A DNA stretch of 64,000 nucleotides, taken from the NCBI RefSeq assembly GCF_030160015.1, contig NZ_BSNN01000002.1:310001-374000 (forward strand), given 5' to 3'. Source of the DNA: Amylibacter marinus (GTDB lineage: Bacteria; Pseudomonadota; Alphaproteobacteria; Rhodobacterales; Rhodobacteraceae). Below the pieces are notes generated by a model, which was given only the letters and a program-made list of their open reading frames with translations, was not told the DNA's origin and ran no database searches. Made by a program: the position numbers and the translations under genes. Below are positions 1 to 64,000 of this stretch, piece after piece. Position 1 is the stretch's first letter. Every line of letters starts with the position of its first letter.

Positions 1-1
1 A

Positions 2-262
2 TTCAACAAACCCAAAATCGAACAGGTGATCACACAGGCGGCACAATATCTGGGCATCGAAGGCGGGTTCGAGGGGTTCTGTGCCTATGTCGATCAGCTG
101 AATGCATCGCTGGGCATTCCCAAAACCTTGGCGGAACTGGGGATTGAAACCCCAGATATCGACCGCATTGTCTCGGGGGCGTTGGCTGATCCCAGCACCG
201 GCGGAAACCCTGTTGAAATGACCCGTGAAAACACCCGCGAATTGCTGATGCGTATCGTTTAG
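2..262 (+). CDS. Iron-containing alcohol dehydrogenase, C-terminal fragment
   Basis: The frame is open from the window edge and ends at TAG 260-262, so only the last 86 codons are visible. The tail with LADPSTGGNPVEMTRENTREL matches the all-helical C-terminal end of family III iron-dependent alcohol dehydrogenases, where a D-x-x-x-x-x-NP pattern precedes the last helix. The metal ligands and NAD site lie upstream, outside the window, so the substrate cannot be judged. A first GTG at 26 is internal, not a start. It is followed by a hairpin at 298-322 and looks unrelated to the thiamine operon downstream. Confidence 0.75.
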   Translation, partial: FNKPKIEQVITQAAQYLGIEGGFEGFCAYVDQLNASLGIPKTLAELGIETPDIDRIVSGALADPSTGGNPVEMTRENTRELLMRIV

Positions 263-297
263 CTGGTGAAATAGCGACGGTGCGCGATCTTTAGGTA

Positions 298-322
298 TGG
301 GAATCCGCTTACTGGATTCCCA
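298..322. terminator. Stem-loop after the alcohol dehydrogenase
   Basis: TGGGAATCC pairs perfectly with GGATTCCCA around a 7-base loop, 36 bases after the stop codon. The downstream stretch CTTTCAGTT is only moderately T-rich, so this is a weak intrinsic terminator or an mRNA 3' stabiliser. Confidence 0.5.
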
Positions 323-466
323 CTTTCAGTTCTGGAATCAACAAATAATGGGCTGAAAATTATCGCAAGAAACGATAACGCTGGTATCATTTAGTGAAAA
401 TTCCCAAATTTATATTTTGTTAAGCAATTGATTTAAAATCAGATTATTGACCTGTGCTCTCACCCC

Positions 467-496
467 TTGTTTGGCCGATGTAACAAAGCCTTATAA
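467..496 (+). promoter_or_regulatory. Candidate promoter of the thiamine operon
   Basis: TTGTTT (467-472) and TTATAA (491-496) are 18 bases apart. A start near 503 would give a leader of about 220 bases that contains the TPP riboswitch. This is a match by eye only; no other strong -35/-10 pair was seen in the AT-rich stretch 380-510. Confidence 0.35.
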
Positions 497-540
497 GTGT
501 TGCACATGAATCCAAAAATATCTAAGTACCTTTTTAAGAC

Positions 541-570
541 ATTTGTGGGCTGTCACAGCCCACTACAAAT
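541..570. promoter_or_regulatory. Perfect stem-loop just 5' of the TPP aptamer
   Basis: GTGGGCTGT-C-ACAGCCCAC, extended by ATTT/AAAT, forms a long near-perfect hairpin ending 6 bases before the aptamer. No T-run follows on either strand, so it is not a typical terminator. It may insulate or stabilise the leader RNA, or be the binding site of an unknown regulator. Confidence 0.45.
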
Positions 571-575
571 AATAA

Positions 576-659
576 TCCGTCGGGGGGCCCATCGTGGCTG
601 AGAGGTGCATGCACCGACCCGTCGAACCTGATCCGGATAACACCGGCGTAGGGAACGGG
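576..659 (+). promoter_or_regulatory. TPP (THI-element) riboswitch aptamer
   Basis: The hallmark CTGAGA lies at 598-603. The second conserved block runs from ACCCGTCGAACCTGATCCGG through GATAACACCGGCGTAGGGAA (617-655). P1 is closed by CCGT (577-580) with ACGG (655-658). This is the universal thiamine pyrophosphate sensor and fits the thiamine genes that follow directly. The GTG at 664 lies at the 3' edge of the aptamer and is not used as a start. Confidence 0.95.
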
Positions 660-695
660 TATTGTGCAAAAGGCACGCAGTCCTTTTCCAACGTT

Positions 696-721
696 GGTGG
701 TCCATGAACGCGGAGACCACC
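696..721 (+). promoter_or_regulatory. Riboswitch expression platform hiding the thiD ribosome-binding site
   Basis: GGTGGTC (696-702) pairs with GACCACC (715-721). The Shine-Dalgarno GGAG (712-715) lies at the base of the 3' arm, 8 bases before the ATG at 724. There is no U-run, so control is probably translational, as is usual in proteobacteria. The palindrome CCAACGTTGG at 688-697 overlaps the 5' arm and could form an alternative fold. This supports ATG 724 as the thiD start. Confidence 0.7.
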
Positions 722-723
722 CA

Positions 724-1533
724 ATGCGACAGAATACATCAATCGCCCTAACTATTGCCGGATCTGACAGCGGCGGCGGCGCAGGTATTCAGGCCGACCT
801 AAAGGCCATGTCAGCAAATGGCGTGTTCGCAGCCAGCGTTCTAACGGCTATCACCGCCCAGAATACCACCTCTGTGACGGCTGTGCATCAGGTGCCCGCG
901 GATATAGTGGCCGCGCAAATCGATGCGGTGCTCTCGGATCTGGATGTAGGTGCGATCAAGCTGGGTATGTTGTTTTCCCCTGATATCATCGATGCAGTTT
1001 CTAACAAGATTTCGTCCTTTCAGGGCGCGGTGGTGGTTGATCCGGTGATGATCGCCAAATCCGGCGATGCGCTGTTACAAGATGCCGCCGTATCGGCCCT
1101 AGAACAGCATATGCTGCCACAGGCAACCCTGCTAACCCCCAATCTACCCGAAGCCGCGCGCCTGCTGGGCACGCAGGCCGCTAAGACCCCGGCAGAAATG
1201 GCCGACCAAGCACAGGCCTTGTTGGCCATGGGCCCAAAGGCCGTGCTGATGAAGGGTGGCCACGGTCTTGGTGCCACCTGTACTGATATTTTGGTCAACG
1301 ACAGCGGGGTTATCGAAACTATTCATGCTCTGCGCGTTGATACCAAAAACACCCATGGTACCGGATGTACCTATTCCGCCGCAATCGCCGCAGAGTTGGC
1401 CAAGGGCCAAGACCTAAGAGCCGCGGTAAACACCGCCCACGCATATCTACAGGGGGCGATCAATGCCGCAGACCGGCTGAACATCGGACAAGGCCATGGG
1501 CCTGTGCATCATTTCTTTGGCCAATGGGCATGA
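724..1533 (+). CDS. thiD: Hydroxymethylpyrimidine/phosphomethylpyrimidine kinase
   Basis: ThiD phosphorylates HMP and HMP-P to HMP-PP, the pyrimidine substrate of thiamine phosphate synthase. The N-terminus IALTIAGSDSGGGAGIQADL is the family signature. The ribokinase-fold anion-hole motif THGTGCTYSAAIAAEL lies near residue 218. Length is 269 aa, normal for the family. ATG 724 is chosen over GTG 664 because it has GGAG at the right distance and because 664 overlaps the riboswitch. It is the first gene of the TPP-controlled operon, and its stop overlaps the thiO start (ATGA). The kinase also lets the cell use HMP salvaged by the TenA proteins downstream. Confidence 0.95.
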   Translation: MRQNTSIALTIAGSDSGGGAGIQADLKAMSANGVFAASVLTAITAQNTTSVTAVHQVPADIVAAQIDAVLSDLDVGAIKLGMLFSPDIIDAVSNKISSFQGAVVVDPVMIAKSGDALLQDAAVSALEQHMLPQATLLTPNLPEAARLLGTQAAKTPAEMADQAQALLAMGPKAVLMKGGHGLGATCTDILVNDSGVIETIHALRVDTKNTHGTGCTYSAAIAAELAKGQDLRAAVNTAHAYLQGAINAADRLNIGQGHGPVHHFFGQWA

Positions 1534-2525
1534 CTGATGTCACCATAATTGGGGCAGGGGTCATGGGATTATGTGCGGCCCGCGCCTTATTAGATCGCGG
1601 CGCAACGGTTACCCTGATTGACCGCCACGGTGATATCGGCCCCCATGCCTGTTCGTGGTGGGCGGGCGGCATGTTGGCGCCTTTTTGCGAAGGCGAAACC
1701 GCCGAAGAGCCGGTGGTGCGCCTCGGCCAAGAGGCCGCCGATTGGTGGGATGCGCAGACAGATGCGGTTCATCGCTGTGGCACATTGGTGGTATCACCTG
1801 CGCGCGATCACACCGAATTGGCACGCTTTGCCCGCCGCACATCGGGGCACCGCGCCGTAACGGGGACAGAAATTTCCACACTTGAACCCGATCTAGGCAC
1901 CAGCTTTGCCAAAGGGCTGCTCTTTGAAACCGAAGCCCACCTTGCGCCGCGCCGCGCCATGGCTGATCTACGCCAGAGTTTGCTGCGTGATGGCCTGAAA
2001 ACAATACAGGACGATGCAGATCCACAGCACTATGCCGCCCATGGCCTAACACTGGATTGCCGCGGCTATAGCGCCCGTGATGCACTGCCGAATTTGCGTG
2101 GGGTCAAGGGCGAGATGCTGATTTTATCCTGCCCAGATGTCACCTTGAATAGACCAGTACGCCTGCTACACCCGCGGGTGCCTATCTATATTGTGCCGCG
2201 TGGCAATGGGATTTTTATGTTGGGCGCCACCATGATCGAGGGCGCGGCAGGATCGCATGTTACTGCGCGTGCCTTGCTGGAATTGCTCAGCGCCGCCTAT
2301 GCCCTAAACCCCGCATTTGGGCAGGCCGAGGTTATCGAGATCGGGGTGGATAACCGCCCCGCCTTCGCGGATAACCTGCCGCGTATCGCGCGCGATGGCA
2401 ATCTTATCCGCCTTAACGGGCTGTTTAGGCACGGTTTTCTGCTGGCCCCCGCCATGGCCCGTATGGCGGCAGAACTGATCTTTGATACAAAAACCCCCGA
2501 GGTGATGCATGAAAATCCTGCTTAA
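1530..2525 (+). CDS. thiO: Glycine oxidase ThiO (FAD-dependent)
   Basis: ThiO oxidises glycine to the iminoglycine (dehydroglycine) used by ThiG to build the thiazole, with O2 as acceptor. It replaces the radical enzyme ThiH of anaerobes and enterics. The Rossmann FAD motif VTIIGAGVMGLCAARALLDRGA is at the N-terminus (residues 4-25). A DAO-type C-terminus follows, with LNGLFRHGFLLAPAMARMAAE binding the flavin. The start ATG 1530 overlaps the thiD stop; the frame is open further upstream but without a plausible start. 331 aa, slightly short for the family. The last 17 bases overlap thiS. Confidence 0.92.
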   Translation: MTDVTIIGAGVMGLCAARALLDRGATVTLIDRHGDIGPHACSWWAGGMLAPFCEGETAEEPVVRLGQEAADWWDAQTDAVHRCGTLVVSPARDHTELARFARRTSGHRAVTGTEISTLEPDLGTSFAKGLLFETEAHLAPRRAMADLRQSLLRDGLKTIQDDADPQHYAAHGLTLDCRGYSARDALPNLRGVKGEMLILSCPDVTLNRPVRLLHPRVPIYIVPRGNGIFMLGATMIEGAAGSHVTARALLELLSAAYALNPAFGQAEVIEIGVDNRPAFADNLPRIARDGNLIRLNGLFRHGFLLAPAMARMAAELIFDTKTPEVMHENPA

Positions 2526-2706
2526 TGGTAGCCCCCAAGAGGTGCCCGAGACCACACTCAGCACCCTGCTAGAAAACCAAGGCCTTGGCGGCGCCAAGGT
2601 CGCCACCGCAGTCAATGGCGCCTTCATCCCCGCCACAATGCGCGATGATTATCTGATACAAGAGGGCGATAGCATCGAAGTGCTGGCCCCCATGCAAGGG
2701 GGCTAG
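2509..2706 (+). CDS. thiS: Sulfur carrier protein ThiS
   Basis: A 65-residue ubiquitin-fold protein ending in the essential Gly-Gly (MQGG). The terminal glycine is adenylated by ThiF, converted to a thiocarboxylate and delivers sulfur to ThiG. The start lies inside thiO, so translation is probably coupled. The gap to thiG is only 3 bases. Confidence 0.95.
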   Translation: MKILLNGSPQEVPETTLSTLLENQGLGGAKVATAVNGAFIPATMRDDYLIQEGDSIEVLAPMQGG

Positions 2707-2709
2707 GGC

Positions 2710-3483
2710 ATGCGCGATTTTTATGGAACACAGCTGAAAAACGGCCTGATGCTGGGCACGGCGCAATATCCCTCACCAGCAATTCTGGCAAGCGCCTTCG
2801 CCCAAAGCGAGGCCAGCGTTGCCACCGTATCCCTGCGCCGCGAAAGCGGCCAAAACCGCGCAGGCCAAGACTTTTGGGAGTTAATCCGCCAGCTGAATGT
2901 GCATATCCTGCCCAATACCGCCGGCTGTCACAGCGTAAAAGAAGCGGTGACCACCGCGCATATGGCGCGCGAAGTCTTTGATACCAAATGGATAAAGCTC
3001 GAAGTCATTGGCGAAGAAGATACCCTGCAACCCGATGTTTTTGGGCTGGTCGAGGCGGCGCGCATCCTGACCGAGGATGGGTTTCAGGTCTTCCCCTATA
3101 CCACCGAGGATCTGGTGGTAGCCGAGCGTCTGTTGCACGCGGGATGCGAGGTCTTGATGCCCTGGGGCGCGCCCATTGGTTCGGGCCTTGGGCTGAATAA
3201 TGTATTTGGCCTGCGCGCGATGCGGGCGCATTTTCCCGATACACCGCTGGTGATCGATGCGGGCCTAGGCCTGCCATCACAGGCAACACAGGCAATGGAG
3301 CTAGGCTATGATGCGATCCTGCTGAATACAGCCGTGGCCAAGGCAGGCGATCCCGCCGCGATGGCCCGCGCCTTTGCCTTGGCGCTTCAGGCGGGGCGCT
3401 TGGGCGCGGGGGCTGATCCGATGGAGCCACGTGATATGGCGGCCCCCTCAACGCCAGTGATCGGAAAGGCATTTTTGGAATGA
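2710..3483 (+). CDS. thiG: Thiazole synthase
   Basis: ThiG condenses 1-deoxy-D-xylulose 5-phosphate, dehydroglycine and ThiS-thiocarboxylate into the thiazole phosphate carboxylate. It is a TIM barrel of 257 aa, the usual length. The Schiff-base lysine is in [16 protein letters not shown] (Lys96). Phosphate-binding glycines follow in [11 protein letters not shown] and in [12 protein letters not shown]. The stop overlaps the thiE start by 4 bases. The DXP substrate comes from the same isoprenoid branch as dxr at 38898. Confidence 0.96.
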
Positions 3484-4076
3484 GTTTAGATCGTTTTTAT
3501 CCGATATTTGACCATGTGGATTGGCTGGAACGTCTGGTGCCACTAGGGATTAAATTGGTGCAGCTGCGCATTAAAGATCGCAGTGATACGGATATCAAAG
3601 CCCAAATTCGACGGGCAAAGAAAATCTGCGCTGCACAGGATTGCACCTTGATTATAAACGATTATTGGAAAATAGCGCTAGACGAGGGATGTGCCTATGT
3701 GCACCTTGGTCAAGAGGATCTGGATCACGCCGATATCGCTGCAATTCGCACAGGCGGTATGGCCCTCGGCCTCAGCACCCATGACAAGGCCGAATTGGCC
3801 CGCGCCCTTGCCCTGTCTCCTGACTACATCGCACTAGGGCCGATTTACCCCACTATTCTAAAGAAAATGAAATGGCACGAACAGGGCATAGATCGCCTAT
3901 CCACATGGCGTGGGTTGATGGGGAATACGCCCTTGGTGGCGATCGGCGGCATGTCCATCGCCCGCGCACAGGGCGCCTTTGATGCCGGTGCTGATTGCGT
4001 GGCAGCGGTTACCGATATTACGCTAAACGCATCGCCCGAGGATCGGGTGCGCGAATGGTTGGCGGCCACAAGATGA
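3480..4076 (+). CDS. thiE: Thiamine phosphate synthase
   Basis: ThiE joins HMP-PP to thiazole phosphate, giving thiamine phosphate. The 198-residue TIM barrel shows VQLRIKD near residue 27, [23 protein letters not shown] (diphosphate/Mg site) near 59, and the phosphate-binding loop [18 protein letters not shown] replaces the more common GPVFPT-type loop, which is within family variation. ATGA overlaps at both ends indicate tight translational coupling. Confidence 0.93.
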
Positions 4077-5068
4077 GCAGATACGCCCGCCAGACAATGC
4101 TACCCGAGATAGGCCCCGCTGGGCAGGCCACCCTAAAGCGTGCGCATGTTCTGGTGATTGGAACAGGCGGCCTGGCGGCCCCTGCGCTGCAATATCTGGT
4201 GGGGGCAGGGATTGGCTCGCTGAGCTTGGTTGATGGTGATCGGGTGTCTCTGTCTAACCTGCACCGGCAAACTTTGTTTCGCGAGGATGATCTGGGGCGC
4301 GCCAAGGTGGATGTGGCGGCACAGACCCTGCGCGGATTAAACTCGGATGTGCAGATCAGACCTCTTTGTACATCCCTTAATCCACAAAATGCCCCAGAAT
4401 TGATTGAAAACGCCGATATCGTTCTGGATTGCGCCGATGGTTTTGCCGTTAGCTATACCCTGTCGGATATCTGCCATGACAGGGGCGTGCCGCTGATTTC
4501 GGCCTCGGTTCTTGGGGCTGTGGGCTATGTGGGCGGGTTTTGCGGTGCGGCGCCCTCGCTGCGCGCGGTGTTCCCTGATCTGCCAGATCGCGCGGCCACC
4601 TGTGCAACGGCGGGGGTAATGGGGCCGGTGGTCGGGATGATCGGTGCCGCACAGGCGCAGATGGTCTTGGGGGTTCTGCTGGGCCAATCCCCATCGCCGC
4701 TGGGCCAAATCCTGAGCTTTGATATGAATACTTTGCGCAACAGTGGGTTTCGATTTGATACCGCACCAGAACCAGTGGCGGATTTTACGTTTATCTCTGC
4801 GGATCAAATCACACAGGCGGATTTTGTGATCGAGCTGCGCGGCACCGACGAGGCCCCCATCCAAGTGGCCCCCCACGCGCAACGTCAAAGCCTGAGCCAA
4901 ATGCGCTCAATAAATCCTACACCAGATACCGGTCAACGGGCGGTTCTTGCCTGTCGGTCTGGCCTGCGCGCATGGCAGGCCGCAACCCATCTCCGATCCT
5001 ACTGGAACGGTGAAATACAATTGATAGCAATGGGCGATACACCGCCACCTACAAAGGAAGAAAAATGA
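4073..5068 (+). CDS. thiF: ThiS adenylyltransferase ThiF with C-terminal rhodanese-like domain
   Basis: Residues 1-230 are a ThiF/MoeB E1-like domain. The nucleotide loop VLVIGTGGLAAPALQYLVGAGIG is near residue 24. DGDRVSLSNLHRQ and CATAGVMGPVVG carry the conserved Arg and the Cys of the family. Residues ~235-331 are a rhodanese-like domain with active-site loop CRSGLRA (Cys294). One polypeptide could thus both adenylate ThiS and hand it persulfide sulfur, a job E. coli gives to ThiI. The zinc-binding CxxC pair seen in ThiF/MoeB is absent: the usual PCYRCLFP-like segment reads PSLRAVFP, and no second CxxC follows. The start ATG 4073 overlaps the thiE stop. Confidence 0.88.
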   Translation: MSRYARQTMLPEIGPAGQATLKRAHVLVIGTGGLAAPALQYLVGAGIGSLSLVDGDRVSLSNLHRQTLFREDDLGRAKVDVAAQTLRGLNSDVQIRPLCTSLNPQNAPELIENADIVLDCADGFAVSYTLSDICHDRGVPLISASVLGAVGYVGGFCGAAPSLRAVFPDLPDRAATCATAGVMGPVVGMIGAAQAQMVLGVLLGQSPSPLGQILSFDMNTLRNSGFRFDTAPEPVADFTFISADQITQADFVIELRGTDEAPIQVAPHAQRQSLSQMRSINPTPDTGQRAVLACRSGLRAWQAATHLRSYWNGEIQLIAMGDTPPPTKEEK

Positions 5069-6003
5069 AGCTGACCACCCTAACCGCCGCCCTAACTTTG
5101 GCCGCATCGCCCCTATGGGCCGAGGACAAAATGACCCTGCTGCTGGATTGGTTTGTAAATCCAGATCACGGGCCAATTATCATCGCCCAAGAAAAGGGCT
5201 ACTTCGCCGAACAGGATCTATCTGTCGAGGTCATTGCCCCCGCTGATCCATCCGATCCACCCAAATTGGTCGCCGCAGGCAAGGCCGAATTGGCCATTTC
5301 CTATCAACCACAGTTGCATCTGCAAATCCACGAAGGTCTGCCGCTTCAACGTGTTGGCACATTGGTGGCAACCCCGCTGAACTGCCTGCTGGCGCTGGCC
5401 GATGGGCCGATAAAATCCCCCAAAGATTTGGCGGGCAAAAAGGTAGGCTTTTCTGTGGGGGGCGTTGAAGAGGCGGTGCTTGGTTCAATCCTGCGCCACC
5501 ATGGGCTGTCACTTGCGGATGTGGAACTGGTCAACGTGAATTGGTCTCTTTCTCCGTCACTGATGTCTGGTCAGGTGGATGCGGTGATCGGCGCCTATCG
5601 AAATTTCGAATTGAACCAAATGGAAATTGATGGCGTAGAGGGCAATTGCTTCTTCGTAGAGGAAGAGGGTCTACCGCCCTATGACGAGCTGATCTATGTG
5701 GCCAATACAGAAACCATGGACAAAGACATGATCGCCCGTTTCTTGGCAGCCACTGAAAAGGCGACCCAATATATCGTCAACCACCCCGAAGCCAGCTGGG
5801 AAATTTTCGCCGGCACCTCTGCTGAATTGCAAGACGAGCTGAACGCCAAGGCCTGGGTGGATACCTTGCCACGCTTTGCCCTGCGCCCCACGGCAATGGA
5901 CACGGGCCGCTATGCCACATTCGAGGCCTTCCTGAATGAGGCAGGCCTGATCCCCACACAAAATCCCGTGTCAAAAATCGCAATCGATGTGACCGCGAAA
6001 TGA
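5065..6003 (+). CDS. thiY: Thiamine pyrimidine-precursor ABC transporter, substrate-binding protein
   Basis: A 312-residue NMT1/THI5-like periplasmic protein. The signal peptide MKLTTLTAALTLAASPLWA is cleaved before EDK. The mature start MTLLLDWFVNPDHGPIIIAQ and the later GKAELAISYQPQ are typical of ThiY, which binds N-formyl-4-amino-5-aminomethyl-2-methylpyrimidine (a thiamine breakdown product) or HMP. The ribosome site AAGGAAG sits directly before ATG 5065, which overlaps the thiF stop. The permease and ATPase are in the same operon at 7402 and 6677. The exact ligand cannot be told from sequence. Confidence 0.88.
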   Translation: MKLTTLTAALTLAASPLWAEDKMTLLLDWFVNPDHGPIIIAQEKGYFAEQDLSVEVIAPADPSDPPKLVAAGKAELAISYQPQLHLQIHEGLPLQRVGTLVATPLNCLLALADGPIKSPKDLAGKKVGFSVGGVEEAVLGSILRHHGLSLADVELVNVNWSLSPSLMSGQVDAVIGAYRNFELNQMEIDGVEGNCFFVEEEGLPPYDELIYVANTETMDKDMIARFLAATEKATQYIVNHPEASWEIFAGTSAELQDELNAKAWVDTLPRFALRPTAMDTGRYATFEAFLNEAGLIPTQNPVSKIAIDVTAK

Positions 6004-6680
6004 GCACACTAAACTACGGTGAAACCTTTGCGCTTTGGCGCAAAGGGGCAGGGGCGGCATGGGGGGATTACACCCGCCATTCATTTGTTCAGGGGCTGGG
6101 TGATGGTACATTACCCCGCGCCGCCTTCTTGCATTACCTTGTTCAGGACTATGTGTTCTTGGTGCATTTTTCGCGGGCATGGTCACTGGCGGTGGTGAAA
6201 TCTGAAACCATGGACGAAATGAAAATCTGTGCAGGCACCGTAGATGCGCTGGTCAATCATGAAATGGATTTACATGTGAAAACATGCGCGGCAGAGGGTA
6301 TCAGCCAAGAGACCCTGTTTCAATCCCGCGAAGAAACCGCCAACCTTGCCTATACCCGCTATGTGATGGATGCAGGCGTGCAGGGGGATTTTCTGGATAT
6401 GATGGCGGCTCTGGCCCCCTGTGTTATGGGCTATGGTGAAATCGGCTTGAACCTTGGAAACGTAGCGGCGGATCACCCCTATGCTGATTGGATTAACACC
6501 TATCGCGATCCAGAATACCAATCCGTCTGTACTTCGGTTGGGCAAATGATCGATGGGGCCGTCACGCGGCGTCTGGGTGATCTGAAAACCTCGCCGCGCA
6601 GAGACCACCTACAGGGCCGCTTTACCAAGGCAACCGAGCTAGAGGTGGGCTTTTGGCAGATGGGGCTGGATGGCGCATGA
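6000..6680 (+). CDS. tenA: Aminopyrimidine aminohydrolase TenA (cysteine type)
   Basis: A 226-residue, all-helical TenA/Thi-4 family protein. TenA removes the amino group from 4-amino-5-aminomethyl-2-methylpyrimidine to give HMP. The catalytic cysteine is Cys141 in AALAPCVMGYGEIG, matching the TenA_C subgroup (Cys135 region of B. subtilis TenA). Residues FLHYLVQDYVFL near 43 line the pocket. It sits between the binding protein and the ATPase of the importer, as expected for processing of the imported pyrimidine. ATGA overlaps on both sides. A second, different TenA is at 8163. Confidence 0.9.
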   Translation: MSTLNYGETFALWRKGAGAAWGDYTRHSFVQGLGDGTLPRAAFLHYLVQDYVFLVHFSRAWSLAVVKSETMDEMKICAGTVDALVNHEMDLHVKTCAAEGISQETLFQSREETANLAYTRYVMDAGVQGDFLDMMAALAPCVMGYGEIGLNLGNVAADHPYADWINTYRDPEYQSVCTSVGQMIDGAVTRRLGDLKTSPRRDHLQGRFTKATELEVGFWQMGLDGA

Positions 6681-7405
6681 GCACCTCTGCGGGCATAACC
6701 ATTTGCGGCCAACACCACCTGAATGATCAGCTGTTGTTTGATGCAAACCTGTGCCTGCCGGGGGGCAAATGGACATGCCTTTTGGGGCGCTCGGGGGTGG
6801 GGAAATCTACCATCCTGCGCCTGATCCTTGGCCTTGAAACAGGGGGCACCTTTACCGGCAGGATCACCGCCAGCGATGACGCCCCCCTCGATAACCGCAT
6901 CAGCTATATGGCGCAATCAGACCTGTTGTTGCCGTGGCTATCGGTGCTGGACAATATCTGTATCGGTGCGCGCCTACGTGGCACCGCACCCGATATTGCG
7001 CGCGCACAAAAACTGCTGGCCCGTGTTGGTCTCTGCGCCCATGGGCACCAAAAACCAAATGCCCTGTCTGGCGGAATGCGCCAACGTACAGCACTTGCCC
7101 GCACGCTCTACGAAAATCGCCCAATTGTCTTTTTGGACGAGCCGTTTTCGGCACTAGATGCCGGCACGCGCGCCGATATGCAGGAATTGGCGGCCGAGGT
7201 TCTGCACGGGCGCACGGTTCTGCTGGTGACCCACGACCCTGCCGAAGCTGCGCGTCTGGCCGATCAGATTGTGGTTATGTCTGCCTCTGAAACCCGCATC
7301 TGGCCCACCCCCAACAGCCCGGCATTACGTGCGATAAACGACCCCGAGACATTAGACTGTCAGGCCAGGCTATTGGCGTATTTGCGCAGGGAACACCCCA
7401 CATGA
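6677..7405 (+). CDS. thiZ: Thiamine pyrimidine-precursor ABC transporter, ATP-binding protein
   Basis: A 242-residue ABC ATPase. It has Walker A LLGRSGVGKS (~residue 35), Q-loop MAQSDLLLPWLS, signature LSGGMRQRTALARTL, Walker B VFLDEPFSALD and H-loop VTHD. The likely start is ATG 6677 (MSTSAG), overlapping the tenA stop by 4 bases, rather than the in-frame ATG 24 bases upstream. The Q-loop sequence with LLPWL is typical of the nitrate/taurine/ThiZ subfamily. It powers ThiX-ThiY. Confidence 0.88.
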   Translation: MSTSAGITICGQHHLNDQLLFDANLCLPGGKWTCLLGRSGVGKSTILRLILGLETGGTFTGRITASDDAPLDNRISYMAQSDLLLPWLSVLDNICIGARLRGTAPDIARAQKLLARVGLCAHGHQKPNALSGGMRQRTALARTLYENRPIVFLDEPFSALDAGTRADMQELAAEVLHGRTVLLVTHDPAEAARLADQIVVMSASETRIWPTPNSPALRAINDPETLDCQARLLAYLRREHPT

Positions 7406-8151
7406 GGCTTCGTGATATTCTTTTGGCGCTGATCATCGGTCTATGTCTATGGCAAGCTATTGTGATCCTGACGGATGCGCCGCATTTCATTCTGCCATCG
7501 CCGTGGCGCGTTGCAAATGCGGCCTACAACAGCCGCGTAATCATTGCCGAAAACGCATGGGTCACAGCGCTAGAGGTGATGCTGGGCTTGATTATTGGCA
7601 CCGCATTAGGGGTGGCTACTGCAATCCAGCTGGCACTGTCAAAAACCGCCGAGCGCCTAATCCTGCCGATCCTCGTCTTTACACAGGCGGTGCCGGTCTT
7701 TGCGCTGGCGCCCTTGCTGACGCTGTGGTTTGGATACGGGATGGCCTCAAAAATCATCATGGCGGTGTTGATTATTTACTTCCCCATCACATCGGCCTTT
7801 CACGATGGGTTAACGCGCAGTGATCGCGGCTATGGAGACCTGTCTGTATCCATGGGGGCGGGCAGGTGGAATTTCATGCGTCATGTGCAAATCCCCCATG
7901 CCCTGCCAAGCCTTGGCACAGGGCTGAAATTGGCGGCAGTATATGCCCCCATTGGCGCGGTTATCGGCGAATGGGTCGGGGCGTCCAAGGGGCTTGGGTA
8001 TCTGATGCTGTTGGCCAATGGGCGCGCCAAGATTGATCTGATGTTCGCCAGCCTGATTGTGCTGGCCTGCCTGACCGTTATTTTACACATCACCATTGGT
8101 ATTCTGGCAACGCGGATCACCCGCTATGCCCAAGGAACATCCCAGAAATAG
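7402..8151 (+). CDS. thiX: Thiamine pyrimidine-precursor ABC transporter, permease
   Basis: A 249-residue integral membrane protein with about six hydrophobic segments. The EAA loop reads LSVSMGAGRWNFMRHVQIPHALPSLGTG, which contacts the ATPase. An N-terminal hydrophobic helix starts at residue 6. The start overlaps the thiZ stop (ATGA). Subfamily and context point to a homodimeric permease for the ThiY ligand. Confidence 0.88.
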   Translation: MRLRDILLALIIGLCLWQAIVILTDAPHFILPSPWRVANAAYNSRVIIAENAWVTALEVMLGLIIGTALGVATAIQLALSKTAERLILPILVFTQAVPVFALAPLLTLWFGYGMASKIIMAVLIIYFPITSAFHDGLTRSDRGYGDLSVSMGAGRWNFMRHVQIPHALPSLGTGLKLAAVYAPIGAVIGEWVGASKGLGYLMLLANGRAKIDLMFASLIVLACLTVILHITIGILATRITRYAQGTSQK

Positions 8152-8162
8152 AAAGAGATATC

Positions 8163-8813
8163 ATGCGCGCTACAGAGCATTTACAACACAGCGTACAACA
8201 AGATTGGGACGCCGCAACCGATCATCAATTTTGCAAAGAACTGGCCGATGGCACGTTGCCACTGGCCAAAATGCGCTGGTACTTGGTACAGGATTACAAA
8301 TTCGTCGATCAATTCGTGCGCCTGCTGGCCACCAGCATTGCCCATGCGCCCACATTGGCCGATGGCGTGCCAAGCGCCCAGTTCCTAGGATTGGTCACCA
8401 GCACCGAAAACACCTATTTTCTGCGCAGCTTCAAGGCTTTAGAAATATCGCAACAAGCGCAAAATGCCGATACTGCCCCCGCAACCGCAGATTTTCAGGC
8501 CCTGATGTCCGAGGCTCAAACCTCGGGATGTTATGCGCAGATGCTGGCGGTTTTGGTGGTGGCGGAATGGTCTTATCTAACATGGGCTGACCGCTACACA
8601 AATTATGCCCCTGATTTGCCGTTTTGGTATTCGGAATGGATCGACCTGCATACAGGTGCGGGGTTTGAAGGGGTGGTCAATCATCTGCGCGGGCAACTGG
8701 ATGGGATCTGGGATGATCTGGATGCCACACAGAAATCTGGCGCGACCACGATGTTTCAGCGCGCTGTTGCCTGCGAGAGGGCCTTTTTCGATGCCGCTTA
8801 TGGTGCATCATAA
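8163..8813 (+). CDS. Second TenA-family hydrolase (glutamate type, TenA_E)
   Basis: A 216-residue TenA fold protein: GTLPLAKMRWYLVQDYKFVDQF at ~30, and LAVLVVAEWSYLTWADRY at ~128. The position of the catalytic cysteine of classical TenA is not Cys here; Glu135 in VVAEWSYL marks the TenA_E subgroup. Plant TenA_E proteins can hydrolyse N-formyl-aminopyrimidine and also release HMP. No YlmB-type deformylase is in this operon, so this protein may take the amide-hydrolysis step before the TenA at 6000. It is the last gene of the operon, 11 bases after thiX, with AAAGAGAT before the ATG. Confidence 0.82.
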   Translation: MRATEHLQHSVQQDWDAATDHQFCKELADGTLPLAKMRWYLVQDYKFVDQFVRLLATSIAHAPTLADGVPSAQFLGLVTSTENTYFLRSFKALEISQQAQNADTAPATADFQALMSEAQTSGCYAQMLAVLVVAEWSYLTWADRYTNYAPDLPFWYSEWIDLHTGAGFEGVVNHLRGQLDGIWDDLDATQKSGATTMFQRAVACERAFFDAAYGAS

Positions 8814-9128
8814 ATCATCTGTCAAAAACACAGGCCTCAGCTGCACGGGGCCAAATCATCTGTTTTGAGGTAAGGCGTCTTAATATCCGATGTGCTGTGC
8901 GCGCATCGCATCATTGGTGATCGCTCATTAGATCGCGCAGGTGATCAAACAGATACAGAATAGGAGCTGCATTGGCACCCCTTTGCGCTGTCCCCAAATA
9001 TGCCGCCCGATGGCCAGAATTTAGTCGATTATCTATGGAAAATTTCCTGACAAACTTTGACAGGGGGCAAGAGCACTTTGACTTCACGCTAGAATCCCCC
9101 AATTTACAGACTATTCAATCGGTGATAC
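8814..9128. other. Intergenic stretch after the thi operon
   Basis: I see no convincing gene here. The only features are a direct repeat AAATCATCTGT (8812-8822 and 8853-8863), an imperfect GGCCT/GGGGCC fold between the copies that could end the thi transcript, and TTGACA-like hexamers near 9054. A 63-codon minus-strand frame (8911-9102) has no ribosome site and no family resemblance. Confidence 0.4.
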
Positions 9129-9168
9129 TGTGATATACATCACTGTGTATTTGCGCATATTTTACTAT
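9129..9168 (+). promoter_or_regulatory. Promoter with Crp/Fnr-type operator for the mini-membrane-protein genes
   Basis: TGTGA-TATACA-TCACT (9129-9144) matches the Crp consensus TGTGA-N6-TCACA in 9 of 10 positions; its core GTGAT-N4-ATCAC also resembles Fnr-type boxes. A -10 hexamer TACTAT lies at 9163-9168 with no -35 match. The operator centre is about 38-41 bases before the expected start (near 9175), the class II activator position. A Crp/Fnr-family activator is therefore likely. The regulator itself is not in the window. Confidence 0.6.
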
Positions 9169-9176
9169 AGTGACCC

Positions 9177-9195
9177 AGCCCAAATAGGTTGGGCT
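9177..9195 (+). promoter_or_regulatory. Stem-loop at the very 5' end of the small-protein mRNA
   Basis: AGCCCAA (9177-9183) pairs with TTGGGCT (9189-9195) around a 5-base loop. It begins within a few bases of the predicted transcription start and is followed by TATTTTGGGGGATC, the last part of which is the ribosome site of the first small gene. A 5'-terminal hairpin of this kind usually protects mRNA from decay; attenuation is the alternative. Confidence 0.45.
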
Positions 9196-9212
9196 TATTT
9201 TGGGGGATCTTG

Positions 9213-9377
9213 ATGGAAAGAATTTTGGTGGCGGGAATGATCATGATCCCGATTGTAATGTTTGTGGCCTATATGGGCGAAAATGTTATGGGCGATGCCA
9301 ATACAAAATCCGGCACTAGCAAAAATGGCGTGAAATCTGCGGTTTCTGCGGCGGGCAATGCCGCTAATTGGAACTAG
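9213..9377 (+). CDS. Small membrane protein, first of three tandem paralogues (54 aa)
   Basis: Starts MERILVAGMIMIPIVMF, a hydrophobic segment of about 17 residues with a central proline (Pro13), followed by a polar tail rich in Asn, Ser, Gly and Ala. The tail reads NVMGDANTKSG after the membrane segment. ATG 9213 has TGGGGGAT upstream; an earlier in-frame start at 9189 overlaps the 5' hairpin and is not shared by the paralogues. The positive residue at position 3 predicts N-terminus inside and tail outside. I do not recognise a family. The next two genes share the pattern M-x-(R/K)-(I/V)-L-x-x-G-x-I-x-x-P. Confidence 0.75.
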   Translation: MERILVAGMIMIPIVMFVAYMGENVMGDANTKSGTSKNGVKSAVSAAGNAANWN

Positions 9378-9407
9378 GCTCACTGGCTATTTAAACAGGA
9401 GAATAAG

Positions 9408-9569
9408 ATGCAAAAAGTACTGGTAATTGGAATGATCGTGATCCCGCTGGTTATGTTCCTGGCGCTGTTTGGAAACCGGATCACCACAAATACCCAAACA
9501 AATGCAGAGTCTGCCAAAACAAAAACCGATAGCCTAGCCACGGCTGCCGCGCGGCAGTGGAGCTTCTAG
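9408..9569 (+). CDS. Small membrane protein, second of three tandem paralogues (53 aa)
   Basis: Starts MQKVLVIGMIVIPLVMFLAL with the same hydrophobic segment and Pro13 as its neighbours. The tail RITTNTQTNAESAKTKTDS is rich in Thr and Asn. The ribosome site AGGAG (9397-9401) lies 6 bases before ATG 9408. The gap after the first gene is 30 bases. The TNTQTN motif of the tail recurs as TDSQTN in the third paralogue. Function unknown. Confidence 0.78.
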   Translation: MQKVLVIGMIVIPLVMFLALFGNRITTNTQTNAESAKTKTDSLATAAARQWSF

Positions 9570-9581
9570 AAAGGAGCCGAA

Positions 9582-9746
9582 ATGAGCAAAGTATTAAGCA
9601 TCGGGGTTATTTCTCTGCCGCTGATTTTACTGCTGGGATATATGGCAAAAAATGTCGTTACCGATTCTCAAACCAATGGGGCCAACGTCGAAACCAACGG
9701 CCAAAGCTTTATGGATCAGGTGAACAACAACAAATCCCTGCAATAA
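9582..9746 (+). CDS. Small membrane protein, third of three tandem paralogues (54 aa)
   Basis: Starts MSKVLSIGVISLPLILLLGY and continues AKNVVTDSQTNGANVE. The strong ribosome site AAGGAG (9571-9576) and a 12-base gap from the second gene make translation convincing. All three proteins have nearly identical length and layout, which argues for duplication followed by divergence of the tails. Possible roles are subunits of a small hetero-oligomeric membrane assembly, or regulators of a larger membrane protein; the sequence does not decide. The next gene is rnd, 82 bases downstream. Confidence 0.78.
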   Translation: MSKVLSIGVISLPLILLLGYMAKNVVTDSQTNGANVETNGQSFMDQVNNNKSLQ

Positions 9747-9828
9747 TTCGGGATACTGCCCAGAGGCATGGCGTCTTTTAGGCGCACAAAACTTGCATTC
9801 ACCAGCCAATCCCCTTATTGCCAATAGC

Positions 9829-10986
9829 ATGAAAATTATTAAAAACACCCAAGAGCTGGCCGCCTTTTGCGAAACCTGCTCCCATTATGATTACGTCACA
9901 ATCGATACCGAATTCCTGCGCGAGCGGACATATTATTCCAAGCTGTGCTTGGTGCAAATGGCCCACCCGGGCGAAGGCCCCGAAACCGCCGCGTTAATTG
10001 ACCCGTTGGCCGATGGTATTTCACTGGATCCGCTCTATGATCTGTTCCAAAACCCCTCGGTCACCAAGGTTTTCCACGCGGCGCGCCAAGATCTGGAAAT
10101 CTTTTTCGTAGATAAGAAAATCCTGCCAAAACCGTTTTTTGACACCCAAATCGCCGCCATGGTCTGCGGCTTTGGCGAACAAGTCGGCTATGAAAAACTG
10201 GTGCGCGCGATCTGCAACGAGGGTTTGGACAAATCTTCACGCTTTACCGATTGGTCGGCGCGCCCATTGTCCGACAAGCAGAAAAACTATGCCATTGGCG
10301 ACGTCACGCACCTGCGCCAAATTTATGAATTCTTGGCCAAGAAAATCCACAAATCCGGCCGCCAAAGCTGGGTCGAAGAAGAGCTGGCAATCCTGATGGA
10401 TCCCAAAACCTATGTGGTAGAACCCTCTCAGGCGTGGCGGCGCATTAAAACCCGTTCTAGCTCTTGGAAAATGATTGCAGCTGTCCAAGAATTGGCGAAA
10501 TTTCGCGAATCCCTTGCGCAGTCACGCAATATTCCCCGCAATCGTATTTACAAAGATGATGCGTTACTGGAATTGGCGGCGACACGCCCGAAAAACATCG
10601 GCGAAATTTCTAAATCCCGCCTGTTGTTGCGCGAGGCCCGTAAAGGCCAAATCGCTGATGGAATTCTGGCGGCCATCGCCAAGGCCAATACCTATAAATC
10701 CAGCGATGTTGAACGCATTGAACACAGCCGCGAAAAACCAATGGGCAAAGAGGGCTTGGCCGAACTGTTGCGCGTATTGCTAAAGGCCAAGGCCGAGGAA
10801 TACGGCGTGGCGCAAAAGCTCATCGCCACCAGTGCTGATCTCGATCAGATCGCCCTTGGCACACCAGATCAGCGCGCCCTAACTGGCTGGCGTGCTCAGG
10901 TCTTTGGCAATGATGCTCAAAAGCTGTGCCAGGGCGATGTAGCCCTGTCGTCAAATGGGAAAAATGTTGTGGTTGTAAATATTTAG
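9829..10986 (+). CDS. rnd: Ribonuclease D
   Basis: A 385-residue 3'-5' exoribonuclease for tRNA 3' maturation and RNA turnover. DEDD exonuclease motifs are visible: YVTIDTEFLRE (~residue 24, Asp and Glu), KVFHAARQDLEIF (~80), and the third motif with YAIGDVTHL (~153, Tyr and Asp). One HRDC domain follows at ~200-290 (FRESLAQSRNIPRNRIYKDD). The ATG at 9829 gives the usual MKIIKNTQEL start. A TTG 36 bases upstream is in frame but less likely. Confidence 0.93.
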   Translation: MKIIKNTQELAAFCETCSHYDYVTIDTEFLRERTYYSKLCLVQMAHPGEGPETAALIDPLADGISLDPLYDLFQNPSVTKVFHAARQDLEIFFVDKKILPKPFFDTQIAAMVCGFGEQVGYEKLVRAICNEGLDKSSRFTDWSARPLSDKQKNYAIGDVTHLRQIYEFLAKKIHKSGRQSWVEEELAILMDPKTYVVEPSQAWRRIKTRSSSWKMIAAVQELAKFRESLAQSRNIPRNRIYKDDALLELAATRPKNIGEISKSRLLLREARKGQIADGILAAIAKANTYKSSDVERIEHSREKPMGKEGLAELLRVLLKAKAEEYGVAQKLIATSADLDQIALGTPDQRALTGWRAQVFGNDAQKLCQGDVALSSNGKNVVVVNI

Positions 10987-11005
10987 CAGGCCAACCAGAT
11001 GCTGC

Positions 11006-11022
11006 GGCCCTGTTGTAGGGCC
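11006..11022. terminator. Stem-loop between convergent rnd and lipoprotein gene
   Basis: GGCCCT-GTTGT-AGGGCC, flanked by CG that extends the stem, lies 20 bases after the rnd stop and 7 bases before the end of the minus-strand lipoprotein gene. No T-run on either side, so it is a weak bidirectional terminator candidate or a 3' stabiliser. Confidence 0.35.
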
Positions 11023-11028
11023 GGTGCG

Positions 11029-11499
11029 CTAACGGCGCAGGCGCTTGATGTTTTGCGAGGCCTCGATCGAAATGGTACGATCTTCGGGTCTATCCAGATC
11101 AGATAGAAACACAGCCGCATGAATCTCGCGTGCCCGCGATGTGGGCGCAGCAATCCCAGGCTTGGGCGGTGTCGCGCGGAACTGATACTGCAAAACCCCA
11201 TCACCCTCAGACGGCAAAAGAACCAACTCGACCTCGGAATAGCCCTGCTGGGCCGCATCTCCGGTAACGTGAATAATCACACCACCCTTGGTGCGGTTTA
11301 GCACCACGCTGGAAACCATAGGAACAAAGGCGCGCGGATCGGGGTCGATCTCTACCGCCGCAGGCTGGCTCTCGGATTGTTTCGTACCCCAGCTTTTGGC
11401 CGATCCCGCACTACCACCAGAGCTTCCGCCGGCGGAATTCACTGTAGAACATCCAGCGAGCAGCGCAATACAGCCAAGTACAGAAACAAAGTTTTTCAT
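11029..11499 (-). CDS. Small lipoprotein of unknown function
   Basis: A 156-residue protein with a short signal peptide and lipobox LLAGC (Cys17), then a Ser/Gly-rich linker. The rest is a predicted beta-rich domain with conserved-looking DPRAFVPMVSSVVLNRTKGGVIIHV and the C-terminal RTISIEASQNIKRLRR. I do not recognise a named family; similar lipoproteins next to rnd/sufE seem typical of Rhodobacterales. It is divergent from sufE. Confidence 0.7.
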   Translation of the reverse strand: MKNFVSVLGCIALLAGCSTVNSAGGSSGGSAGSAKSWGTKQSESQPAAVEIDPDPRAFVPMVSSVVLNRTKGGVIIHVTGDAAQQGYSEVELVLLPSEGDGVLQYQFRATPPKPGIAAPTSRAREIHAAVFLSDLDRPEDRTISIEASQNIKRLRR

Positions 11500-11620
11500 C
11501 AGAACCTCTTAATTTGCCCCATGACTAGCCAATCAAGCCCAGAATTGAAAGCTTTTTGGAGAAAATTCTGGACGTTTCCAACAGATAATTCTAGGGATTT
11601 TGCAACAAAAGGATGATGAC

Positions 11621-12025
11621 ATGACCGAAGCCTTCAGCGAAATCCAAGAAACCTTTGACTTCCTAGATGATTGGGAAGATCGCTATCGCCATGTGATCGA
11701 GCTGGGCAAATCCTACGCCGCCCTCGATCCTGCCCTGCGCGTCGATACCCTAAAGGTCGAGGGCTGTGCCAGCCAAGTGTGGCTGTTGCCACGCCTAGAG
11801 GACGGCAGGTTCTCGTTTCAAGGCGCATCAGATGCGCTGATCGTCAGCGGGCTAATCGCCATTCTTGCCGCCCTTTATAATGATACGTCATTGGCCGAGG
11901 CGCGCAAGATTGATGCGCTGGCCGAATTTGGCGCGCTTGGCTTTGACCAGCATCTCTCAGCACAGCGTTCCAATGGTTTGCGTGCTATGATCGAACGGAT
12001 CGCCACCTACCTTGCCACGCAATAA
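11621..12025 (+). CDS. sufE: Cysteine desulfuration protein SufE
   Basis: SufE accepts persulfide sulfur from the desulfurase SufS and stimulates iron-sulfur cluster assembly. The 134-residue protein carries the acceptor cysteine in VEGCASQVWLLP (Cys49) and the SGLIAILAALYN helix. ATG 11621 follows AAAAGGA at a good distance; an in-frame start 21 bases earlier has no family support. The suf operon itself is not in the window, so this is a lone copy. Confidence 0.92.
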   Translation: MTEAFSEIQETFDFLDDWEDRYRHVIELGKSYAALDPALRVDTLKVEGCASQVWLLPRLEDGRFSFQGASDALIVSGLIAILAALYNDTSLAEARKIDALAEFGALGFDQHLSAQRSNGLRAMIERIATYLATQ

Positions 12026-12057
12026 CATGCTTGGCTCATAATCTTTATGAGAATTAT

Positions 12058-12081
12058 GAATTGGGGTAATGGCCCTAATTC
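12058..12081 (+). promoter_or_regulatory. Stem-loop in the bmt leader
   Basis: GAATTGGGG pairs with CCCTAATTC (one G-U) around a 6-base loop, between sufE and bmt. There is no T-run, so it is a leader structure or weak terminator of sufE. It does not match the S-adenosylmethionine, SAH or cobalamin riboswitch motifs that I can recall. Confidence 0.35.
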
Positions 12082-12115
12082 CGCTATTGCTAGCAAAACC
12101 TTACAGGATTCCCAA

Positions 12116-13129
12116 ATGAGCGATAAACTCACCCAAATGATTGCCGATCGCGGCTATGTGCTGGCCGATGGCGCAACGGGCACCAATCTGTTTAACATGG
12201 GGCTACAGGCCGGTGACCCACCAGAGCTGTGGAATATGGACAAGCCTGAAAACATCATCAAGCTCTACAAGGGCGCGGTAGATGCAGGCAGCGATCTGTT
12301 CCTGACCAACTCTTTCGGATCAAATGCCTCGCGCCTAAAGCTGCACGCATCACAACACCGCGTGCATGAGCTATCGCGCGCCGCGGCGGAATTGGGCCGC
12401 GAGGTCGCAGATACCGCAGGGCGCAATGTGATCGTCGCCGGATCTATGGGCCCAACGGGCGAGATTATGGGGGATGCCGGCACGCTGTCTCATGAAACCG
12501 CTGTAGAGATGTTCGAAGAACAGGCACAGGGTTTGATAGATGGTGGCGCAGATGTTCTCTGGGTCGAGACCATTTCCGCCCCCGAGGAATACGCCGCCGC
12601 TGCAGAGGCCATTTCAAATGTGGGCGCCCCTTGGGTTGGCACCATGAGCTTTGATACTGCCGGGCGCTCGATGATGGGTGTTACCAGTGTTGGCATGGTA
12701 GATATGATTGCAAATTTGGCGCATCAACCCGTAGCCTTTGGCGCTAATTGTGGCGTTGGGGCCAGCGATCTGCTGCGCACCGTTCTAGGATTCGCCAGCA
12801 CAGGCACCCAAATGCCCATCGTTGCCAAGGGTAATGCGGGAATTCCCAAATATGTAGAGGGTCATATCCACTACGATGGCACCCCCGAGGTCATGGCCAC
12901 CTATGCGCAAATGGCGCGCAATTCAGGGGCGCAAATCATCGGCGGTTGTTGTGGGACAATGCCCCACCACCTTAGGGCAATGCGCGAGGCCCTGGACACC
13001 ATGGTGTTGGGCGCGGCCCCCTCGCTAGATGAAATCGCCGCTACGCTGGGCGGGTTTTCATCCCCAAGTGACGGCACAGGGGATACACCAGCCCCCAAAA
13101 GAGAACGCCGCGGCCGCCGCCGCGCATAA
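12116..13129 (+). CDS. bmt: Homocysteine S-methyltransferase (betaine/corrinoid type), probable split methionine synthase subunit
   Basis: A 337-residue zinc-dependent homocysteine methyltransferase barrel. N-terminal VLADGATGTNLF, zinc ligands Cys212 in GANCGVG and Cys278-Cys279 in IIGGCCGTMPHH. The family includes betaine-homocysteine methyltransferase and the N-terminal module of MetH. The separate B12-binding protein and DUF1638 protein that follow suggest it works with methylcobalamin as a detached MetH homocysteine module, as proposed for Phaeobacter. The start ATG 12116 (MSDKLT) has ACAGGATT upstream. The C-terminal RRGRRRA tail is a basic extension of unknown role. Betaine demethylation is the alternative. 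Confidence 0.85.
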   Translation: MSDKLTQMIADRGYVLADGATGTNLFNMGLQAGDPPELWNMDKPENIIKLYKGAVDAGSDLFLTNSFGSNASRLKLHASQHRVHELSRAAAELGREVADTAGRNVIVAGSMGPTGEIMGDAGTLSHETAVEMFEEQAQGLIDGGADVLWVETISAPEEYAAAAEAISNVGAPWVGTMSFDTAGRSMMGVTSVGMVDMIANLAHQPVAFGANCGVGASDLLRTVLGFASTGTQMPIVAKGNAGIPKYVEGHIHYDGTPEVMATYAQMARNSGAQIIGGCCGTMPHHLRAMREALDTMVLGAAPSLDEIAATLGGFSSPSDGTGDTPAPKRERRGRRRA

Positions 13130-13311
13130 CAGATAAATAGTACCCAAGGCACAAGCTCTGGCGCAAAATTGACAAATAAGGCTAGAAAATTCGCCAATTC
13201 GTCGTTCGCGCATCTGGTTCCGTCGCAAAAGTTGCAGATAAAAGCGGCAAATTTGCACAATGTTAACAGAATAGGCGCTTCTGCGTCGGCCCTAATGTGG
13301 AAGTGAAGAAC

Positions 13312-14007
13312 ATGTCAGAAGAAGAAATTATCCTGTCAGAACTTAGCGATGAAGATCTTAACCTGCAAATGCAGGATGATCTATATGACGGCATGAAGGA
13401 AGAGATCGAAGAGGGTGTAAATATCTTCCTCGAACGCGGCTGGCAACCCTATGATATCCTGACCAAAGTTCTGGTCGAGGGCATGCGCATTGTTGGCATC
13501 GATTTTCGCGACGGTATTCTATTTGTCCCAGAGGTTCTATTGGCGGCCAACGCCATGAAGGGCGGCATGGCGATCTTGAAACCATTGTTGGCCGAAACCG
13601 GCGCCCCGCGTTTGGGCAATATGGTGATCGGCACGGTCAAAGGCGATATCCACGATATCGGCAAAAATCTTGTAACCATGATGATGGAAGGCGCGGGATT
13701 CGAGGTGAAGGATTTGGGCATCAACAACGATGCAGATGCCTATATCAGCGAGCTGGAAAGCGGCCAATACGATATTCTGGGCATGTCTGCCCTGCTAACG
13801 ACCACCATGCCCTATATGAAGGTGGTGATCGACACATTGGTCGAAAAAGGCACGCGCGATGACTATGTCGTGCTGGTGGGGGGCGCGCCATTGAACGAAG
13901 AGTTCGGCAATGCCATCGGCGCTGATGCCTATTGCCGTGATGCCGCCGTAGCTGTTGAAACCGCCAAAGAGTTCATGGCCAAGCGGCACAACCAACTTGC
14001 CGGATAA
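13312..14007 (+). CDS. Cobalamin (corrinoid)-binding protein, MetH/MtbC-like
   Basis: A 231-residue protein with an acidic N-terminal stretch, a MetH-type four-helix cap (~25-95) and a Rossmann-like B12 domain (~100-225). The B12 motif is GDIHDIGKNLV, with His114 as lower axial cobalt ligand, followed by ILGMSALLTTTM and VLVGGAPL. It should carry the methyl group between a methyl donor protein and the methyltransferase at 12116. ATG 13312 is chosen; GTG 13297 is an alternative. It ends with a TAATG overlap on the next gene. Confidence 0.9.
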   Translation: MSEEEIILSELSDEDLNLQMQDDLYDGMKEEIEEGVNIFLERGWQPYDILTKVLVEGMRIVGIDFRDGILFVPEVLLAANAMKGGMAILKPLLAETGAPRLGNMVIGTVKGDIHDIGKNLVTMMMEGAGFEVKDLGINNDADAYISELESGQYDILGMSALLTTTMPYMKVVIDTLVEKGTRDDYVVLVGGAPLNEEFGNAIGADAYCRDAAVAVETAKEFMAKRHNQLAG

Positions 14008-14654
14008 TGGCTGATCTCAGCGATAGGCGGCTAACCGAGCAGGGGATGAAAATCCCCGATGGCGCGGCCTCGCCAATTCTGATTATCGCGTGCGGCGCAC
14101 TTGCGCGCGAAATATTGGCACTGATAAAAGGCCAGAGCTGGGATCACCTGACCTTAACCTGTCTGCCTGCCAATCTGCACCTATACCCCGAAAAAATCAC
14201 CGATGCGGTCACCGAGGCGGTTCAGAAGCATCGTGCAGATTTTGACCAAATATTCATTGCCTATGCCGATTGTGGCACGGGCGGCTTGCTAGAAAAACGT
14301 TGTGCAGAGCTGGGTGTGCAGATGATTAAGGGCCCGCACTGCTATTCGTTTTATGAGGGCAATGACAGGTTTTCGACACTGGCCGAAGATGAAATCACCG
14401 CCTTTTACCTAACCGATTTTCTGGTTAAACAATTCGATGCCTTCGTTTGGAAACCCATGGGCCTAGATCGCCACCCAGAATTACGCGATATGTATTTTGG
14501 GAATTATACCAAACTGGTCTATCAAGCCCAGACAGATAACCCTGATCTGGATCAAAAGGCGCGCGATATTGCCGCCAAGATGAATCTGCCTCTAGAGAGG
14601 CGCTATACCGGCTATGGTGATTTGGCCACCACGCTGGCCGGTATATCGCATTAA
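14007..14654 (+). CDS. DUF1638 family protein
   Basis: A 215-residue DUF1638 protein; ILIIACGALAREILALIK, FIAYADCGTGGLLEK and HCYSFYEG are typical. The cysteines in ACGAL, ADCGTGG and GPHCYSF are candidates for metal or cofactor binding. The start overlaps the stop of the B12-binding gene by 1 base, so the two are co-translated. The family occurs next to corrinoid methyltransferase genes, suggesting a role in B12 handling or reactivation; this is inference from context. Confidence 0.82.
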   Translation: MADLSDRRLTEQGMKIPDGAASPILIIACGALAREILALIKGQSWDHLTLTCLPANLHLYPEKITDAVTEAVQKHRADFDQIFIAYADCGTGGLLEKRCAELGVQMIKGPHCYSFYEGNDRFSTLAEDEITAFYLTDFLVKQFDAFVWKPMGLDRHPELRDMYFGNYTKLVYQAQTDNPDLDQKARDIAAKMNLPLERRYTGYGDLATTLAGISH

Positions 14655-14688
14655 TATTATCCAATAACGAATTGAAATAAATACCTAT

Positions 14689-16032
14689 TTATCCAACATA
14701 GTTACTGCGGGTTAGCCCATATTTTGCCATTTTCTCATTTAACGTCCGCCGTGGCAGGGACAATTCCGCCATCACCGATTGAATAGACCCTTTGTGCCGG
14801 CGCATGGTGTTATCGATCAGCATCCGCTCAAAGGCCTCTACATGCTCTTTTAGCGGTTTACTTTGGGCATTCATCTGCGCCTCTCCATCCTGCTCGTCCT
14901 CCGCACTTAACATGTTGCTTATGGAATAACTGCCACGACGGCTTTGCAGAACTGTGCGCTCGGCCAGATTGATCAGCTGGCGAATATTGCCAGGCCACGC
15001 GGCCTGTAACAACTTGGCCGCATCCTCGGCAGATACCTCGGGCTGATCACAGCCGTATTCATCCGAGAAATTCTCTAAATAGCGGTTAAACAGGCTCAGA
15101 ATATCCTCGCCGCGCTGTTTCAACGGTGGCGGGGTGATCTGCATCGCCGCCAAACGATAAAATAGATCACTGCGCAGCGTTTCCTCTAACGATTTATCTG
15201 GGTCACCGGTATCGTTGGATATGGCAATGATGCGCAGCTTAGAGCCTTCCTCGCCTTGATCAAATTCTGTGATCAAAGATAACAGTCGCGCTTGGGTGGC
15301 CGCGGGCAGGGATTCAATATCCTCAAGGCACAATGTCCCGCCAAGTGACTCGTCCAGATAGCTCTCCTGCACATCCTCGCCACCAAACAGCCGCTTGGTC
15401 AACTCGTCCTCAGTAAAGGCCGCACAGTTCACGCTGACAAATCCTTTGCCTTGGCGCGGACCACAGGCATGTAGGGCATGGGCAATCAGGCTCTTCCCTG
15501 TGCCAGTCTCGCCTGTGATCAATACATGACCATCAGCCTGCGCCAAATCCAGTATATCCTCACGCAAGCGAGACATCACACTGGAATTACCCATCAGCTT
15601 GCGCAGCACCACAGACCCGTCTGATAATTCACGGCGCAGGGCACGGTTTTCTAGAGTTAGGCGGCGGGTTTGCACCGCGCGCTTGGCCAGCTCTGCCATA
15701 CGCTCTGGGTCAAAGGGTTTTTCTAGGAAATCATAGGCGCCAATGCGCATCGCCTCAACGGCCATGGCCACATCACCGTGCCCCGTGATCAAAATAACGG
15801 GCAGGGTGCTATCGACCTTTTGCAAGCGCTTCAGAAACTTGATGCCATCGGTGCCGGGCATTTTTATGTCGGATATGATAATTCCAGGATAGTCGGAATC
15901 GATCACCTTCAACGCCTCATCGGCGCTGGCAAAGGTGCTGGTCTTGTATCCAGACAGGCTTAGCCACTGCGAAATACTTTCGCGCATGTCCTGTTCATCG
16001 TCAACAATGGTCACTTTAATCTGTTTGGGCAT
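14689..16032 (-). CDS. dctD: C4-dicarboxylate response regulator DctD, lacking the GAFTGA loop
   Basis: Receiver domain 1-125 with Asp55 (IIISDIKMPG), Thr83 and Lys105. An AAA+ domain follows (~145-380) with intact Walker A GETGTGKS, arginine fingers in LRSDLFYRLA and sensor II WPGNIRQL. The C-terminal HTH is SIQSVMAELSLPRRTLNEK. The GAFTGA loop that touches sigma-54 is missing: between RLFGGE and GGTLCL there are only about 11 residues where a normal activator has about 20. Walker B reads LCLEDI instead of LFLDEI. Like Rhodobacter capsulatus NtrC, it may act without sigma-54. It lies 2 bases after dctB. Confidence 0.88.
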   Translation of the reverse strand: MPKQIKVTIVDDEQDMRESISQWLSLSGYKTSTFASADEALKVIDSDYPGIIISDIKMPGTDGIKFLKRLQKVDSTLPVILITGHGDVAMAVEAMRIGAYDFLEKPFDPERMAELAKRAVQTRRLTLENRALRRELSDGSVVLRKLMGNSSVMSRLREDILDLAQADGHVLITGETGTGKSLIAHALHACGPRQGKGFVSVNCAAFTEDELTKRLFGGEDVQESYLDESLGGTLCLEDIESLPAATQARLLSLITEFDQGEEGSKLRIIAISNDTGDPDKSLEETLRSDLFYRLAAMQITPPPLKQRGEDILSLFNRYLENFSDEYGCDQPEVSAEDAAKLLQAAWPGNIRQLINLAERTVLQSRRGSYSISNMLSAEDEQDGEAQMNAQSKPLKEHVEAFERMLIDNTMRRHKGSIQSVMAELSLPRRTLNEKMAKYGLTRSNYVG

Positions 16033-16034
16033 GG

Positions 16035-17783
16035 TTACTCCGCCGCTTGAATGTCATCACTTTCTATCTGCGGCAGTGAAAATTCAAAGACAGCCCCGCG
16101 CGGAACGATGTTTCGGGCAAATAACCGCCCATCTAAATCCTTGGCGATCCCTGCAGAAATCGCCAATCCAAGCCCCACACCTTCGCCAGGTTTCTTGGTG
16201 GTGTAAAATGGCTCGAACATCTCGTCTAGGTTCTGAATGCCCGGGCCATTGTCCTGTACGGACAAAACCGCCATCTCACCAGCAGACAAAGACAGCGTTA
16301 ATTCACGCATGCTTTGCCCTTTCATGGAATCAAGCGCATTGCGCAATAGGTTCACAATTACTTGCTCAAGGCGCACAGGATCCCCCATAACCATCACCGG
16401 GTCACTGGGGATATTGCGGCTGATTTTTATATCCTCTTGGCCCAATTGGGGGGCCATCATCGATAGGCTGCCGGTGATGCTGTCACGCAGATCAATAGGG
16501 TAGAGATCATCCGATCCCTTTCGCGCATAGGATTTCAGCTGTTTGGTGATCTTGCCCATGCGATCAATCAAATCATCAATGCGCTGAAAGCTGGATAGGG
16601 CCTCCTCGGGGCGCTTGCGGTTTAACAACAGCTTGGCACCTGCCAAATAGGTGCGCATGGCGGCCAAGGGCTGGTTTAACTCGTGGCTGACCGCTGCTGA
16701 CATCTCGCCCAATGCCGCCAGTTTTGACGATTGCTCTAGGCTTGCCTCGGCCACCTGCAAATCGCGCTCGGCGCGCTCGCGCTGGGTGATCTCTTGGGAG
16801 AGCAGATCGTTCAGGGCGCGCAATTCGGTGCTCTCGGCCTGAAAAATAAAAGATTGGCGAATGGCACGACGCGATAGCGCATAAAAGGCAAAGGCCGCCA
16901 ACAAGGCCAACCCTGTGATTTCCAGCGCCAAAACCGCATTCACCTTTTCACGGATGGAACTAAAGGGCGCCAAATAGGTTAGGCGCCAACCCTGAAATGG
17001 TACCTGCGCATCCAGACGATACAAGGCCTGACCCTCGATATAGACATCCACCTCATCGGCATTCCAATCGGTGTTTTGTATTGCGCGATCAAGGGCGGTC
17101 AGCGTTGGCTCAGCCAGCAAGGCCACCTCCAGCTCTTGATCCAAAAAACCCGCCTGTGTTGATAGAATCACAAATCCCTTACTGTCTGTCACCATCAGGG
17201 TGGCATCATCACCCGACCATGTGGTGAACAGATTGTCTAACCCCACCTCTACCACAATCACGCCCAGAATTTTGCCGCCATCTTGTAGTTTTCGTGAATA
17301 ATAAAAGCGCCGCATGCCGCCGGGTTCGGCTTCTACGGTGAAAACCGTGTCCTCACGGCGAATAGCCGTATGAAAGAAGGGGCTATTGCGCAGATTTTTC
17401 CCCAAATCAGATCGATCAGAAGAGGCCACAATGCGCCCATAGCGTTCCAATAGGGTGATGGATTTCACGCGAATTTCTTCGCTGAATTCGGATAATCGCT
17501 GGGTGGTGCTTTGAAAATCGCGGGTGTTCAAATCCGATATCAACCGACTATCACGCGATAGCAATAGGGGCACCACCGATACCCGCTGAATTTCGGAAAT
17601 CAAACGTCCCGAATACAGCGTTAACCCGCGTTCCGCCTCGGTGCGCTTGGCTTGGCTAAAACTCTGTGTGAAATAGACGTTGGATAGCCAGATCAAGGCC
17701 ACGATGAAAATCACCAAACACAGGATGCCCATCCGGACAATCCAGGGAACCCAAGAGCGATTTGATGCGGATGTATCAACCAT
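16035..17783 (-). CDS. dctB: C4-dicarboxylate sensor histidine kinase DctB
   Basis: A 582-residue sensor kinase. TM1 is near residues 12-35, a double-Cache periplasmic sensor ~40-270 (with DSRLISDLNTRDFQ and FYYSRKLQDGG), TM2 ~285-305, a coiled coil, then HisKA/HATPase. H-box AAVSHELNQPLAAMRTYLAG, N-box LLRNALDSM, G1 DNGPGI, G2 GVGLGLAIS. It should sense C4-dicarboxylates and phosphorylate the DctD at 14689. ATG 17783 is preferred; an in-frame TTG 120 bases upstream lies above the best -10 element. No dct transporter gene is in the window. Confidence 0.88.
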   Translation of the reverse strand: MVDTSASNRSWVPWIVRMGILCLVIFIVALIWLSNVYFTQSFSQAKRTEAERGLTLYSGRLISEIQRVSVVPLLLSRDSRLISDLNTRDFQSTTQRLSEFSEEIRVKSITLLERYGRIVASSDRSDLGKNLRNSPFFHTAIRREDTVFTVEAEPGGMRRFYYSRKLQDGGKILGVIVVEVGLDNLFTTWSGDDATLMVTDSKGFVILSTQAGFLDQELEVALLAEPTLTALDRAIQNTDWNADEVDVYIEGQALYRLDAQVPFQGWRLTYLAPFSSIREKVNAVLALEITGLALLAAFAFYALSRRAIRQSFIFQAESTELRALNDLLSQEITQRERAERDLQVAEASLEQSSKLAALGEMSAAVSHELNQPLAAMRTYLAGAKLLLNRKRPEEALSSFQRIDDLIDRMGKITKQLKSYARKGSDDLYPIDLRDSITGSLSMMAPQLGQEDIKISRNIPSDPVMVMGDPVRLEQVIVNLLRNALDSMKGQSMRELTLSLSAGEMAVLSVQDNGPGIQNLDEMFEPFYTTKKPGEGVGLGLAISAGIAKDLDGRLFARNIVPRGAVFEFSLPQIESDDIQAAE

Positions 17784-17817
17784 ATCCAAGGTGTAAACCC
17801 TGTGCGCGTCGGGGTCT

Positions 17818-17823
17818 AGTATA
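17818..17823 (-). promoter_or_regulatory. Candidate -10 element for dctBD
   Basis: On the minus strand TATACT lies 35 bases upstream of ATG 17783. There is no good -35 hexamer at 16-18 bases, suggesting an activator-dependent promoter. The divergent intergenic region also holds the palindrome ATTAGATCTAAT (17912-17923). Confidence 0.3.
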
Positions 17824-17942
17824 GAACACGTTAGCACGGCCGCGGCGGCTGATATCTGCGGATTTTGCCCAGATGATACACTGCCCTCTATGAATTTCGC
17901 CAAATCTGCCTAGATTAGATCTAATTGAATAAGGATGGTTCC

Positions 17943-19643
17943 ATGAAACTCATATCAAAAACCCTGCTGGGAATAACGTTGGGCCTGTCGGTGGCGTCGG
18001 CTGGTGCCGCCGAAAATATCGCCCTGCTCGTTGCCAATACGGCCTATACCCATGCCACCAGAGCGCCAGCCTCGAAACAAATTGCCAACAGCAAATCCGC
18101 CCTAGAACAGGCGGGGTATAGCGTGACCATCAAATATAACCTAGATCACGCTGATTTGCGTCAAACATTGCAAGATTTCGCAGCCAAGGCCAATAACGCT
18201 GATCGCGTCATCTTTGCCTTTACGGGGCATATCCTGCATGACGAGCATCAGACGTATCTGGCACCGGTTGACCTAAATGCCCCCAATGCAGCCAGCATCG
18301 GGTTAGATGGTTTTCCCCTGGCACCGATTCTTGCAATCAGCGCCCAACATGCGGGTGGTGCAGGGGTGTTCTTAGGCAGCCACTTTGAAAAATCCTCAAC
18401 ATTTGGGCGCTGGCGTTATGGGTTTCACGGCGCACCGGGCTTGTCGGCGGGGCTGGGGGGCGATGATATCCCACAAGGTGTTCTGGTGGTTACGGGGCGC
18501 ACACAGGATCTCAGCAATGCCCTGCGTCAAGAGTTCCTGCGCCCGGGCCAAGATATAAAAACCGCCGTCGATAAAACGGCTGCCCAAATTCAGGCCAGCG
18601 GCTATATTTCGCGGTTCAATTCACTGGCGGTTGCAAGTGACGGCGATCAGGCCGTTTCGCCCCTAAAGCCGATTGTAAACTCCGAGCTGATCCGATCCTA
18701 TTGGGAAACCGCCTCCGAAAGTGACACAATCGAAAGCTATCTTGCCTTTCTCAATCGCTTTCCACTATCGATCTACGAGGATCGCGCCCGCGCGCGGCTG
18801 AAACATCTCAATGCCGAGGCACTGAAATCCCCCGAGGAACGGGCCGAGCAAGCGCTGGAACTCTCCCGCAATCAGCGGCGCGATATCCAGAAAAACCTTA
18901 CTCTTCTTGGCTTTAACACCCGCGGTGTTGATGGTATTTTTGGCCCCGGTAGCCGCGGTGCGATCAAGGAATGGCAACAGGCCAAGGGCTATAACGTTAG
19001 CGGCTTCCTCTCTGTTGGACAGATCACCGCACTGGGCAATCAGGCCCGCGCATTCGCCAACCACCAAGCCCAAGAGGCCGCGCGCGTGGCGGCAGAAACG
19101 CGCCGCGAAGATCAGGCTTTTTGGCAACTAACCGGCGCGCATGGCGGGATCGAGGATCTGCAGGTATACCTTAAAAAATACCCCAAAGGGATCTATGCGC
19201 AACAGGCCCGCACCAACCTTGCCAACCTGCAAGAAGAACAAGCCCAGATCGATAAACGCGACGAGCTGCGCTATTGGCAAACCGTACAACGCGAAAATCT
19301 ACCCGAGAGCTACCGCGACTATCTACGCCTATACCCAGAGGGCCGCTTTCGCGACGCCGCTCAGGATGCGCTGGATAAGAGCCAGATGAGCGATGCCCAG
19401 AAGCGGCAATTGGCACAGGCACAATCCAGAGAACGCGCGCTGAACATGTCTACAGGCAGCTGGAAAATGGTAGAGCGCCGTCTGGATAAACTGGGCCTGC
19501 GCCCGGGCGAGGCAGATGGCAAGGTCACCTCTAAAACCCGCCGCGCGCTAAAGGCCTATCAACACCAGCGCAAACTAAACGCCACTGGATATTTGGATCA
19601 GGATACCCTGTCAAATATGATCCTGCGCAGTATCTTTAAATAG
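17943..19643 (+). CDS. Secreted caspase-like (pseudo-peptidase) protein with two peptidoglycan-binding domains
   Basis: A 566-residue exported protein: signal peptide to about ...SAGAAE, a caspase p20-like domain (~25-240), a PG_binding_1 domain (~310-365), and a second one at the C-terminus (~507-562). Three repeats of ~34 residues start with YW/FW, as in YLKKYPKGIYAQQAR (~253, 393, 444). The catalytic His is kept in FAFTGH (His96), but the usual D-x-C segment reads GVFLGSH, and the whole protein has no cysteine. It is therefore probably inactive as a protease and may act as a wall-bound scaffold. ATG 17943 follows AAGGATGG. It is divergent from dctB. Confidence 0.8.
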   Translation: MKLISKTLLGITLGLSVASAGAAENIALLVANTAYTHATRAPASKQIANSKSALEQAGYSVTIKYNLDHADLRQTLQDFAAKANNADRVIFAFTGHILHDEHQTYLAPVDLNAPNAASIGLDGFPLAPILAISAQHAGGAGVFLGSHFEKSSTFGRWRYGFHGAPGLSAGLGGDDIPQGVLVVTGRTQDLSNALRQEFLRPGQDIKTAVDKTAAQIQASGYISRFNSLAVASDGDQAVSPLKPIVNSELIRSYWETASESDTIESYLAFLNRFPLSIYEDRARARLKHLNAEALKSPEERAEQALELSRNQRRDIQKNLTLLGFNTRGVDGIFGPGSRGAIKEWQQAKGYNVSGFLSVGQITALGNQARAFANHQAQEAARVAAETRREDQAFWQLTGAHGGIEDLQVYLKKYPKGIYAQQARTNLANLQEEQAQIDKRDELRYWQTVQRENLPESYRDYLRLYPEGRFRDAAQDALDKSQMSDAQKRQLAQAQSRERALNMSTGSWKMVERRLDKLGLRPGEADGKVTSKTRRALKAYQHQRKLNATGYLDQDTLSNMILRSIFK

Positions 19644-19662
19644 GGACATCATGTCCCAAATG

Positions 19663-19691
19663 AAAAACGCCGCAGTCAGCGGCGTTTTTTT
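19663..19691. terminator. Bidirectional intrinsic terminator between the caspase-like gene and purQ
   Basis: AAACGCCGC-AGTCA-GCGGCGTTTTTTT on the plus strand, with A-runs in front, gives a T-run in both directions. It ends the caspase-like gene (+) and the pur operon (-); the last two bases are part of the purQ stop codon. A second palindrome GGGACATCATGTCCC (19643-19657) lies just before it. Confidence 0.9.
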
Positions 19692-20367
19692 ATGCGTTTA
19701 CAAAGGCTTGTGCAACGCTCTGGAATAGGCCATGACCATCCATACCGCCAAGCGAGGCATCGTTCAGCCGTTCTGGATGGGGCATCATGCCTAATACACG
19801 GCGGTTTTCCGATAGAATACCCGCAATATCATCCGTAGAGCCATTTGGATTGTTTACATAGCGAAACGCCACGCGATCTTGATCGGCCAGCTGGGCCAAT
19901 GTTTCCGCATCGGCATTATAATTGCCATCGTGATGCGCCACAGGCACGGTGATCTCGGCACCCTTGGAATAACCGCTGGTGTAATCACTGGCGGTGGTTT
20001 CCACGCGCAATTTCAAATCCTTGCAGATAAATTTTAACCCTGCATTACGCATCAATGCACCGGGCAAAAGACCCGTTTCGGTCAGGACTTGAAACCCATT
20101 GCAAACACCCAAAACATAGCCGCCCTTGTTGGCGAAATCCACAACCGCACGCATAATCGGCGAACGTGCCGCAATCGCGCCGCACCGCAGATAATCACCA
20201 AAAGAAAACCCACCAGGAATGGCAATCACGTCCAAACCCTCAGGCAGACCGCTTTCCTTATGCCAGATCATCTGAGTAGGGCTGTTGCTGCCTGTCACCT
20301 TATCCAAGGCCACCGCCATATCACGGTCGCAGTTGGATCCAGGAAATTGAATAACCGCAGCACGCAT
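19690..20367 (-). CDS. purQ: Phosphoribosylformylglycinamidine synthase, glutaminase subunit
   Basis: A 225-residue class I glutamine amidotransferase that feeds ammonia to PurL in step 4 of purine synthesis. The nucleophile is in GVCNGFQVL, the oxyanion segment [14 protein letters not shown], and the catalytic His/Glu pair is in MMPHPER. The start shares one base with the purS stop. PurS and PurQ as separate small proteins indicate the three-part FGAM synthase. PurL is outside the window. Confidence 0.96.
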
Positions 20368-20606
20368 TATACGATCTCGATCTTATAGTTTTCGATCACC
20401 GTATTGGCCAATAGCTTTTCACACATCTCGCCGGCCTGTGCCTCTGCCTTGGCAGGATCAGTCTCACTTAGGGCCAATTCAATCACCTTGCCTTGGCGTA
20501 CCTTTTCAACACCCTCAAACCCCAAAGAGTTCAAAGAGTGACGCACCGCCGCACCTTGGGGATCCAAAACGCCTGCCTTTAGGGTTACATGTACACGTAC
20601 TAACAT
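20367..20606 (-). CDS. purS: FGAM synthase subunit PurS
   Basis: A 79-residue protein with the family layout [20 protein letters not shown] at the N-terminus and [10 protein letters not shown] at the end. PurS bridges PurQ and PurL and helps pass ammonia between them. It lies 4 bases after purC and overlaps purQ by one base. Confidence 0.95.
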
Positions 20607-20610
20607 CCGA

Positions 20611-21369
20611 TTACTCCACTAATTTAGGGCCAGAGCCCGTGCCACCCTTGGGCAAAACACCCAAGCGACGCGCAACCTCGCTATAGGCATCCGTCAGGCT
20701 GCCCAGATCGCGGCGAAACACGTCTTTGTCTAATTTCTGATTGGTCTCAATATCCCACAAGCGACAGCTGTCTGGGCTAATTTCATCGGCCAAAACCAAT
20801 CGCTGCATATCTTGGTGGAATTGGCGGCCAACCTCGATTTTGAAATCAATCAACTTGATGCCAACCGCATACATCATACCCGATAGGTAATCATTCACCC
20901 GCAGGGCCATTTCGCGCATGTCATCGATGTCATGCTGGCTGGCCCAATCCAGCGCCAGAATATGCTCCTCGGACACCAGCGGATCGCCCAGCTTGTCCTC
21001 TTTGTAGCAAAATTCTACAATCGGGCGGGGCAGGGGCGTGCCTTCCTCGATGCCCAGCATTTTGCTAAATGATCCAGCCGCGACATTGCGTACAATGATC
21101 TCTAGGGGAACAATCTCGACCTTGTGGATCAGCTGTTCACGCATGTTTAGGCGGCGAATGAAATGCGTGGGCATCCCAATGCCCGCAAGGCCCAGCATGA
21201 TGTGCTCGCTTAGGATATTATTCAGCGCACCCTTGCCTTGAATGGTATCTTTCTTCTCGGCATTAAAGGCCGTTGCATCATCTTTAAAATATTGGATCAG
21301 GGTTCCTGGCTCTGGGCCTTCATATAAAACCTTTGCCTTACCTTCATACAGCTTTTTACCGCGTGCCAT
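20611..21369 (-). CDS. purC: SAICAR synthetase
   Basis: A 252-residue enzyme joining aspartate to CAIR. The N-terminus [14 protein letters not shown], the nucleotide site [20 protein letters not shown] and the middle motif [12 protein letters not shown] are diagnostic, as is [13 protein letters not shown] 21369 with GGAGG upstream is preferred over the TTG 12 bases earlier. It is the first gene of purC-purS-purQ. Confidence 0.95.
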
Positions 21370-21428
21370 CTGGGCCTCCAATATATATGGGCAATATGTT
21401 TGGGAATCTCTTCCCGCGATTTTGTCTC

Positions 21429-21457
21429 TCTATAGGCTTCTCGCCCCTAGGTCACAA
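21429..21457 (-). promoter_or_regulatory. Promoter of purC-purS-purQ
   Basis: On the minus strand TTGTGA (21457-21452), a 17-base spacer and TATAGA (21434-21429) give a good housekeeping promoter. The predicted leader is about 50 bases. I see no PurR box. Confidence 0.6.
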
Positions 21458-21533
21458 GAACTCTATCTACATCCCCTTGTGAATGGCGCGAATATCCCCA
21501 TATTGAAGGTATATTTTAATACAGGAGAGTATA

Positions 21534-21848
21534 ATGAGCACCTTTGATGACCGTGGCGATGCATTTGAAAATAAATTCGCCCATGACGCAGAGTTAAAGT
21601 TCAAAGTCGAGGCGCGACGCAACAAATTGCTGGGTCTATGGGCGGCTGGGCTATTAGGCAAGGTCGGTGATAGCGCAGATGCCTACGCCGTAGAGGTGGT
21701 CAAAGCCGATTTCGAAGAGGCCGGTGACGAGGATGTATACCGCAAGGTTGCAGGTGATCTAGCTGACAAAGTCTCCGAAGAGGACATTCGCGCCAAAATG
21801 ATTGCATTTATGGCCGATGCCAAAACCCAGATTATGAACGAAAGCTGA
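21534..21848 (+). CDS. F1Fo-ATPase inhibitor subunit zeta (DUF1476)
   Basis: A 104-residue helical protein. The start MSTFDDRGDAFENKFAHD and the ARRNKLLGLWAAGLLG segment are typical of the alphaproteobacterial zeta subunit, which blocks ATP hydrolysis by F1 much as mitochondrial IF1 does. The inhibitory N-terminal helix is present. AGGAGAG precedes ATG 21534. The gene stands alone, divergent from purC, and not near atp genes. Confidence 0.9.
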   Translation: MSTFDDRGDAFENKFAHDAELKFKVEARRNKLLGLWAAGLLGKVGDSADAYAVEVVKADFEEAGDEDVYRKVAGDLADKVSEEDIRAKMIAFMADAKTQIMNES

Positions 21849-21849
21849 A

Positions 21850-21986
21850 GATAAGAGGGGTAGGCCTAAACCTACCCCCAAAAAACATGTGAATACGAGG
21901 ACAAACACGCACGCCCGAGAAAATACCCCCAAGGTTTAAAACCCTGTCATAGCCACGATTTGAAAATACTTTTGTCAAAAGGTGTA
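21850..21986 (-). ncRNA. sRNA candidate A, first of three tandem homologous units
   Basis: Read on the minus strand, this unit has a CTATAG -10 element (21998-21993), the block ACACCTTTT, then TATTTTCAAATCGT, then ACCTTGGG and GTGCGTGTTTG, and ends in the hairpin GGGGTAGG/CCTACCCC (21856-21880) followed by CTCTTATCTT, a weak T-rich tail. The same ordered blocks occur in units B and C at spacings of 227 and 234 bases. No open reading frame of note exists on either strand. Length about 135 bases. Confidence 0.6.
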
Positions 21987-22082
21987 AACCCACTATAGAA
22001 ACAGTATGTGGATTAAAGAGTGAGAAACATCACCCTGTGGCCATGTTTACTTAACAAATCGTAAATACATAGTTAACGGCAT

Positions 22083-22110
22083 AAAAAAAGGCAGGCTAGA
22101 CGCCTGCCTT
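22083..22110 (-). terminator. Intrinsic terminator of sRNA candidate B
   Basis: On the minus strand AAGGCAGGC-GTCTA-GCCTGCC is followed by eight T's. There is no T-run in the plus direction, so it fixes the direction of transcription as minus. Confidence 0.88.
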
Positions 22111-22213
22111 AAGAACTGTGTTAACCCAGAAACTAACACGCATGCTTGGATTTATAATCCCAAGGTTTCCCCTGCTGAGCAACGATTTGAAAATGCTTTG
22201 GTTGAAAGGTGTG
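22083..22213 (-). ncRNA. sRNA candidate B, second of three tandem homologous units
   Basis: Minus-strand order: -10-like TATTAA (22224-22219), ACACCTTT, CATTTTCAAATCGT, a hairpin CTTGGGATT-ATA-AATCCAAG (22164-22145, one bulge), GCATGCGTGTTAG, then a strong intrinsic terminator. It shares TTTTCAAATCGT exactly with unit A. The hairpin has a counterpart in unit C with different bases but the same pairing, which suggests conserved RNA structure. The ACACCTTT block is complementary to AAAGGTGT, a Shine-Dalgarno-like sequence. Confidence 0.68.
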
Positions 22214-22311
22214 GGATTTTAATACGCTGATATATCATCTATATATGTGATTATTGTCACTATATTGAAAGATTGGTTTTTTACGCTCTGCTCTACCTCT
22301 AAGATAGGACC

Positions 22312-22342
22312 ATAAAAAAAGGCAGACCGAAGCCTGCCTTTT
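22312..22342 (-). terminator. Intrinsic terminator of sRNA candidate C
   Basis: On the minus strand AAAAGGCAGGC-TTCGG-TCTGCC is followed by T-rich sequence (eight T's). The terminator stem is nearly the same sequence as in unit B, in line with duplication. Confidence 0.88.
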
Positions 22343-22452
22343 GAAACGAAACCAACAAGAAAGTAACACGCAAACTCGAGTTTATAACTCCAAGACCGAA
22401 ATCTTGTCCTGCCAGTCCACTTAAAATAGCCTAAGTAAAAAGGTGTAACCCC
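22312..22452 (-). ncRNA. sRNA candidate C, third of three tandem homologous units
   Basis: Minus-strand order: ACACCTTTTTAC, CTATTTTAAGTGG, a hairpin CTTGGAGTT-ATA-AACTCGAG (22394-22375, one bulge), TTTGCGTGTTACTTT, then a strong terminator. It is the most diverged copy in the middle block but keeps ACACCTTT, TTATAA and GCGTGTTA. It lies about 100 bases after the end of purB on the same strand. The start near 22452 is set by analogy with units A and B. Confidence 0.65.
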
Positions 22453-22547
22453 TACCTAGGTACTAAATTGTTAACTTAAAGTGACGTTTGATACTTTTCT
22501 TAAACTTTCTCACTTTTGTGCGCAGGCATGTGATGGTCTGCCTTGTT

Positions 22548-23852
22548 TCAGCCCTTAAATACGCGACCGAAAATCGTGTCTACATGCTTGGTGTGATACT
22601 CAAGGTCAAATTTCTCTTCGATCTCCGCCTCTGACATCACCGCCATCACATCCGCATCGTTCTTCAATTCGGTCATGAAATCAGCACCCTGTTCCCAAAC
22701 ACGCATCGCATTGCGCTGAACCAGCTTGTAGCTGTCCTCGCGGCTGACGCCCTTCTGAGTAAGGGCCAGCAGCACACGTTGTGAATGCACCAAGCCGCTG
22801 AATTTGTTCATGTTGGCAATCATGTTGTCAGGATAGATCACAAGGTTTTCAATCACCATGGTCAGACGGGCCAAGGCAAAATCCAATGTGATCGTCGCAT
22901 CTGGGCCAATGTTGCGCTCAACAGATGAATGCGAGATATCGCGCTCATGCCACAGCGCCACGTTTTCCATCGCAGGCACCACCGCCATACGCACCAAACG
23001 TGCCAAACCTGTTAGATTTTCTGTCAGCACAGGATTGCGCTTGTGCGGCATGGCTGACGAGCCTTTTTGACCCTTAGAGAAAAACTCCTCTGCCTCCAAC
23101 ACCTCGGTGCGCTGCATGTGGCGAATTTCGGTTGATACGTTTTCAATAGAGCTGGCCACAACACCAAGAGCCGCGAAAAACGCCGCATGACGATCGCGCG
23201 GGATCACTTGGGTCGAAATCGGCTCGATCTCAAGCCCCAGCTTGGCACAGACATGCTCTTCCACCGCAGGGTCGATATTGGCAAATGTGCCAACCGCACC
23301 AGAAATCGCACCCGTGGCGATCTCTTTGCGGGCTTTCTTCAGGCGATTCAGGTTGCGATCCATTTCCGCATAGAATCGCGCAAACGTTAGACCCATGGTG
23401 GTAGGCTCGGCATGGATACCATGGCTGCGCCCAATGCGAATGGTGTATTTATGCTCCTCTGCGCGCCGCTTAAGGGCGGCCAGCAATTTCTCCGTATCCG
23501 CAATCAGCAGATCCGCCGCCTTGACCAATTGTACATTGAAACAGGTGTCCAAAACATCAGAAGAGGTCATGCCCTGATGCACAAAGCGGGCCTCTTCATT
23601 GCCAATGATTTCGGCCAGATGCGTCAAAAATGCAATCACATCATGCTTGGTTACCGCCTCGATCTCGTCGATACGCGCCACATCAAATTCCACATCCTTA
23701 GCCTTCCATACGGCCGCAGCACTCTCCTTGGGGATAACCCCCAGATCGGCCTGCGCATCACAGGCGTGGGCCTCGATGTCATACCAAATGCGGAACTTGG
23801 ATTCGGGCGACCAAATAGCAACCATTTCAGGGCGGGAATAACGTGGAATCAT
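22548..23852 (-). CDS. purB: Adenylosuccinate lyase
   Basis: A 434-residue fumarase-superfamily lyase that splits SAICAR and adenylosuccinate. Signature SSAMPHKRNPVLTENL carries the flexible loop serines. TSSDVLDTCFNVQL and GRSHGIHAEPTTMG hold the substrate and the catalytic His. Normal length for the short bacterial type. It lies 74 bases after znuB on the same strand, but probably has its own promoter. A second step of the same purine pathway (purC) is encoded 1.2 kb away beyond the sRNA block. Confidence 0.96.
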   Translation of the reverse strand: MIPRYSRPEMVAIWSPESKFRIWYDIEAHACDAQADLGVIPKESAAAVWKAKDVEFDVARIDEIEAVTKHDVIAFLTHLAEIIGNEEARFVHQGMTSSDVLDTCFNVQLVKAADLLIADTEKLLAALKRRAEEHKYTIRIGRSHGIHAEPTTMGLTFARFYAEMDRNLNRLKKARKEIATGAISGAVGTFANIDPAVEEHVCAKLGLEIEPISTQVIPRDRHAAFFAALGVVASSIENVSTEIRHMQRTEVLEAEEFFSKGQKGSSAMPHKRNPVLTENLTGLARLVRMAVVPAMENVALWHERDISHSSVERNIGPDATITLDFALARLTMVIENLVIYPDNMIANMNKFSGLVHSQRVLLALTQKGVSREDSYKLVQRNAMRVWEQGADFMTELKNDADVMAVMSEAEIEEKFDLEYHTKHVDTIFGRVFKG

Positions 23853-23926
23853 AGTAAAACCTTGCGCGTTGGAGGGTATATAGATGTTCTACGCGCCTCT
23901 TAACGCCCCTTGGGGCCAGACACAAG

Positions 23927-24718
23927 TTACCCTCGCGTTATTCGCGCCATCACAGAACTGGCCACCACAAACCCAAGCGCAGCACAGACAATGCTCGGCC
24001 CCGCAGGCGTGTCAAACTGATGCGCACCATATAATCCCAGCAAGGATGCACCCGCACCAATTACCGCCGCCAACAGCGCCATCACCTCGGGGCTGCGTGC
24101 CATTGGGCGCGCCGCCGCCGCAGGGATGATCAGCATCGCCCCGATCAACAAGGCCCCCAGAATTTTAATTGAAACGGCCACAACGACTGCTAAACACAGG
24201 GTCAGTATCTGTTTTTCCAGACGCGGCCGCGCCCCCGCAGATGCCGCCAAATCAACATTCAGCGTGCTCATCAACAGCGCATTCCACCGCCAGCATAACA
24301 AACCAATCACCAACAAAGATCCGCCCCAAATAACCAGTAAATCTACACGCCCAACGGCCAAGATGTCGCCAAACAAATAGGCGCTTAGATCAAGACGCAG
24401 ATCAGAATTAAAACTGGCCACCACCAGCCCGACCGCCAGCCCCCCATGGGCAAAAACCCCCAAAAGGGTATCCATGGCCAAGCCGCGGCCCTCAAAGCGC
24501 ACCAAGATCATCGCCATCGCAATGGCCACACCAAGGGTGCCAATGAAAATGGACACCCCAAACCCCAGCGAGAGCGCCACCCCCAAAATCGCCGCATGGG
24601 CCGTGGCATCACCAAAATAGGCCATGCGTCGCCAAACAATAAAACACCCCAGCGGCCCGGCACCCAAACCAGCGCCAATCCCTGCAAAAATCGCCCGCAC
24701 TAGAAAATCATCAAACAT
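23927..24718 (-). CDS. znuB: Zinc ABC transporter, permease
   Basis: A 263-residue membrane protein of the ABC-3 family, with about 8 hydrophobic segments. FIVWRRMAYFGDATAHAAILGVAL is typical, as is the conserved loop with GALLIGAMLIIPAAAAR. ATG 24718 (MFDDFLVRA) follows the znuC stop directly; an ATG 15 bases upstream is an alternative. It works with ZnuC and the zinc-binding ZnuA at 26019. Confidence 0.92.
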   Translation of the reverse strand: MFDDFLVRAIFAGIGAGLGAGPLGCFIVWRRMAYFGDATAHAAILGVALSLGFGVSIFIGTLGVAIAMAMILVRFEGRGLAMDTLLGVFAHGGLAVGLVVASFNSDLRLDLSAYLFGDILAVGRVDLLVIWGGSLLVIGLLCWRWNALLMSTLNVDLAASAGARPRLEKQILTLCLAVVVAVSIKILGALLIGAMLIIPAAAARPMARSPEVMALLAAVIGAGASLLGLYGAHQFDTPAGPSIVCAALGFVVASSVMARITRG

Positions 24719-24719
24719 A

Positions 24720-25481
24720 TCAGCTAGTTCCATCGCATTTCGCATCACACTCGGCGCCGTGGATATGGGGGTGGTCGTGGCTGTGGTCATGCTCGTGACG
24801 GTATAGCGCCAAGGCCCCCATACTGCCCGTGCCAAACAGGGCCTGATACTGGGGCGCATTGGCCACCACCTCTGGGGTGCCATGGCAACAAACATGGCCG
24901 TTAAGGCAAATCACGCGATCCGATGCGGCCATAACCACATGTAATTCATGGCTAACCATCAAAACAGCACAGCCCATGGCATGGCGTACCTCTTCGATCA
25001 ACTTGTAGAAATTGGCGGATCCAGATTGATCCAACCCCGTGGTCGGCTCGTCTAATATCAACAGTTCTGGCCGCCCCAAAATGGCGCGCGCCAGCAAGGC
25101 ACGGCGAAATTGCCCGCCAGACAGGGCGATCATCTGCTTGTCGCGCAGATCAGCCCCGTTTACCTGTGCTAAACTGGCATCAATCTCGGCCCTGCTATAG
25201 CGATGCGGCAGGCGTAGGAAACGCTCGACGGTCAGGGGCAGGTTGCGATCAATATCCAATTTTTGCGGCACATAACCAATGCTAAGTCGAGCCTTGCGCT
25301 CGATTGATCCCGCGTAATCATCGATCGCGCCGACCAATGTGCGCATGAGGGTGCTTTTGCCAGAGCCATTGGGCCCCACAACGGTAACGATCTCTTTGGA
25401 ATCAATATGAAAATCCACGCTGTGCAATGCAGTTTGGCGCCCGTGTTGAACGGTTAGCTTGTTGGTGGTGATTAGGCGCAT
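24720..25481 (-). CDS. znuC: Zinc ABC transporter, ATP-binding protein
   Basis: A 253-residue ATPase: Walker A VGPNGSGKST, signature ALSGGQFRRALLARAIL, Walker B LLILDEPTTGLDQ, H-loop VSHE. The C-terminus has a histidine-rich tail YRHEHDHSHDHPHIHG ending in two cysteines, likely a zinc-handling tail. ATG 25481 with GGGGA upstream is preferred; it lies inside the end of zur (10-base overlap), so the two are translationally linked. Confidence 0.93.
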   Translation of the reverse strand: MRLITTNKLTVQHGRQTALHSVDFHIDSKEIVTVVGPNGSGKSTLMRTLVGAIDDYAGSIERKARLSIGYVPQKLDIDRNLPLTVERFLRLPHRYSRAEIDASLAQVNGADLRDKQMIALSGGQFRRALLARAILGRPELLILDEPTTGLDQSGSANFYKLIEEVRHAMGCAVLMVSHELHVVMAASDRVICLNGHVCCHGTPEVVANAPQYQALFGTGSMGALALYRHEHDHSHDHPHIHGAECDAKCDGTS

Positions 25482-25951
25482 TTTTCCCCGTGTTCTTTGC
25501 ACTCAATGCAAAGCCCCTCTATTTCAATGACGGCCGATTCTATTTCAAATCCTGCGCTCAAGGCAGTATCAGATACCCGCGCATCCGCAAGGCTTGGCTC
25601 CTCGGCCACCTTATCACAGCACCGACAGATCAAGAAACCAGGGCGATGGGCTACCGCAGGCTGACTACAGGCCACAAAGGCGTTTAGCTTTTCTATCTTA
25701 TGGGCAAAGCCCTGCTTCACCAGAAAATCCAAGGCGCGATAGGCCACAGGGGGTTGCGATCCCAGACCCTCGGCATCTAGCTGGGCTAGGATTTCATAGG
25801 CGCCTATGGCACGATGCTGATGCAGAAGAATTTCCAGCACCCGCAGACGGGTCGGGGTTAGTTGTAGCTTTTCTGCGGCACAGCGCTCTTTGGCGATATT
25901 TAGGGCCGTGTCGACACAGTGATCATGATCATGGATTTCGAAACTTCGCAT
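25472..25951 (-). CDS. zur: Zinc uptake regulator Zur (Fur family)
   Basis: A 159-residue Fur-family repressor. An HTH at ~33-80 has LTPTRLRVLEILLHQHRAIGAYEIL. The structural zinc site uses CRCC (near 111) with GLCIECK near the C-terminus. Regulatory ligands are in FVACSQPAVAHRPGF. The N-terminal EIHDHDH is His-rich. It is the first gene of zur-znuC-znuB and faces znuA across a Zur-box-like palindrome, so it should repress both transcripts when zinc is plentiful. Confidence 0.93.
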   Translation of the reverse strand: MRSFEIHDHDHCVDTALNIAKERCAAEKLQLTPTRLRVLEILLHQHRAIGAYEILAQLDAEGLGSQPPVAYRALDFLVKQGFAHKIEKLNAFVACSQPAVAHRPGFLICRCCDKVAEEPSLADARVSDTALSAGFEIESAVIEIEGLCIECKEHGEKCA

Positions 25952-25972
25952 TTTGGGCTTTCGCAAAAGATT

Positions 25973-25992
25973 TGAGATGTTATAACATTACA
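25973..25992. promoter_or_regulatory. Zur box in the zur/znuA divergent promoter region
   Basis: The perfect palindrome ATGTTATAACAT (25977-25988), flanked by TGAG and TACA, fits the TGTTATA..TATAACA-type Zur sites of alphaproteobacteria. It is centred 31 bases from zur and 36 bases from znuA, so a single site can control both. Confidence 0.8.
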
Positions 25993-26018
25993 CCTCTAGC
26001 AACCACAATCGAAAAATC

Positions 26019-27032
26019 ATGAAAAAACTCCTTGCACTTCCCTTCGTCTTTGGCACGGCACTTCAGGCGGATACGCCCACAGTTCTAACCGATATCGCCC
26101 CACTACACGGCATCACTGCTGCGGTGATGCAGGGGGTTGGCCAGCCGAAATTGCTGATCGATCAATCTGCTGATCCGCATAACTATGCGCTACGCCCCTC
26201 TGCTGCGCGTTGGGTACAAGACGCAGATCTAATCCTGTGGATGGGGCCAGAGCTGACGCCTTGGTTGCAAAAGACCCTTGATAATATCGCACCGAAGCGC
26301 AACGAGTTACGGTTTCTAGCCATTGAAGAAACCGCATTGTTGGCGGCGCGCACTGGGGTTGGGCTGTCGAATGATCATGACCACGACGATCATGAGGATG
26401 AGCACCACGACGATCATGATGATGAGCATCACGACGATCATAAGGACGAGCATCACGACGATCACGAGGACGAGCACCACGAGGAACTGACCCACAAGGC
26501 CCATCACGACAAGCAAGATAACCCAGACCCCCATGCATGGTTAAGCCCAGAAAATGCGGGCCGCTGGGCGCATGTTATCGCCGATGACTTGGCTAAAATT
26601 GACCCTGAAAATGCCGCTCAGTATCAGGCCAACGCCATGGCCTTTTCTGAGGGTTTGGTTGCATTAACAGGCGAAATACACACAGAGTTAAAGCCGGTAA
26701 CTGGCTATAATTACATGGTTTTCCACGATGCGTATCAATATTTTGAAAACAGCTTCGATATCCAAGTTCGCGGTGCAATTCAAGACAGCGCCGACAAGAA
26801 AGCAGGGGCCGCGCGCATCCGCAGTGTACAAGAAATGGTCGAACAAGAGGACATCCATTGCCTGCTGAGTGAACCCACCGGCAGCGACAGCATCCTTGAA
26901 TTGGCAATCGAGGGCCACGATGTGGGCATCGCAACCGTCGACCCCTTGGGGCAGCATCTGGAATTGGGTGCGGATTTTTACCCAAACCTGTTACGCGACA
27001 TGGCGGGCAAGCTAAAGGCCTGTGGTCCCTAG
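26019..27032 (+). CDS. znuA: Zinc ABC transporter, periplasmic zinc-binding protein
   Basis: A 337-residue cluster A-I metal-binding protein. The signal peptide ends near TALQA. Zinc ligand regions are SADPHNYALRPS (first His), NPDPHAWLSP (second), and VFHDAYQYFE (third). Between the first two lies a His/Asp-rich loop made of four 8-residue repeats with pattern (H)HDDHxDE, followed by HHEE. ZnuA loops of this kind gather zinc under starvation. Divergent from zur. The stop overlaps the stop of the minus-strand neighbour (shared CTAG). Confidence 0.94.
   Translation: MKKLLALPFVFGTALQADTPTVLTDIAPLHGITAAVMQGVGQPKLLIDQSADPHNYALRPSAARWVQDADLILWMGPELTPWLQKTLDNIAPKRNELRFLAIEETALLAARTGVGLSNDHDHDDHEDEHHDDHDDEHHDDHKDEHHDDHEDEHHEELTHKAHHDKQDNPDPHAWLSPENAGRWAHVIADDLAKIDPENAAQYQANAMAFSEGLVALTGEIHTELKPVTGYNYMVFHDAYQYFENSFDIQVRGAIQDSADKKAGAARIRSVQEMVEQEDIHCLLSEPTGSDSILELAIEGHDVGIATVDPLGQHLELGADFYPNLLRDMAGKLKACGP
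26379..26474 (+). repeat. Four tandem 24-base repeats in znuA
   Basis: Units at 26379, 26403, 26427 and 26451 each encode x-H-D-D-H-x-D-E, with the sixth residue Glu, Asp, Lys, Glu. The DNA copies are very similar, so unit number may vary between strains by slippage. The repeats make an artificial hydrophobic open frame on the other strand. Confidence 0.9.
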
Positions 27033-28237
27033 CGCCCACATTCGCGCAACACGATCGGCAATGCTGATTTGATGCGGGTAAATCGAACGGATCCCAGCCC
27101 CAGCGCGCGGCTGGCATCTGTCCAGTTGATCAGCTCTGAAAAGCCCATATCCTCCCAATTGGGGGGGTATATCGTTCCCATAGAAAACTCATTGGAATTT
27201 AGGATTGCCGCCCAGAGATCCTCGCTGGTGATCGATAGGAATACCTGCCCATCATTCAGCATCCCAGAGGACACAAACCCTGCGAAACTATGGCCTTGGG
27301 AAATGAAGGCGATGCGCTGATTTTTCAGGCTGACCAAGATATCGGCAAACTCATCCCGCTTGCCCCAAATCATGATTTTCGGTATCTTATCAATACAGTG
27401 AAAGCGAAAGTTGAATTCGGCATTGTTGCTGGATTTCACACTGGCATTGGCCACCACATGATCCTGAAACAGCTCTACATCTAAATCAAACACATTCTCG
27501 GATGGGTCAAAAACAATCCCCGTTTCGCGCGCCAGATCATCGGGCACATAGAATAGCTCGGTTGAGAAATCAAAACGGCTGGCCATACGCAACACATTTT
27601 GATCGACACCCATTTCTTCCAGATAGAGGGCAATATCGCTGGATACGATCTGGGCTTCGTCAGCCGTAAACTCAAAATCCTGTACCCCAAAACGATGCAG
27701 GCCAATGCGGTTGGTGGTATCCAACCAACGCCGCACCCCCCCCATAAAGGCATAGGCACAGGCCGAGGCGCATGTTGAAAAGGCGAAGCGTTTGATATCA
27801 ATGCCAAATTCCGGATTATTCAAGGTAAGCGTGCGCCCAATGGTGGTGTTCAGGCGCTGTGCGCGGATCATCCGCCCCAGTTCCATCCCCGCATAAAGAT
27901 CTCCGCCTGGCGAGTTGAATTCGATCCGGTTCTCGCGAAAGATCGAATTACTATCCAGAAACTCTTGGAACCTTGCAGGGGTATCCTTGGTGATGCGGCC
28001 CTCGGCAGCGATCCATGTTGCATTGGGCGAATTAGACAGGCGGCGCAATTTAAATTGCATCTCGCCGTTCACCGCATTCACATCCTGACCAGCCGCCACT
28101 GGTAAACATTTCTGTGACAGATCGCTCTTAAAGGTGTTTTCCCGGCACTCCGCGCGGTTGGATTGCTGGGCCACAACAGGTACACTGGCCAGCACAGTAG
28201 CCACAAAGACGGCCATAGAGAGGGGGCGAATACGCAT
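27029..28237 (-). CDS. Exported ClpP/crotonase-like protein (COG3904 type)
   Basis: A 402-residue protein with a signal peptide (cleavage near VVAQQ). IEFNSPGGDLYAGMELGRMIRA and FSTCASACAYAFMGG resemble the ClpP/SppA fold; the candidate nucleophile is Ser158 and the candidate base His181 in IGLHRF. This fits the poorly known periplasmic ClpP-like family COG3904. The C-terminal ~150 residues are a separate domain that I do not recognise (LWAAILNSNEFSMGTIY). ATG 28237 has AAAGG upstream; ATG 28261 is an alternative without a ribosome site. Substrate unknown. Confidence 0.7.
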   Translation of the reverse strand: MRIRPLSMAVFVATVLASVPVVAQQSNRAECRENTFKSDLSQKCLPVAAGQDVNAVNGEMQFKLRRLSNSPNATWIAAEGRITKDTPARFQEFLDSNSIFRENRIEFNSPGGDLYAGMELGRMIRAQRLNTTIGRTLTLNNPEFGIDIKRFAFSTCASACAYAFMGGVRRWLDTTNRIGLHRFGVQDFEFTADEAQIVSSDIALYLEEMGVDQNVLRMASRFDFSTELFYVPDDLARETGIVFDPSENVFDLDVELFQDHVVANASVKSSNNAEFNFRFHCIDKIPKIMIWGKRDEFADILVSLKNQRIAFISQGHSFAGFVSSGMLNDGQVFLSITSEDLWAAILNSNEFSMGTIYPPNWEDMGFSELINWTDASRALGLGSVRFTRIKSALPIVLRECGR

Positions 28238-28306
28238 GAAACCTTTGTGCACCTTTCGCATTTATTGGTCAACGGTGCTGTTTTTACGCAGCGATACAAA
28301 AAGCGC

Positions 28307-28335
28307 TTGCGCACATCTGCATTCCGTCCTATAGG
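28307..28335 (+). promoter_or_regulatory. Promoter of rpsB-tsf
   Basis: TTGCGC (28307-28312), a 17-base spacer and TATAGG (28330-28335). The predicted leader of about 115 bases could fold through GCGGGG (28353-28358) with CCCCGC (28421-28426) and a smaller GGGA/TCCC hairpin between, a possible site for S2 autoregulation. Confidence 0.6.
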
Positions 28336-28456
28336 CACCCTACTTAAATCCACAGGCGGGGCTTGCGGGTTGTTGGGGAGAAATCCCGATAACTCCACCG
28401 GTTGAACATCACGTTCTTCGACCCCGCTGAGGCGAAACCGGAAAAGGAAAATTACA

Positions 28457-29485
28457 ATGGCTCTACCAGAGTTTTCATTGCGTCAACTGCTTGAAGCAGG
28501 CGTACATTTTGGACACCAAACACACCGCTGGAACCCTCGTATGGACCAGTACATCTATGGTTCACGCAATGGCATCCATATCATGGATCTAACACAAACT
28601 GTTCCTTTGCTTGACCAAGCATTGAACGTTGTGCGCGAAACTGTTTCTAAAGGTGGTCGCGTATTGTTCGTTGGCACCAAGCGTCAGGCCTCTAAAGCAG
28701 TTGCAGAAGCTGCTGAGCGTTCAGCGCAATACTACATGAACCACCGTTGGTTGGGTGGTACATTGACCAACTGGAAAACTGTTTCAAATTCTATCACGCG
28801 TTTGAAAACAATTACCGCTCAGCTGGAAGAAGGCGCTGAAGGCCTGACCAAGAAAGAGCGTTTGGGCATCGAGCGCGAGCACACAAAATTGCACGCGTCT
28901 TTGGCTGGTATTGCGGAAATGGGTGGCGTTCCTGATCTATTGTTCGTGATCGACACAAACAAAGAATCTTTGGCTGTGGCAGAAGCAAACAAATTGGGCA
29001 TCCCAGTGATTGCTGTTTTGGATACAAACTCTGCACCAGAGGGTATTGATTACCCAATTCCAGGTAACGATGATGCGGCCCGCGCAATTGCCTTGTACTG
29101 TGATTTGATCGCGCGTTCTGCTCTGGATGGTATGGCGGCCCAAATGGGTTCTGCTGGTATCGATCTTGGCGAAATGGAAGACGCCCCAGAAGAAGTTCTA
29201 GAAGCGGCACCAGCGGCAGAGGTTGTAGAAGCCGAAGTTGAATCAGCTGGTTCAAAGCCAACATTGTTCGCCGAAGCCCCAGCAGACAAAGACGATTTGA
29301 AAAAAATCGGTGGAGTAGGGCCAAAGCTGGAAGAAACGCTGAACAAATTGGGCATCTACCAATTCGCACAGGTTGCAGCATGGTCAAACGACGAAATCAT
29401 GTGGGTTGATGACAACTTGTCATTCAAAGGCCGCATCGAGCGCGACGATTGGATCGGTCAAGCATCAGAATTGATGAAAGCCTAA
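28457..29485 (+). CDS. rpsB: 30S ribosomal protein S2 with C-terminal helix-hairpin-helix extension
   Basis: Residues 1-245 are S2: [33 protein letters not shown] and [12 protein letters not shown]. It then has an acidic Ala/Glu/Val-rich linker (~245-277) and an extra domain, residues 278-342, reading [25 protein letters not shown] and ending in a W/D-rich segment. That is a helix-hairpin-helix type fold, similar to tails I recall on NuoE and L21 in this order. S2 is usually about 240-260 aa, so 342 is long. AAAGGAAA precedes ATG 28457. Codon choice is more uniform than in the neighbours, as expected for a highly expressed gene. Confidence 0.93.
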
Positions 29486-29506
29486 CTTTCATACAACTGT
29501 CATAGT

Positions 29507-29525
29507 TGGGCGGTAGACCCGCCCA
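29507..29525 (+). promoter_or_regulatory. Stem-loop between rpsB and tsf
   Basis: TGGGCGG pairs with CCGCCCA around TAGAC, in the 69-base gap. No U-run follows, so it is probably a processing or partial attenuation site that sets the S2:EF-Ts ratio. Confidence 0.5.
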
Positions 29526-29554
29526 GCATACCAAATTTCCTTTAGGAGAGTATT

Positions 29555-30430
29555 ATGGCTATTACAGCAGCTATGGTTAAAGAATTGCGCGATTCAACTG
29601 GCGCAGGCATGATGGACGCGAAAAAAGCGTTAACAGAAGTAGATGGCGACATGGAGGCAGCGGTTGACTGGCTGCGCACCAAGGGTCTGGCCAAGGCCGC
29701 AAAGAAGGCTGGCCGTACGGCTGCCGAGGGTCTAGTTGGTGTTGCTGTTGAGGGTGGCGTTGCGGTTGCCGTTGAGGTGAACTCTGAGACAGATTTCGTT
29801 GGTAAGAACGCTGAATTCCAAGAGATGGTTTCTGCGATCACCACCGCTGGCTTGGGTGTGGCTGATGTGGCCGCATTGCAAGAGGCAGAAATCGGTGGCA
29901 AGACCGTGGCCGAAACCGTAACAGACAAGATCGCCACAATCGGCGAGAACATGTCTGTGCGTCGCATGGCGAAATTGGAAGGCGATGTAATCGCATCCTA
30001 CATCCACACACCCGCCGCAGAAGGCATGGGTAAAATCGGCGTATTGGTTGCGACCAAGGGCGGCACTGTAGAATTTGCCAAGCAAGTTGCGATGCACGTA
30101 GCGGCTACAAACCCTGCATCATTGTCCGAGGCTGATTTGGACGCAGCTGTGGTAGAGCGCGAGCGCAATGTTCTAACAGAACAAGCCCGCGAATCTGGCA
30201 AGCCAGAGGCCGTGATTGAGAAAATGATCACCGGTCGCATCAAGAAATTCTATTCAGAAGTTACCCTTGTGAACCAGTCTTTCGTGATCAACCCTGATCT
30301 AACAGTTGCCAAGGCCGCCGCAGAAGTGGGTGCCGAGGTTACAGGTTTTGTTCGTCTAGAAGTTGGCGAAGGCATCGAAAAAGTCGAAGAAGATTTCGCG
30401 GCAGAGGTTGCGAAAACAATGGGCGGCTAA
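29555..30430 (+). CDS. tsf: Elongation factor Ts
   Basis: A 291-residue nucleotide exchange factor for EF-Tu. The N-terminal UBA-like domain has [19 protein letters not shown] and [23 protein letters not shown] lies near residue 79. Two further subdomains follow. AGGAGAG precedes ATG 29555. Same transcript as rpsB. Confidence 0.97.
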
Positions 30431-30455
30431 GCTCACTTCTTTTGATCGAATAGAA

Positions 30456-30483
30456 GGGCCTCGCAGGATTGCGGGGCCTTTTT
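30456..30483 (+). terminator. Intrinsic terminator of rpsB-tsf
   Basis: GGGCCTCGC-AGGATT-GCGGGGCC followed by five T's, 25 bases after the tsf stop. Confidence 0.9.
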
Positions 30484-30579
30484 GCTATGGGGCGGATGGC
30501 GCACAATCCCCTATTGTCGCGGGCACAGAGCTTGGGTTAAAAGGGATTCATAAAGGTTAATGAAAATTGAGGGACTCCA

Positions 30580-31203
30580 TTGAAAAATCAACTTTTTGCG
30601 CTTGGCTGTTGTGGCCTATTGGGTCTAACGGCCTGTGGTGGAACGGGGAACGGCGCCGGTAATATCGAGCGCGCCTACACTGAGGTTAATGCCTCGCTGG
30701 GATTTGACATAAGCGAAGAACAGCCCGCGGGCACGGCCGTGGTTATTGGCCCGGATAATGTTTCTGGCACTGCGGTGATGGAGGGGTTCATTGTTGCACC
30801 TGGGGCAGAACCAGAAGAGGTGCTGGCCGGAAATCTGACCTTGATTGCGGATTTTTCTGATCAGGAAGTCTCGGGGTTTGCCGACCAATTTGGGCGATTT
30901 CAGGATGGTGCGACCTTCAGAGATGTTCGCCGCTTAGAAAGCTATTCTGGTACATTGTCGGTCACGCCAGAGGCGTTTTATGGGGATGGCGAGTTTTCTG
31001 CGGATATGGGGGGTACGCTGCGTGACGAGGCAGGGGATGATGTGATCGTGGACACCACCCTCTATGGTGATACCTTTCAATCGACTGTTACCGGTAACCT
31101 AGGTGCAACGGGGTATATTGAAGGGACGATCGAAACCAGCGAAGGCACGCTGGATTTTGATTTCAATGACGATACTGAGGGCTATTTTATCGTCGCGGAA
31201 TAA
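30580..31203 (+). CDS. Lipoprotein, TbpB-like beta-barrel candidate
   Basis: A 207-residue protein. Signal peptide and lipobox LTAC (Cys19). The remainder is rich in Gly, Asp and Thr with alternating hydrophobics; segments such as VSGFADQFGRFQDG and ATGYIEGTIETSEGTL resemble the small eight-strand barrel of transferrin-binding-protein-like lipoproteins, but the match is only in style. The start is TTG 30580 with GAGGGA upstream; no ATG gives a signal peptide. Confidence 0.6.
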   Translation: MKNQLFALGCCGLLGLTACGGTGNGAGNIERAYTEVNASLGFDISEEQPAGTAVVIGPDNVSGTAVMEGFIVAPGAEPEEVLAGNLTLIADFSDQEVSGFADQFGRFQDGATFRDVRRLESYSGTLSVTPEAFYGDGEFSADMGGTLRDEAGDDVIVDTTLYGDTFQSTVTGNLGATGYIEGTIETSEGTLDFDFNDDTEGYFIVAE

Positions 31204-31289
31204 GAACATCTAACCATCGGCCCAGATCCCTGTTGTGGTCTGAGCCTTGGGCATGATCACAACCACATCCTTTTTCGAGAGCCGCCTGA

Positions 31290-31988
31290 ATGTCTGATAT
31301 TCCAAATGTACTGTCTGAGGCGCTGCACCCAATGGATCACGCCGTTTTGGGGGCTGATACTGTGCCCCCTAAAATTCTATTGCTTTATGGATCATTGCGC
31401 GAGAAAAGTTATAGCCGTGCGGTAACAGAGGAGGCTGCGCGTATTTTGCGCCAGTTTGGTGTTGAAACCCGCATTTACGATCCCGCCGGCCTACCATTGC
31501 CAGACGCCGAACCTATCGAGCACCCAAAAGTTGCAGAGCTGCGCGATCTGGTGAATTGGTGCGAGGGCATGGTTTGGTGTTCGCCAGAACGTCATGGGGC
31601 GATGACGGGGATTATGAAATCCCAGATAGATTGGATTCCGTTGTCTTTGGGGTCGGTGCGCCCGACCCAAGGTAAAACATTAGCGGTGATGCAAGTCTGC
31701 GGTGGTTCGCAAAGTTTTAATACCGTGAACCAGCTTCGCATTTTGGGGCGCTGGATGCGGTTGATCACCATCCCCAATCAATCTTCTGTGCCACGGGCAT
31801 GGGATGAATTTGATGCGGATGGGCGGATGAAGAACTCGCCGTTTTATCGTCGAGTGGTGGATGTGATGGAAGAATTGGTCAAATTTACCCTGCTGACGCG
31901 GGGACGCTCTGATTATTTGGTGGATCGCTATTCTGAACGCGTCGAGAGCCACGAAAAGCTGTCTAAGCGGGTTAACAGCGCGCGTTAG
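31290..31988 (+). CDS. arsH: ArsH-type NADPH-dependent FMN reductase
   Basis: A 232-residue flavodoxin-fold protein. The flavin phosphate loop is in [14 protein letters not shown], then [20 protein letters not shown] and [22 protein letters not shown], all diagnostic of ArsH. ArsH oxidises or protects against organic trivalent arsenicals and reduces quinones and metals. No arsR, arsB, arsC or arsM is nearby. The gene stands alone between terminators, so a general redox role is possible. ATG 31290 is preceded by a weak GAGAG. Confidence 0.9.
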
Positions 31989-32017
31989 GGGCGGGTAAAT
32001 CCATGTCTATGAATGAG

Positions 32018-32045
32018 AAAACCTTCCCCGCGGGGAAGGTTTTTG
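32018..32045 (+). terminator. Intrinsic terminator of arsH
   Basis: AAAACCTTCCCCG/CGGGGAAGGTTTT is a perfect inverted repeat followed by T's and GTG; 30 bases after the stop codon. The A-run on the other side makes it potentially bidirectional. Confidence 0.9.
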
Positions 32046-32125
32046 TGTTTGAAAACGGCCTATTGTATAGAATAGTTTGCATTATTCCTGTGTGTTAACA
32101 ACAAATTAGCGTACGCTTGAGTCAT

Positions 32126-32254
32126 AAAAAGGGCCCGAAAAGAATTCTTTTCGGGCCAAGGGACAAGGTTGGTCACGGGGGATAAATTACCGGGAGAGTA
32201 AAACCCAAGCGACCTATCAGAATGTTTTGCAGTATCAGCTGACGCGACATTATG
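32126..32254 (-). ncRNA. Possible minus-strand sRNA opposite the leader of the ThDP-enzyme gene
   Basis: A perfect 26-base palindrome (32132-32157, GGCCCGAAAAG/CTTTTCGGGCC) is followed on the minus strand by five T's and so looks like an intrinsic terminator for leftward transcription, yet no minus-strand gene ends here. A TGTATA element (32266-32261) upstream would give an RNA of about 130 bases with C-rich, possibly unpaired CTCCCGG and TCCCCCG segments. Alternatively the palindrome is simply a back-up block between arsH and the next gene. Confidence 0.4.
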
Positions 32255-32256
32255 AT
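32227..32256 (+). promoter_or_regulatory. Promoter of the ThDP-dependent enzyme gene
   Basis: TTGCAG (32227-32232), an 18-base spacer and TATGAT (32251-32256), giving a leader of about 60 bases. It overlaps the candidate minus-strand RNA. Confidence 0.5.
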
Positions 32257-32321
32257 GCCCTATACATGCGGCGATTCTGCGTATATTTCAGTGCGTTTGA
32301 TCACAAATATAAAGGTTAGTG

Positions 32322-33974
32322 ATGAAAAAAAGAGCGGCAGACCTGTTGGTTGATTGTTTGGTGGCCCAAGGGGTTTCAAAAATTTTTGGCGTTCCAGGCG
32401 AAAGTTATCTGTCGGTCTTGGATGCGCTGGTTGATCGGGGCGCTATTGATTTCATCAACACCCGCAACGAAGGTGGTGCCGCCTTTATGGCCGAGGCCTA
32501 TGGTAAGCTAACGGGGAAGGCGGGTATCTGCTTTGTTACCCGAGGGCCAGGGGCCACCAATGCATCCATCGGCGTGCACACCGCGCGCCAGAATTCATCG
32601 CCCATGGTGCTGTTTATTGGGCAAATTGCACGGGAAATGACCGACAGAGAGGCCTTTCAAGAGATTGATTACCGCGCCTATTTTGGCCCTATTGCCAAAT
32701 GGGTCACCCAGATCGATGATCCCAGCCGAATACCCGAGGTTTTGGCGCGGGCCTTTCAGGTGGCGCAGTCTGGGCGGCCCGGGCCTGTGGTGGTGGCCTT
32801 GCCTGAGGATATGTTGCGCCAGATGACATTGGGCGAGGCGACACCACAAATCATCCCCCTGCGCCCGCAGGCGGGGAGCGCAGATATTGCGGCGGTTCAT
32901 ATGGATTTATCCGCGGCCAAGCGCCCGTTGATTATTGCAGGTGGCGGGGGCTGGTGTGATGCGGGGCGCCGCGCCTTGAAATCCTATGCCGAGGCGTCAA
33001 AAATCCCCGTGATCACCGGATTTCGCAACCAAGATTTAATTGATAATGCCAGCGCGGCCTATGCGGGGGATGCAGGCTTTGGCAAAAGCGCCTCGGTGAA
33101 GCAGCTGATTCAAGATGCGGATGTGATTTTGGCGCTGAACATTCGCTTCGGCGAGGTGGTGACCGATGGCTGGACTTTGTTTGATGTGCCCGTTCCGCAG
33201 CAAAAAATTATCCACGTTCATCTTGATCCTGCCGAGATTGGAAAAATCTACCATTGTGCGCGGGGGATCAATGCGGATCCGCTGGCGCTGTTGGCGGGGT
33301 TGTCGGCAAAGGCGGGCGGTGATCAGACCCTGTCGTCGGCACGCAGTATTTGGTATGCCAAGGCGGCCTTGGGGCGGGCAGAGGCACGCCAGATCAAGCC
33401 CACGCGGGGGGCGCTAAATATGGCCAAGATTTGCACCACATTGAACACCGTGATGGATGTTGATGCGGTTATCACCAATGGCGCGGGAAATTTTGCCATT
33501 TGGCCGGGGCGGTATTTGGATTATGGCGGGCAGAGGCGGCTGTTGGCGCCGCAATCAGGGGCCATGGGGGCAGGGCTACCCGCTGCATTAGCCGCCAAAT
33601 CTGCACACCCGGAACGACAGGTGATCTGTTTTGCGGGGGATGGTGATTTTCAGATGAATATCCAAGAGCTGGGCACCGCGATGCAACAGGGCTGGGGGCC
33701 TATTATTCTGCTGTATAACAACGGTAGTTATGGCACCATCCGCATGCATCAAGAGCGCGACTATCCCGACCGCATCAGTGGCACAAATCTACACAACCCC
33801 AATTTCAAGCACATCGCCGATGCCTATGGTTTTGGCTATGCCTGCATCACGGATGATGTAGAATTTGGCGCGGCATTTACCGTGGCGGATCAAGCGGCCT
33901 TTGGGTTTTTGATCGAGATGGTGGCAGATCCTGCCGATATCGCACCGGGGCAGATTTTAGCCCCCGGCCCCTAG
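32322..33974 (+). CDS. Thiamine diphosphate-dependent enzyme, acetolactate synthase-like
   Basis: A 550-residue protein with three ThDP-enzyme domains. The catalytic Glu is in NTRNEGGAAFMAEAYGKLTG (~residue 48), the GPGATN loop follows, and the ThDP/Mg motif GDGDFQMNIQELGTA...NN lies near 440-470. Similar to IlvB, but no regulatory ilvH follows and the gene is alone, so it may be a 2-keto acid decarboxylase or carboligase of another pathway. ATG 32322 has AAAGG upstream. Substrate cannot be assigned. It depends on the cofactor made by the thi operon. Confidence 0.82.
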   Translation: MKKRAADLLVDCLVAQGVSKIFGVPGESYLSVLDALVDRGAIDFINTRNEGGAAFMAEAYGKLTGKAGICFVTRGPGATNASIGVHTARQNSSPMVLFIGQIAREMTDREAFQEIDYRAYFGPIAKWVTQIDDPSRIPEVLARAFQVAQSGRPGPVVVALPEDMLRQMTLGEATPQIIPLRPQAGSADIAAVHMDLSAAKRPLIIAGGGGWCDAGRRALKSYAEASKIPVITGFRNQDLIDNASAAYAGDAGFGKSASVKQLIQDADVILALNIRFGEVVTDGWTLFDVPVPQQKIIHVHLDPAEIGKIYHCARGINADPLALLAGLSAKAGGDQTLSSARSIWYAKAALGRAEARQIKPTRGALNMAKICTTLNTVMDVDAVITNGAGNFAIWPGRYLDYGGQRRLLAPQSGAMGAGLPAALAAKSAHPERQVICFAGDGDFQMNIQELGTAMQQGWGPIILLYNNGSYGTIRMHQERDYPDRISGTNLHNPNFKHIADAYGFGYACITDDVEFGAAFTVADQAAFGFLIEMVADPADIAPGQILAPGP

Positions 33975-33988
33975 AGGCGGGGGTGTGA

Positions 33989-34864
33989 TTAGCTGGCCAG
34001 CTTGTTTTGAAACGGCGCTGGTTTTGGGCGGCAATTGGGGGCAACGGCAATTGGTGTTGGTGTGCGAACACGCCGTGCCTGTTGGCGAAACTCTTTGGGT
34101 GATAGGGTTTCGTGATTGGTGAAAAATCTGGAAAAATAGGCCGCAGAGCGAAATCCCAGCTGGCTGGAGATATCTTGGATTTTCTGATCCCCCACCAGCA
34201 ACAGGCGGCGGGCCTCGGCCAGTAGGCGATCTTGGATCACCTGTGAGGCGGATGTGTTTTGGATTTGTTGGCAGACTCGGGTGAGATGGGTGCTGGTTAC
34301 ACCGAGTTCGCGGGCGTAAAATTCCAAATTCGCGCCAGATTTATACTTATTTTCCAACAGGGTAACAAAGCGGCGCATCAGGCGTTGTGCGGCCTTGGGT
34401 TTGGTTTCTGTCGCGGTGCTGTGTTCTATCTGTGCGTTGAGAGTGGCAACATAGCTGCGCAGGGCCATGCGCGAGCCAACCGTTGCACCAATGTATTGGC
34501 TTAGTGCGCGGTCGAACAGTGCGCTATAATTTGCCTGTTTTTCCACGGATGTGATTTGGGTGATCACGCTGTGATCCGGTTGCGGGATATTGAGCGATTT
34601 GTGAAGGGCGATACAGGTCGTATCGGCCACGGGTGACAGGGTGATTTTATGCGGGGTTGGCGCGGGGATATACAGCAGGCTGTGGGGTGTAATATCGTGG
34701 CGTTGCCCATTGATTATCGCGCAGGCGGTGCCTGTGTTTAGGTAGATGAATTTGTGGTAGTCGTTGGCGCCATCAAGGCGAATTTCGGCCGAAACATTGC
34801 GGCGATTGCCCGGTATTGCGGCCACGAAAACGGATTTACCGCCATCGTAGGATTGAAGTGTCAT
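33989..34864 (-). CDS. AraC family transcriptional regulator
   Basis: A 291-residue regulator: an N-terminal cupin-like sensor (LLYIPAPTPHKITLSP ~65) and a C-terminal double HTH (~170-270) with LGVTSTHLTRVCQQ and LGFRSAAYFSRFFTNHETLSPKEFRQQ. It is convergent with the ThDP enzyme gene and divergent from nothing obvious. A proline-rich basic tail follows the HTH. Target unknown; the nearby ThDP enzyme or arsH are possible. Confidence 0.85.
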   Translation of the reverse strand: MTLQSYDGGKSVFVAAIPGNRRNVSAEIRLDGANDYHKFIYLNTGTACAIINGQRHDITPHSLLYIPAPTPHKITLSPVADTTCIALHKSLNIPQPDHSVITQITSVEKQANYSALFDRALSQYIGATVGSRMALRSYVATLNAQIEHSTATETKPKAAQRLMRRFVTLLENKYKSGANLEFYARELGVTSTHLTRVCQQIQNTSASQVIQDRLLAEARRLLLVGDQKIQDISSQLGFRSAAYFSRFFTNHETLSPKEFRQQARRVRTPTPIAVAPNCRPKPAPFQNKLAS

Positions 34865-34994
34865 AGGTGGTCTGCTCTTTTTTTAGATAGTCTTTTTATG
34901 AGGTTTTCATAGCAGAATTCATTAGGGATAGACATGGAAAAATGCATATGTGGGCAGAGTGTTGGCGAGGGCTGTTGCCTCTATGCATCTTTGA

Positions 34995-35912
34995 TTAAAG
35001 CGGGAATTCAAGAGGCTTATCAATGGCCAATTGATGCCAGTTTTTCATTTGTGATCGAAACCATGTGCGCTGGCGTTTGGCGTATTGGCGGGTTTGAACC
35101 TTGGCGGAATCTATGGCGGCCTCTAGGCTGAGGTCGCCCTGGAGGTGGGAGATGATTTCGGCGGCGCCGATTGCTTTGTTCGAGGGGTGGTTTGGGTTCC
35201 ATTTGCCCGATTCAAGGATTGCGCGGCATTCATCCAGCGCACCCATCTCAACCATCATATCAAAGCGGCGGTTGATCCGCGCGTTCAGCCATTCAACCTC
35301 GCTGTTCAGAACCACGGGGGTGGTTTGTGCGATATCCAGAAGGGGGGGCGGTGTATCGGCCTGCCAGCTGGAAATGCCGCGCCCTGTAGAGGTTAGCACC
35401 TCCCAGGCGCGCCGTGTGCGCATGGGGTTTTGCGCATCTAGGCCGGCCAAGGATGCGGGGTCTGCTTGGGCCAGCAATTGTGCGAAAATGCCCTTGCCTA
35501 ATGTGGCCTCTAGGTCGTCTGCTTGGGCCTTTACCTCTGTGGAGATATCGGGAATTTCTGCGATACCTTGGGTTAGGGTTTTGAAGTAAAGCCCTGTGCC
35601 GCCAAGGATTATTGGACGTAGGCCCTCTGCCTGTGCATGTTTTAGCTGTAGGCGCAGGTCTTTGATCCATGCGCCGGTGGAATAGGGGGTGTTCAGCGGC
35701 ACATGCCCATAGAGGCGGTGCGGGCAGCTGGCCTGTTCCTGTGCCGAGGGGCGCGCGGTTAGGATATGCCAATCTGCATAGACCTGAAGTGCATCTGCGT
35801 TGATGATCACCCCGTTGTAGCGCTGCGCAAGGCGCAGGCCCAATGCGGATTTGCCGGTGGCGGTGGCGCCGGCAATCAGGATCGCTTTGGTGCTGTTGAA
35901 ATTAATTTCCAA
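34995..35912 (-). CDS. miaA: tRNA dimethylallyltransferase MiaA
   Basis: A 305-residue enzyme adding a dimethylallyl group to A37 of tRNAs that read UNN codons. P-loop LIAGATATGKSALGLRLA at the N-terminus, then INADALQVYADWHILTARPS (the usual Ser in DSMQVY is Ala here), GGTGLYFKTLTQG and the C-terminal QTRQYAKRQRTWFR. It is divergent from pyrH. The 130 bases between the AraC gene and miaA hold no gene. Confidence 0.93.
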   Translation of the reverse strand: MEINFNSTKAILIAGATATGKSALGLRLAQRYNGVIINADALQVYADWHILTARPSAQEQASCPHRLYGHVPLNTPYSTGAWIKDLRLQLKHAQAEGLRPIILGGTGLYFKTLTQGIAEIPDISTEVKAQADDLEATLGKGIFAQLLAQADPASLAGLDAQNPMRTRRAWEVLTSTGRGISSWQADTPPPLLDIAQTTPVVLNSEVEWLNARINRRFDMMVEMGALDECRAILESGKWNPNHPSNKAIGAAEIISHLQGDLSLEAAIDSAKVQTRQYAKRQRTWFRSQMKNWHQLAIDKPLEFPL

Positions 35913-36056
35913 TTTTTGCCACCTTATCCAACCTTGGGTGTTGATGTTATGTTACGCGGTGTCTACTTGGCTGATATGCGCCGAATACGCAAGATAACCA
36001 TTGCGTGATGGCGAAATTTAACGCATTTTGCACCACAATAAGATCGGGGAAACCAT

Positions 36057-36794
36057 ATGTCAGATGCCGCAGAAACAGACCAATTAAAATACAAACGGGT
36101 CTTGTTGAAAATCTCTGGAGAGGCTTTGATGGGGGATCAAGGATTTGGTCTAAACCCACCCACTGTTGAGAAAATTGCCGCCGAGATCGAAACCGTTGTG
36201 CGTATGGGCGCCGAGGTGTGCTTGGTTATTGGTGGCGGTAACATCTTTCGCGGGCTACAGGGGTCTGCGCAGGGGATGGAGCGTACCACCGCTGATTACA
36301 TGGGCATGTTGGCCACGGTGATGAATGCGCTGGCCATGCAGGGGGCCTTGGAATCGCTGGGTGTGCATTCGCGGGTAATCTCCGCCATCCCAATGGATCA
36401 GGTCTGCGAGCCCTATATCCGCCGGCGCGCCGTGCGCCACCTAGAGAAAAAGCGGGTGTGTATTTTTGCTGCCGGCACCGGCAATCCCTATTTTACCACC
36501 GATACGGCGGCGGCATTGCGTGCATCGGAAATGCGCTGTGAGGCCATATTCAAGGGCACGCAGGTCGATGGGATTTATGACAAAGACCCCCAGACAAATT
36601 CAGATGCGGTGCGCTATGATACCGTATCATTTGATGAGGTTTTGCAAAAAAACCTGAAAGTAATGGATGCCTCTGCGATTGCATTGGCCCGTGACAACAA
36701 CCTGCCGATTGTGGTGTTTTCCCTGATGAAAGGTGCCGGATTGATGGGCACCCTTAAGGGTGAAGGCACATTTACCACCGTCGGCGGAAACTAA
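36057..36794 (+). CDS. pyrH: UMP kinase
   Basis: A 245-residue amino-acid-kinase fold enzyme making [23 protein letters not shown] at ~14, [23 protein letters not shown] and [20 protein letters not shown] are all diagnostic. GGGGAAACC precedes the ATG. It heads the long envelope/translation operon; the gap to frr is 10 bases. Confidence 0.97.
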
Positions 36795-36804
36795 GAGGAT
36801 TATT

Positions 36805-37359
36805 ATGTCAGATTCAGATATCGATATTGATGCATTGGAAAAACGTATGGCTGGTGCGCTGGCGGCGTTGCGCAATGAATTTTCAGCCCTGCGCACCGGG
36901 CGGGCATCCGCATCCATCCTAGACCCGATCATGGTCAATGCTTATGGATCGCAAATGCCGCTAAACCAATGTGGTACCGTAAATGTACCAGAGCCGCGCA
37001 TGATCACCATAACGGTGTGGGACAAAGAGGTCTTGAACCCGGTAGAGAAGGCCATTCGCGAGAGCAGTATTGGCATTAACCCTGTGATGGATGGCATGGT
37101 TATTCGCCTACCGATCCCAGAATTGAACGAAGAGCGCCGCGTTGAACTAACCAAAGTAGCGGGATCGCATGCCGAAAACGCCCGTATTGCCGTGCGCAAT
37201 GTGCGCCGCGATGGCATGGATCAGGTGAAAAAATCCGATGATCTAAGCGATGATGACAAGAAAATCTGGTCTGATGAGATCCAGACCCTGACCAATGACG
37301 CCATCAAGAAAATTGATGAGGCCGTAGAGGTCAAGCAAGCCGAAATTATGCAGGTTTAG
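36805..37359 (+). CDS. frr: Ribosome recycling factor
   Basis: A 184-residue factor that splits ribosomes after termination with [25 protein letters not shown] and the C-terminal helix with [18 protein letters not shown] are typical. ATG 36805 follows AAGAGGA; the in-frame ATG 45 bases upstream lies inside pyrH and is not used. Confidence 0.97.
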
Positions 37360-37366
37360 GTTCAGC

Positions 37367-38110
37367 ATGACCAAAGACGCGCCAAGAAGCCCACAAGAGG
37401 ACAGGCCAGAGCAGCTGCATGTTGCCATTATTATGGATGGTAACGGCCGATGGGCCACGCGTAAATCTATGGATCGGCTCAAGGGGCATGCGCGCGGCGC
37501 AGAGCGTGTGCGTGATATTGTAGAGGTGAGTGCGGGCATGGGGATTACCCAGCTGACGCTATTTGCCTTCTCTACCGAGAATTGGAAGCGATCCGAGCGC
37601 GAGGTTTCGGGGCTGATGACGCTGTTTCATCGCTTTATTCGATCTGAGAAGGCCAAGTTGATCGAGAATGGTATTCGCGTGCGCTTTATTGGCTGTCGCG
37701 AGCGTTTGGATGACCAGCTGGTGACCTTGATGGCTGGCTTGGAACAGCAGACCAGCATGAACACAGCGTTAGAGCTGAATGTGGCGCTGAATTACGGCGG
37801 GCGCGATGAAATTACCCGGGCGATGCAGGGTATCGCGGCCGAGGTCTCTGCGGGGCGTTTGGCGGCGGCGGATATCTGTGAAGAGACCGTTGCCCAGCAT
37901 TTGGATACGGCCGATATTTCTGATCCAGATTTGGTGATCCGTACATCGGGCGAGTATCGCACATCGAATTTTCTGCCGTGGCAATCCGTTTATGCAGAGT
38001 ATGCTTTTGTTGAGGCCACATGGCCAGATTTTACGCCGGAATTACTGCATGAAACGATTGAAAGTTTTAAGGGGCGTAACAGACGATTTGGGGCGGTGAT
38101 GAACACATGA
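37367..38110 (+). CDS. uppS: Undecaprenyl diphosphate synthase
   Basis: A 247-residue cis-prenyltransferase making the C55 carrier lipid for peptidoglycan and LPS. The catalytic Asp lies in IIMDGNGRWAT, then HARGAERVRDIVE, FAFSTENWKRS and RTSGEYRTSNFLPWQ. It uses farnesyl diphosphate from the pathway that Dxr starts. Overlaps cdsA by 4 bases. Confidence 0.96.
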   Translation: MTKDAPRSPQEDRPEQLHVAIIMDGNGRWATRKSMDRLKGHARGAERVRDIVEVSAGMGITQLTLFAFSTENWKRSEREVSGLMTLFHRFIRSEKAKLIENGIRVRFIGCRERLDDQLVTLMAGLEQQTSMNTALELNVALNYGGRDEITRAMQGIAAEVSAGRLAAADICEETVAQHLDTADISDPDLVIRTSGEYRTSNFLPWQSVYAEYAFVEATWPDFTPELLHETIESFKGRNRRFGAVMNT

Positions 38111-38898
38111 GTGACGAATCCAAATATGCAGATTTAAAGCTGCGGATGTTATCTGGGATTGTTTTGGTTCTGGTTGGGGCGGCAACATTGATTTTGGGGG
38201 ATCTGCCGTTTCTGTTTGTGTTCGTTTTGTTGGCGGTGGTGATGACATGGGAGGTGGTGCATTTGGCGCTGCAAAAATCCATATTGAACATCATTGTACC
38301 TGCCATGATGGGGCTTAGTATCATGGCCTATGTTTTGCTTTCTTGGCCTTGGGCCTTGGGGTATCTGGCGTTGACGCTAATGGTATATTGTTTTGCCCTG
38401 AAGCCCAAGGATATGGGCATTCGTGTGGTGATGATGGTTGTGATTTTTCTTGGGATTATCGGGCTGATTCACCTACGGTTTGACATCGGTTTGGGATCGA
38501 TCTTGTGGGTATTGGCCTGTGTGGTGGCATCTGATGTGGGTGGATATTTTGCGGGGCGCAGTTTTGGCGGGCCAAAGCTGTGGCCGGCTGTCAGCCCCAA
38601 GAAGACATGGTCGGGCACCATTGGGGGCTGGGTTCTAGCGGCGATTGTTGGATTGATTTTCTCACGTATTTACGCGGAATTTGATACCTCGTTGGCTCTT
38701 TATGGTGTCGTTATTGCGATTTTTGCGCAAGCGGGTGATTTGTTCGAGAGCGTATTGAAGCGGCGTGCCGGTATCAAGGACAGCTCTAACCTAATTCCGG
38801 GTCATGGTGGATTTTTGGATCGCTTTGATGGGGTGATGGGGGCCAGCCTTTTGGTGTTTATTTATATCGCGTTGACGACGAACGGCCTGTTTGCCTGA
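38107..38898 (+). CDS. cdsA: Phosphatidate cytidylyltransferase
   Basis: A 263-residue inner-membrane protein with about seven hydrophobic segments, making CDP-diacylglycerol. The family signature is SPKKTWSGTIGGW...FESVLKRRAGIKDSSNLIPGHGG.LDR near the C-terminus. Overlaps uppS by 4 bases and dxr by 1 base. Confidence 0.95.
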   Translation: MSDESKYADLKLRMLSGIVLVLVGAATLILGDLPFLFVFVLLAVVMTWEVVHLALQKSILNIIVPAMMGLSIMAYVLLSWPWALGYLALTLMVYCFALKPKDMGIRVVMMVVIFLGIIGLIHLRFDIGLGSILWVLACVVASDVGGYFAGRSFGGPKLWPAVSPKKTWSGTIGGWVLAAIVGLIFSRIYAEFDTSLALYGVVIAIFAQAGDLFESVLKRRAGIKDSSNLIPGHGGFLDRFDGVMGASLLVFIYIALTTNGLFA

Positions 38899-40061
38899 TG
38901 AAAAGATTAGCAGTTTTCGGAGCCACTGGCTCTATTGGGGGAACCTGTGCGCAGGTTCTGGCACGCGATCCTGCGAAGTTTGATGTGGTGGTTTTGACGG
39001 GTGGGCGCAATCTTGCACGGCTTGCCGAGCTGGCCCGCGCCTTATCTCCGCGCGCAGTTGTTATCCAAGATGAGAGTGATTTGGCCGCAATGCGCGCATT
39101 GTTATCTGGAATGGATATTGAGGTCTCTGCGGGGCGTGCGGCGTTGCTTGATGCGGCGCGCCGACCTGTGGATATTTCATTACAGGCGATTGTGGGGTTT
39201 GCGGGGGTAGAAACCAGCCTGATTGCCGCCGCCCATGCGGATGTGGTGGCCTTGGCCAACAAAGAGACCATGGTCTGTGCAGGGCCGATGATGCGCAGGG
39301 CCTGTGCACAACATGCAACCACGCTGTTGCCTGTGGACAGCGAGCATTCGGCGCTGTTTCAGTGTTTGCTGGGCGAGAAGATGCCCGAGGTTGAGCGCAT
39401 GATTCTGACCGCATCGGGGGGGCCGTTCTTAAACACGCCCTTGGCGGAATTGCACAGTGTAACGCCAGCCCAGGCCGCCAGCCATCCGCGCTGGGAAATG
39501 GGCATGCGAATATCCATCGACAGCGCCTCCTTGTTTAACAAGGCCATGGAGATGATTGAGGCGCGTGAGCTATTTGATATTGCGCCTGAAAAGATCGAGG
39601 TGGTGGTGCATCCGCAATCTATCATTCATTCGATGATTGGGTTTGTGGATGGGGCGATTATGGCGCATATGGGGCCGCCGGATATGGCGGGGGCGATTGG
39701 CTATGCGTTGTATTACCCTGATCGTTGTGATGCGGGGTTGGCGCGGTTGGATTTCAGCGCGTTGTCGCGGCTGGATTTTCAGCCCCCCGATGCGCAGAAA
39801 TTCCCAGCACTAGGGTTGGCAACCAAGGCGATGACGCTATCTGGTTTTGCGGGCACCGTATTTAACGCGGCCAAAGAGCAGGCGTTAGATTTGTTTTTAG
39901 AAAATCGGATTAGCTTTGTGGATATGTCAGGTTTGGTCGAGGCGGCATTGGACGATTATACACGGCAGAAATGGGGTGATGCCTGGTCTGTCGAAAAATT
40001 GAATAGCATTGACGCGCAAACCCGCGTATTTGTAACGGAAACAGCATCTAAGGCATTTTAA
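38898..40061 (+). CDS. dxr: 1-deoxy-D-xylulose 5-phosphate reductoisomerase
   Basis: A 387-residue NADPH enzyme, the committed step of the MEP isoprenoid pathway. The N-terminal Rossmann motif is LAVFGATGSIGGTCAQVL; NKETMV and DSEHSALFQCL carry metal and substrate ligands; ASGGPF and SIDSASLFNKAMEMIEA lie near 180-215. Its substrate DXP is also used by ThiG. One-base overlaps link it to cdsA and rseP. Confidence 0.97.
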   Translation: MKRLAVFGATGSIGGTCAQVLARDPAKFDVVVLTGGRNLARLAELARALSPRAVVIQDESDLAAMRALLSGMDIEVSAGRAALLDAARRPVDISLQAIVGFAGVETSLIAAAHADVVALANKETMVCAGPMMRRACAQHATTLLPVDSEHSALFQCLLGEKMPEVERMILTASGGPFLNTPLAELHSVTPAQAASHPRWEMGMRISIDSASLFNKAMEMIEARELFDIAPEKIEVVVHPQSIIHSMIGFVDGAIMAHMGPPDMAGAIGYALYYPDRCDAGLARLDFSALSRLDFQPPDAQKFPALGLATKAMTLSGFAGTVFNAAKEQALDLFLENRISFVDMSGLVEAALDDYTRQKWGDAWSVEKLNSIDAQTRVFVTETASKAF

Positions 40062-41416
40062 TGTTTGAACTTATTGATAGTATCCCACTTGTTGGCGGCA
40101 CACTTGCCTTGATTTTACCTTTTGTTATCGTGTTGTCGGTGGTGGTGTTTATCCATGAGTTTGGGCATTATATTGTCGGGCGTTGGTGTGGTATCCATGC
40201 CGAGGTTTTCTCGCTGGGCATGGGGCCTGTATTGTTTTCGCGCACCGATCAGCGCGGCACACGCTGGCAATTGGCGGCGATACCCATTGGCGGCTATGTT
40301 AAATTTCTAGGCGATGCCAATGAGGCCAGCACCCATTCTGATCAATCTGGCGATAATCTGTCGGATGAGGAACGTGCGCGGCATTTTTTTAGTGCAGCGC
40401 TGTACAAGCGTGCGCTGACGGTGCTGGCAGGGCCTGTGGCCAATTTCCTGTTGTCTATTTATGTTTTTGCCGGTTTGTTGCTATATACTGGTGAGCCGAA
40501 CCCCGATGCGGTGGTGGGGGAAATTAGTCCTGCGGTCAGCGGGCAGTATGATTTGCAATCTGGCGATCAGATTTCGCGCATTGATGGGGTAGAGATTTCT
40601 GCATTTGAGGATTTGAATGCGTTTTTGGGGATTAAAGAGCCCGCAGATACACTCCGCTATACCATCACGCGTGGCACCGATCAGCTGGTGGTTGATGGCC
40701 CGTTTCCCTTTATGGCTATTGTGGGCAATGTCTCGCCTGTATCCCCCGCAAGCAAAGCGGGCCTGAAGGCCGATGATCTGATCCTGAGCTACGGTGGGGT
40801 GGCGGTTAAATCCTTTGGTCAATTCCGAGATATGGTTTTTGGATCAGAGCCAACGGATAAGGAAATCACCGTGCTGCGCGGTGGCGAAAAGGTGCAACTA
40901 ACCATTCAACCGCATGCCCGTGAAATACCTGATGGTAATGGTGGTTTCCAAACGCAGGTTTCCATCGGGGTGACCGCTGGTGCGCCATTTGACCGCGAAT
41001 ACAACATGCCATCACCGATCGCGGCATTGGGGTTGGGGATAAAGCGTACATGGTTTGTGATTACGCAATCTGTGAACAACCTTGCCCTGATTATCCGCGG
41101 CGAGGTCAGCCCCAAGAACCTGCAAGGGCCGGTGGGTATTGCCCATGTGTCCGGTGATATCGCCAAGTCTGGCTGGGTGGATTTGATCACGCTGATCGCC
41201 TTTATTTCCACAGCGATTGGGTTTTTAAACCTGCTACCGATCCCTGTTTTGGATGGGGGGCATTTGATGATGTATGCCTATGAGTTTTTGGCAGGCAAGC
41301 CCCCCAGCGATAAATTCATTCGTGTGGGGACAACGCTGGCGCTCTCGTTGTTGTTGACGTTGATGTTGTTTGTCACCTTTAATGATCTGATCCGCTTGGC
41401 GTTGTATTGGGCGTAA
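40061..41416 (+). CDS. rseP: Site-2 metalloprotease RseP
   Basis: A 451-residue intramembrane zinc protease. The HEFGH motif (His32-His36) lies in TM1, two PDZ domains occupy ~120-310, and LLPIPVLDGGHL with the third zinc ligand Asp is in a C-terminal TM. It cuts membrane anti-sigma factors and leftover signal peptides. Position before bamA is conserved in proteobacteria. Confidence 0.95.
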   Translation: MFELIDSIPLVGGTLALILPFVIVLSVVVFIHEFGHYIVGRWCGIHAEVFSLGMGPVLFSRTDQRGTRWQLAAIPIGGYVKFLGDANEASTHSDQSGDNLSDEERARHFFSAALYKRALTVLAGPVANFLLSIYVFAGLLLYTGEPNPDAVVGEISPAVSGQYDLQSGDQISRIDGVEISAFEDLNAFLGIKEPADTLRYTITRGTDQLVVDGPFPFMAIVGNVSPVSPASKAGLKADDLILSYGGVAVKSFGQFRDMVFGSEPTDKEITVLRGGEKVQLTIQPHAREIPDGNGGFQTQVSIGVTAGAPFDREYNMPSPIAALGLGIKRTWFVITQSVNNLALIIRGEVSPKNLQGPVGIAHVSGDIAKSGWVDLITLIAFISTAIGFLNLLPIPVLDGGHLMMYAYEFLAGKPPSDKFIRVGTTLALSLLLTLMLFVTFNDLIRLALYWA

Positions 41417-41501
41417 ATCTGGGCTGGGTGTGATAATCCAGCACATTCAGGCGTGAAACGGCCAGTTGGGCATAATCAGGCTTTAAATTTCAAAACCCAT
41501 C

Positions 41502-41530
41502 CCCTAGAAAGAACAAGAACATTTCTAGGG
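41502..41530 (+). promoter_or_regulatory. Stem-loop that covers the bamA ribosome-binding site
   Basis: CCCTAGAAA (41502-41510) pairs perfectly over 9 bp with TTTCTAGGG (41522-41530) around an 11-base loop. The 3' arm contains TAGGG, the only Shine-Dalgarno-like sequence for ATG 41537. Translation of bamA would need this stem to open, so this is a candidate translational switch or RNA thermometer. Confidence 0.6.
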
Positions 41531-41536
41531 ATGATT

Positions 41537-43909
41537 ATGGCCTATTTTTACGCTGAAAATTTGAAACGTGCTTTGGCACCTCTGCGCACTGCAACCCTGA
41601 CCAGCTCGACTGCTGTTGCCTTGGTTTTAGGGGGCATCGTTGTATCGGGCGCCGGTACACCGGTGGCGGCACAATCTACGACCCCCAGCTCGATCACTGT
41701 GGTTGGTAATCAGCGTATTGCCTCTAGCACGATCCTGACCTTGGCCAATTTGCAAACCGGTACGCGCTATAGTGCGGGTCAATTGAATGCGGCCGTTCAG
41801 CGGCTGAATGCCTCTGGGTTTTTTAAATCAGTTGATTTTACGGTAAATGGTGGGCGGATCACCATTGATGTGGTGGAAAATCCCACCATCAGCCGCATTG
41901 CCTTTGAGGGTAATAAAAAGCTGAAGGATGATGCCTTGTCGGCCTTGGTGTCTTCGCAATCGCGTCAGACCTATTCTGCGACCCGCGCAGAGCAAGACGC
42001 CAATGAAATTGCCACTGCGTATTCCGTATCGGGGCGTGTATTGGCCACCGTAACGCCAAAAATTATCGAACGTTCGGACAACCGCGTTGATTTGGTGTTT
42101 CAGGTGGTCGAGGGGCGTGTGACCGAGATTGAAAACATCACCTTCACTGGCAATCGAAAGTTTTCCGAGCGCCGGTTGCGCGCAGCAATTGCCACAAAAC
42201 AGGCTGGTTTGGCCAGCGGGTTTTCGGGCAAGGATACCTTTATCGAAGATCGCCTAGAGCTGGACAAGCAAAATCTGCGCAGCTTTTATCAGAACCGTGG
42301 TTATATCGACTTTACGGTGAATTCTGTATCGGCGGATTTAACGCGCGAGCGTGATGGCTTTTTGTTGGCTTTTGATGTGACCGAGGGTCAGCAGTATTAT
42401 TTTGGCGATATTGAATTGGTCAGCAACGAAACAGGTGTGGATGTGCGCGCCTTTGAAAAAGAGCTGCGCGTGATCAAGAGCGGGCGCCCCTATGATCCGC
42501 GTAAATTGGAAAACCTGTTACAGGAATTGGACGCACAGTTGGCTGATGCGCGCTTCCCCTTTGTGACGGCGCGCCCAAATATCACCCGCAATGAAGAAAG
42601 CCGCACATTGGATGTGGTGATTGATTTGGCCCGTGGACAGCGCGTGTTTGTTGAGCGGATTGATATCGAGGGCAATTCCACCACTTTGGATCGTGTGGTG
42701 CGCAGCAAGTTTGAATTGGCCGAGGGTGATGCATTTAACCAACGTGAGATTCAAAAAGCCACTGACCGCATTCGGGCCACGGGGTATTTTGGCAGTGTTG
42801 ATGTGCAGGCCCGCGAGGGGTCTTCGCCGCAATCGGCCATTATTGATGTGGATGTAGAAGAGCAGCCCACCGGCGATATTGGCATTGGCGGCAGCTATAG
42901 CTCTTCTGATGGGGTGGTTGTGAACCTGAGCGTTGAAGAGCGCAATTTCTTGGGCCGTGGTCAGACATTGCGCCTTGGTGGGACGAACAGCTCTGACAGC
43001 AAGAGCCTAGATTTCGGGTTCCACGATCCCAGTTTCTTGGATCGTAATGTGTCTGCGGGTATCGATATTACCTACAATGAGGCAACGCCGTCATATATTC
43101 CGATCGAGACCGAGCGCTTGATCATTCGCCCCTCTTTTGGTTTTCCGGTTGGGAAATACTCAGATCTTAATGTGGCCTATAAGTTTGAGCGCGAGAGCAT
43201 TGCCATTCAGCAGGATGATGATGGTGTAGAATTGGCCGCATCCCCCACCATCCAAGATGATGTGGGCGAGTTGGACAAGAGCTCGATTATTTTGCGCTAT
43301 AACTATGATCGCCGTAATTCTATTGTGGCCCCGACCGGCGGGTATCAAATTTCGGCGACACAAGAGTTCGCCGGGCTTGGGGGGGATGCAGAATTTTCCA
43401 AGACCTCTGTGCGGTTCAAAACTTTCTCGAGCTTGTTAAACGAACAGGTGGTTTTATCCGCCGAGTTAGAGGGCGGGTATTTGCATAACTTCGGTTCTGG
43501 TAGCCGAGTCACAGATCGCTTCTTCTTAGGGGGGGGCAGCCTTCGTGGATTTGATGATTACGGTATTGGCCCACGTGAAGACGGGGCAACCGGAACCGGC
43601 GACCCGCTGGGGGGCAATGCCTTTGCCGTGGCGCGTCTAGAGGCCAGCTTCCCTGTAGGGTTGCCTGAAGAATACGGTATTTTTGGTGGCGTTTTTCTGG
43701 ATGCCGGATCGGTATGGGAGCTGGACAACACCTCGCCATCCTCGTCAGTGGTAAGTCTTGATAAAGATCTGCGGGTTGCGGCGGGTGTTTCTATTTTTTG
43801 GGAAACGCCCATTGGCCCCTTGCGGTTTGATTTCTCACGCCCGTTGAAACACCAAGAGGGTGTGGATGTGACCGAGGACTTTAGGTTTTCGATCCAAACG
43901 CGGTTCTAG
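41537..43909 (+). CDS. bamA: Outer membrane protein assembly factor BamA
   Basis: A 790-residue Omp85 protein: signal peptide (ending near VAAQS), five POTRA domains (~50-440) and a 16-strand barrel with the lid-lock motif in FLGGGSLRGFDDYGIGPR and a C-terminal Phe (IQTRF). It inserts beta-barrel proteins in the outer membrane. ATG 41537 is placed 6 bases after AGGG; upstream in-frame starts (41531, 41453) overlap the hairpin or lack support. skp follows after 2 bases. Confidence 0.96.
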   Translation: MAYFYAENLKRALAPLRTATLTSSTAVALVLGGIVVSGAGTPVAAQSTTPSSITVVGNQRIASSTILTLANLQTGTRYSAGQLNAAVQRLNASGFFKSVDFTVNGGRITIDVVENPTISRIAFEGNKKLKDDALSALVSSQSRQTYSATRAEQDANEIATAYSVSGRVLATVTPKIIERSDNRVDLVFQVVEGRVTEIENITFTGNRKFSERRLRAAIATKQAGLASGFSGKDTFIEDRLELDKQNLRSFYQNRGYIDFTVNSVSADLTRERDGFLLAFDVTEGQQYYFGDIELVSNETGVDVRAFEKELRVIKSGRPYDPRKLENLLQELDAQLADARFPFVTARPNITRNEESRTLDVVIDLARGQRVFVERIDIEGNSTTLDRVVRSKFELAEGDAFNQREIQKATDRIRATGYFGSVDVQAREGSSPQSAIIDVDVEEQPTGDIGIGGSYSSSDGVVVNLSVEERNFLGRGQTLRLGGTNSSDSKSLDFGFHDPSFLDRNVSAGIDITYNEATPSYIPIETERLIIRPSFGFPVGKYSDLNVAYKFERESIAIQQDDDGVELAASPTIQDDVGELDKSSIILRYNYDRRNSIVAPTGGYQISATQEFAGLGGDAEFSKTSVRFKTFSSLLNEQVVLSAELEGGYLHNFGSGSRVTDRFFLGGGSLRGFDDYGIGPREDGATGTGDPLGGNAFAVARLEASFPVGLPEEYGIFGGVFLDAGSVWELDNTSPSSSVVSLDKDLRVAAGVSIFWETPIGPLRFDFSRPLKHQEGVDVTEDFRFSIQTRF

Positions 43910-43911
43910 GC

Positions 43912-44448
43912 GTGCGCGCAGGGGTCGTCAGAGCATTTTGCATTGCGGTGCTGTGTTGGGGGATTTCGGCCCCTGCACAGCAATTTCCAGTGCATGGCGC
44001 CACCTCTAAGATCGCTGTACTGGATCGTAATGAATTGTTTAACCTGTCAGAATTCGGCAAGCATCACATTGCTATACTAGAGAGAAAGAGCAAGGAGCTA
44101 AACGCAGAGAGCGCCGCATTGGATGCGGCGTTAGAGCAAGAAGAGGCGGTGCTAACGCAATTGCGCGCGAGCCTTGCCCCAGAGGAGTTTCAGGCGCGCG
44201 CCACCGAATTTGATACCAAGGTCAAGCAAACCCGCGCAGAGCAGATTCAGAAGTCTCGCGCCCTTACGGATGAATTTAGCGCCGCGCGCAACGAATTTAG
44301 CGTTACAATGAATCAATTGTTGGAAGAGCTGATCAACCAAAATGGTATTGATGTGCTCTTGTCAAAAGACAGTGTAATTGCCTATAGCAACAGTCGCGAT
44401 ATCACCGATCTGGCGATTGAAATGATGAATGCGCGCCTAACCAAATAG
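43912..44448 (+). CDS. skp: Periplasmic chaperone Skp/OmpH
   Basis: A 178-residue protein with signal peptide (cut near APAQQ), then [18 protein letters not shown] and a long charged coiled-coil (~50-140), the tentacle of Skp. It holds unfolded outer-membrane proteins for BamA. The start is GTG 43912, two bases after the bamA stop. The sequence is diverged from E. coli Skp, so the assignment rests on layout and position. Confidence 0.82.
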
Positions 44449-44495
44449 TTGGCGCAAACAGGCCGCAGAGACGGCCATTAATAGAGGGGCAAACC

Positions 44496-44966
44496 ATGCC
44501 AGAAGAAAACCAAGAATTGCAGAGCGCGGATATCCAAGATATCAAACGGATGATCCCCCACAGATACCCATTTCTGCTAATTGACGCCGTGCGCGATATC
44601 AAGCTGAATGAAAGTGCGGTTGGTATCAAAAACGTAACCTTTAACGAACCGCATTTTCAGGGGCATTTCCCAGAACGCCCTGTAATGCCTGGTGTGACCA
44701 TCGTAGAGGCCATGGCGCAGACCGCCGCGGTGCTGGTGGTAAAGACGCTGGATATGATCGACAACAACATGTTGGTCTATTTCCTAACCATCGATAACTG
44801 TAAATTCCGCCATGTGGTATCGCCCCCCGATCAGCTAGAGCTACATGTAAAGGTTCTGCGTGGGCGGGGTAAGCTGTGGAAATTCTACGGCGAGGGCCGC
44901 GTGGGCGACACGGTGGTGGCCGAGGCCGAATTCACCGCGATGATGGTACCCCCAGAAGAGGCCTAA
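44496..44966 (+). CDS. fabZ: 3-hydroxyacyl-ACP dehydratase FabZ
   Basis: A 156-residue hot-dog fold enzyme. The catalytic His is in [18 protein letters not shown] and Glu in [24 protein letters not shown] opens the domain. It dehydrates 3-hydroxyacyl-ACP and competes with LpxA for 3-hydroxymyristoyl-ACP, hence its usual place beside lpxA. lpxD, often next to it, is not in this window. Confidence 0.96.
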
Positions 44967-44968
44967 TC

Positions 44969-45775
44969 ATGTCGATTGATCCAAGTGCGAATATCCATCC
45001 CTCATCCGTGATTGAGGACGGGGCCGTAATTGGCGCCAATGTCACCATTGGCCCATTGTGCGTTGTTGGCGCCGAGGTGACCTTGGGGGCGGGGGTTACC
45101 CTAAAATCTCATGTGGCTGTAGATGGCTGGACCGAGATCGGGGCCGATACGGTTATATTTCCCTTTGCCTCTATTGGTCACATCCCACAGGATTTGAAAT
45201 TTGGCGGCGAGCGCACAAAGTTGGAAATCGGCGAACGCAACCGCATCCGCGAACATGTTACCATGAATCCTGGCACCGTGGGCGGAGGGGGTCTGACCAA
45301 GGTGGGCAACGATGGCCTATATATGATGGGTGTTCACGTGGGCCACGATTGTATTGTAGGCAATGGTGTGATCTTGGCCAATAATGCATCCCTTGGGGGG
45401 CATTGTATCATTGGCGATAACGTGGTGATCGGCGCATTAGCTGGTGTCCATCAGTTCTGCCGCGTGGGGCGCGGGGCCATGATTGGTGGTCTTGCCGCTG
45501 TGGTGGCCGATGTTATCCCGATGGGCATGGTACAGGGGGATCGTGCTAATTTGGATGGGCTTAATCTGGTGGGGTTAAAACGCGCAGGCGTGGACAAGGC
45601 CCAAATACATGGGCTGCGTGCTGCTTTTAAATCTATTTTTACCCAAGGGGCCAAGATTTCCGACGCAGTTGCTGAGGCCAAGCTTACCCATGCGGGGAAT
45701 CCTTTGGTGCAAGAGGTGATCAGCTTTATCGAGGATGAGACGCTGCGTTCACTTACGACCCCACGTCAGAATTAA
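44969..45775 (+). CDS. lpxA: UDP-N-acetylglucosamine acyltransferase
   Basis: A 268-residue left-handed beta-helix enzyme, first step of lipid A synthesis. Hexapeptide repeats run from ~10 to 190 (AVIGANVTIGP, VTLGAGVTL, TEIGADTVI). The catalytic His lies in MGVHVGHDCIVGNG. The C-terminal helical domain has LVGLKRAGVDKAQIHGLRAAF. ATG 44969 is 2 bases after the fabZ stop. Confidence 0.96.
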   Translation: MSIDPSANIHPSSVIEDGAVIGANVTIGPLCVVGAEVTLGAGVTLKSHVAVDGWTEIGADTVIFPFASIGHIPQDLKFGGERTKLEIGERNRIREHVTMNPGTVGGGGLTKVGNDGLYMMGVHVGHDCIVGNGVILANNASLGGHCIIGDNVVIGALAGVHQFCRVGRGAMIGGLAAVVADVIPMGMVQGDRANLDGLNLVGLKRAGVDKAQIHGLRAAFKSIFTQGAKISDAVAEAKLTHAGNPLVQEVISFIEDETLRSLTTPRQN

Positions 45776-45777
45776 GG

Positions 45778-46602
45778 ATGGAGGGGCCGATCGCAGTGGT
45801 GGCCGGTGCGGGGGATTTACCCCGCCAACTGGCCGAATGGGCCCGCGATCAGGGGCGCGCCTATGTTGTGGTGCAATTTCAGGGCATCGAGCTAAGCTGG
45901 GCGGGGGATCATCCCGTGATCAACGCCCAATTCGAGCGCCCAAATGCGCTGTTCAAGGCCCTGCGGGCGCATGAAATACCAAATGTGGTTTTTGCCGGCG
46001 GCATGCGCCGCCCGAAATTAAATCCGCTGAAATTTGATCGCGTCTTTCTGAAAATCGCCACAACATTGTTGCCCGCGCTAAAATCCGGCGATGCCAATAC
46101 ATTGTCTATGATTGCCAAGATATTTGAAGATAACGGTTTTTCTATTGTTGGTGCGCATGATCTGATGCAGGGGCTGGTCAGCGGCGCGGGCGTGTTAACC
46201 GCGCGCCACCCCGATGAGACCGAATTGGCCGATATTGCCCGCGGCTTTGATATCTTGCGCGCCATGTCCATGGCTGATGTTGGGCAATCTACGGTGGTGG
46301 CAGGTGGCATTTGTCTGGGGGTTGAGAGCATTCAAGGCTCTGATGCCTTGCTGAAATTTGTTGCGCAAACGGGGCAGGGTTTCAAGATCGATGCGGCGGG
46401 TGTGTATGTTAAGGGCCCGAAACAGGGCCAAGATCACCGTATGGATTTGCCCGCCATTGGTATCAGCACGCTCTCTGCGGTGCAGGCGGCTGGCTTGGGC
46501 GGTATTGCCCTATCAGCGGGGGGGGTGATGATTATTGATCAGGCGGAATGCATCGCATTGGCTGATCAGCTGGGGTTGTTTATTGTCGTGGTCGAGGCCT
46601 AG
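45778..46602 (+). CDS. lpxI: UDP-2,3-diacylglucosamine pyrophosphatase LpxI
   Basis: A 274-residue LpxI (formerly DUF1009) protein, the alphaproteobacterial replacement of LpxH, hydrolysing UDP-2,3-diacylglucosamine to lipid X. VVAGAGDLPRQLAEW at the N-terminus, FAGGMRRPKLNPLKFDRVFLKI in the middle, and DLPAIGISTL near the end are typical. AAGG lies before ATG 45778, 2 bases after lpxA. Confidence 0.94.
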   Translation: MEGPIAVVAGAGDLPRQLAEWARDQGRAYVVVQFQGIELSWAGDHPVINAQFERPNALFKALRAHEIPNVVFAGGMRRPKLNPLKFDRVFLKIATTLLPALKSGDANTLSMIAKIFEDNGFSIVGAHDLMQGLVSGAGVLTARHPDETELADIARGFDILRAMSMADVGQSTVVAGGICLGVESIQGSDALLKFVAQTGQGFKIDAAGVYVKGPKQGQDHRMDLPAIGISTLSAVQAAGLGGIALSAGGVMIIDQAECIALADQLGLFIVVVEA

Positions 46603-46603
46603 C

Positions 46604-47779
46604 ATGACGCTATCATTTTTCTGTATCGCGGGGGAATTGTCGGGGGATCGCCTTGGGGCGGCCTTGATCGAGGGCTTGCGATTGGAAACCAAGGGGCGGG
46701 TGGAATTTAGCGGCATAGGCGGGCCGATGATGGCGGCGGCGGGCATGGACAGCCTGTTTGATATGAACGAGCTATCGGTGATGGGGTTGGTCGAAGTTCT
46801 GCCCCGTGTGCCGCGGCTGTTGTATCGTGTGCGCCAGACCGCGCGCGCGGTGATTGCGGCGCGCCCAGATGCGCTGATCACCATAGATAGCCCAGATTTC
46901 TGTTTGCGGGTTGCTAAATTGGTGCGCGCAGAATTGCCGGATATCAAGGTTATTCATTATGTGGCACCCTCGGTATGGGCATGGCGGCCAGAGCGCGCCG
47001 AGAAAATGGCGCGCTATGTGGATCATGTGTTGGCATTGTTGCCCTTTGAGCCGCCCTTGATGCGCGCGGCGGGGATGACCTGTGATTTTGTCGGGCATCC
47101 TGTGGTTTCTGAGGCGCCTGTGCTGCGCCGTGACCAAGCGGGTTTGATCGCAGATTTTGCGCTAGATGAGCGCAAGCCGATAGTCACATTGCTACCTGGA
47201 TCGCGGCGTGGCGAAATTGCCCGAATGGGGCCTATTTTTGATGAGGTAACGGCGGGAATACGCAAATCCCATCCTGATGCCCAATTTATTCTGCCGGTGG
47301 CGCCCAGTGTTGCGGATATGGTGGAGCGTGCAACGGCGCGGTGGGCTGTGCGTCCGCATTTGCTGGAGAACAGTGCCGATACTGCGCAGAGCGAGGCGCG
47401 CAAGCGTGCTGCATATGGGCTAAGCGATCTGGCCTTGGCCACATCGGGCACCGTGGCATTGGAACTCGCGGCACAAAATTGCCCGATGGTTGTGGCCTAT
47501 CGCGCCAATTGGGCCACCACGCGCATGGTGAAAAAGCTAGCACAGATAGACACCGCCAATTTGATCAATATTATCACCGAGACCCGTGTGGTGCCGGAAT
47601 TTCTATTTGAAAATTGTCATGCAGAGCAGATTTTGCCTGCCTGTCTAGCGGAGTTGTCGCAGGCGAGTGAGGGGTCTGATCAATCAAGAGCGCTTGCCGG
47701 TGCGATGCTGGCCTTGGGGCAGGGGGCAGAGGATGCCCATCTGTGGGCGGCGCGCTCGGTTTTAGGCGCTATTGGGTGA
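46604..47779 (+). CDS. lpxB: Lipid-A-disaccharide synthase
   Basis: A 391-residue GT19 glycosyltransferase that joins lipid X to UDP-diacylglucosamine. FCIAGELSGDRLGAALIEGL opens the protein; YVAPSVWAWRPERAEKM and FVGHPVV mark the middle; LPGSRRGEIARMGP and ATSGTVALELAAQNCPMVVAYR are in the nucleotide-binding half. ATG 46604 lies 1 base after lpxI. Confidence 0.95.
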   Translation: MTLSFFCIAGELSGDRLGAALIEGLRLETKGRVEFSGIGGPMMAAAGMDSLFDMNELSVMGLVEVLPRVPRLLYRVRQTARAVIAARPDALITIDSPDFCLRVAKLVRAELPDIKVIHYVAPSVWAWRPERAEKMARYVDHVLALLPFEPPLMRAAGMTCDFVGHPVVSEAPVLRRDQAGLIADFALDERKPIVTLLPGSRRGEIARMGPIFDEVTAGIRKSHPDAQFILPVAPSVADMVERATARWAVRPHLLENSADTAQSEARKRAAYGLSDLALATSGTVALELAAQNCPMVVAYRANWATTRMVKKLAQIDTANLINIITETRVVPEFLFENCHAEQILPACLAELSQASEGSDQSRALAGAMLALGQGAEDAHLWAARSVLGAIG

Positions 47780-47924
47780 AACCGCCCGAGTTACGGCCCC
47801 AGTATGTTTTGAGCGCCATTTGGTCATGATTTCCAAATTTTTAACGTTTATGCCGCTGTTTTGGCCGTTTATAGGTACAGTTACACTGGAAAACAGGTTA
47901 AATAAGCCCAAAGAGGAGGGCGCA

Positions 47925-48200
47925 ATGGTCTATAAAGGTGATTTGGAGATCGATCCACGCGGAATGATTTATGAGGCCTATCGCATGGAGCCGATCACAG
48001 TGGCGGATGCGCGGGTTATTTTTCTGGATTGGGCGATGGAAGCGGCAAAGGCTGACATGCGCGCAGATTTAGAGCTGTTGCTGCGCACCTATGGCCAGCA
48101 TGCGCCGGATCATCCGATGACGCAGGTGATTAAGGAAGGTTTGAGCCAATCCGCGATCAAGGGGCGGCGCGGGGGCCGATCTGGCCGGATGCGGGGCTAG
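47925..48200 (+). CDS. Conserved hypothetical protein, 91 aa
   Basis: A small, mainly helical protein: MVYKGDLEIDPRGMIYEAYRM, then VADARVIFLDWAMEAAKADMRADLELLLRTYG, and a basic Gly/Arg tail (GRRGGRSGRMRG). The ribosome site AAGAGGAGGG ends 4 bases before ATG 47925. A longer frame reaches back into lpxB but lacks support. I recognise it only as a type of short protein common in Rhodobacterales; function unknown. Confidence 0.75.
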   Translation: MVYKGDLEIDPRGMIYEAYRMEPITVADARVIFLDWAMEAAKADMRADLELLLRTYGQHAPDHPMTQVIKEGLSQSAIKGRRGGRSGRMRG

Positions 48201-48471
48201 TGGGGGTGTGCGGCGTTGGTGATTCTTTGACCGGGGCCGGCGCGGTTATCGGCGCGCGATGTATACAATGGGATGCTAGGTAAACCTAGGGTCTTGGGGG
48301 TGTGCCTAGTGATTTATCTATGTATTTCAGATTGGGCGCGATTATTTCTGGAACAAAGCGCGAATTTCCAGTGATTGTACAATGCGCTTGATCTGCGAAA
48401 AAAAGGATTGTTAGCCTTGGGTCAACGGCAGAAATTTGCCCCTAAAATCGCGCCATATGAAAGAGATCGCC
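48201..48471. promoter_or_regulatory. Intergenic region before putA with a 14-base palindrome
   Basis: CTAGGT-AA-ACCTAG (48276-48289) is a perfect palindrome, with a further TAGG/CCTAG copy nearby (48285-48290, 48304-48310). It could be an operator for a proline-responsive regulator such as PutR, which is not encoded here. I see no gene in this stretch. Confidence 0.4.
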
Positions 48472-51400
48472 ATGGAAGATATCCGCACCCAAATTCAGGC
48501 TCAGACCTACATTGATGAGGCCGAGGCGCTAAAGGCCTTGATTGATGCGGCGGATTTCACACCTGCGTTGCGCCAAGAAATTCATCTTCGAGGTGCTGGG
48601 TTGGTGCGCGATATTCGCAAGAATTCAAATCCTTCGATGATGGAGCTATTTTTGGCCGAATATGGGCTGTCGAGCGAGGAGGGCGTTGCGCTGATGTGTC
48701 TGGCCGAGGCGCTGTTGCGGGTACCTGATGCGCCGACGATGGATGCGTTGATCGAGGATAAAATCGCCCCCAGTGCGTGGGGTGCACATATCAGCCAGTC
48801 GCATTCGTCGTTGGTAAATGCCTCAACGTGGGCGTTGTTTATGACGGGCAAAGTGCTAAGCGATGAGAAGGCCAATTCAGTTACGGGTGTTTTGCACGGC
48901 GCGATCAAGCGTCTGGGCGAGCCGGTTATCCGGCGTGCGGTAACGGCCGCAATGAAGGAAATGGGCCGGCAGTTTGTCCTAGGAGAGACCATCTCTAAGG
49001 CGATGAAGCGCGCCAGCGAGGAAGAGGATCGCGGGTTCACCTATTCCTATGATATGTTGGGCGAGGCGGCCAAAACCGAGGGCGATGCCAAGAAATATCA
49101 CATGGCCTATGCGGATGCGATCGCCCAGATTGCCAAATCTGCCAAGGCTAGTTCAGTTCAGGAAAATCCCGGTATCTCAATCAAGTTATCCGCGCTTTTT
49201 CCGCGCTATGAGGAGATGAAGCGCATCGATGTAATGCAGGTGTTGATGCCACGGGCACGGTCCTTGGCCATTCTGGCTAAATCTGCGGGCATTGGGCTGA
49301 ATATTGATGCTGAAGAGGCGGCGCGTCTTGATCTATCGCTGGATGTGATCGAGGCGGTGCTTCGCGATCCAGCTTTGGCGGGGTGGGATGGCTTTGGCGT
49401 GGTGGTTCAGGCCTATTCAAAACGCGCATCGGGGGTGTTGGATTATCTGTATGCCATGGCGCAGAAATATGATCGCAAGATTATGGTGCGGCTGGTTAAG
49501 GGCGCCTATTGGGACAGCGAAATAAAGCTGGCACAGGTAGAGGGGCTGGCTGGATTTCCGGTCTTCACCCGCAAGGCGGCAACTGATGTGAGCTATCTGT
49601 GCTGTGCGCAAAAGTTGCTGGGCATGGTGGATCGGATCTATCCACAATTTGCCACCCATAATGCCCATTCCGTGGCGGCAATCCTTGAGATGGCCCCCAG
49701 CACGGATGTGTTTGAATTTCAGCGCCTACATGGCATGGGCGAGGCCTTGCACGAGGCGGTACATAGCGATGCTGGCACGCGGTGCCGTATCTATGCCCCT
49801 GTGGGCGCACATAAGGATTTGCTGGCCTATTTGGTGCGCCGCTTGTTAGAAAATGGCGCGAACAGCTCTTTCGTCAATCAGATTGTGGACGAAGATGTGC
49901 CCCCCGAAGAGGTGGCGGCGGATCCCTTTCAGGCGGTGTTAACGCAAGAGGTCGCCCATAATCCCCTGATCCAGCACCCCAACGATCTGTTTGCACCCGA
50001 GCGGATAAATTCGCGCGGGTGGGATTTAAATGACCGTTTGGTTCTGGATCAGATCAAGGGTGATATAGAATCCGCAACACCGCAGCACTGGCAGGCCAAA
50101 ACCGTAGAGGGTACGGCGCAATCCGTAACCAACCCTGCAACGGGGGCGGTGATTGGCGAGATCGGGTTTGCCAGTTCGGCGCAGGCGATGGAGATCTGTG
50201 CCAGCGTTGGCCCTTGGGCCAAAAGCACCCTTCAAGAGCGCCAAGCGGTTTTGAACAAGGCGGCTGATCTTTACGAGGCCCATGCCACTCGTCTGTTTGC
50301 TCTCTTGATCCAAGAGGCGGGCAAGACCTTGCTGGATTGTGTTGGGGAATTACGCGAAGCGGTTGATTTTTTGCGCTTTTATGCAGCACAGGCCACTGAT
50401 ACGCAGAAACCACTGGGCGTTTTTGCCTGTATTTCCCCGTGGAATTTCCCCTTGGCGATTTTTACTGGCCAGATATCAGCGGCCCTAGCAGTGGGCAATG
50501 GTGTGGTGGCCAAACCAGCCGAAAGCACCAGCCTAATTGCCGATTATGCAGTAGATTTATTATATCAAGCAGGTGTGCCGCGCGATGTATTGCGCCTGAT
50601 TGCGGGCGAGGGGGCTGTGGTGGGCACAGCCCTAAGTGGGCACAAGAATATTGCGGGGATATGTTTCACCGGGTCTACCGCCACCGCACAGGTGATCAAC
50701 CGCCAGATGGCCCAAAATCTGCCTGCTGGCACGCCATTGGTTGCGGAAACCGGCGGGTTGAATGCGATGATTGTGGACAGTACCGCCCTGCCAGAACAGG
50801 CAATTGGCGATGTGATTGCCTCGGCGTTCCAATCTGCGGGTCAGCGCTGTTCGGCCTTGCGGGTCTTATATCTGCAAGAGGATATCGCCGATAATTTCTT
50901 AGAGATGCTATACGGGGCCATGGATGCGCTAAGCGTTGGGAACCCTGCAGATTTCAGCACGGATATTGGGCCGATTATTGATGTAGATGCGGCGGCGAAC
51001 ATTCAGGCTCATGTGGATAGGGCCAAGGCCGAGGGCCGCCTGTTACGTCAGATTTCTGCACCAGAGGGGGGGCGTTTTGTGGCCCCTGCGGTGATTAAGC
51101 TGAACAGTATTTCAGAGCTGGAATCCGAGATTTTCGGGCCTGTGTTGCATGTGGTTACCTTTGGTGCCGAGGATATTGATCAGGTCATCGCTGATGTAAA
51201 TGCCACGGGGTTTGGTCTGACATTTGGATTGCAGACACGCATTGACGATCGGGTTCAGCATGTGATTGATCGTGTCCATGCGGGGAATATCTATGTAAAT
51301 CGCAACCAGATCGGGGCGATTGTTGGCTCGCAACCCTTTGGTGGGCATGGGCTATCTGGCACCGGCCCCAAGGCAGGTGGCATTCGGTATTTATCGCGTT

Positions 51401-51810
51401 TTTGCACGGGGACTGCACAATTCTCGACCGAGCCTTGCGATCTGCCGGGGCCTACGGGGGAATCCAACCGCTATGCGCAGGTGGCCAAATCACATGTGCT
51501 GTGCATGGGGCCGGGGGATGCGGATTATCAGGCACAGGTACAGATGGCGCGCGCCATTGGCGTGGGTGATTGCATGGATGGGCGCGAGGTTTCGCCCGAT
51601 GATCTAAGAGAGTTGAGCGGTATAGAGGCTGTGGTTTACTGGGGGGATGATCCTGCACCTTTGCGCCGTGCCTTGGCCGCGCGGGAGGGGGCGATTGTGC
51701 CTTTGATCTTGGGCCAAGAGATGCACGAATACCTCTATGACGAGGTGACGATCTGTATCGATACCACTGCATCGGGGGGGAATGCGGCCTTGATTGGGGG
51801 CGAGGCCTAG
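48472..51810 (+). CDS. putA: Bifunctional proline dehydrogenase / glutamate-semialdehyde dehydrogenase PutA
   Basis: A 1112-residue enzyme turning proline into glutamate. The FAD-dependent PRODH barrel spans ~140-480 ([63 protein letters not shown]). The ALDH domain spans ~555-1000 ([39 protein letters not shown], catalytic Cys in [13 protein letters not shown]). The extra C-terminal ~100 residues fit the longer type B PutA. The N-terminal ribbon-helix-helix repressor domain of E. coli PutA is absent. ATG 48472 is chosen for AAAGAGA upstream; ATG 48457 is possible. Confidence 0.95.
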
Positions 51811-51971
51811 GCGTTTTGGGCGCTGTGCTGTGCACCCAGATTATTTCGTTGTTTGGGCTGCGCCGCACCAAAGGCGTAAACCAGCCGATACATGCGATAA
51901 ATTGCTTATTCTGCTACCGCAACACCCTACCAAGCCCTATATACCAAAGGCAAAGAGTATAGGGCAAAGAG

Positions 51972-53759
51972 ATGCGATTTCATGTGGCGGCCATCTGTAG
52001 GGTGCTTGGGGGGGCTTGGTTGGCCCTTGGGTCACCTGTGGGGGCGCAATCCTTGGAATTTGATGTGGATGCGCCAGCAGATGTTCAGGAGCAAGTGCGA
52101 AATGTTTCCGTTTTAATACAGTCGCTTAGAGATAGTAGTGTAGATGATGAGCAGATTATCACCTCGGCGCGATCTGACTATGCGCGGATCCTGTCTGTGC
52201 TCTATGAAAACGGCTATTATGCGGGCGAAATATCGATCCGTGTCGATGGCCGCGAGGTGGCCGGTATTACACCATTAGAGCGGGTTTCAGGGATTGAATC
52301 CGTAGAGATACGTGTGACCAGCGGTGCTCAGTTCCATTTTGGCCGCGCCGATATTACCCCGCGCGCGCCACGCGCCCCGAGGCAGGGTGGATTTCGCAGT
52401 GGTGCAATTGCGCGCTCGGTAGCCGTGCAAGAGGGGCTGGATGAGGCGCTCTCGGCATGGAAGCAACAGGGCTATCCGCTGGTGCATGTCGTGGATCAAA
52501 CACTTGTCGCTCAACATAAAACCCAAATATTGGATGTGTTGATCCGCCTCGATCCGGGCGGGCGGGCACGCTTCGGTCGGCTAAATATACAAGGCCACAG
52601 CCGTATGCGCGAAAACCGCGTGCGCAAGATTGCGGGGCTGGTCAGCGGCGAGATCTATTCGACCAGCGCGCTAAACCGTGCGGCACAGCGTCTGCGCGAT
52701 ACGGGCATATTTTCCAGTGTGGTTTTTGAAGAAGCAGATCATCTGAATGCGGATGCGAGCTATGACATCACGCTGATCGTAGAAGAGGCGAAGCTGCGCC
52801 GCATAGAGGCGGGGGCGACCCTGTCTAATGTTGAGGGGTTGAAATTCGAGGGCGATTGGTTGCACCGCAATGTTTTGGGCGGGGGCGAGCAGGTGAAATT
52901 TGGCCTGACGGCCGCAGGTATTGGCGGCGAAACCGAGGGTATTGATTACAGCGCCAATTTACAGGTTTTGCGTCCTGCCACCCTATCTGCGGACACCAAC
53001 GCAACGGTTGAGTTTTCCATTCTGCGGCAAAACGAGCCGGAATATATCCTGCGCAGCAGGTCTGTCTCTGTGCGGTTTGATCATTATATTTCCGAAAAGC
53101 TAAGCGCGGGTATCGCGTTAAACTATGTAGATGCCAACAGTTTTGATATCTATGGCGAGCGGGATTTTAGCGTGGTTAGCCTGCCACTTGGGATAACTTA
53201 TGATGGCCGAGACAGCAAAACCTCTAGCACCTCTGGGGCCTATGTGGCGCTGTCTGCGCGCCCGTTTTATGGGCGGGGAAATGGCGGTTTTGGCCTTCAG
53301 GCGGGGTTTGATGGGCGAATTTATCGCGCATTAGGATCCAATGTAGTGTTGGCAGCCCGCGCACAGGCCAGCAGTATTTACAGCAGTGAGCTGTCAGAGG
53401 TTTCCCCTGATTATTTGCTGTATTCTGGGGGCGGCAACACGGTGCGCGGCCAGGATTATCAGGCCTTGGGGGTAGAGGTTGATGGTCTGGGCAAGAGTGG
53501 TGGTCTATCTTATGCTGGGGCCAGTGTTGAGATACGCTTTGGACTTTGGGACAGTATTGGCGGGATTGTTTTTGCCGATTATGGATATGTGGGGTCTACG
53601 TCACAACTGTTGGGCGCGGGTGCGGGGCATAGCGGTGCGGGAATTGGTCTGCGCTATGAAACAGGGCTGGGGCCTATCCGGTTAGATATTGGGGCACCAC
53701 TGGGTAGGGATGATCCGGATAGCTTGAAATTTTACCTAGGTGTGGGGCAGGCATTTTGA
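51972..53759 (+). CDS. tamA: Translocation and assembly module outer-membrane protein TamA
   Basis: A 595-residue Omp85-type protein. Signal peptide to SPVGAQS, three POTRA-like domains (~28-270, e.g. RARFGRLNIQGHSRMRENRVRKIAGL), and a 16-strand barrel with the lid-lock motif GGGNTVRGQDYQALG; ends in Phe. Shorter than BamA and next to tamB, which fixes the identity. AAAGAG precedes ATG 51972. A 7-bp stem (CCCTATA/TATAGGG, 51935-51964) lies just before the ribosome site. Confidence 0.93.
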   Translation: MRFHVAAICRVLGGAWLALGSPVGAQSLEFDVDAPADVQEQVRNVSVLIQSLRDSSVDDEQIITSARSDYARILSVLYENGYYAGEISIRVDGREVAGITPLERVSGIESVEIRVTSGAQFHFGRADITPRAPRAPRQGGFRSGAIARSVAVQEGLDEALSAWKQQGYPLVHVVDQTLVAQHKTQILDVLIRLDPGGRARFGRLNIQGHSRMRENRVRKIAGLVSGEIYSTSALNRAAQRLRDTGIFSSVVFEEADHLNADASYDITLIVEEAKLRRIEAGATLSNVEGLKFEGDWLHRNVLGGGEQVKFGLTAAGIGGETEGIDYSANLQVLRPATLSADTNATVEFSILRQNEPEYILRSRSVSVRFDHYISEKLSAGIALNYVDANSFDIYGERDFSVVSLPLGITYDGRDSKTSSTSGAYVALSARPFYGRGNGGFGLQAGFDGRIYRALGSNVVLAARAQASSIYSSELSEVSPDYLLYSGGGNTVRGQDYQALGVEVDGLGKSGGLSYAGASVEIRFGLWDSIGGIVFADYGYVGSTSQLLGAGAGHSGAGIGLRYETGLGPIRLDIGAPLGRDDPDSLKFYLGVGQAF

Positions 53760-56700
53760 GGTATTTTAGATCAGCACTTTTGATTGTTTTAGCTATGATG
53801 GTCATACCTTTACAGGCCAAAGCACAGGATACATATCTGGAAGACTTGCTAGAAGACACTCTGTCTTCGCCCGCCATGCAGCTGCGTATAGATGGATTAC
53901 AGGGAAGCTTTAGCGCGCAGGCGCGGGCCGATCTGATCGAGATATCCGACCCCAATGGCCCGTGGCTGATCATTCGCGGGGCCGAGCTGGACTGGACGCG
54001 CGCCGCCTTGTTGCAGGGGCGCATTGATGTGCAAAAACTGCGCGCCCAAAGCATAGATTTCTTGCGCGTGCCCTTGCGCGATGACAGAGGTTTTACCCCC
54101 GAGGCAGAGCCGCTGAGCCTGCCGGATTTACCTGTATCCATAGAGATCGAAGCGATTGAAACGCCCAATTTTAACATTGCGCCAGAGGTGTTCGGGCGGG
54201 CCTTGGATTTGTCTGTTTTGGCGCGGGTTGGTCTGGGCGATGGGATGCTGGTGGTGGATGCAGAGGTAGCGGATAAGACCTCGGGGGGCGCGGCGCATTT
54301 ACGGGCGCGGTATGACCCTCTCAGCAGTGAAACCGAGATCGATTTTTCCCTAGAGGAGCCCAAGAATGGTATTCTGGGATCAATCCTAAACATTCCCAAT
54401 CGCCCGGCATTGGCGTTTGATCTGACGGGGCGCGGGCCTTTGGCTGATTTCAACGGGCAATTCACCCTGAAAAGCAACGAGATAGAGCGGCTTCGCGGCG
54501 CGCTTAGCATTGGCGGTACGACGGAAAACGCACCTCTGAAGATTACATCGCGCGTCAGTGGCGATGTTTCTGCACTGTTTTTTCCACGGTATCAGGCGTT
54601 TTTCGGCCCTTCGGTTACTCTTGATCTAGCGGCAGAGCATCGTGGATCGGGGCGATGGAGCCTAAATCAGCTGTTGGTTTCGACCGAGGCATTGGCCATC
54701 GAAGCGGTTGCGCATGGTAGCGCGGGACGGCTGGAGATGGTGGATTTCTTGGCCCGAATCACTGCGGATCAGCCTATCGTATTGCCTTTATCTGGGCATG
54801 AGACGCTGGTTGGGGGGGCGCGCATCAAGGGCCGGTATGAGGGGTTGGCGGGATGGTCTGTGCAGGGGTGGGTTTCTGATTTGGCCCGAGATGGCTTGTT
54901 TGTTGAACGGACGGATTTCAGTACCAAACACCAAGAGAGCGGTGATCTGCGGCTTGATATTTCCGGGATATCCCATCGAGACGCGGTGCTGGCCGATGCC
55001 ATTGGGCAGGCGGTAAAGGCGCAAGGGCGTTTTGAAATATCACAGGGGTTGGCGCTGGATTTGCACCACATGGAGGTGGATAATGGCACTCTTCGCGCGG
55101 CTGTTTCTGGGCATTTGTCGAATTTTAGTGCGGGGCTGATGTTTGAGGGGCAGGCAGATCTAACGGCGCAGAGTATCGCGCCCTATGCAAGATTGGCGGG
55201 CATACGCGGCGCAGGCGCGGGCCAGCTGTCGGTTACGGGGCAATTTGGGGTGATAAGTCAGCAATTTGATCTGGAGATATCAGGGAAGACCCGAGAGGTG
55301 GCGTTGGTTGATATGGCCCTGGCTGGGATCATCGCAGGCGATAGCCAGATTGCGGCCAAGATCACACGCGATAAGGGGGGGATCGTGCTACACAGCCTGT
55401 CTGTTGAAAATGCGCAGGGTGATCTTGAGGCTACGGCGCATTTGAAACAAGAGGGATCGGAGCTGAACGCATCGGCGCGACTATCCAATGCGGCGCTGAT
55501 TTCACCTTTTTTGTCCGGTGCCTTGGATGCGCGTGTTTCGGCGCTTCAGCGTGGTGATATGGGCATGGTTTCTGTGCTGGCCCGCGGAGATAGCGGCACC
55601 AGCCTATCGGCAAAGGGTATGATTCCGTTGGCGGATGGGGATTATGATTTGCAAATTGCCGGTCAAGTTCCCTTGGCTTTGGCGGATTTTGTTACTGGAG
55701 ACAGTGTTGCCTTGCGCGGGCGCGGCGACTTTGACTTGCGGCTGCTGGGGGCTGGCGAAATCGGCAGTATTTCTGGGCGGATCAGCAGCAGTGGTGCACG
55801 CGCGTTCTTGCCCAGTTATCAGATGGAGTTCGAGGATATCGATGTATTGATGGATCTGGCGCAGGGGCGCGGCGCGGTGCATGCATCGATGCACTCGGTT
55901 GATGGTGGAACCCTTGGGGTGACGGGGGATATTTTCTTATCTGGCGCACAGGCACCGGTGGCGGATTTGGACATGCAGGTTAAGGGTTTGCGCCTATCCT
56001 TTGAGGATTTTATCAACACCACGGTTGATGCGGATCTTAGCATTACGGGGCCGTTGGCGCAGCAGCCCGTGTTGGCAGGGCGGATTGATCTGGGGGAGAC
56101 CACCATTGATCTAACCACGCCAGAGATCACCAGCCTGAGTTTTCTGCCCCAGATCACCCATCGGGATGCGCCGATTTCGGTGCTTCAGACCCGTGCACGG
56201 GCGGGACTATTGGCGGGGTCGGAGGGCCAAGGGGCTGGAGTGGAGATTGGGCTTGATCTAGCCATTAGCGCACAGAGCCGCGTGTTCCTGCGTGGGCGCG
56301 GGATCGAGGCCGAGATGGGGGGGCAGATGTATTTGGGGGGCACCAGTACGGATGTAGTGGCGCGCGGCGGGTTTGATCTGGTGCGCGGGCGATGGGATGT
56401 GTTGAACAAGCGTTTGGATTTGCGTTCTGCGGCGGTGAACCTAACGGGGTCATTGGATCCGCAAGTGAATATTGTGGCCAGCAGTGATAGCGGGGGCTAT
56501 CTCACCTCTATTTTGTTGTCGGGCTTGGTTTCTGATTTAAAGCTAACTTTTCAATCTGATCCAGTGTTGCCAGAAGACGAGGTATTGGCGCGGATGTTTT
56601 TTGAGCAGGGATTGGATGAAATTTCGCCCTTTAAGGCTGTGCAATTGGCCCATGCCCTGCGCCAGCTATCCGGTGCGTCTGGGGCCAGTTACAGTGAAAA

Positions 56701-56938
56701 GCTGCGTCGAAAATTATCGCTGGATGATTTCTCTATTTCTGTAGATGAGCAGGGTGCAGCGGGTGTTCAGGTGGGCAAATACCTGTCGGACAATCTCTAT
56801 ACGGATATAACAATTGCCGCCGATGGTGGATCAGAGGTTTCTCTGAACCTTGATCTAAGCGGCACAGTCTCGCTACGCGGAAGCGTTCAAGAAAGTGGCA
56901 GCAGCGAAATCGGTGTATTTTTTGGCAAGGATTACTAG
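53756..56938 (+). CDS. tamB: Translocation and assembly module inner-membrane protein TamB
   Basis: A 1060-residue AsmA-like bridge protein. The N-terminal signal anchor is FRSALLIVLAMMVIPLQAKAQ. A long beta-taco region follows, and the C-terminal TamB domain (DUF490) has LKLTFQSDPVLPEDEVLARMFFEQG and VGKYLSDNLYTDITI. The start is TTG 53756, overlapping the tamA stop by 4 bases; the first ATG would cut the anchor. TamAB moves phospholipids and helps outer-membrane protein assembly. Confidence 0.92.
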   Translation: MRYFRSALLIVLAMMVIPLQAKAQDTYLEDLLEDTLSSPAMQLRIDGLQGSFSAQARADLIEISDPNGPWLIIRGAELDWTRAALLQGRIDVQKLRAQSIDFLRVPLRDDRGFTPEAEPLSLPDLPVSIEIEAIETPNFNIAPEVFGRALDLSVLARVGLGDGMLVVDAEVADKTSGGAAHLRARYDPLSSETEIDFSLEEPKNGILGSILNIPNRPALAFDLTGRGPLADFNGQFTLKSNEIERLRGALSIGGTTENAPLKITSRVSGDVSALFFPRYQAFFGPSVTLDLAAEHRGSGRWSLNQLLVSTEALAIEAVAHGSAGRLEMVDFLARITADQPIVLPLSGHETLVGGARIKGRYEGLAGWSVQGWVSDLARDGLFVERTDFSTKHQESGDLRLDISGISHRDAVLADAIGQAVKAQGRFEISQGLALDLHHMEVDNGTLRAAVSGHLSNFSAGLMFEGQADLTAQSIAPYARLAGIRGAGAGQLSVTGQFGVISQQFDLEISGKTREVALVDMALAGIIAGDSQIAAKITRDKGGIVLHSLSVENAQGDLEATAHLKQEGSELNASARLSNAALISPFLSGALDARVSALQRGDMGMVSVLARGDSGTSLSAKGMIPLADGDYDLQIAGQVPLALADFVTGDSVALRGRGDFDLRLLGAGEIGSISGRISSSGARAFLPSYQMEFEDIDVLMDLAQGRGAVHASMHSVDGGTLGVTGDIFLSGAQAPVADLDMQVKGLRLSFEDFINTTVDADLSITGPLAQQPVLAGRIDLGETTIDLTTPEITSLSFLPQITHRDAPISVLQTRARAGLLAGSEGQGAGVEIGLDLAISAQSRVFLRGRGIEAEMGGQMYLGGTSTDVVARGGFDLVRGRWDVLNKRLDLRSAAVNLTGSLDPQVNIVASSDSGGYLTSILLSGLVSDLKLTFQSDPVLPEDEVLARMFFEQGLDEISPFKAVQLAHALRQLSGASGASYSEKLRRKLSLDDFSISVDEQGAAGVQVGKYLSDNLYTDITIAADGGSEVSLNLDLSGTVSLRGSVQESGSSEIGVFFGKDY

Positions 56939-56958
56939 GCGGTAAATCGTTGGTTATG

Positions 56959-57885
56959 TTAGTCAAGTTCGCTTAGCCATGGGGCGTTTGCCCCGCTACG
57001 TGATACTGTGATGCTGGCGACCTTGGTTGCCCATTTAAGGGCTGCGATAACCTGTGGGCCTTGAATGGATTGTACCTCGGATTTCGAGAGGCAATCGCCC
57101 TCGATCAGGCCCTTTAGGAAGCCAGCGTTGAAGCTATCGCCAGCACCAACGGTGTCGGCGACGGTGCTTTTAACCGCGGGAACCGAGACCTGTTGATTGC
57201 TACCAAATAGGGCATCCGCGCCCTGTGAACCCTTGGTCAGGATGGCGATTGATGGCCCCATGGATTTTAGGGTTGCGAATTTTTCTGCGATGCTTTGCGG
57301 GCCTTCGATGATGTAATCCAGATCCTCGTCCGAGACTTTGACCACATCGGCGCGTTGGATGATATCCATTAGGCGCGCGCGGTATTTGGCGGCATCTTTG
57401 ATAAAGCTTTGGCGGATATTGGGATCAACCATCACCAAGCGATCGGAACCAAGGGTTTTTAGGGCCTGTGCGTAGGTTTCGGCGGCAGGTTCTATACACA
57501 GGCTGATACCACCGAAATAGAGCGCATCAATGCTGGTGTCTATTTTGGGGATTTGATCGGCGTTGACCATGCGACCGGCCGAGTTTTCGTCGTAAAAAGT
57601 ATACTGTGCATGCCCATCCACAAGTCGCACAAAGGCCAATGTGGTGGGCTGGTTGGATCGCGCTAGATAGCGGGTGTCAACGGCGCTGTTCTTGAGCTCT
57701 GATACCAGCTGATTACCGAATAAGTCGTTGGATATGCCCGAAAACAGTGCCACTGGCGCCTGTAGGCGCCCAAGGCTGATGGCGGTGTTAAAAACTGCCC
57801 CACCAGAAAGGGGGGCAAAAACCGGTGTGTCATCCAGCGTCTTTGGCACCATATCAATCAGCGCCTCGCCACAGCATAGTATCAT
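56959..57885 (-). CDS. PfkB-family sugar kinase, probable fructokinase
   Basis: A 308-residue ribokinase-fold kinase. LSGGAVFNTAISLGRL at the N-terminus, and the catalytic signature DTVGAGDSFNAGFLKGL near 245. The position after the mannitol-type dehydrogenase and the ABC ATPase suggests it phosphorylates the ketose made by MtlK, as MtlZ does in Rhodobacter. Last gene of the polyol operon; it is convergent with tamB, 20 bases apart. Confidence 0.86.
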   Translation of the reverse strand: MILCCGEALIDMVPKTLDDTPVFAPLSGGAVFNTAISLGRLQAPVALFSGISNDLFGNQLVSELKNSAVDTRYLARSNQPTTLAFVRLVDGHAQYTFYDENSAGRMVNADQIPKIDTSIDALYFGGISLCIEPAAETYAQALKTLGSDRLVMVDPNIRQSFIKDAAKYRARLMDIIQRADVVKVSDEDLDYIIEGPQSIAEKFATLKSMGPSIAILTKGSQGADALFGSNQQVSVPAVKSTVADTVGAGDSFNAGFLKGLIEGDCLSKSEVQSIQGPQVIAALKWATKVASITVSRSGANAPWLSELD

Positions 57886-57894
57886 TATAACCCC

Positions 57895-58905
57895 TTAGAT
57901 GCGTTGCTGGCTTGATTGGTCAAATCGGTGAATTAAGTTTTCTTGTGCTGTAAAGTACACGGGTTTGTTGATTTGATCCATTGGTGCCTTGGGGAATTTG
58001 GCCGTAAACTCTGTGCCTGCATCTGTTTTCAGATGCCCCAGCGCATATTCGCCCAGCTGTTCAACCAATTCTAGCGTGCCGGTCAGCATGGCCTGATCCT
58101 TGGTGGTTTCGATGAGGTGCTCTGGGCGGATGCCGGTGATCACGCCTTGGGTGTTGCCAGATGTGATATCGGCGGGTTGAAAGAAGTTCATTTGAGGGCT
58201 GCCAATGAAGCCAGCAACGAACATATTTTGCGGGTTTTCGTACAGTTCCATTGGTGATCCGACCTGTTCGATTATGCCAGCGCGCAGAACTACGATTTTA
58301 TCCGCTAGGGTTAGGGCCTCGACCTGATCGTGGGTCACATAGATCATGGTAGAGCCAAGGCGCTCGTGTAGGCGGGCAATTTCCAGGCGGGTTTGCACGC
58401 GCAAGGAGGCATCTAGGTTTGAGAGGGGTTCATCGAACAAGAATACCTCTGGGTCGCGAACAATGGCGCGCCCGATTGCAACACGTTGGCGTTGACCACC
58501 AGATAGGTTTTTGGGCGCGCGGTCTAGGTATTCGGTGATTTGCAGAACCTCGGCGGCGTTTTTCACGCGTCTGTCGATTTCTGCGGGATCGGTCTTGGCC
58601 TGTTTCAAACCAAAGGCCATGTTTTCCTCGACGCTCATATGTGGGTATAGCGCATAGGTTTGAAACACCATCGCGACGCCCCGCTTTGAGGGGGCGACCT
58701 CGTTCATAATCTCGCCACCGATAGAAATTGTGCCATCCGAGATATCCTCTAGCCCCGCAATCATACGCAGCAGTGTGGATTTACCACAGCCCGAGGGGCC
58801 AACAAAGACCACGAATTCCCCATGATCAATTTCCAGATCGACACCATGCATGACCTGTACCGAGCCATAGGATTTTTTCACTTGTTTAATACTTACATTG
58901 GCCAT
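57895..58905 (-). CDS. smoK: Polyol ABC transporter, ATP-binding protein
   Basis: A 336-residue MalK-type ATPase: Walker [11 protein letters not shown], signature [14 protein letters not shown], Walker [14 protein letters not shown]-loop VTHD, and a C-terminal OB-type (TOBE) domain from ~235. It overlaps the end of the mtlK gene by 13 bases. It is separated from its permeases by araC and mtlK. Confidence 0.9.
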
Positions 58906-60314
58906 GTTTTTTCGACCTCTTCTATCTGTTCTTCTAGGATTGAAATGAACTCTGGGTGGTTTCTAGGTAAATCCCCCCAAAGCAGTGGGGTGGTGGCAAA
59001 GCGTTTGAATGCGCCATCTTCTAAGAGAGGGGATAGCTGATCTATAAAGGGTTCTTTGTAGCGAATGGTCAGCAGGCCCTTGATGGTGCGCCGCGCAAAT
59101 ACATACCAGCTGGCGATGGATTTAATCCCATAGATCGGGGTGATCCCTTGTTCAAAACAGCCCTGTAGCGTTGGCAAAATAAACACCGGAAATTTGTTAA
59201 ACCCGTCGGCGCAAATGCGTTCGATTGTATCACCGATATATTGGTTTAAGAAGCGTTGTTCGATATTGTTGAGATAGGTGATTTTATCGAATGGTAGCCT
59301 AAGGGTTATTGCGGGCAGTACCTCTTGGGTTTGGTATTTGACGAAATGCGCATGCAGATCAGGATTACGCAGCGCCTGATCAAAGGTCTGGTGGCCCTGA
59401 AGCGCGCCCAGATAGGTAAGGCATGTGTGCCCACCGTTTAGGATGCGGATTTTAGTCTCTTCGTAGATATCCACATTGTCGGTATAGATCACGCCCACCT
59501 TGTCTAGCGCCGGCTTGGGGCCGGCGAAATTATCCTCGATTACCCATTGGATGAAATCCTCGGCCATGATGCTGGGATCATTTTTACGGTGAAACATCTG
59601 TTCGATTTCATGTGACAATTCAGGGGTGGGTTGTGGCGTAATGCGATCCACCATCGAGCAGGGAAATGTGGCATTATCTGCGATCCAATCCCGCAGGGGT
59701 TGATTGCCGCGCGCCACAAGGTATTGATCGAAATTGGTCGCCAGCATTTTGCCGTTACTGCGGATATTATCACAGCACAGGATGGTGATCGGGCCAGCCC
59801 CTGCCGCAATGCGGTGCATAAGGCCTGTTTCTAGGTAGGCATAGATCGAGCTTTTGGTATCTGTTGCGAGTTCTGCGGCGATGATGGGGTGATCGGTATC
59901 AAGGGTGCCTGTTTCATTTAGGTAGTAGCCGCTCTCGGTGACGGTAATAGTAGCCATATGCACGCTAGCGGCGGCAAGGGCCTGTTCTGTTTCCGCCTTG
60001 GAGATCGACCAGTCATAGAAATTAACATGGGGGGTTAGAAGATCGTAATTGGTATCCCCGGTTTCAGAGATGGTTTTTAGTACATATCCATCGCCATTGT
60101 TGCGTTGCATATCGAAGAAATCAGAATCTGCCGCGCGCAGATTTATGGCGCCAATGCCCCAATCCAAATCGCCAACCTGATCCATATACATATCGAAATA
60201 GACCGCTTGGTGGGCGCGATGGAAGGCGCCGTACCCAATATGCAATACCCCCATTTTGCACTGGGCGGGGTCATAGCTGGATGCGGCTAGCAGGGGTGGA
60301 GAGGAGTGGTTCAT
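58893..60314 (-). CDS. mtlK: Mannitol 2-dehydrogenase (polyol dehydrogenase)
   Basis: A 473-residue long-chain polyol dehydrogenase. NAD site [19 protein letters not shown] at ~24, and catalytic Lys/Asn/His in [20 protein letters not shown] (~290). It oxidises D-mannitol (or D-arabinitol) to the ketose. It overlaps araC by 4 bases. The short-chain sorbitol dehydrogenase SmoS found in R. sphaeroides is not in the visible operon. Confidence 0.9.
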
Positions 60315-61216
60315 GCGGTGATCTTATTATTTTCGGGGGTGTCAGACGACAGCTCGCGGCGCGCGGTATCGCGATAATCAGAGGGCGTCATGTTTTTCAT
60401 CTTTAGGAACTGTCTGTTGAAATTTGCAAGGTTTTGAAATCCGACCTCGAAACAGATCGACGAGATTTGTTCGTTGGTTGCATAGAGCATGCTACAGGCC
60501 TGACCGATGCGCACTCGATTTACGAATTCCACAAACCGATTGCCGGTCATTTTGTGGAAATTGCGCGAAAAAGATGAGGGGCTCATGCCGGCTATTTCGG
60601 CGGCTTTTTCGGCGGATATATCATCTGCGAAGTGTTGTACGATGTAATCCACCACCTCTCCGATGCGGGCCTGTTTACTGTTGCCCTCTGGGTGTACCAA
60701 TTGTAGCACCGATAGTGTTTTGCGATCCTTGTGTGCCGTTAGCCGATTTAACAGCTTTAGAAAGGTCAGGATTTGTTCAGGGCCTGTGGTATCGCGCACG
60801 CCCTCAAACAGGGACTTGGCATAGGCCACATCAAAATTGAAAAACTCGATACCAGATTTAGAAGTTTCGATCAGTTCGTAGATCTCTTGAAACTCGGGGA
60901 AGGCCCCGAACATTTGTTTCAGGCGCGCGGGATCAAATTGGATCACCATATCGCGGGTTTCCACATGTTCCGGGTAGAGGTCATCGGTGATCCAATTGTG
61001 CGGGACATAGGACCCGGCTAGGAACAGAGCCCCAGGCGCGAAATCCCCGATATAATCCCCAACAAAAGCTTTCCCGTGGGTTTCCAAGATCAGGTGCAAT
61101 TCGCACTCTTTATGCGAATGCCACCGACACAGGGGATCAGGCCAGCCATGTTGCAGGTATCGTAGGCTTTTGGTTGTATTCTCGAGAACCTCAAGTTCTG
61201 GGACATTGACGTTCAT
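60311..61216 (-). CDS. AraC family regulator inside the polyol operon
   Basis: A 301-residue regulator. The cupin-like sensor half includes CRWHSHKECELHLILETHGK (~30), and the double HTH (~200-285) has ISAEKAAEIAGMSPSSFSRNFHKMTG and ICFEVGFQNLANFNRQFLKMKNMTPSDYR. ATG 61216 overlaps the smoG stop (ATGA). Encoded within the operon, so it is likely the autoregulated activator of polyol use. The long open frame upstream of 61216 is the shadow of smoG. Confidence 0.88.
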   Translation of the reverse strand: MNVNVPELEVLENTTKSLRYLQHGWPDPLCRWHSHKECELHLILETHGKAFVGDYIGDFAPGALFLAGSYVPHNWITDDLYPEHVETRDMVIQFDPARLKQMFGAFPEFQEIYELIETSKSGIEFFNFDVAYAKSLFEGVRDTTGPEQILTFLKLLNRLTAHKDRKTLSVLQLVHPEGNSKQARIGEVVDYIVQHFADDISAEKAAEIAGMSPSSFSRNFHKMTGNRFVEFVNRVRIGQACSMLYATNEQISSICFEVGFQNLANFNRQFLKMKNMTPSDYRDTARRELSSDTPENNKITA

Positions 61217-62043
61217 TTGACCGCACCAAAGGTTAGGCCTTGGACCAATTGTTTCTGGGCAAGCCAGCCAAAGATTACAATAGGCGCACAGGCCAATGTA
61301 GATACAGCAGAGACCTTGGCCCAGAACAGGCCTTCGGGGGCTTGGAAGGATGCCACAAATGCGGTTAGGGTGCTGGCCTCGGTTGTGGTGAGGACGATTG
61401 ACCAGAAGGCTTCGTTCCAGCACAGGATAATTGACAAGAGCGCCGTAGAGGCGATGCCGCCCCATGCCAGCGGCATAACGATCTGGCGGATTTCGTTATA
61501 GGTAGATGTGCCGTCCATGCGCGATGCTTCTAGGATTTCCTTGGGGATTTCGCGGAAATAGTTGAACAGGATCAACATCACGATCGGCAGGTTCACCATG
61601 GCATAAATGATCACCAGCACCAGTTTTGTATCAAACAGGCCTGCCTTTTGGGCCAGAAAATAGATCGGCATCAAAACACCAACTGCGGGCAACATCTTGG
61701 TTGAGAGCATCCACATCAGGATATCCTTGGTGCGGTGCGTTGGGTTGAAGGCCATGGCATAGGCCGAGGGAATGGCAATAAGCAGGGCAACTGCGGTGCC
61801 TCCGAAAGAGGTGATGACGGAGTTCCATGCGAATTTCACGTAATTGGTGCGCTCTTGGATTTCTATATAGTTTTCCAGCGTTGGCTCAAAGACCAACAGG
61901 GGCGGTACCGCAATGGCCTGACCTTCGGTTTTGAAGCTGGTTAGAACCATCCAGAAGATCGGGAAAAAGAAGATCAGGGCGACACCCCATGCTGCAACTA
62001 CAGCAATACGGTTTTTCAGGTTTTCGCGTTGTTTATCAGTCAT
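61213..62043 (-). CDS. smoG: Polyol ABC transporter, permease 2
   Basis: A 276-residue MalG-type permease with six hydrophobic segments. The EAA loop reads EILEASRMDGTSTYNEIRQIVMPLAWGG. N-terminus cytoplasmic. The start lies 2 bases after smoF. Pairs with SmoF and SmoK. Confidence 0.9.
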   Translation of the reverse strand: MTDKQRENLKNRIAVVAAWGVALIFFFPIFWMVLTSFKTEGQAIAVPPLLVFEPTLENYIEIQERTNYVKFAWNSVITSFGGTAVALLIAIPSAYAMAFNPTHRTKDILMWMLSTKMLPAVGVLMPIYFLAQKAGLFDTKLVLVIIYAMVNLPIVMLILFNYFREIPKEILEASRMDGTSTYNEIRQIVMPLAWGGIASTALLSIILCWNEAFWSIVLTTTEASTLTAFVASFQAPEGLFWAKVSAVSTLACAPIVIFGWLAQKQLVQGLTFGAVK

Positions 62044-62045
62044 TT

Positions 62046-62906
62046 TTACACCGTCAAAGTTTTGCCAACGGCGCGGATCAAGAAGATCGCCACGATGTTA
62101 GCGAGGATAATTGCAAAGACCCCACCCGCAGAGGCGACACCAACATCAAAGGCTTGTTGGGATTGGATGTAGATCAGGTATGTCAGGTTGGTTGATTGAA
62201 CACCTGGCCCACCGGATGTGGTCACAAAAATCTCTGCGAAAATCGACAGGTGGAAGATCATCTGGATCAGGATCACAATAGAGATGGGACGCGCCATGTG
62301 GGGCAGGGTCAGGTTATAGAACTGAGACCAGAAGCCAGCGCCGTCCAATGTGGCGGCCTCTTTTTGCTCTTGGTCTTGGGATTGTAGCGAAGTCATAAAG
62401 ATCAGGATCGCAAAGGGTGTCCATTGCCAGCTGACCATCAGAATGATCGAGAACAGCGGCATATCCTGTAGCCATTCAATGGGTTGCCAGCCCATGGCAT
62501 TCCACATGGCGGCAAACAGGCCGGTGGTTGGGTCCATCATCATGTTTTTCCAGACCAATGCCGAAACCGTAGGCATTATAAAAAACGGCGAGATCAGCAT
62601 CACGCGGACAATGCCGCGCCCCCTAAATGGGCGATCAATCAGAACCGATATTGCCAGCCCAAGCACCACCGTGATTATCAATACGGACCCAACCAGCACC
62701 AGCGTGTTCATCAGGGCGGGGAAAAAGGCGGCATCGGTCCAGAAGAAGCGGTAGTTTTCCAGCCCGATGAATCCCTCGCGCTCTGGGTACAATAGGTTAT
62801 AGCGGATTGTTGAGAAATAGAGCGTCATTGAAAGTGGTACAATCATCCACAAAAGCAGAAGAATGATGCTGGGGGCCTGTAACAATCTGACCAAAGTTCT
62901 GTTCAT
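62046..62906 (-). CDS. smoF: Polyol ABC transporter, permease 1
   Basis: A 286-residue MalF-type permease with six hydrophobic segments. EAA loop KEAATLDGAGFWSQFYNLTLPHMARP. ATG 62906 (MNRTLVRLLQAPS) has AAGGA upstream; the longer open frame to 63005 runs into the smoE-smoF hairpin and is not used. Confidence 0.9.
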   Translation of the reverse strand: MNRTLVRLLQAPSIILLLLWMIVPLSMTLYFSTIRYNLLYPEREGFIGLENYRFFWTDAAFFPALMNTLVLVGSVLIITVVLGLAISVLIDRPFRGRGIVRVMLISPFFIMPTVSALVWKNMMMDPTTGLFAAMWNAMGWQPIEWLQDMPLFSIILMVSWQWTPFAILIFMTSLQSQDQEQKEAATLDGAGFWSQFYNLTLPHMARPISIVILIQMIFHLSIFAEIFVTTSGGPGVQSTNLTYLIYIQSQQAFDVGVASAGGVFAIILANIVAIFLIRAVGKTLTV

Positions 62907-62995
62907 GAGGAGGATCCTTGCAATTGTAGGTTTGGATACATGCACTGTGGCGCAGGGGCTACCATGGGTGATTGGCTGGGCGCATGTGTCTTCGA

Positions 62996-63015
62996 AGGGG
63001 CGCAAAAGCGCCCCT
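62996..63015 (-). promoter_or_regulatory. Stem-loop between smoE and smoF
   Basis: AGGGGCGC-AAAA-GCGCCCCT is a perfect 8-bp hairpin 9 bases after the smoE stop, with no T-run. Such hairpins protect the binding-protein part of the mRNA, so that it is made in excess over the permeases. Confidence 0.6.
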
Positions 63016-63024
63016 GCGGGGAGG

Positions 63025-64000
63025 TTACTTGTAGTAACCGCCTTTTTTCATTTCGCGATCAGCGGCTGTCTGTGCATTTGCCAGCGCTTCTTCTACTGAA
63101 ATGTCACCGGCAAGGGCCGCAGTCATTTGTTGACCTACTGCGGTACCGATTGCTTGGAACTCTGGGATCGCTGCGAATTGAACACCAACATAGGGTGTTT
63201 CATCCTGCGTAGAGTTTGCAGGGTTAGCAGACATGATCGCCTTTAGCTCTGCATCGGCAAATTTCGCGGCGGCCGTGAAGTTTGCGTTGGCATAGGTGGA
63301 TGCACGTGTACCTGTTGGAACAGATCCCCAGCCATTGGTGGCCGCAACCAGTTCGATATAGTCTTTAGATGTTGCCCATTCTAGGAACTTCACCGCATCG
63401 TCTTTTTGCTTGGTACCAGCCGGAATTGCCAATGACCATGCCCACAACCAGTTTGCGCCACGGTTTGTAACCGCTACGGGGGACTGTGCGAATGCGATGT
63501 CATCTGCAACCTTTGATTGTGCAGGATCAGACACGAAAGATGCCGCGATTGTGGCATCAATCCACATGCCGCATTTGCCTTCGTTGATCAGAGCCAAGAT
63601 CTCGTTGAAGCTGTTACCAGATGAGCCTGGAGGGCCATAGTTGTTCAGTAGATCAACATAGAAGTTAACCGCATGGTTCCATGCTGGGCTATCCAGATCA
63701 GGTGTCCAGTCGTCGTTGAACCATTTGGCCCCAAAAGAGTTGGCCATAGTTGACAAGAACGCCATGTTGTCGCCCCAGCCTGGCTTGCCGCGCAAACAGA
63801 TGCCGTAAACGCCATTGTCTTTGTCCGTCATTGCAGCCGCTGCATCCTGTACATGGCCCCATGTTGGGTTATCTGGCATGGTCATGCCCGCGGCGTCTAG
63901 AAGGTCTTTACGATACATGATCATAGAAGACTCGCCGTAGAACGGTGCCGCATATAGGTTGCCGTCGTGTGACAGGCCACCGCGCATGGCTGGTAGGATA
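63025..64000 (-). CDS. smoE: Polyol ABC transporter, substrate-binding protein (N-terminus outside the window)
   Basis: The C-terminal 324 or so codons of a family 1 solute-binding protein; the frame is open to the window end, and the first ATG at 63987 is internal. GNLYAAPFYGESSMIMYRKDLLDAAG, YGICLRGKPGWGDNMAFLS and GANWLWAWSLAIPAGTKQKDDA match sorbitol/mannitol-binding proteins. The C-terminus ends ADREMKKGGYYK. The signal peptide is not visible. It is the first visible gene of the operon. Confidence 0.88.
   Translation of the reverse strand, partial: ILPAMRGGLSHDGNLYAAPFYGESSMIMYRKDLLDAAGMTMPDNPTWGHVQDAAAAMTDKDNGVYGICLRGKPGWGDNMAFLSTMANSFGAKWFNDDWTPDLDSPAWNHAVNFYVDLLNNYGPPGSSGNSFNEILALINEGKCGMWIDATIAASFVSDPAQSKVADDIAFAQSPVAVTNRGANWLWAWSLAIPAGTKQKDDAVKFLEWATSKDYIELVAATNGWGSVPTGTRASTYANANFTAAAKFADAELKAIMSANPANSTQDETPYVGVQFAAIPEFQAIGTAVGQQMTAALAGDISVEEALANAQTAADREMKKGGYYK

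Follow-up and report, generated by a model that had tools for sequence, protein, structure and literature searches.

Three tandem units of a structured RNA, each preceded by a Crp-like box, between purB and the ATPase-inhibitor zeta gene of Amylibacter marinus

The window analysed here is a 64,000-nucleotide stretch of the Amylibacter marinus genome. Three homologous units, C (22446-22314), B (22212-22083) and A (21985-21853), lie on its minus strand between purB (adenylosuccinate lyase, 22548-23852, minus strand), which is the upstream neighbour in most, not all, genomes that carry the RNA described below, and the gene for ATPase inhibitor subunit zeta (PF07345, 21534-21848, plus strand), which converges on the RNA genes. 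The unit starts are 231 and 230 bases apart, in agreement with the spacing of about 230 bases proposed in a first-pass annotation of this DNA, and the blocks listed there do recur in order, one of them diverged in C. ACACCTTT and GCGTGTT are present in all three units, TTTTCAAATCGT is retained in A and B and diverged in C, and TTGG..TTATAA matches exactly in B and C, with TTGGGGGTATTTT at that place in A. Mean column identity in the alignment of the three units (A1) is 67%, and pairwise identity over the RNA part is 64.4% (C-B), 63.8% (B-A) and 51.1% (C-A); the duplication is therefore not recent, and no assembly echo. A DNA search of the genome found the three-unit locus at one place only. 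A protein-coding reading of the units was discarded: no conserved start was seen, small indels are many, and changes are compensatory. Elsewhere in the window, a TPP riboswitch at 571-671 (plus strand, 83.8 bits) is the only Rfam match at threshold.

Each unit has a promoter-like region of its own, which for unit C reaches 22494, and is closed by a predicted minus-strand terminator; all features that follow are on the minus strand. Upstream of unit C lies the palindrome GTATCAAACGTCAC (22481-22494), a Crp-like box with a degenerate left half. The predicted 5' end of its RNA, ACACCTTTTTACTTAGG (22430-22446), was placed from the spacing of box and -10 hexamer, and is followed by a four-way junction of helices P1-P4 with the P4 loop UUGCGUGUU (22350-22417; match to covariance model R2, below, and minimum-energy fold) and by a predicted intrinsic terminator (22314-22342). 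In unit B, the Crp-like box GTGACAATAATCAC (22247-22260) stands 22 nt upstream of TATTAA; the putative 5' end is ACACCTTTCAACC (22200-22212), the junction, with GAAA in the P2 loop and UGCGUGU in the P4 loop, was located by its R2 match (22120-22183), and the predicted terminator spans 22083-22110. In unit A, the box GTGATGTTTCTCAC (22020-22033) stands 22 nt upstream of TATAGT, with a putative 5' end ACACCTTTTGACAAAAG (21969-21985), a junction with the P4 loop UGCGUGUU (21889-21956; R2 match and minimum-energy fold) and a predicted terminator at 21853-21879. The strong and nearly equal terminators of B and C had already been noticed in the first pass; that of A, which is different, is added here. 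The terminator search placed the three at 22342-22317 (C), 22110-22088 (B) and 21879-21856 (A).

A DNA search in the genus (GTDB) revealed a clear single unit at the same place in one relative (G007). Stretches downstream of purB were inspected in 29 genus genomes and at a few named loci, and 18 loci with a like unit, G007 among them, formed the alignment set. Mixed MAFFT alignments (A3-A6) misplaced the helices and were kept out of the models. A covariance model built from five similar relatives (R1) matched more diverged relatives in 186 kb of sequence at E values of 5e-7 to 0.04. A second model (R2), built from 16 relatives with the window excluded, recovered unit C (22448-22349, 35.7 bits, E = 7.4e-6), unit A (21987-21886, 35.6 bits, E = 8e-6) and unit B (22214-22117, 31.0 bits, E = 9.6e-5), and gave no match beyond these three across the 64-kb window up to E = 10. 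As a model devoid of window sequences finds exactly the three units, their resemblance to the relatives is not due to chance. A sequence-only model from the alignment of R2 scored 24.2 bits for C and 14.4 bits for B and missed A; these lower scores indicate that structure carries part of the signal, with the reservation that the two models may differ in search behaviour besides structure. R1 gave 0 matches in 394 family genomes, a search made uninformative by stricter filters, under which the window genome and G001 were missed as well.

The consensus fold is a compact four-way junction (cloverleaf) with almost no linkers between its helices. P1 has about 9-11 pairs and is followed, after 0-2 linker nucleotides, by P2, an arm of variable length often capped by a GNRA-like loop. 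The 4-5 pairs of P3 enclose an AU-rich loop, and those of P4, about 4-6 in number, a loop with GCGUGU, after which the strand runs back into P1 over 0-1 nucleotide. The shared blocks are thus parts of one four-way junction, which extends the account of the first-pass annotation, where neither this junction nor the putative Crp-type promoter appears. The hairpin containing TTATAA, for which a pairing kept with different bases had been claimed, corresponds to P3 (GGAUU-AUA-AAUCC in B, GAGUU-AUA-AACUC in C). The covariation in related genomes that was expected of a conserved RNA is present on all modelled pairs: 28 of 28 show two-sided changes across 25 distinct sequences, the three window units included. 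For a candidate RNA, support of this kind on all modelled pairs is unusually good. Of 669 cells, 92.1% are paired, against 38-44% in slid controls, and the covariation score is 0.79 against 0.11-0.16. These pair counts come from alignments fitted to the model and thereby biased towards it; the slid controls and the held-out matches indicate that this fitting is not the whole cause of the pairing signal.

By our reading, minimum-energy folding, which uses no alignment, gives the cloverleaf in 15 of 21 sequences. It is absent from the other six (window unit B, L100, L102, L104, L105 and L109), three of which (L104, L105, L109) adopt it once the GCGTG loop is held open. In the isolated junction of unit B the cloverleaf lies 1.1 kcal/mol above the minimum, and it is not the minimum in a longer context either. 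Relative to shuffled sequences, C is clearly stabilised (z = -3.8), A and B only moderately so (z = -2.0 and -1.9). We count the six non-cloverleaf folds and the moderate values of A and B against the interpretation preferred below. The columns of the P4 loop and the AU columns of the P3 loop are kept in 23-25 of 25 sequences; as the P4 loop is offset by two columns in two rows of the alignment, GCGUGU itself is present in all 25. The 5' block is less well kept, being altered in about ten of the 25. A pairing of the 5' RYAC with GUGU of the P4 loop fits 89% of cells with no two-sided changes; since the GUGU loop is invariant, this pairing stays at the level of an idea.

Neither the region of the units nor 20 relative loci matched any Rfam 15 family at the gathering threshold, 6S included. 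At relaxed thresholds, nine matches fell within 21840-22560, all far below their cut-offs. Among them, SorY of Rhodobacter (RF02651), a small RNA from the same order as the window organism, reached 14.6 bits in unit C against a gathering score of 111; the alphaproteobacterial ar9 (21.3 of 45 bits) and the Bacteroidetes FopS (22.8 of 56 bits) matched unit B mostly at the terminator, and the unit is a member of neither. The structured RNA family of the units has no entry in Rfam 15 and is of a known general kind. CyaR of enterobacteria is a CRP-activated, stand-alone sRNA with its own terminator; we know of no four-way junction in it, and the window RNA has no Rfam match at threshold. StsR was considered as a further candidate; its published description, as far as accessible, gives neither a location nor a sequence for comparison. 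Searches of the open-access literature returned nothing on an Amylibacter small RNA or on a Rhodobacterales sRNA associated with purB, and for a four-way-junction sRNA in Alphaproteobacteria only a review on mitochondria; the main texts of sRNA papers on R. pomeroyi and P. denitrificans, as far as accessible, name neither purB nor DUF1476.

Of the 33 genus genomes searched with R2, 24 have the RNA at an E value of up to 1 per genome, with one match in each except the window genome, where two matches passed in the genus-wide search and the search of the window shows three. The weakest matches (G014, E = 0.005; G030, E = 0.01) both adjoin the zeta gene and have the box upstream. Most likely a single ancestral RNA gene was triplicated in the lineage of the window. 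Four genomes (G013, G017, G019, G030) have the RNA by the zeta gene, with the box kept, and a gene other than purB upstream: by our reading the end of a peroxiredoxin-like frame in G019, an lpdA-like frame in G017, and an lpdA-like together with a permease-like frame in G013 and G030. With purB not the upstream gene in these four, the zeta gene is the more constant neighbour. Among the nine genus genomes in which the RNA was not detected, three (G008, G021, G024) are assemblies of 71-84% completeness. Forty named genomes, picked from relatives of the zeta gene, yielded the RNA in three: Amylibacter ulvae (L074), an uncultured Amylibacter (L015) and L048. Likewise, in 80 named zeta loci, scanned over 900 nt downstream of the gene (5 of the 80 being shorter), the box occurs in four and box plus GCGTGT in three, the three Amylibacter-type ones; GCGTGT alone, without the box, occurs in six more. 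In an AT-rich clade (L089-L092 and L094, from G022, G004, G023, G025 and G024) a purC-like start directly follows purB; neither the RNA nor a Crp-type gene was found in these five genomes.

Of the 25 units, 24 have the box GTGA-N6-TCAC in the 140 nt that precede them, window unit C being the exception. Its distance to the model start is 29-32 nt in 19 of the 24 boxed units and differs in five. In the window, -10-like hexamers follow TCAC by 22 nt in each unit (TATAGT in A, TATTAA in B, TAGGTA in C), a spacing that places the predicted box centre at about -41.5. A centre at -41.5 is the place of class II Crp sites. Judged as candidate Crp-dependent class II promoters, A and B present an exact box and C half a box, with a predicted start site. 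A TA-hexamer at exactly 22 nt past the box is found in only 7 of 25 units; this, the five deviating distances to the model start and the half-conserved box of unit C count against the preferred interpretation. The palindrome of unit C fits the core site of Clr of S. meliloti, GTNNCNNNNGNNAC, which is looser than the GTGA box of the window units. In that species, according to PMC10127613, where promoter classes are also discussed, Clr directly induces the sRNA SMelC181, of unknown function, and 8 of 20 confirmed genes of its regulon encode small proteins. SMelC181 is the nearest precedent for the window RNA, being an alphaproteobacterial sRNA under a Crp-like, cyclic-nucleotide-bound activator, as proposed for the window units.

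Crp-like boxes also occur away from the units. In the window, GTGATATACATCAC lies 22 nt before TATAGT (9130-9746, plus strand) and precedes three tandem, similar-looking small membrane-type proteins of 54, 53 and 54 aa (9213-9746), which matched no Pfam family at its cut-off. The cluster is probably a second target of the Crp-type regulator, and it parallels the small-protein genes among the Clr targets. A perfect AGTGATATTTATCACT stands about 100 nt before a 107-aa frame in G000 (L144 1501-1516; G000 C2:831094). Two pairs of relatives (L297/L314 in G009 and G031; L301/L304 in G013 and G017) retain Crp-like class II sites, ahead of what we read as a ThyX-like gene and ahead of a 431-aa frame. 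With one mismatch allowed, the box pattern is not enriched genome-wide (9 sites per strand; reversed control, 11), which again counts against the preferred interpretation. In its class II form (21-23 nt spacer) it totals, by our sums, 55 sites against 24 in the 22 Crp-carrying genomes and 12 against 8 in the 11 that remain; part of the excess is accounted for by the RNA genes and by crp.

Two proteins of the window genome are clear members of the Crp/Fnr superfamily, the FnrL-like L153 and L154; a third match above the cut-off looks to us like a replication-initiation protein. L154, encoded elsewhere in the genome, combines a cyclic-nucleotide domain with HTH_Crp_2, and its helix SSRESVAREM shows the R-E-R pattern known from E. 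coli CRP. All 22 Crp orthologues of the genus retain the recognition-helix stretch (S/T)SRExVAREM. Some Crp-type match exists in 25 of 33 genus genomes and an orthologue at E below 1e-70 in 22, namely in 22 of the 24 genomes with the RNA and in 0 of the 9 without it (Fisher p = 1.4e-6, uncorrected for kinship). The two RNA carriers without an orthologue (G017, G027) are assemblies of 70 and 81% completeness, and the box is retained at their RNA genes. In a PurB tree of 29 genomes, G004 and G022-G025, in which neither RNA nor Crp was found, form a well-supported group nested within the carriers; the placement of G010 and G018, both on long branches, is unsure. The co-occurrence accordingly rests mainly on one clear shared loss, and we count this, together with the incompleteness of three of the nine genomes without the RNA, against the preferred interpretation. 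Three of the remaining 37 named genomes have a weaker relative (E = 1e-45 to 1e-57) and the others distant matches or none; the RNA is in none of the 37. An independent link between protein and site comes from the RNA's own GTGA-N6-TCAC box, which lies upstream of crp itself in 11 of the 22 orthologues. Upstream of the window genome's own crp the exact box was not found, a further point against the preferred interpretation. Another palindrome-like pattern, CGAC...GTCG, lies upstream of crp in four loci (L190, L191, L194, L205) and is perhaps the site of another regulator.

The first-pass annotation had regarded the units as a duplicated family of trans-acting sRNAs that could mask ribosome sites through ACACCTTT. 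The family is indeed non-coding and its fold conserved; trans-action and masking stay conjectural, and the 40 candidate target sites inspected yielded no convincing conserved target. Within seven genomes, AAAAGGTG near ATG gave, by our sums, 249 matches against 101 for the reversed pattern, a control that is not fair because AAAAGGTG resembles a ribosome site. The matches listed are 150, from four of the seven genomes (59, 28, 23 and 40). Forty sites were inspected, all 25 distinct places of G000 and 15 of the 23 of G007, the places of G001 and G020 being left out, and none among the 40 is a convincing conserved target. By our reading, some lie at likely starts, of rpoB-like and DegT-type aminotransferase-like genes in G000 and of a nuoD-like gene in G007; these were set aside as unproven, none having been seen in both genomes. 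One site is on both lists (G000 C6:7776, G007 C136:2578) and in G000 falls within a long reading frame.

What the computations show is the homology of the units, their structure and conservation, the terminators, the box and the co-occurrence of the regulator. On these we base the view, to which we give a probability of roughly 0.7, that each unit is an independent Crp-activated gene of a structured non-coding RNA acting as a post-transcriptional regulator, triplicated in this lineage. We infer that each unit is transcribed into an RNA of about 130 nt, from the predicted ACACC start to the U-run, and activated at its own class II Crp-type promoter, with the box centre at about -41.5 followed by the -10-like hexamer. 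The RNA would consist of a 5' tail (ACACCUUUU...), the four-way junction and the intrinsic terminator. Its switch is probably a Crp-family activator that binds a cyclic nucleotide, as the predicted nature of the ligand, and that is apparently autoregulated in relatives. Most likely the RNA would act post-transcriptionally, with the 5' tail and GCGUGU of the P4 loop as the exposed elements that would either pair or bind a protein; mRNA pairing and its partners are here a guess.

A tentative alternative, to which we assign a minor share of probability, is that the RNA binds a protein or small ligand through its compact junction and invariant P4 loop, serving like 6S or CsrB as a decoy or scaffold, and does not pair with mRNAs. 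In its favour, conservation is stricter in the junction and in the GCGUGU and AU-rich loops than in the 5' tail, and the 40 inspected AAAAGGTG sites held no convincing pairing target; against it, no known protein site was recognised, the Rfam searches of the units and the 20 relative loci found neither 6S nor any other family at threshold, and a U-rich tail with a terminator is typical of base-pairing sRNAs too. A more elaborate version of the regulated-gene reading, which we think unlikely, is a genus-specific module in which a dedicated, autoregulated cyclic-nucleotide receptor would drive a four-way-junction RNA switched by a pseudoknot and tripled into paralogues. The RYAC-GUGU pairing would then be the closed form of the RNA, in exchange with an open, target-binding one, and the window paralogues, with their separate promoters, would perhaps split targets or adjust dosage.

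The identity of the regulator and the nature of the units themselves can also be disputed. FnrL or another factor in place of the Crp-type protein is rather improbable: the FnrL-like protein is the genome's other clear superfamily member, but the half-site of the box is GTGA, unlike the TTGA of Fnr, the helix of the Crp-type protein has the R-E-R pattern, and half of the orthologues carry the box in front of crp. Slightly less probable still is that the units are a 3' untranslated piece of the purB mRNA and the upstream palindrome the purB terminator. An extended palindrome (AAAGAGTGAC..GTCACTCTTTTTTTT), present in many relatives, looks like an AT-rich terminator; however, A, B and others have lost the T-run and outer stem and kept GTGA-N6-TCAC, the four genomes without purB upstream retain box and RNA, and an identical box precedes crp genes. 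Three diverged copies within one intergenic region could, finally, suggest dispersed DNA repeats, which the first-pass annotation had also considered, or chance hairpins with no RNA function. We hold this to be very improbable in view of the single locus found in the genome, the one copy found per genome in the other carriers of the genus and the two-sided changes on 28 of 28 pairs.

This marine lineage thereby gains a well-supported structured RNA family that is not in Rfam 15. With a probable regulator named, the cyclic-nucleotide network of these bacteria becomes testable, and the triplication offers a natural case of diverging sRNA paralogues.
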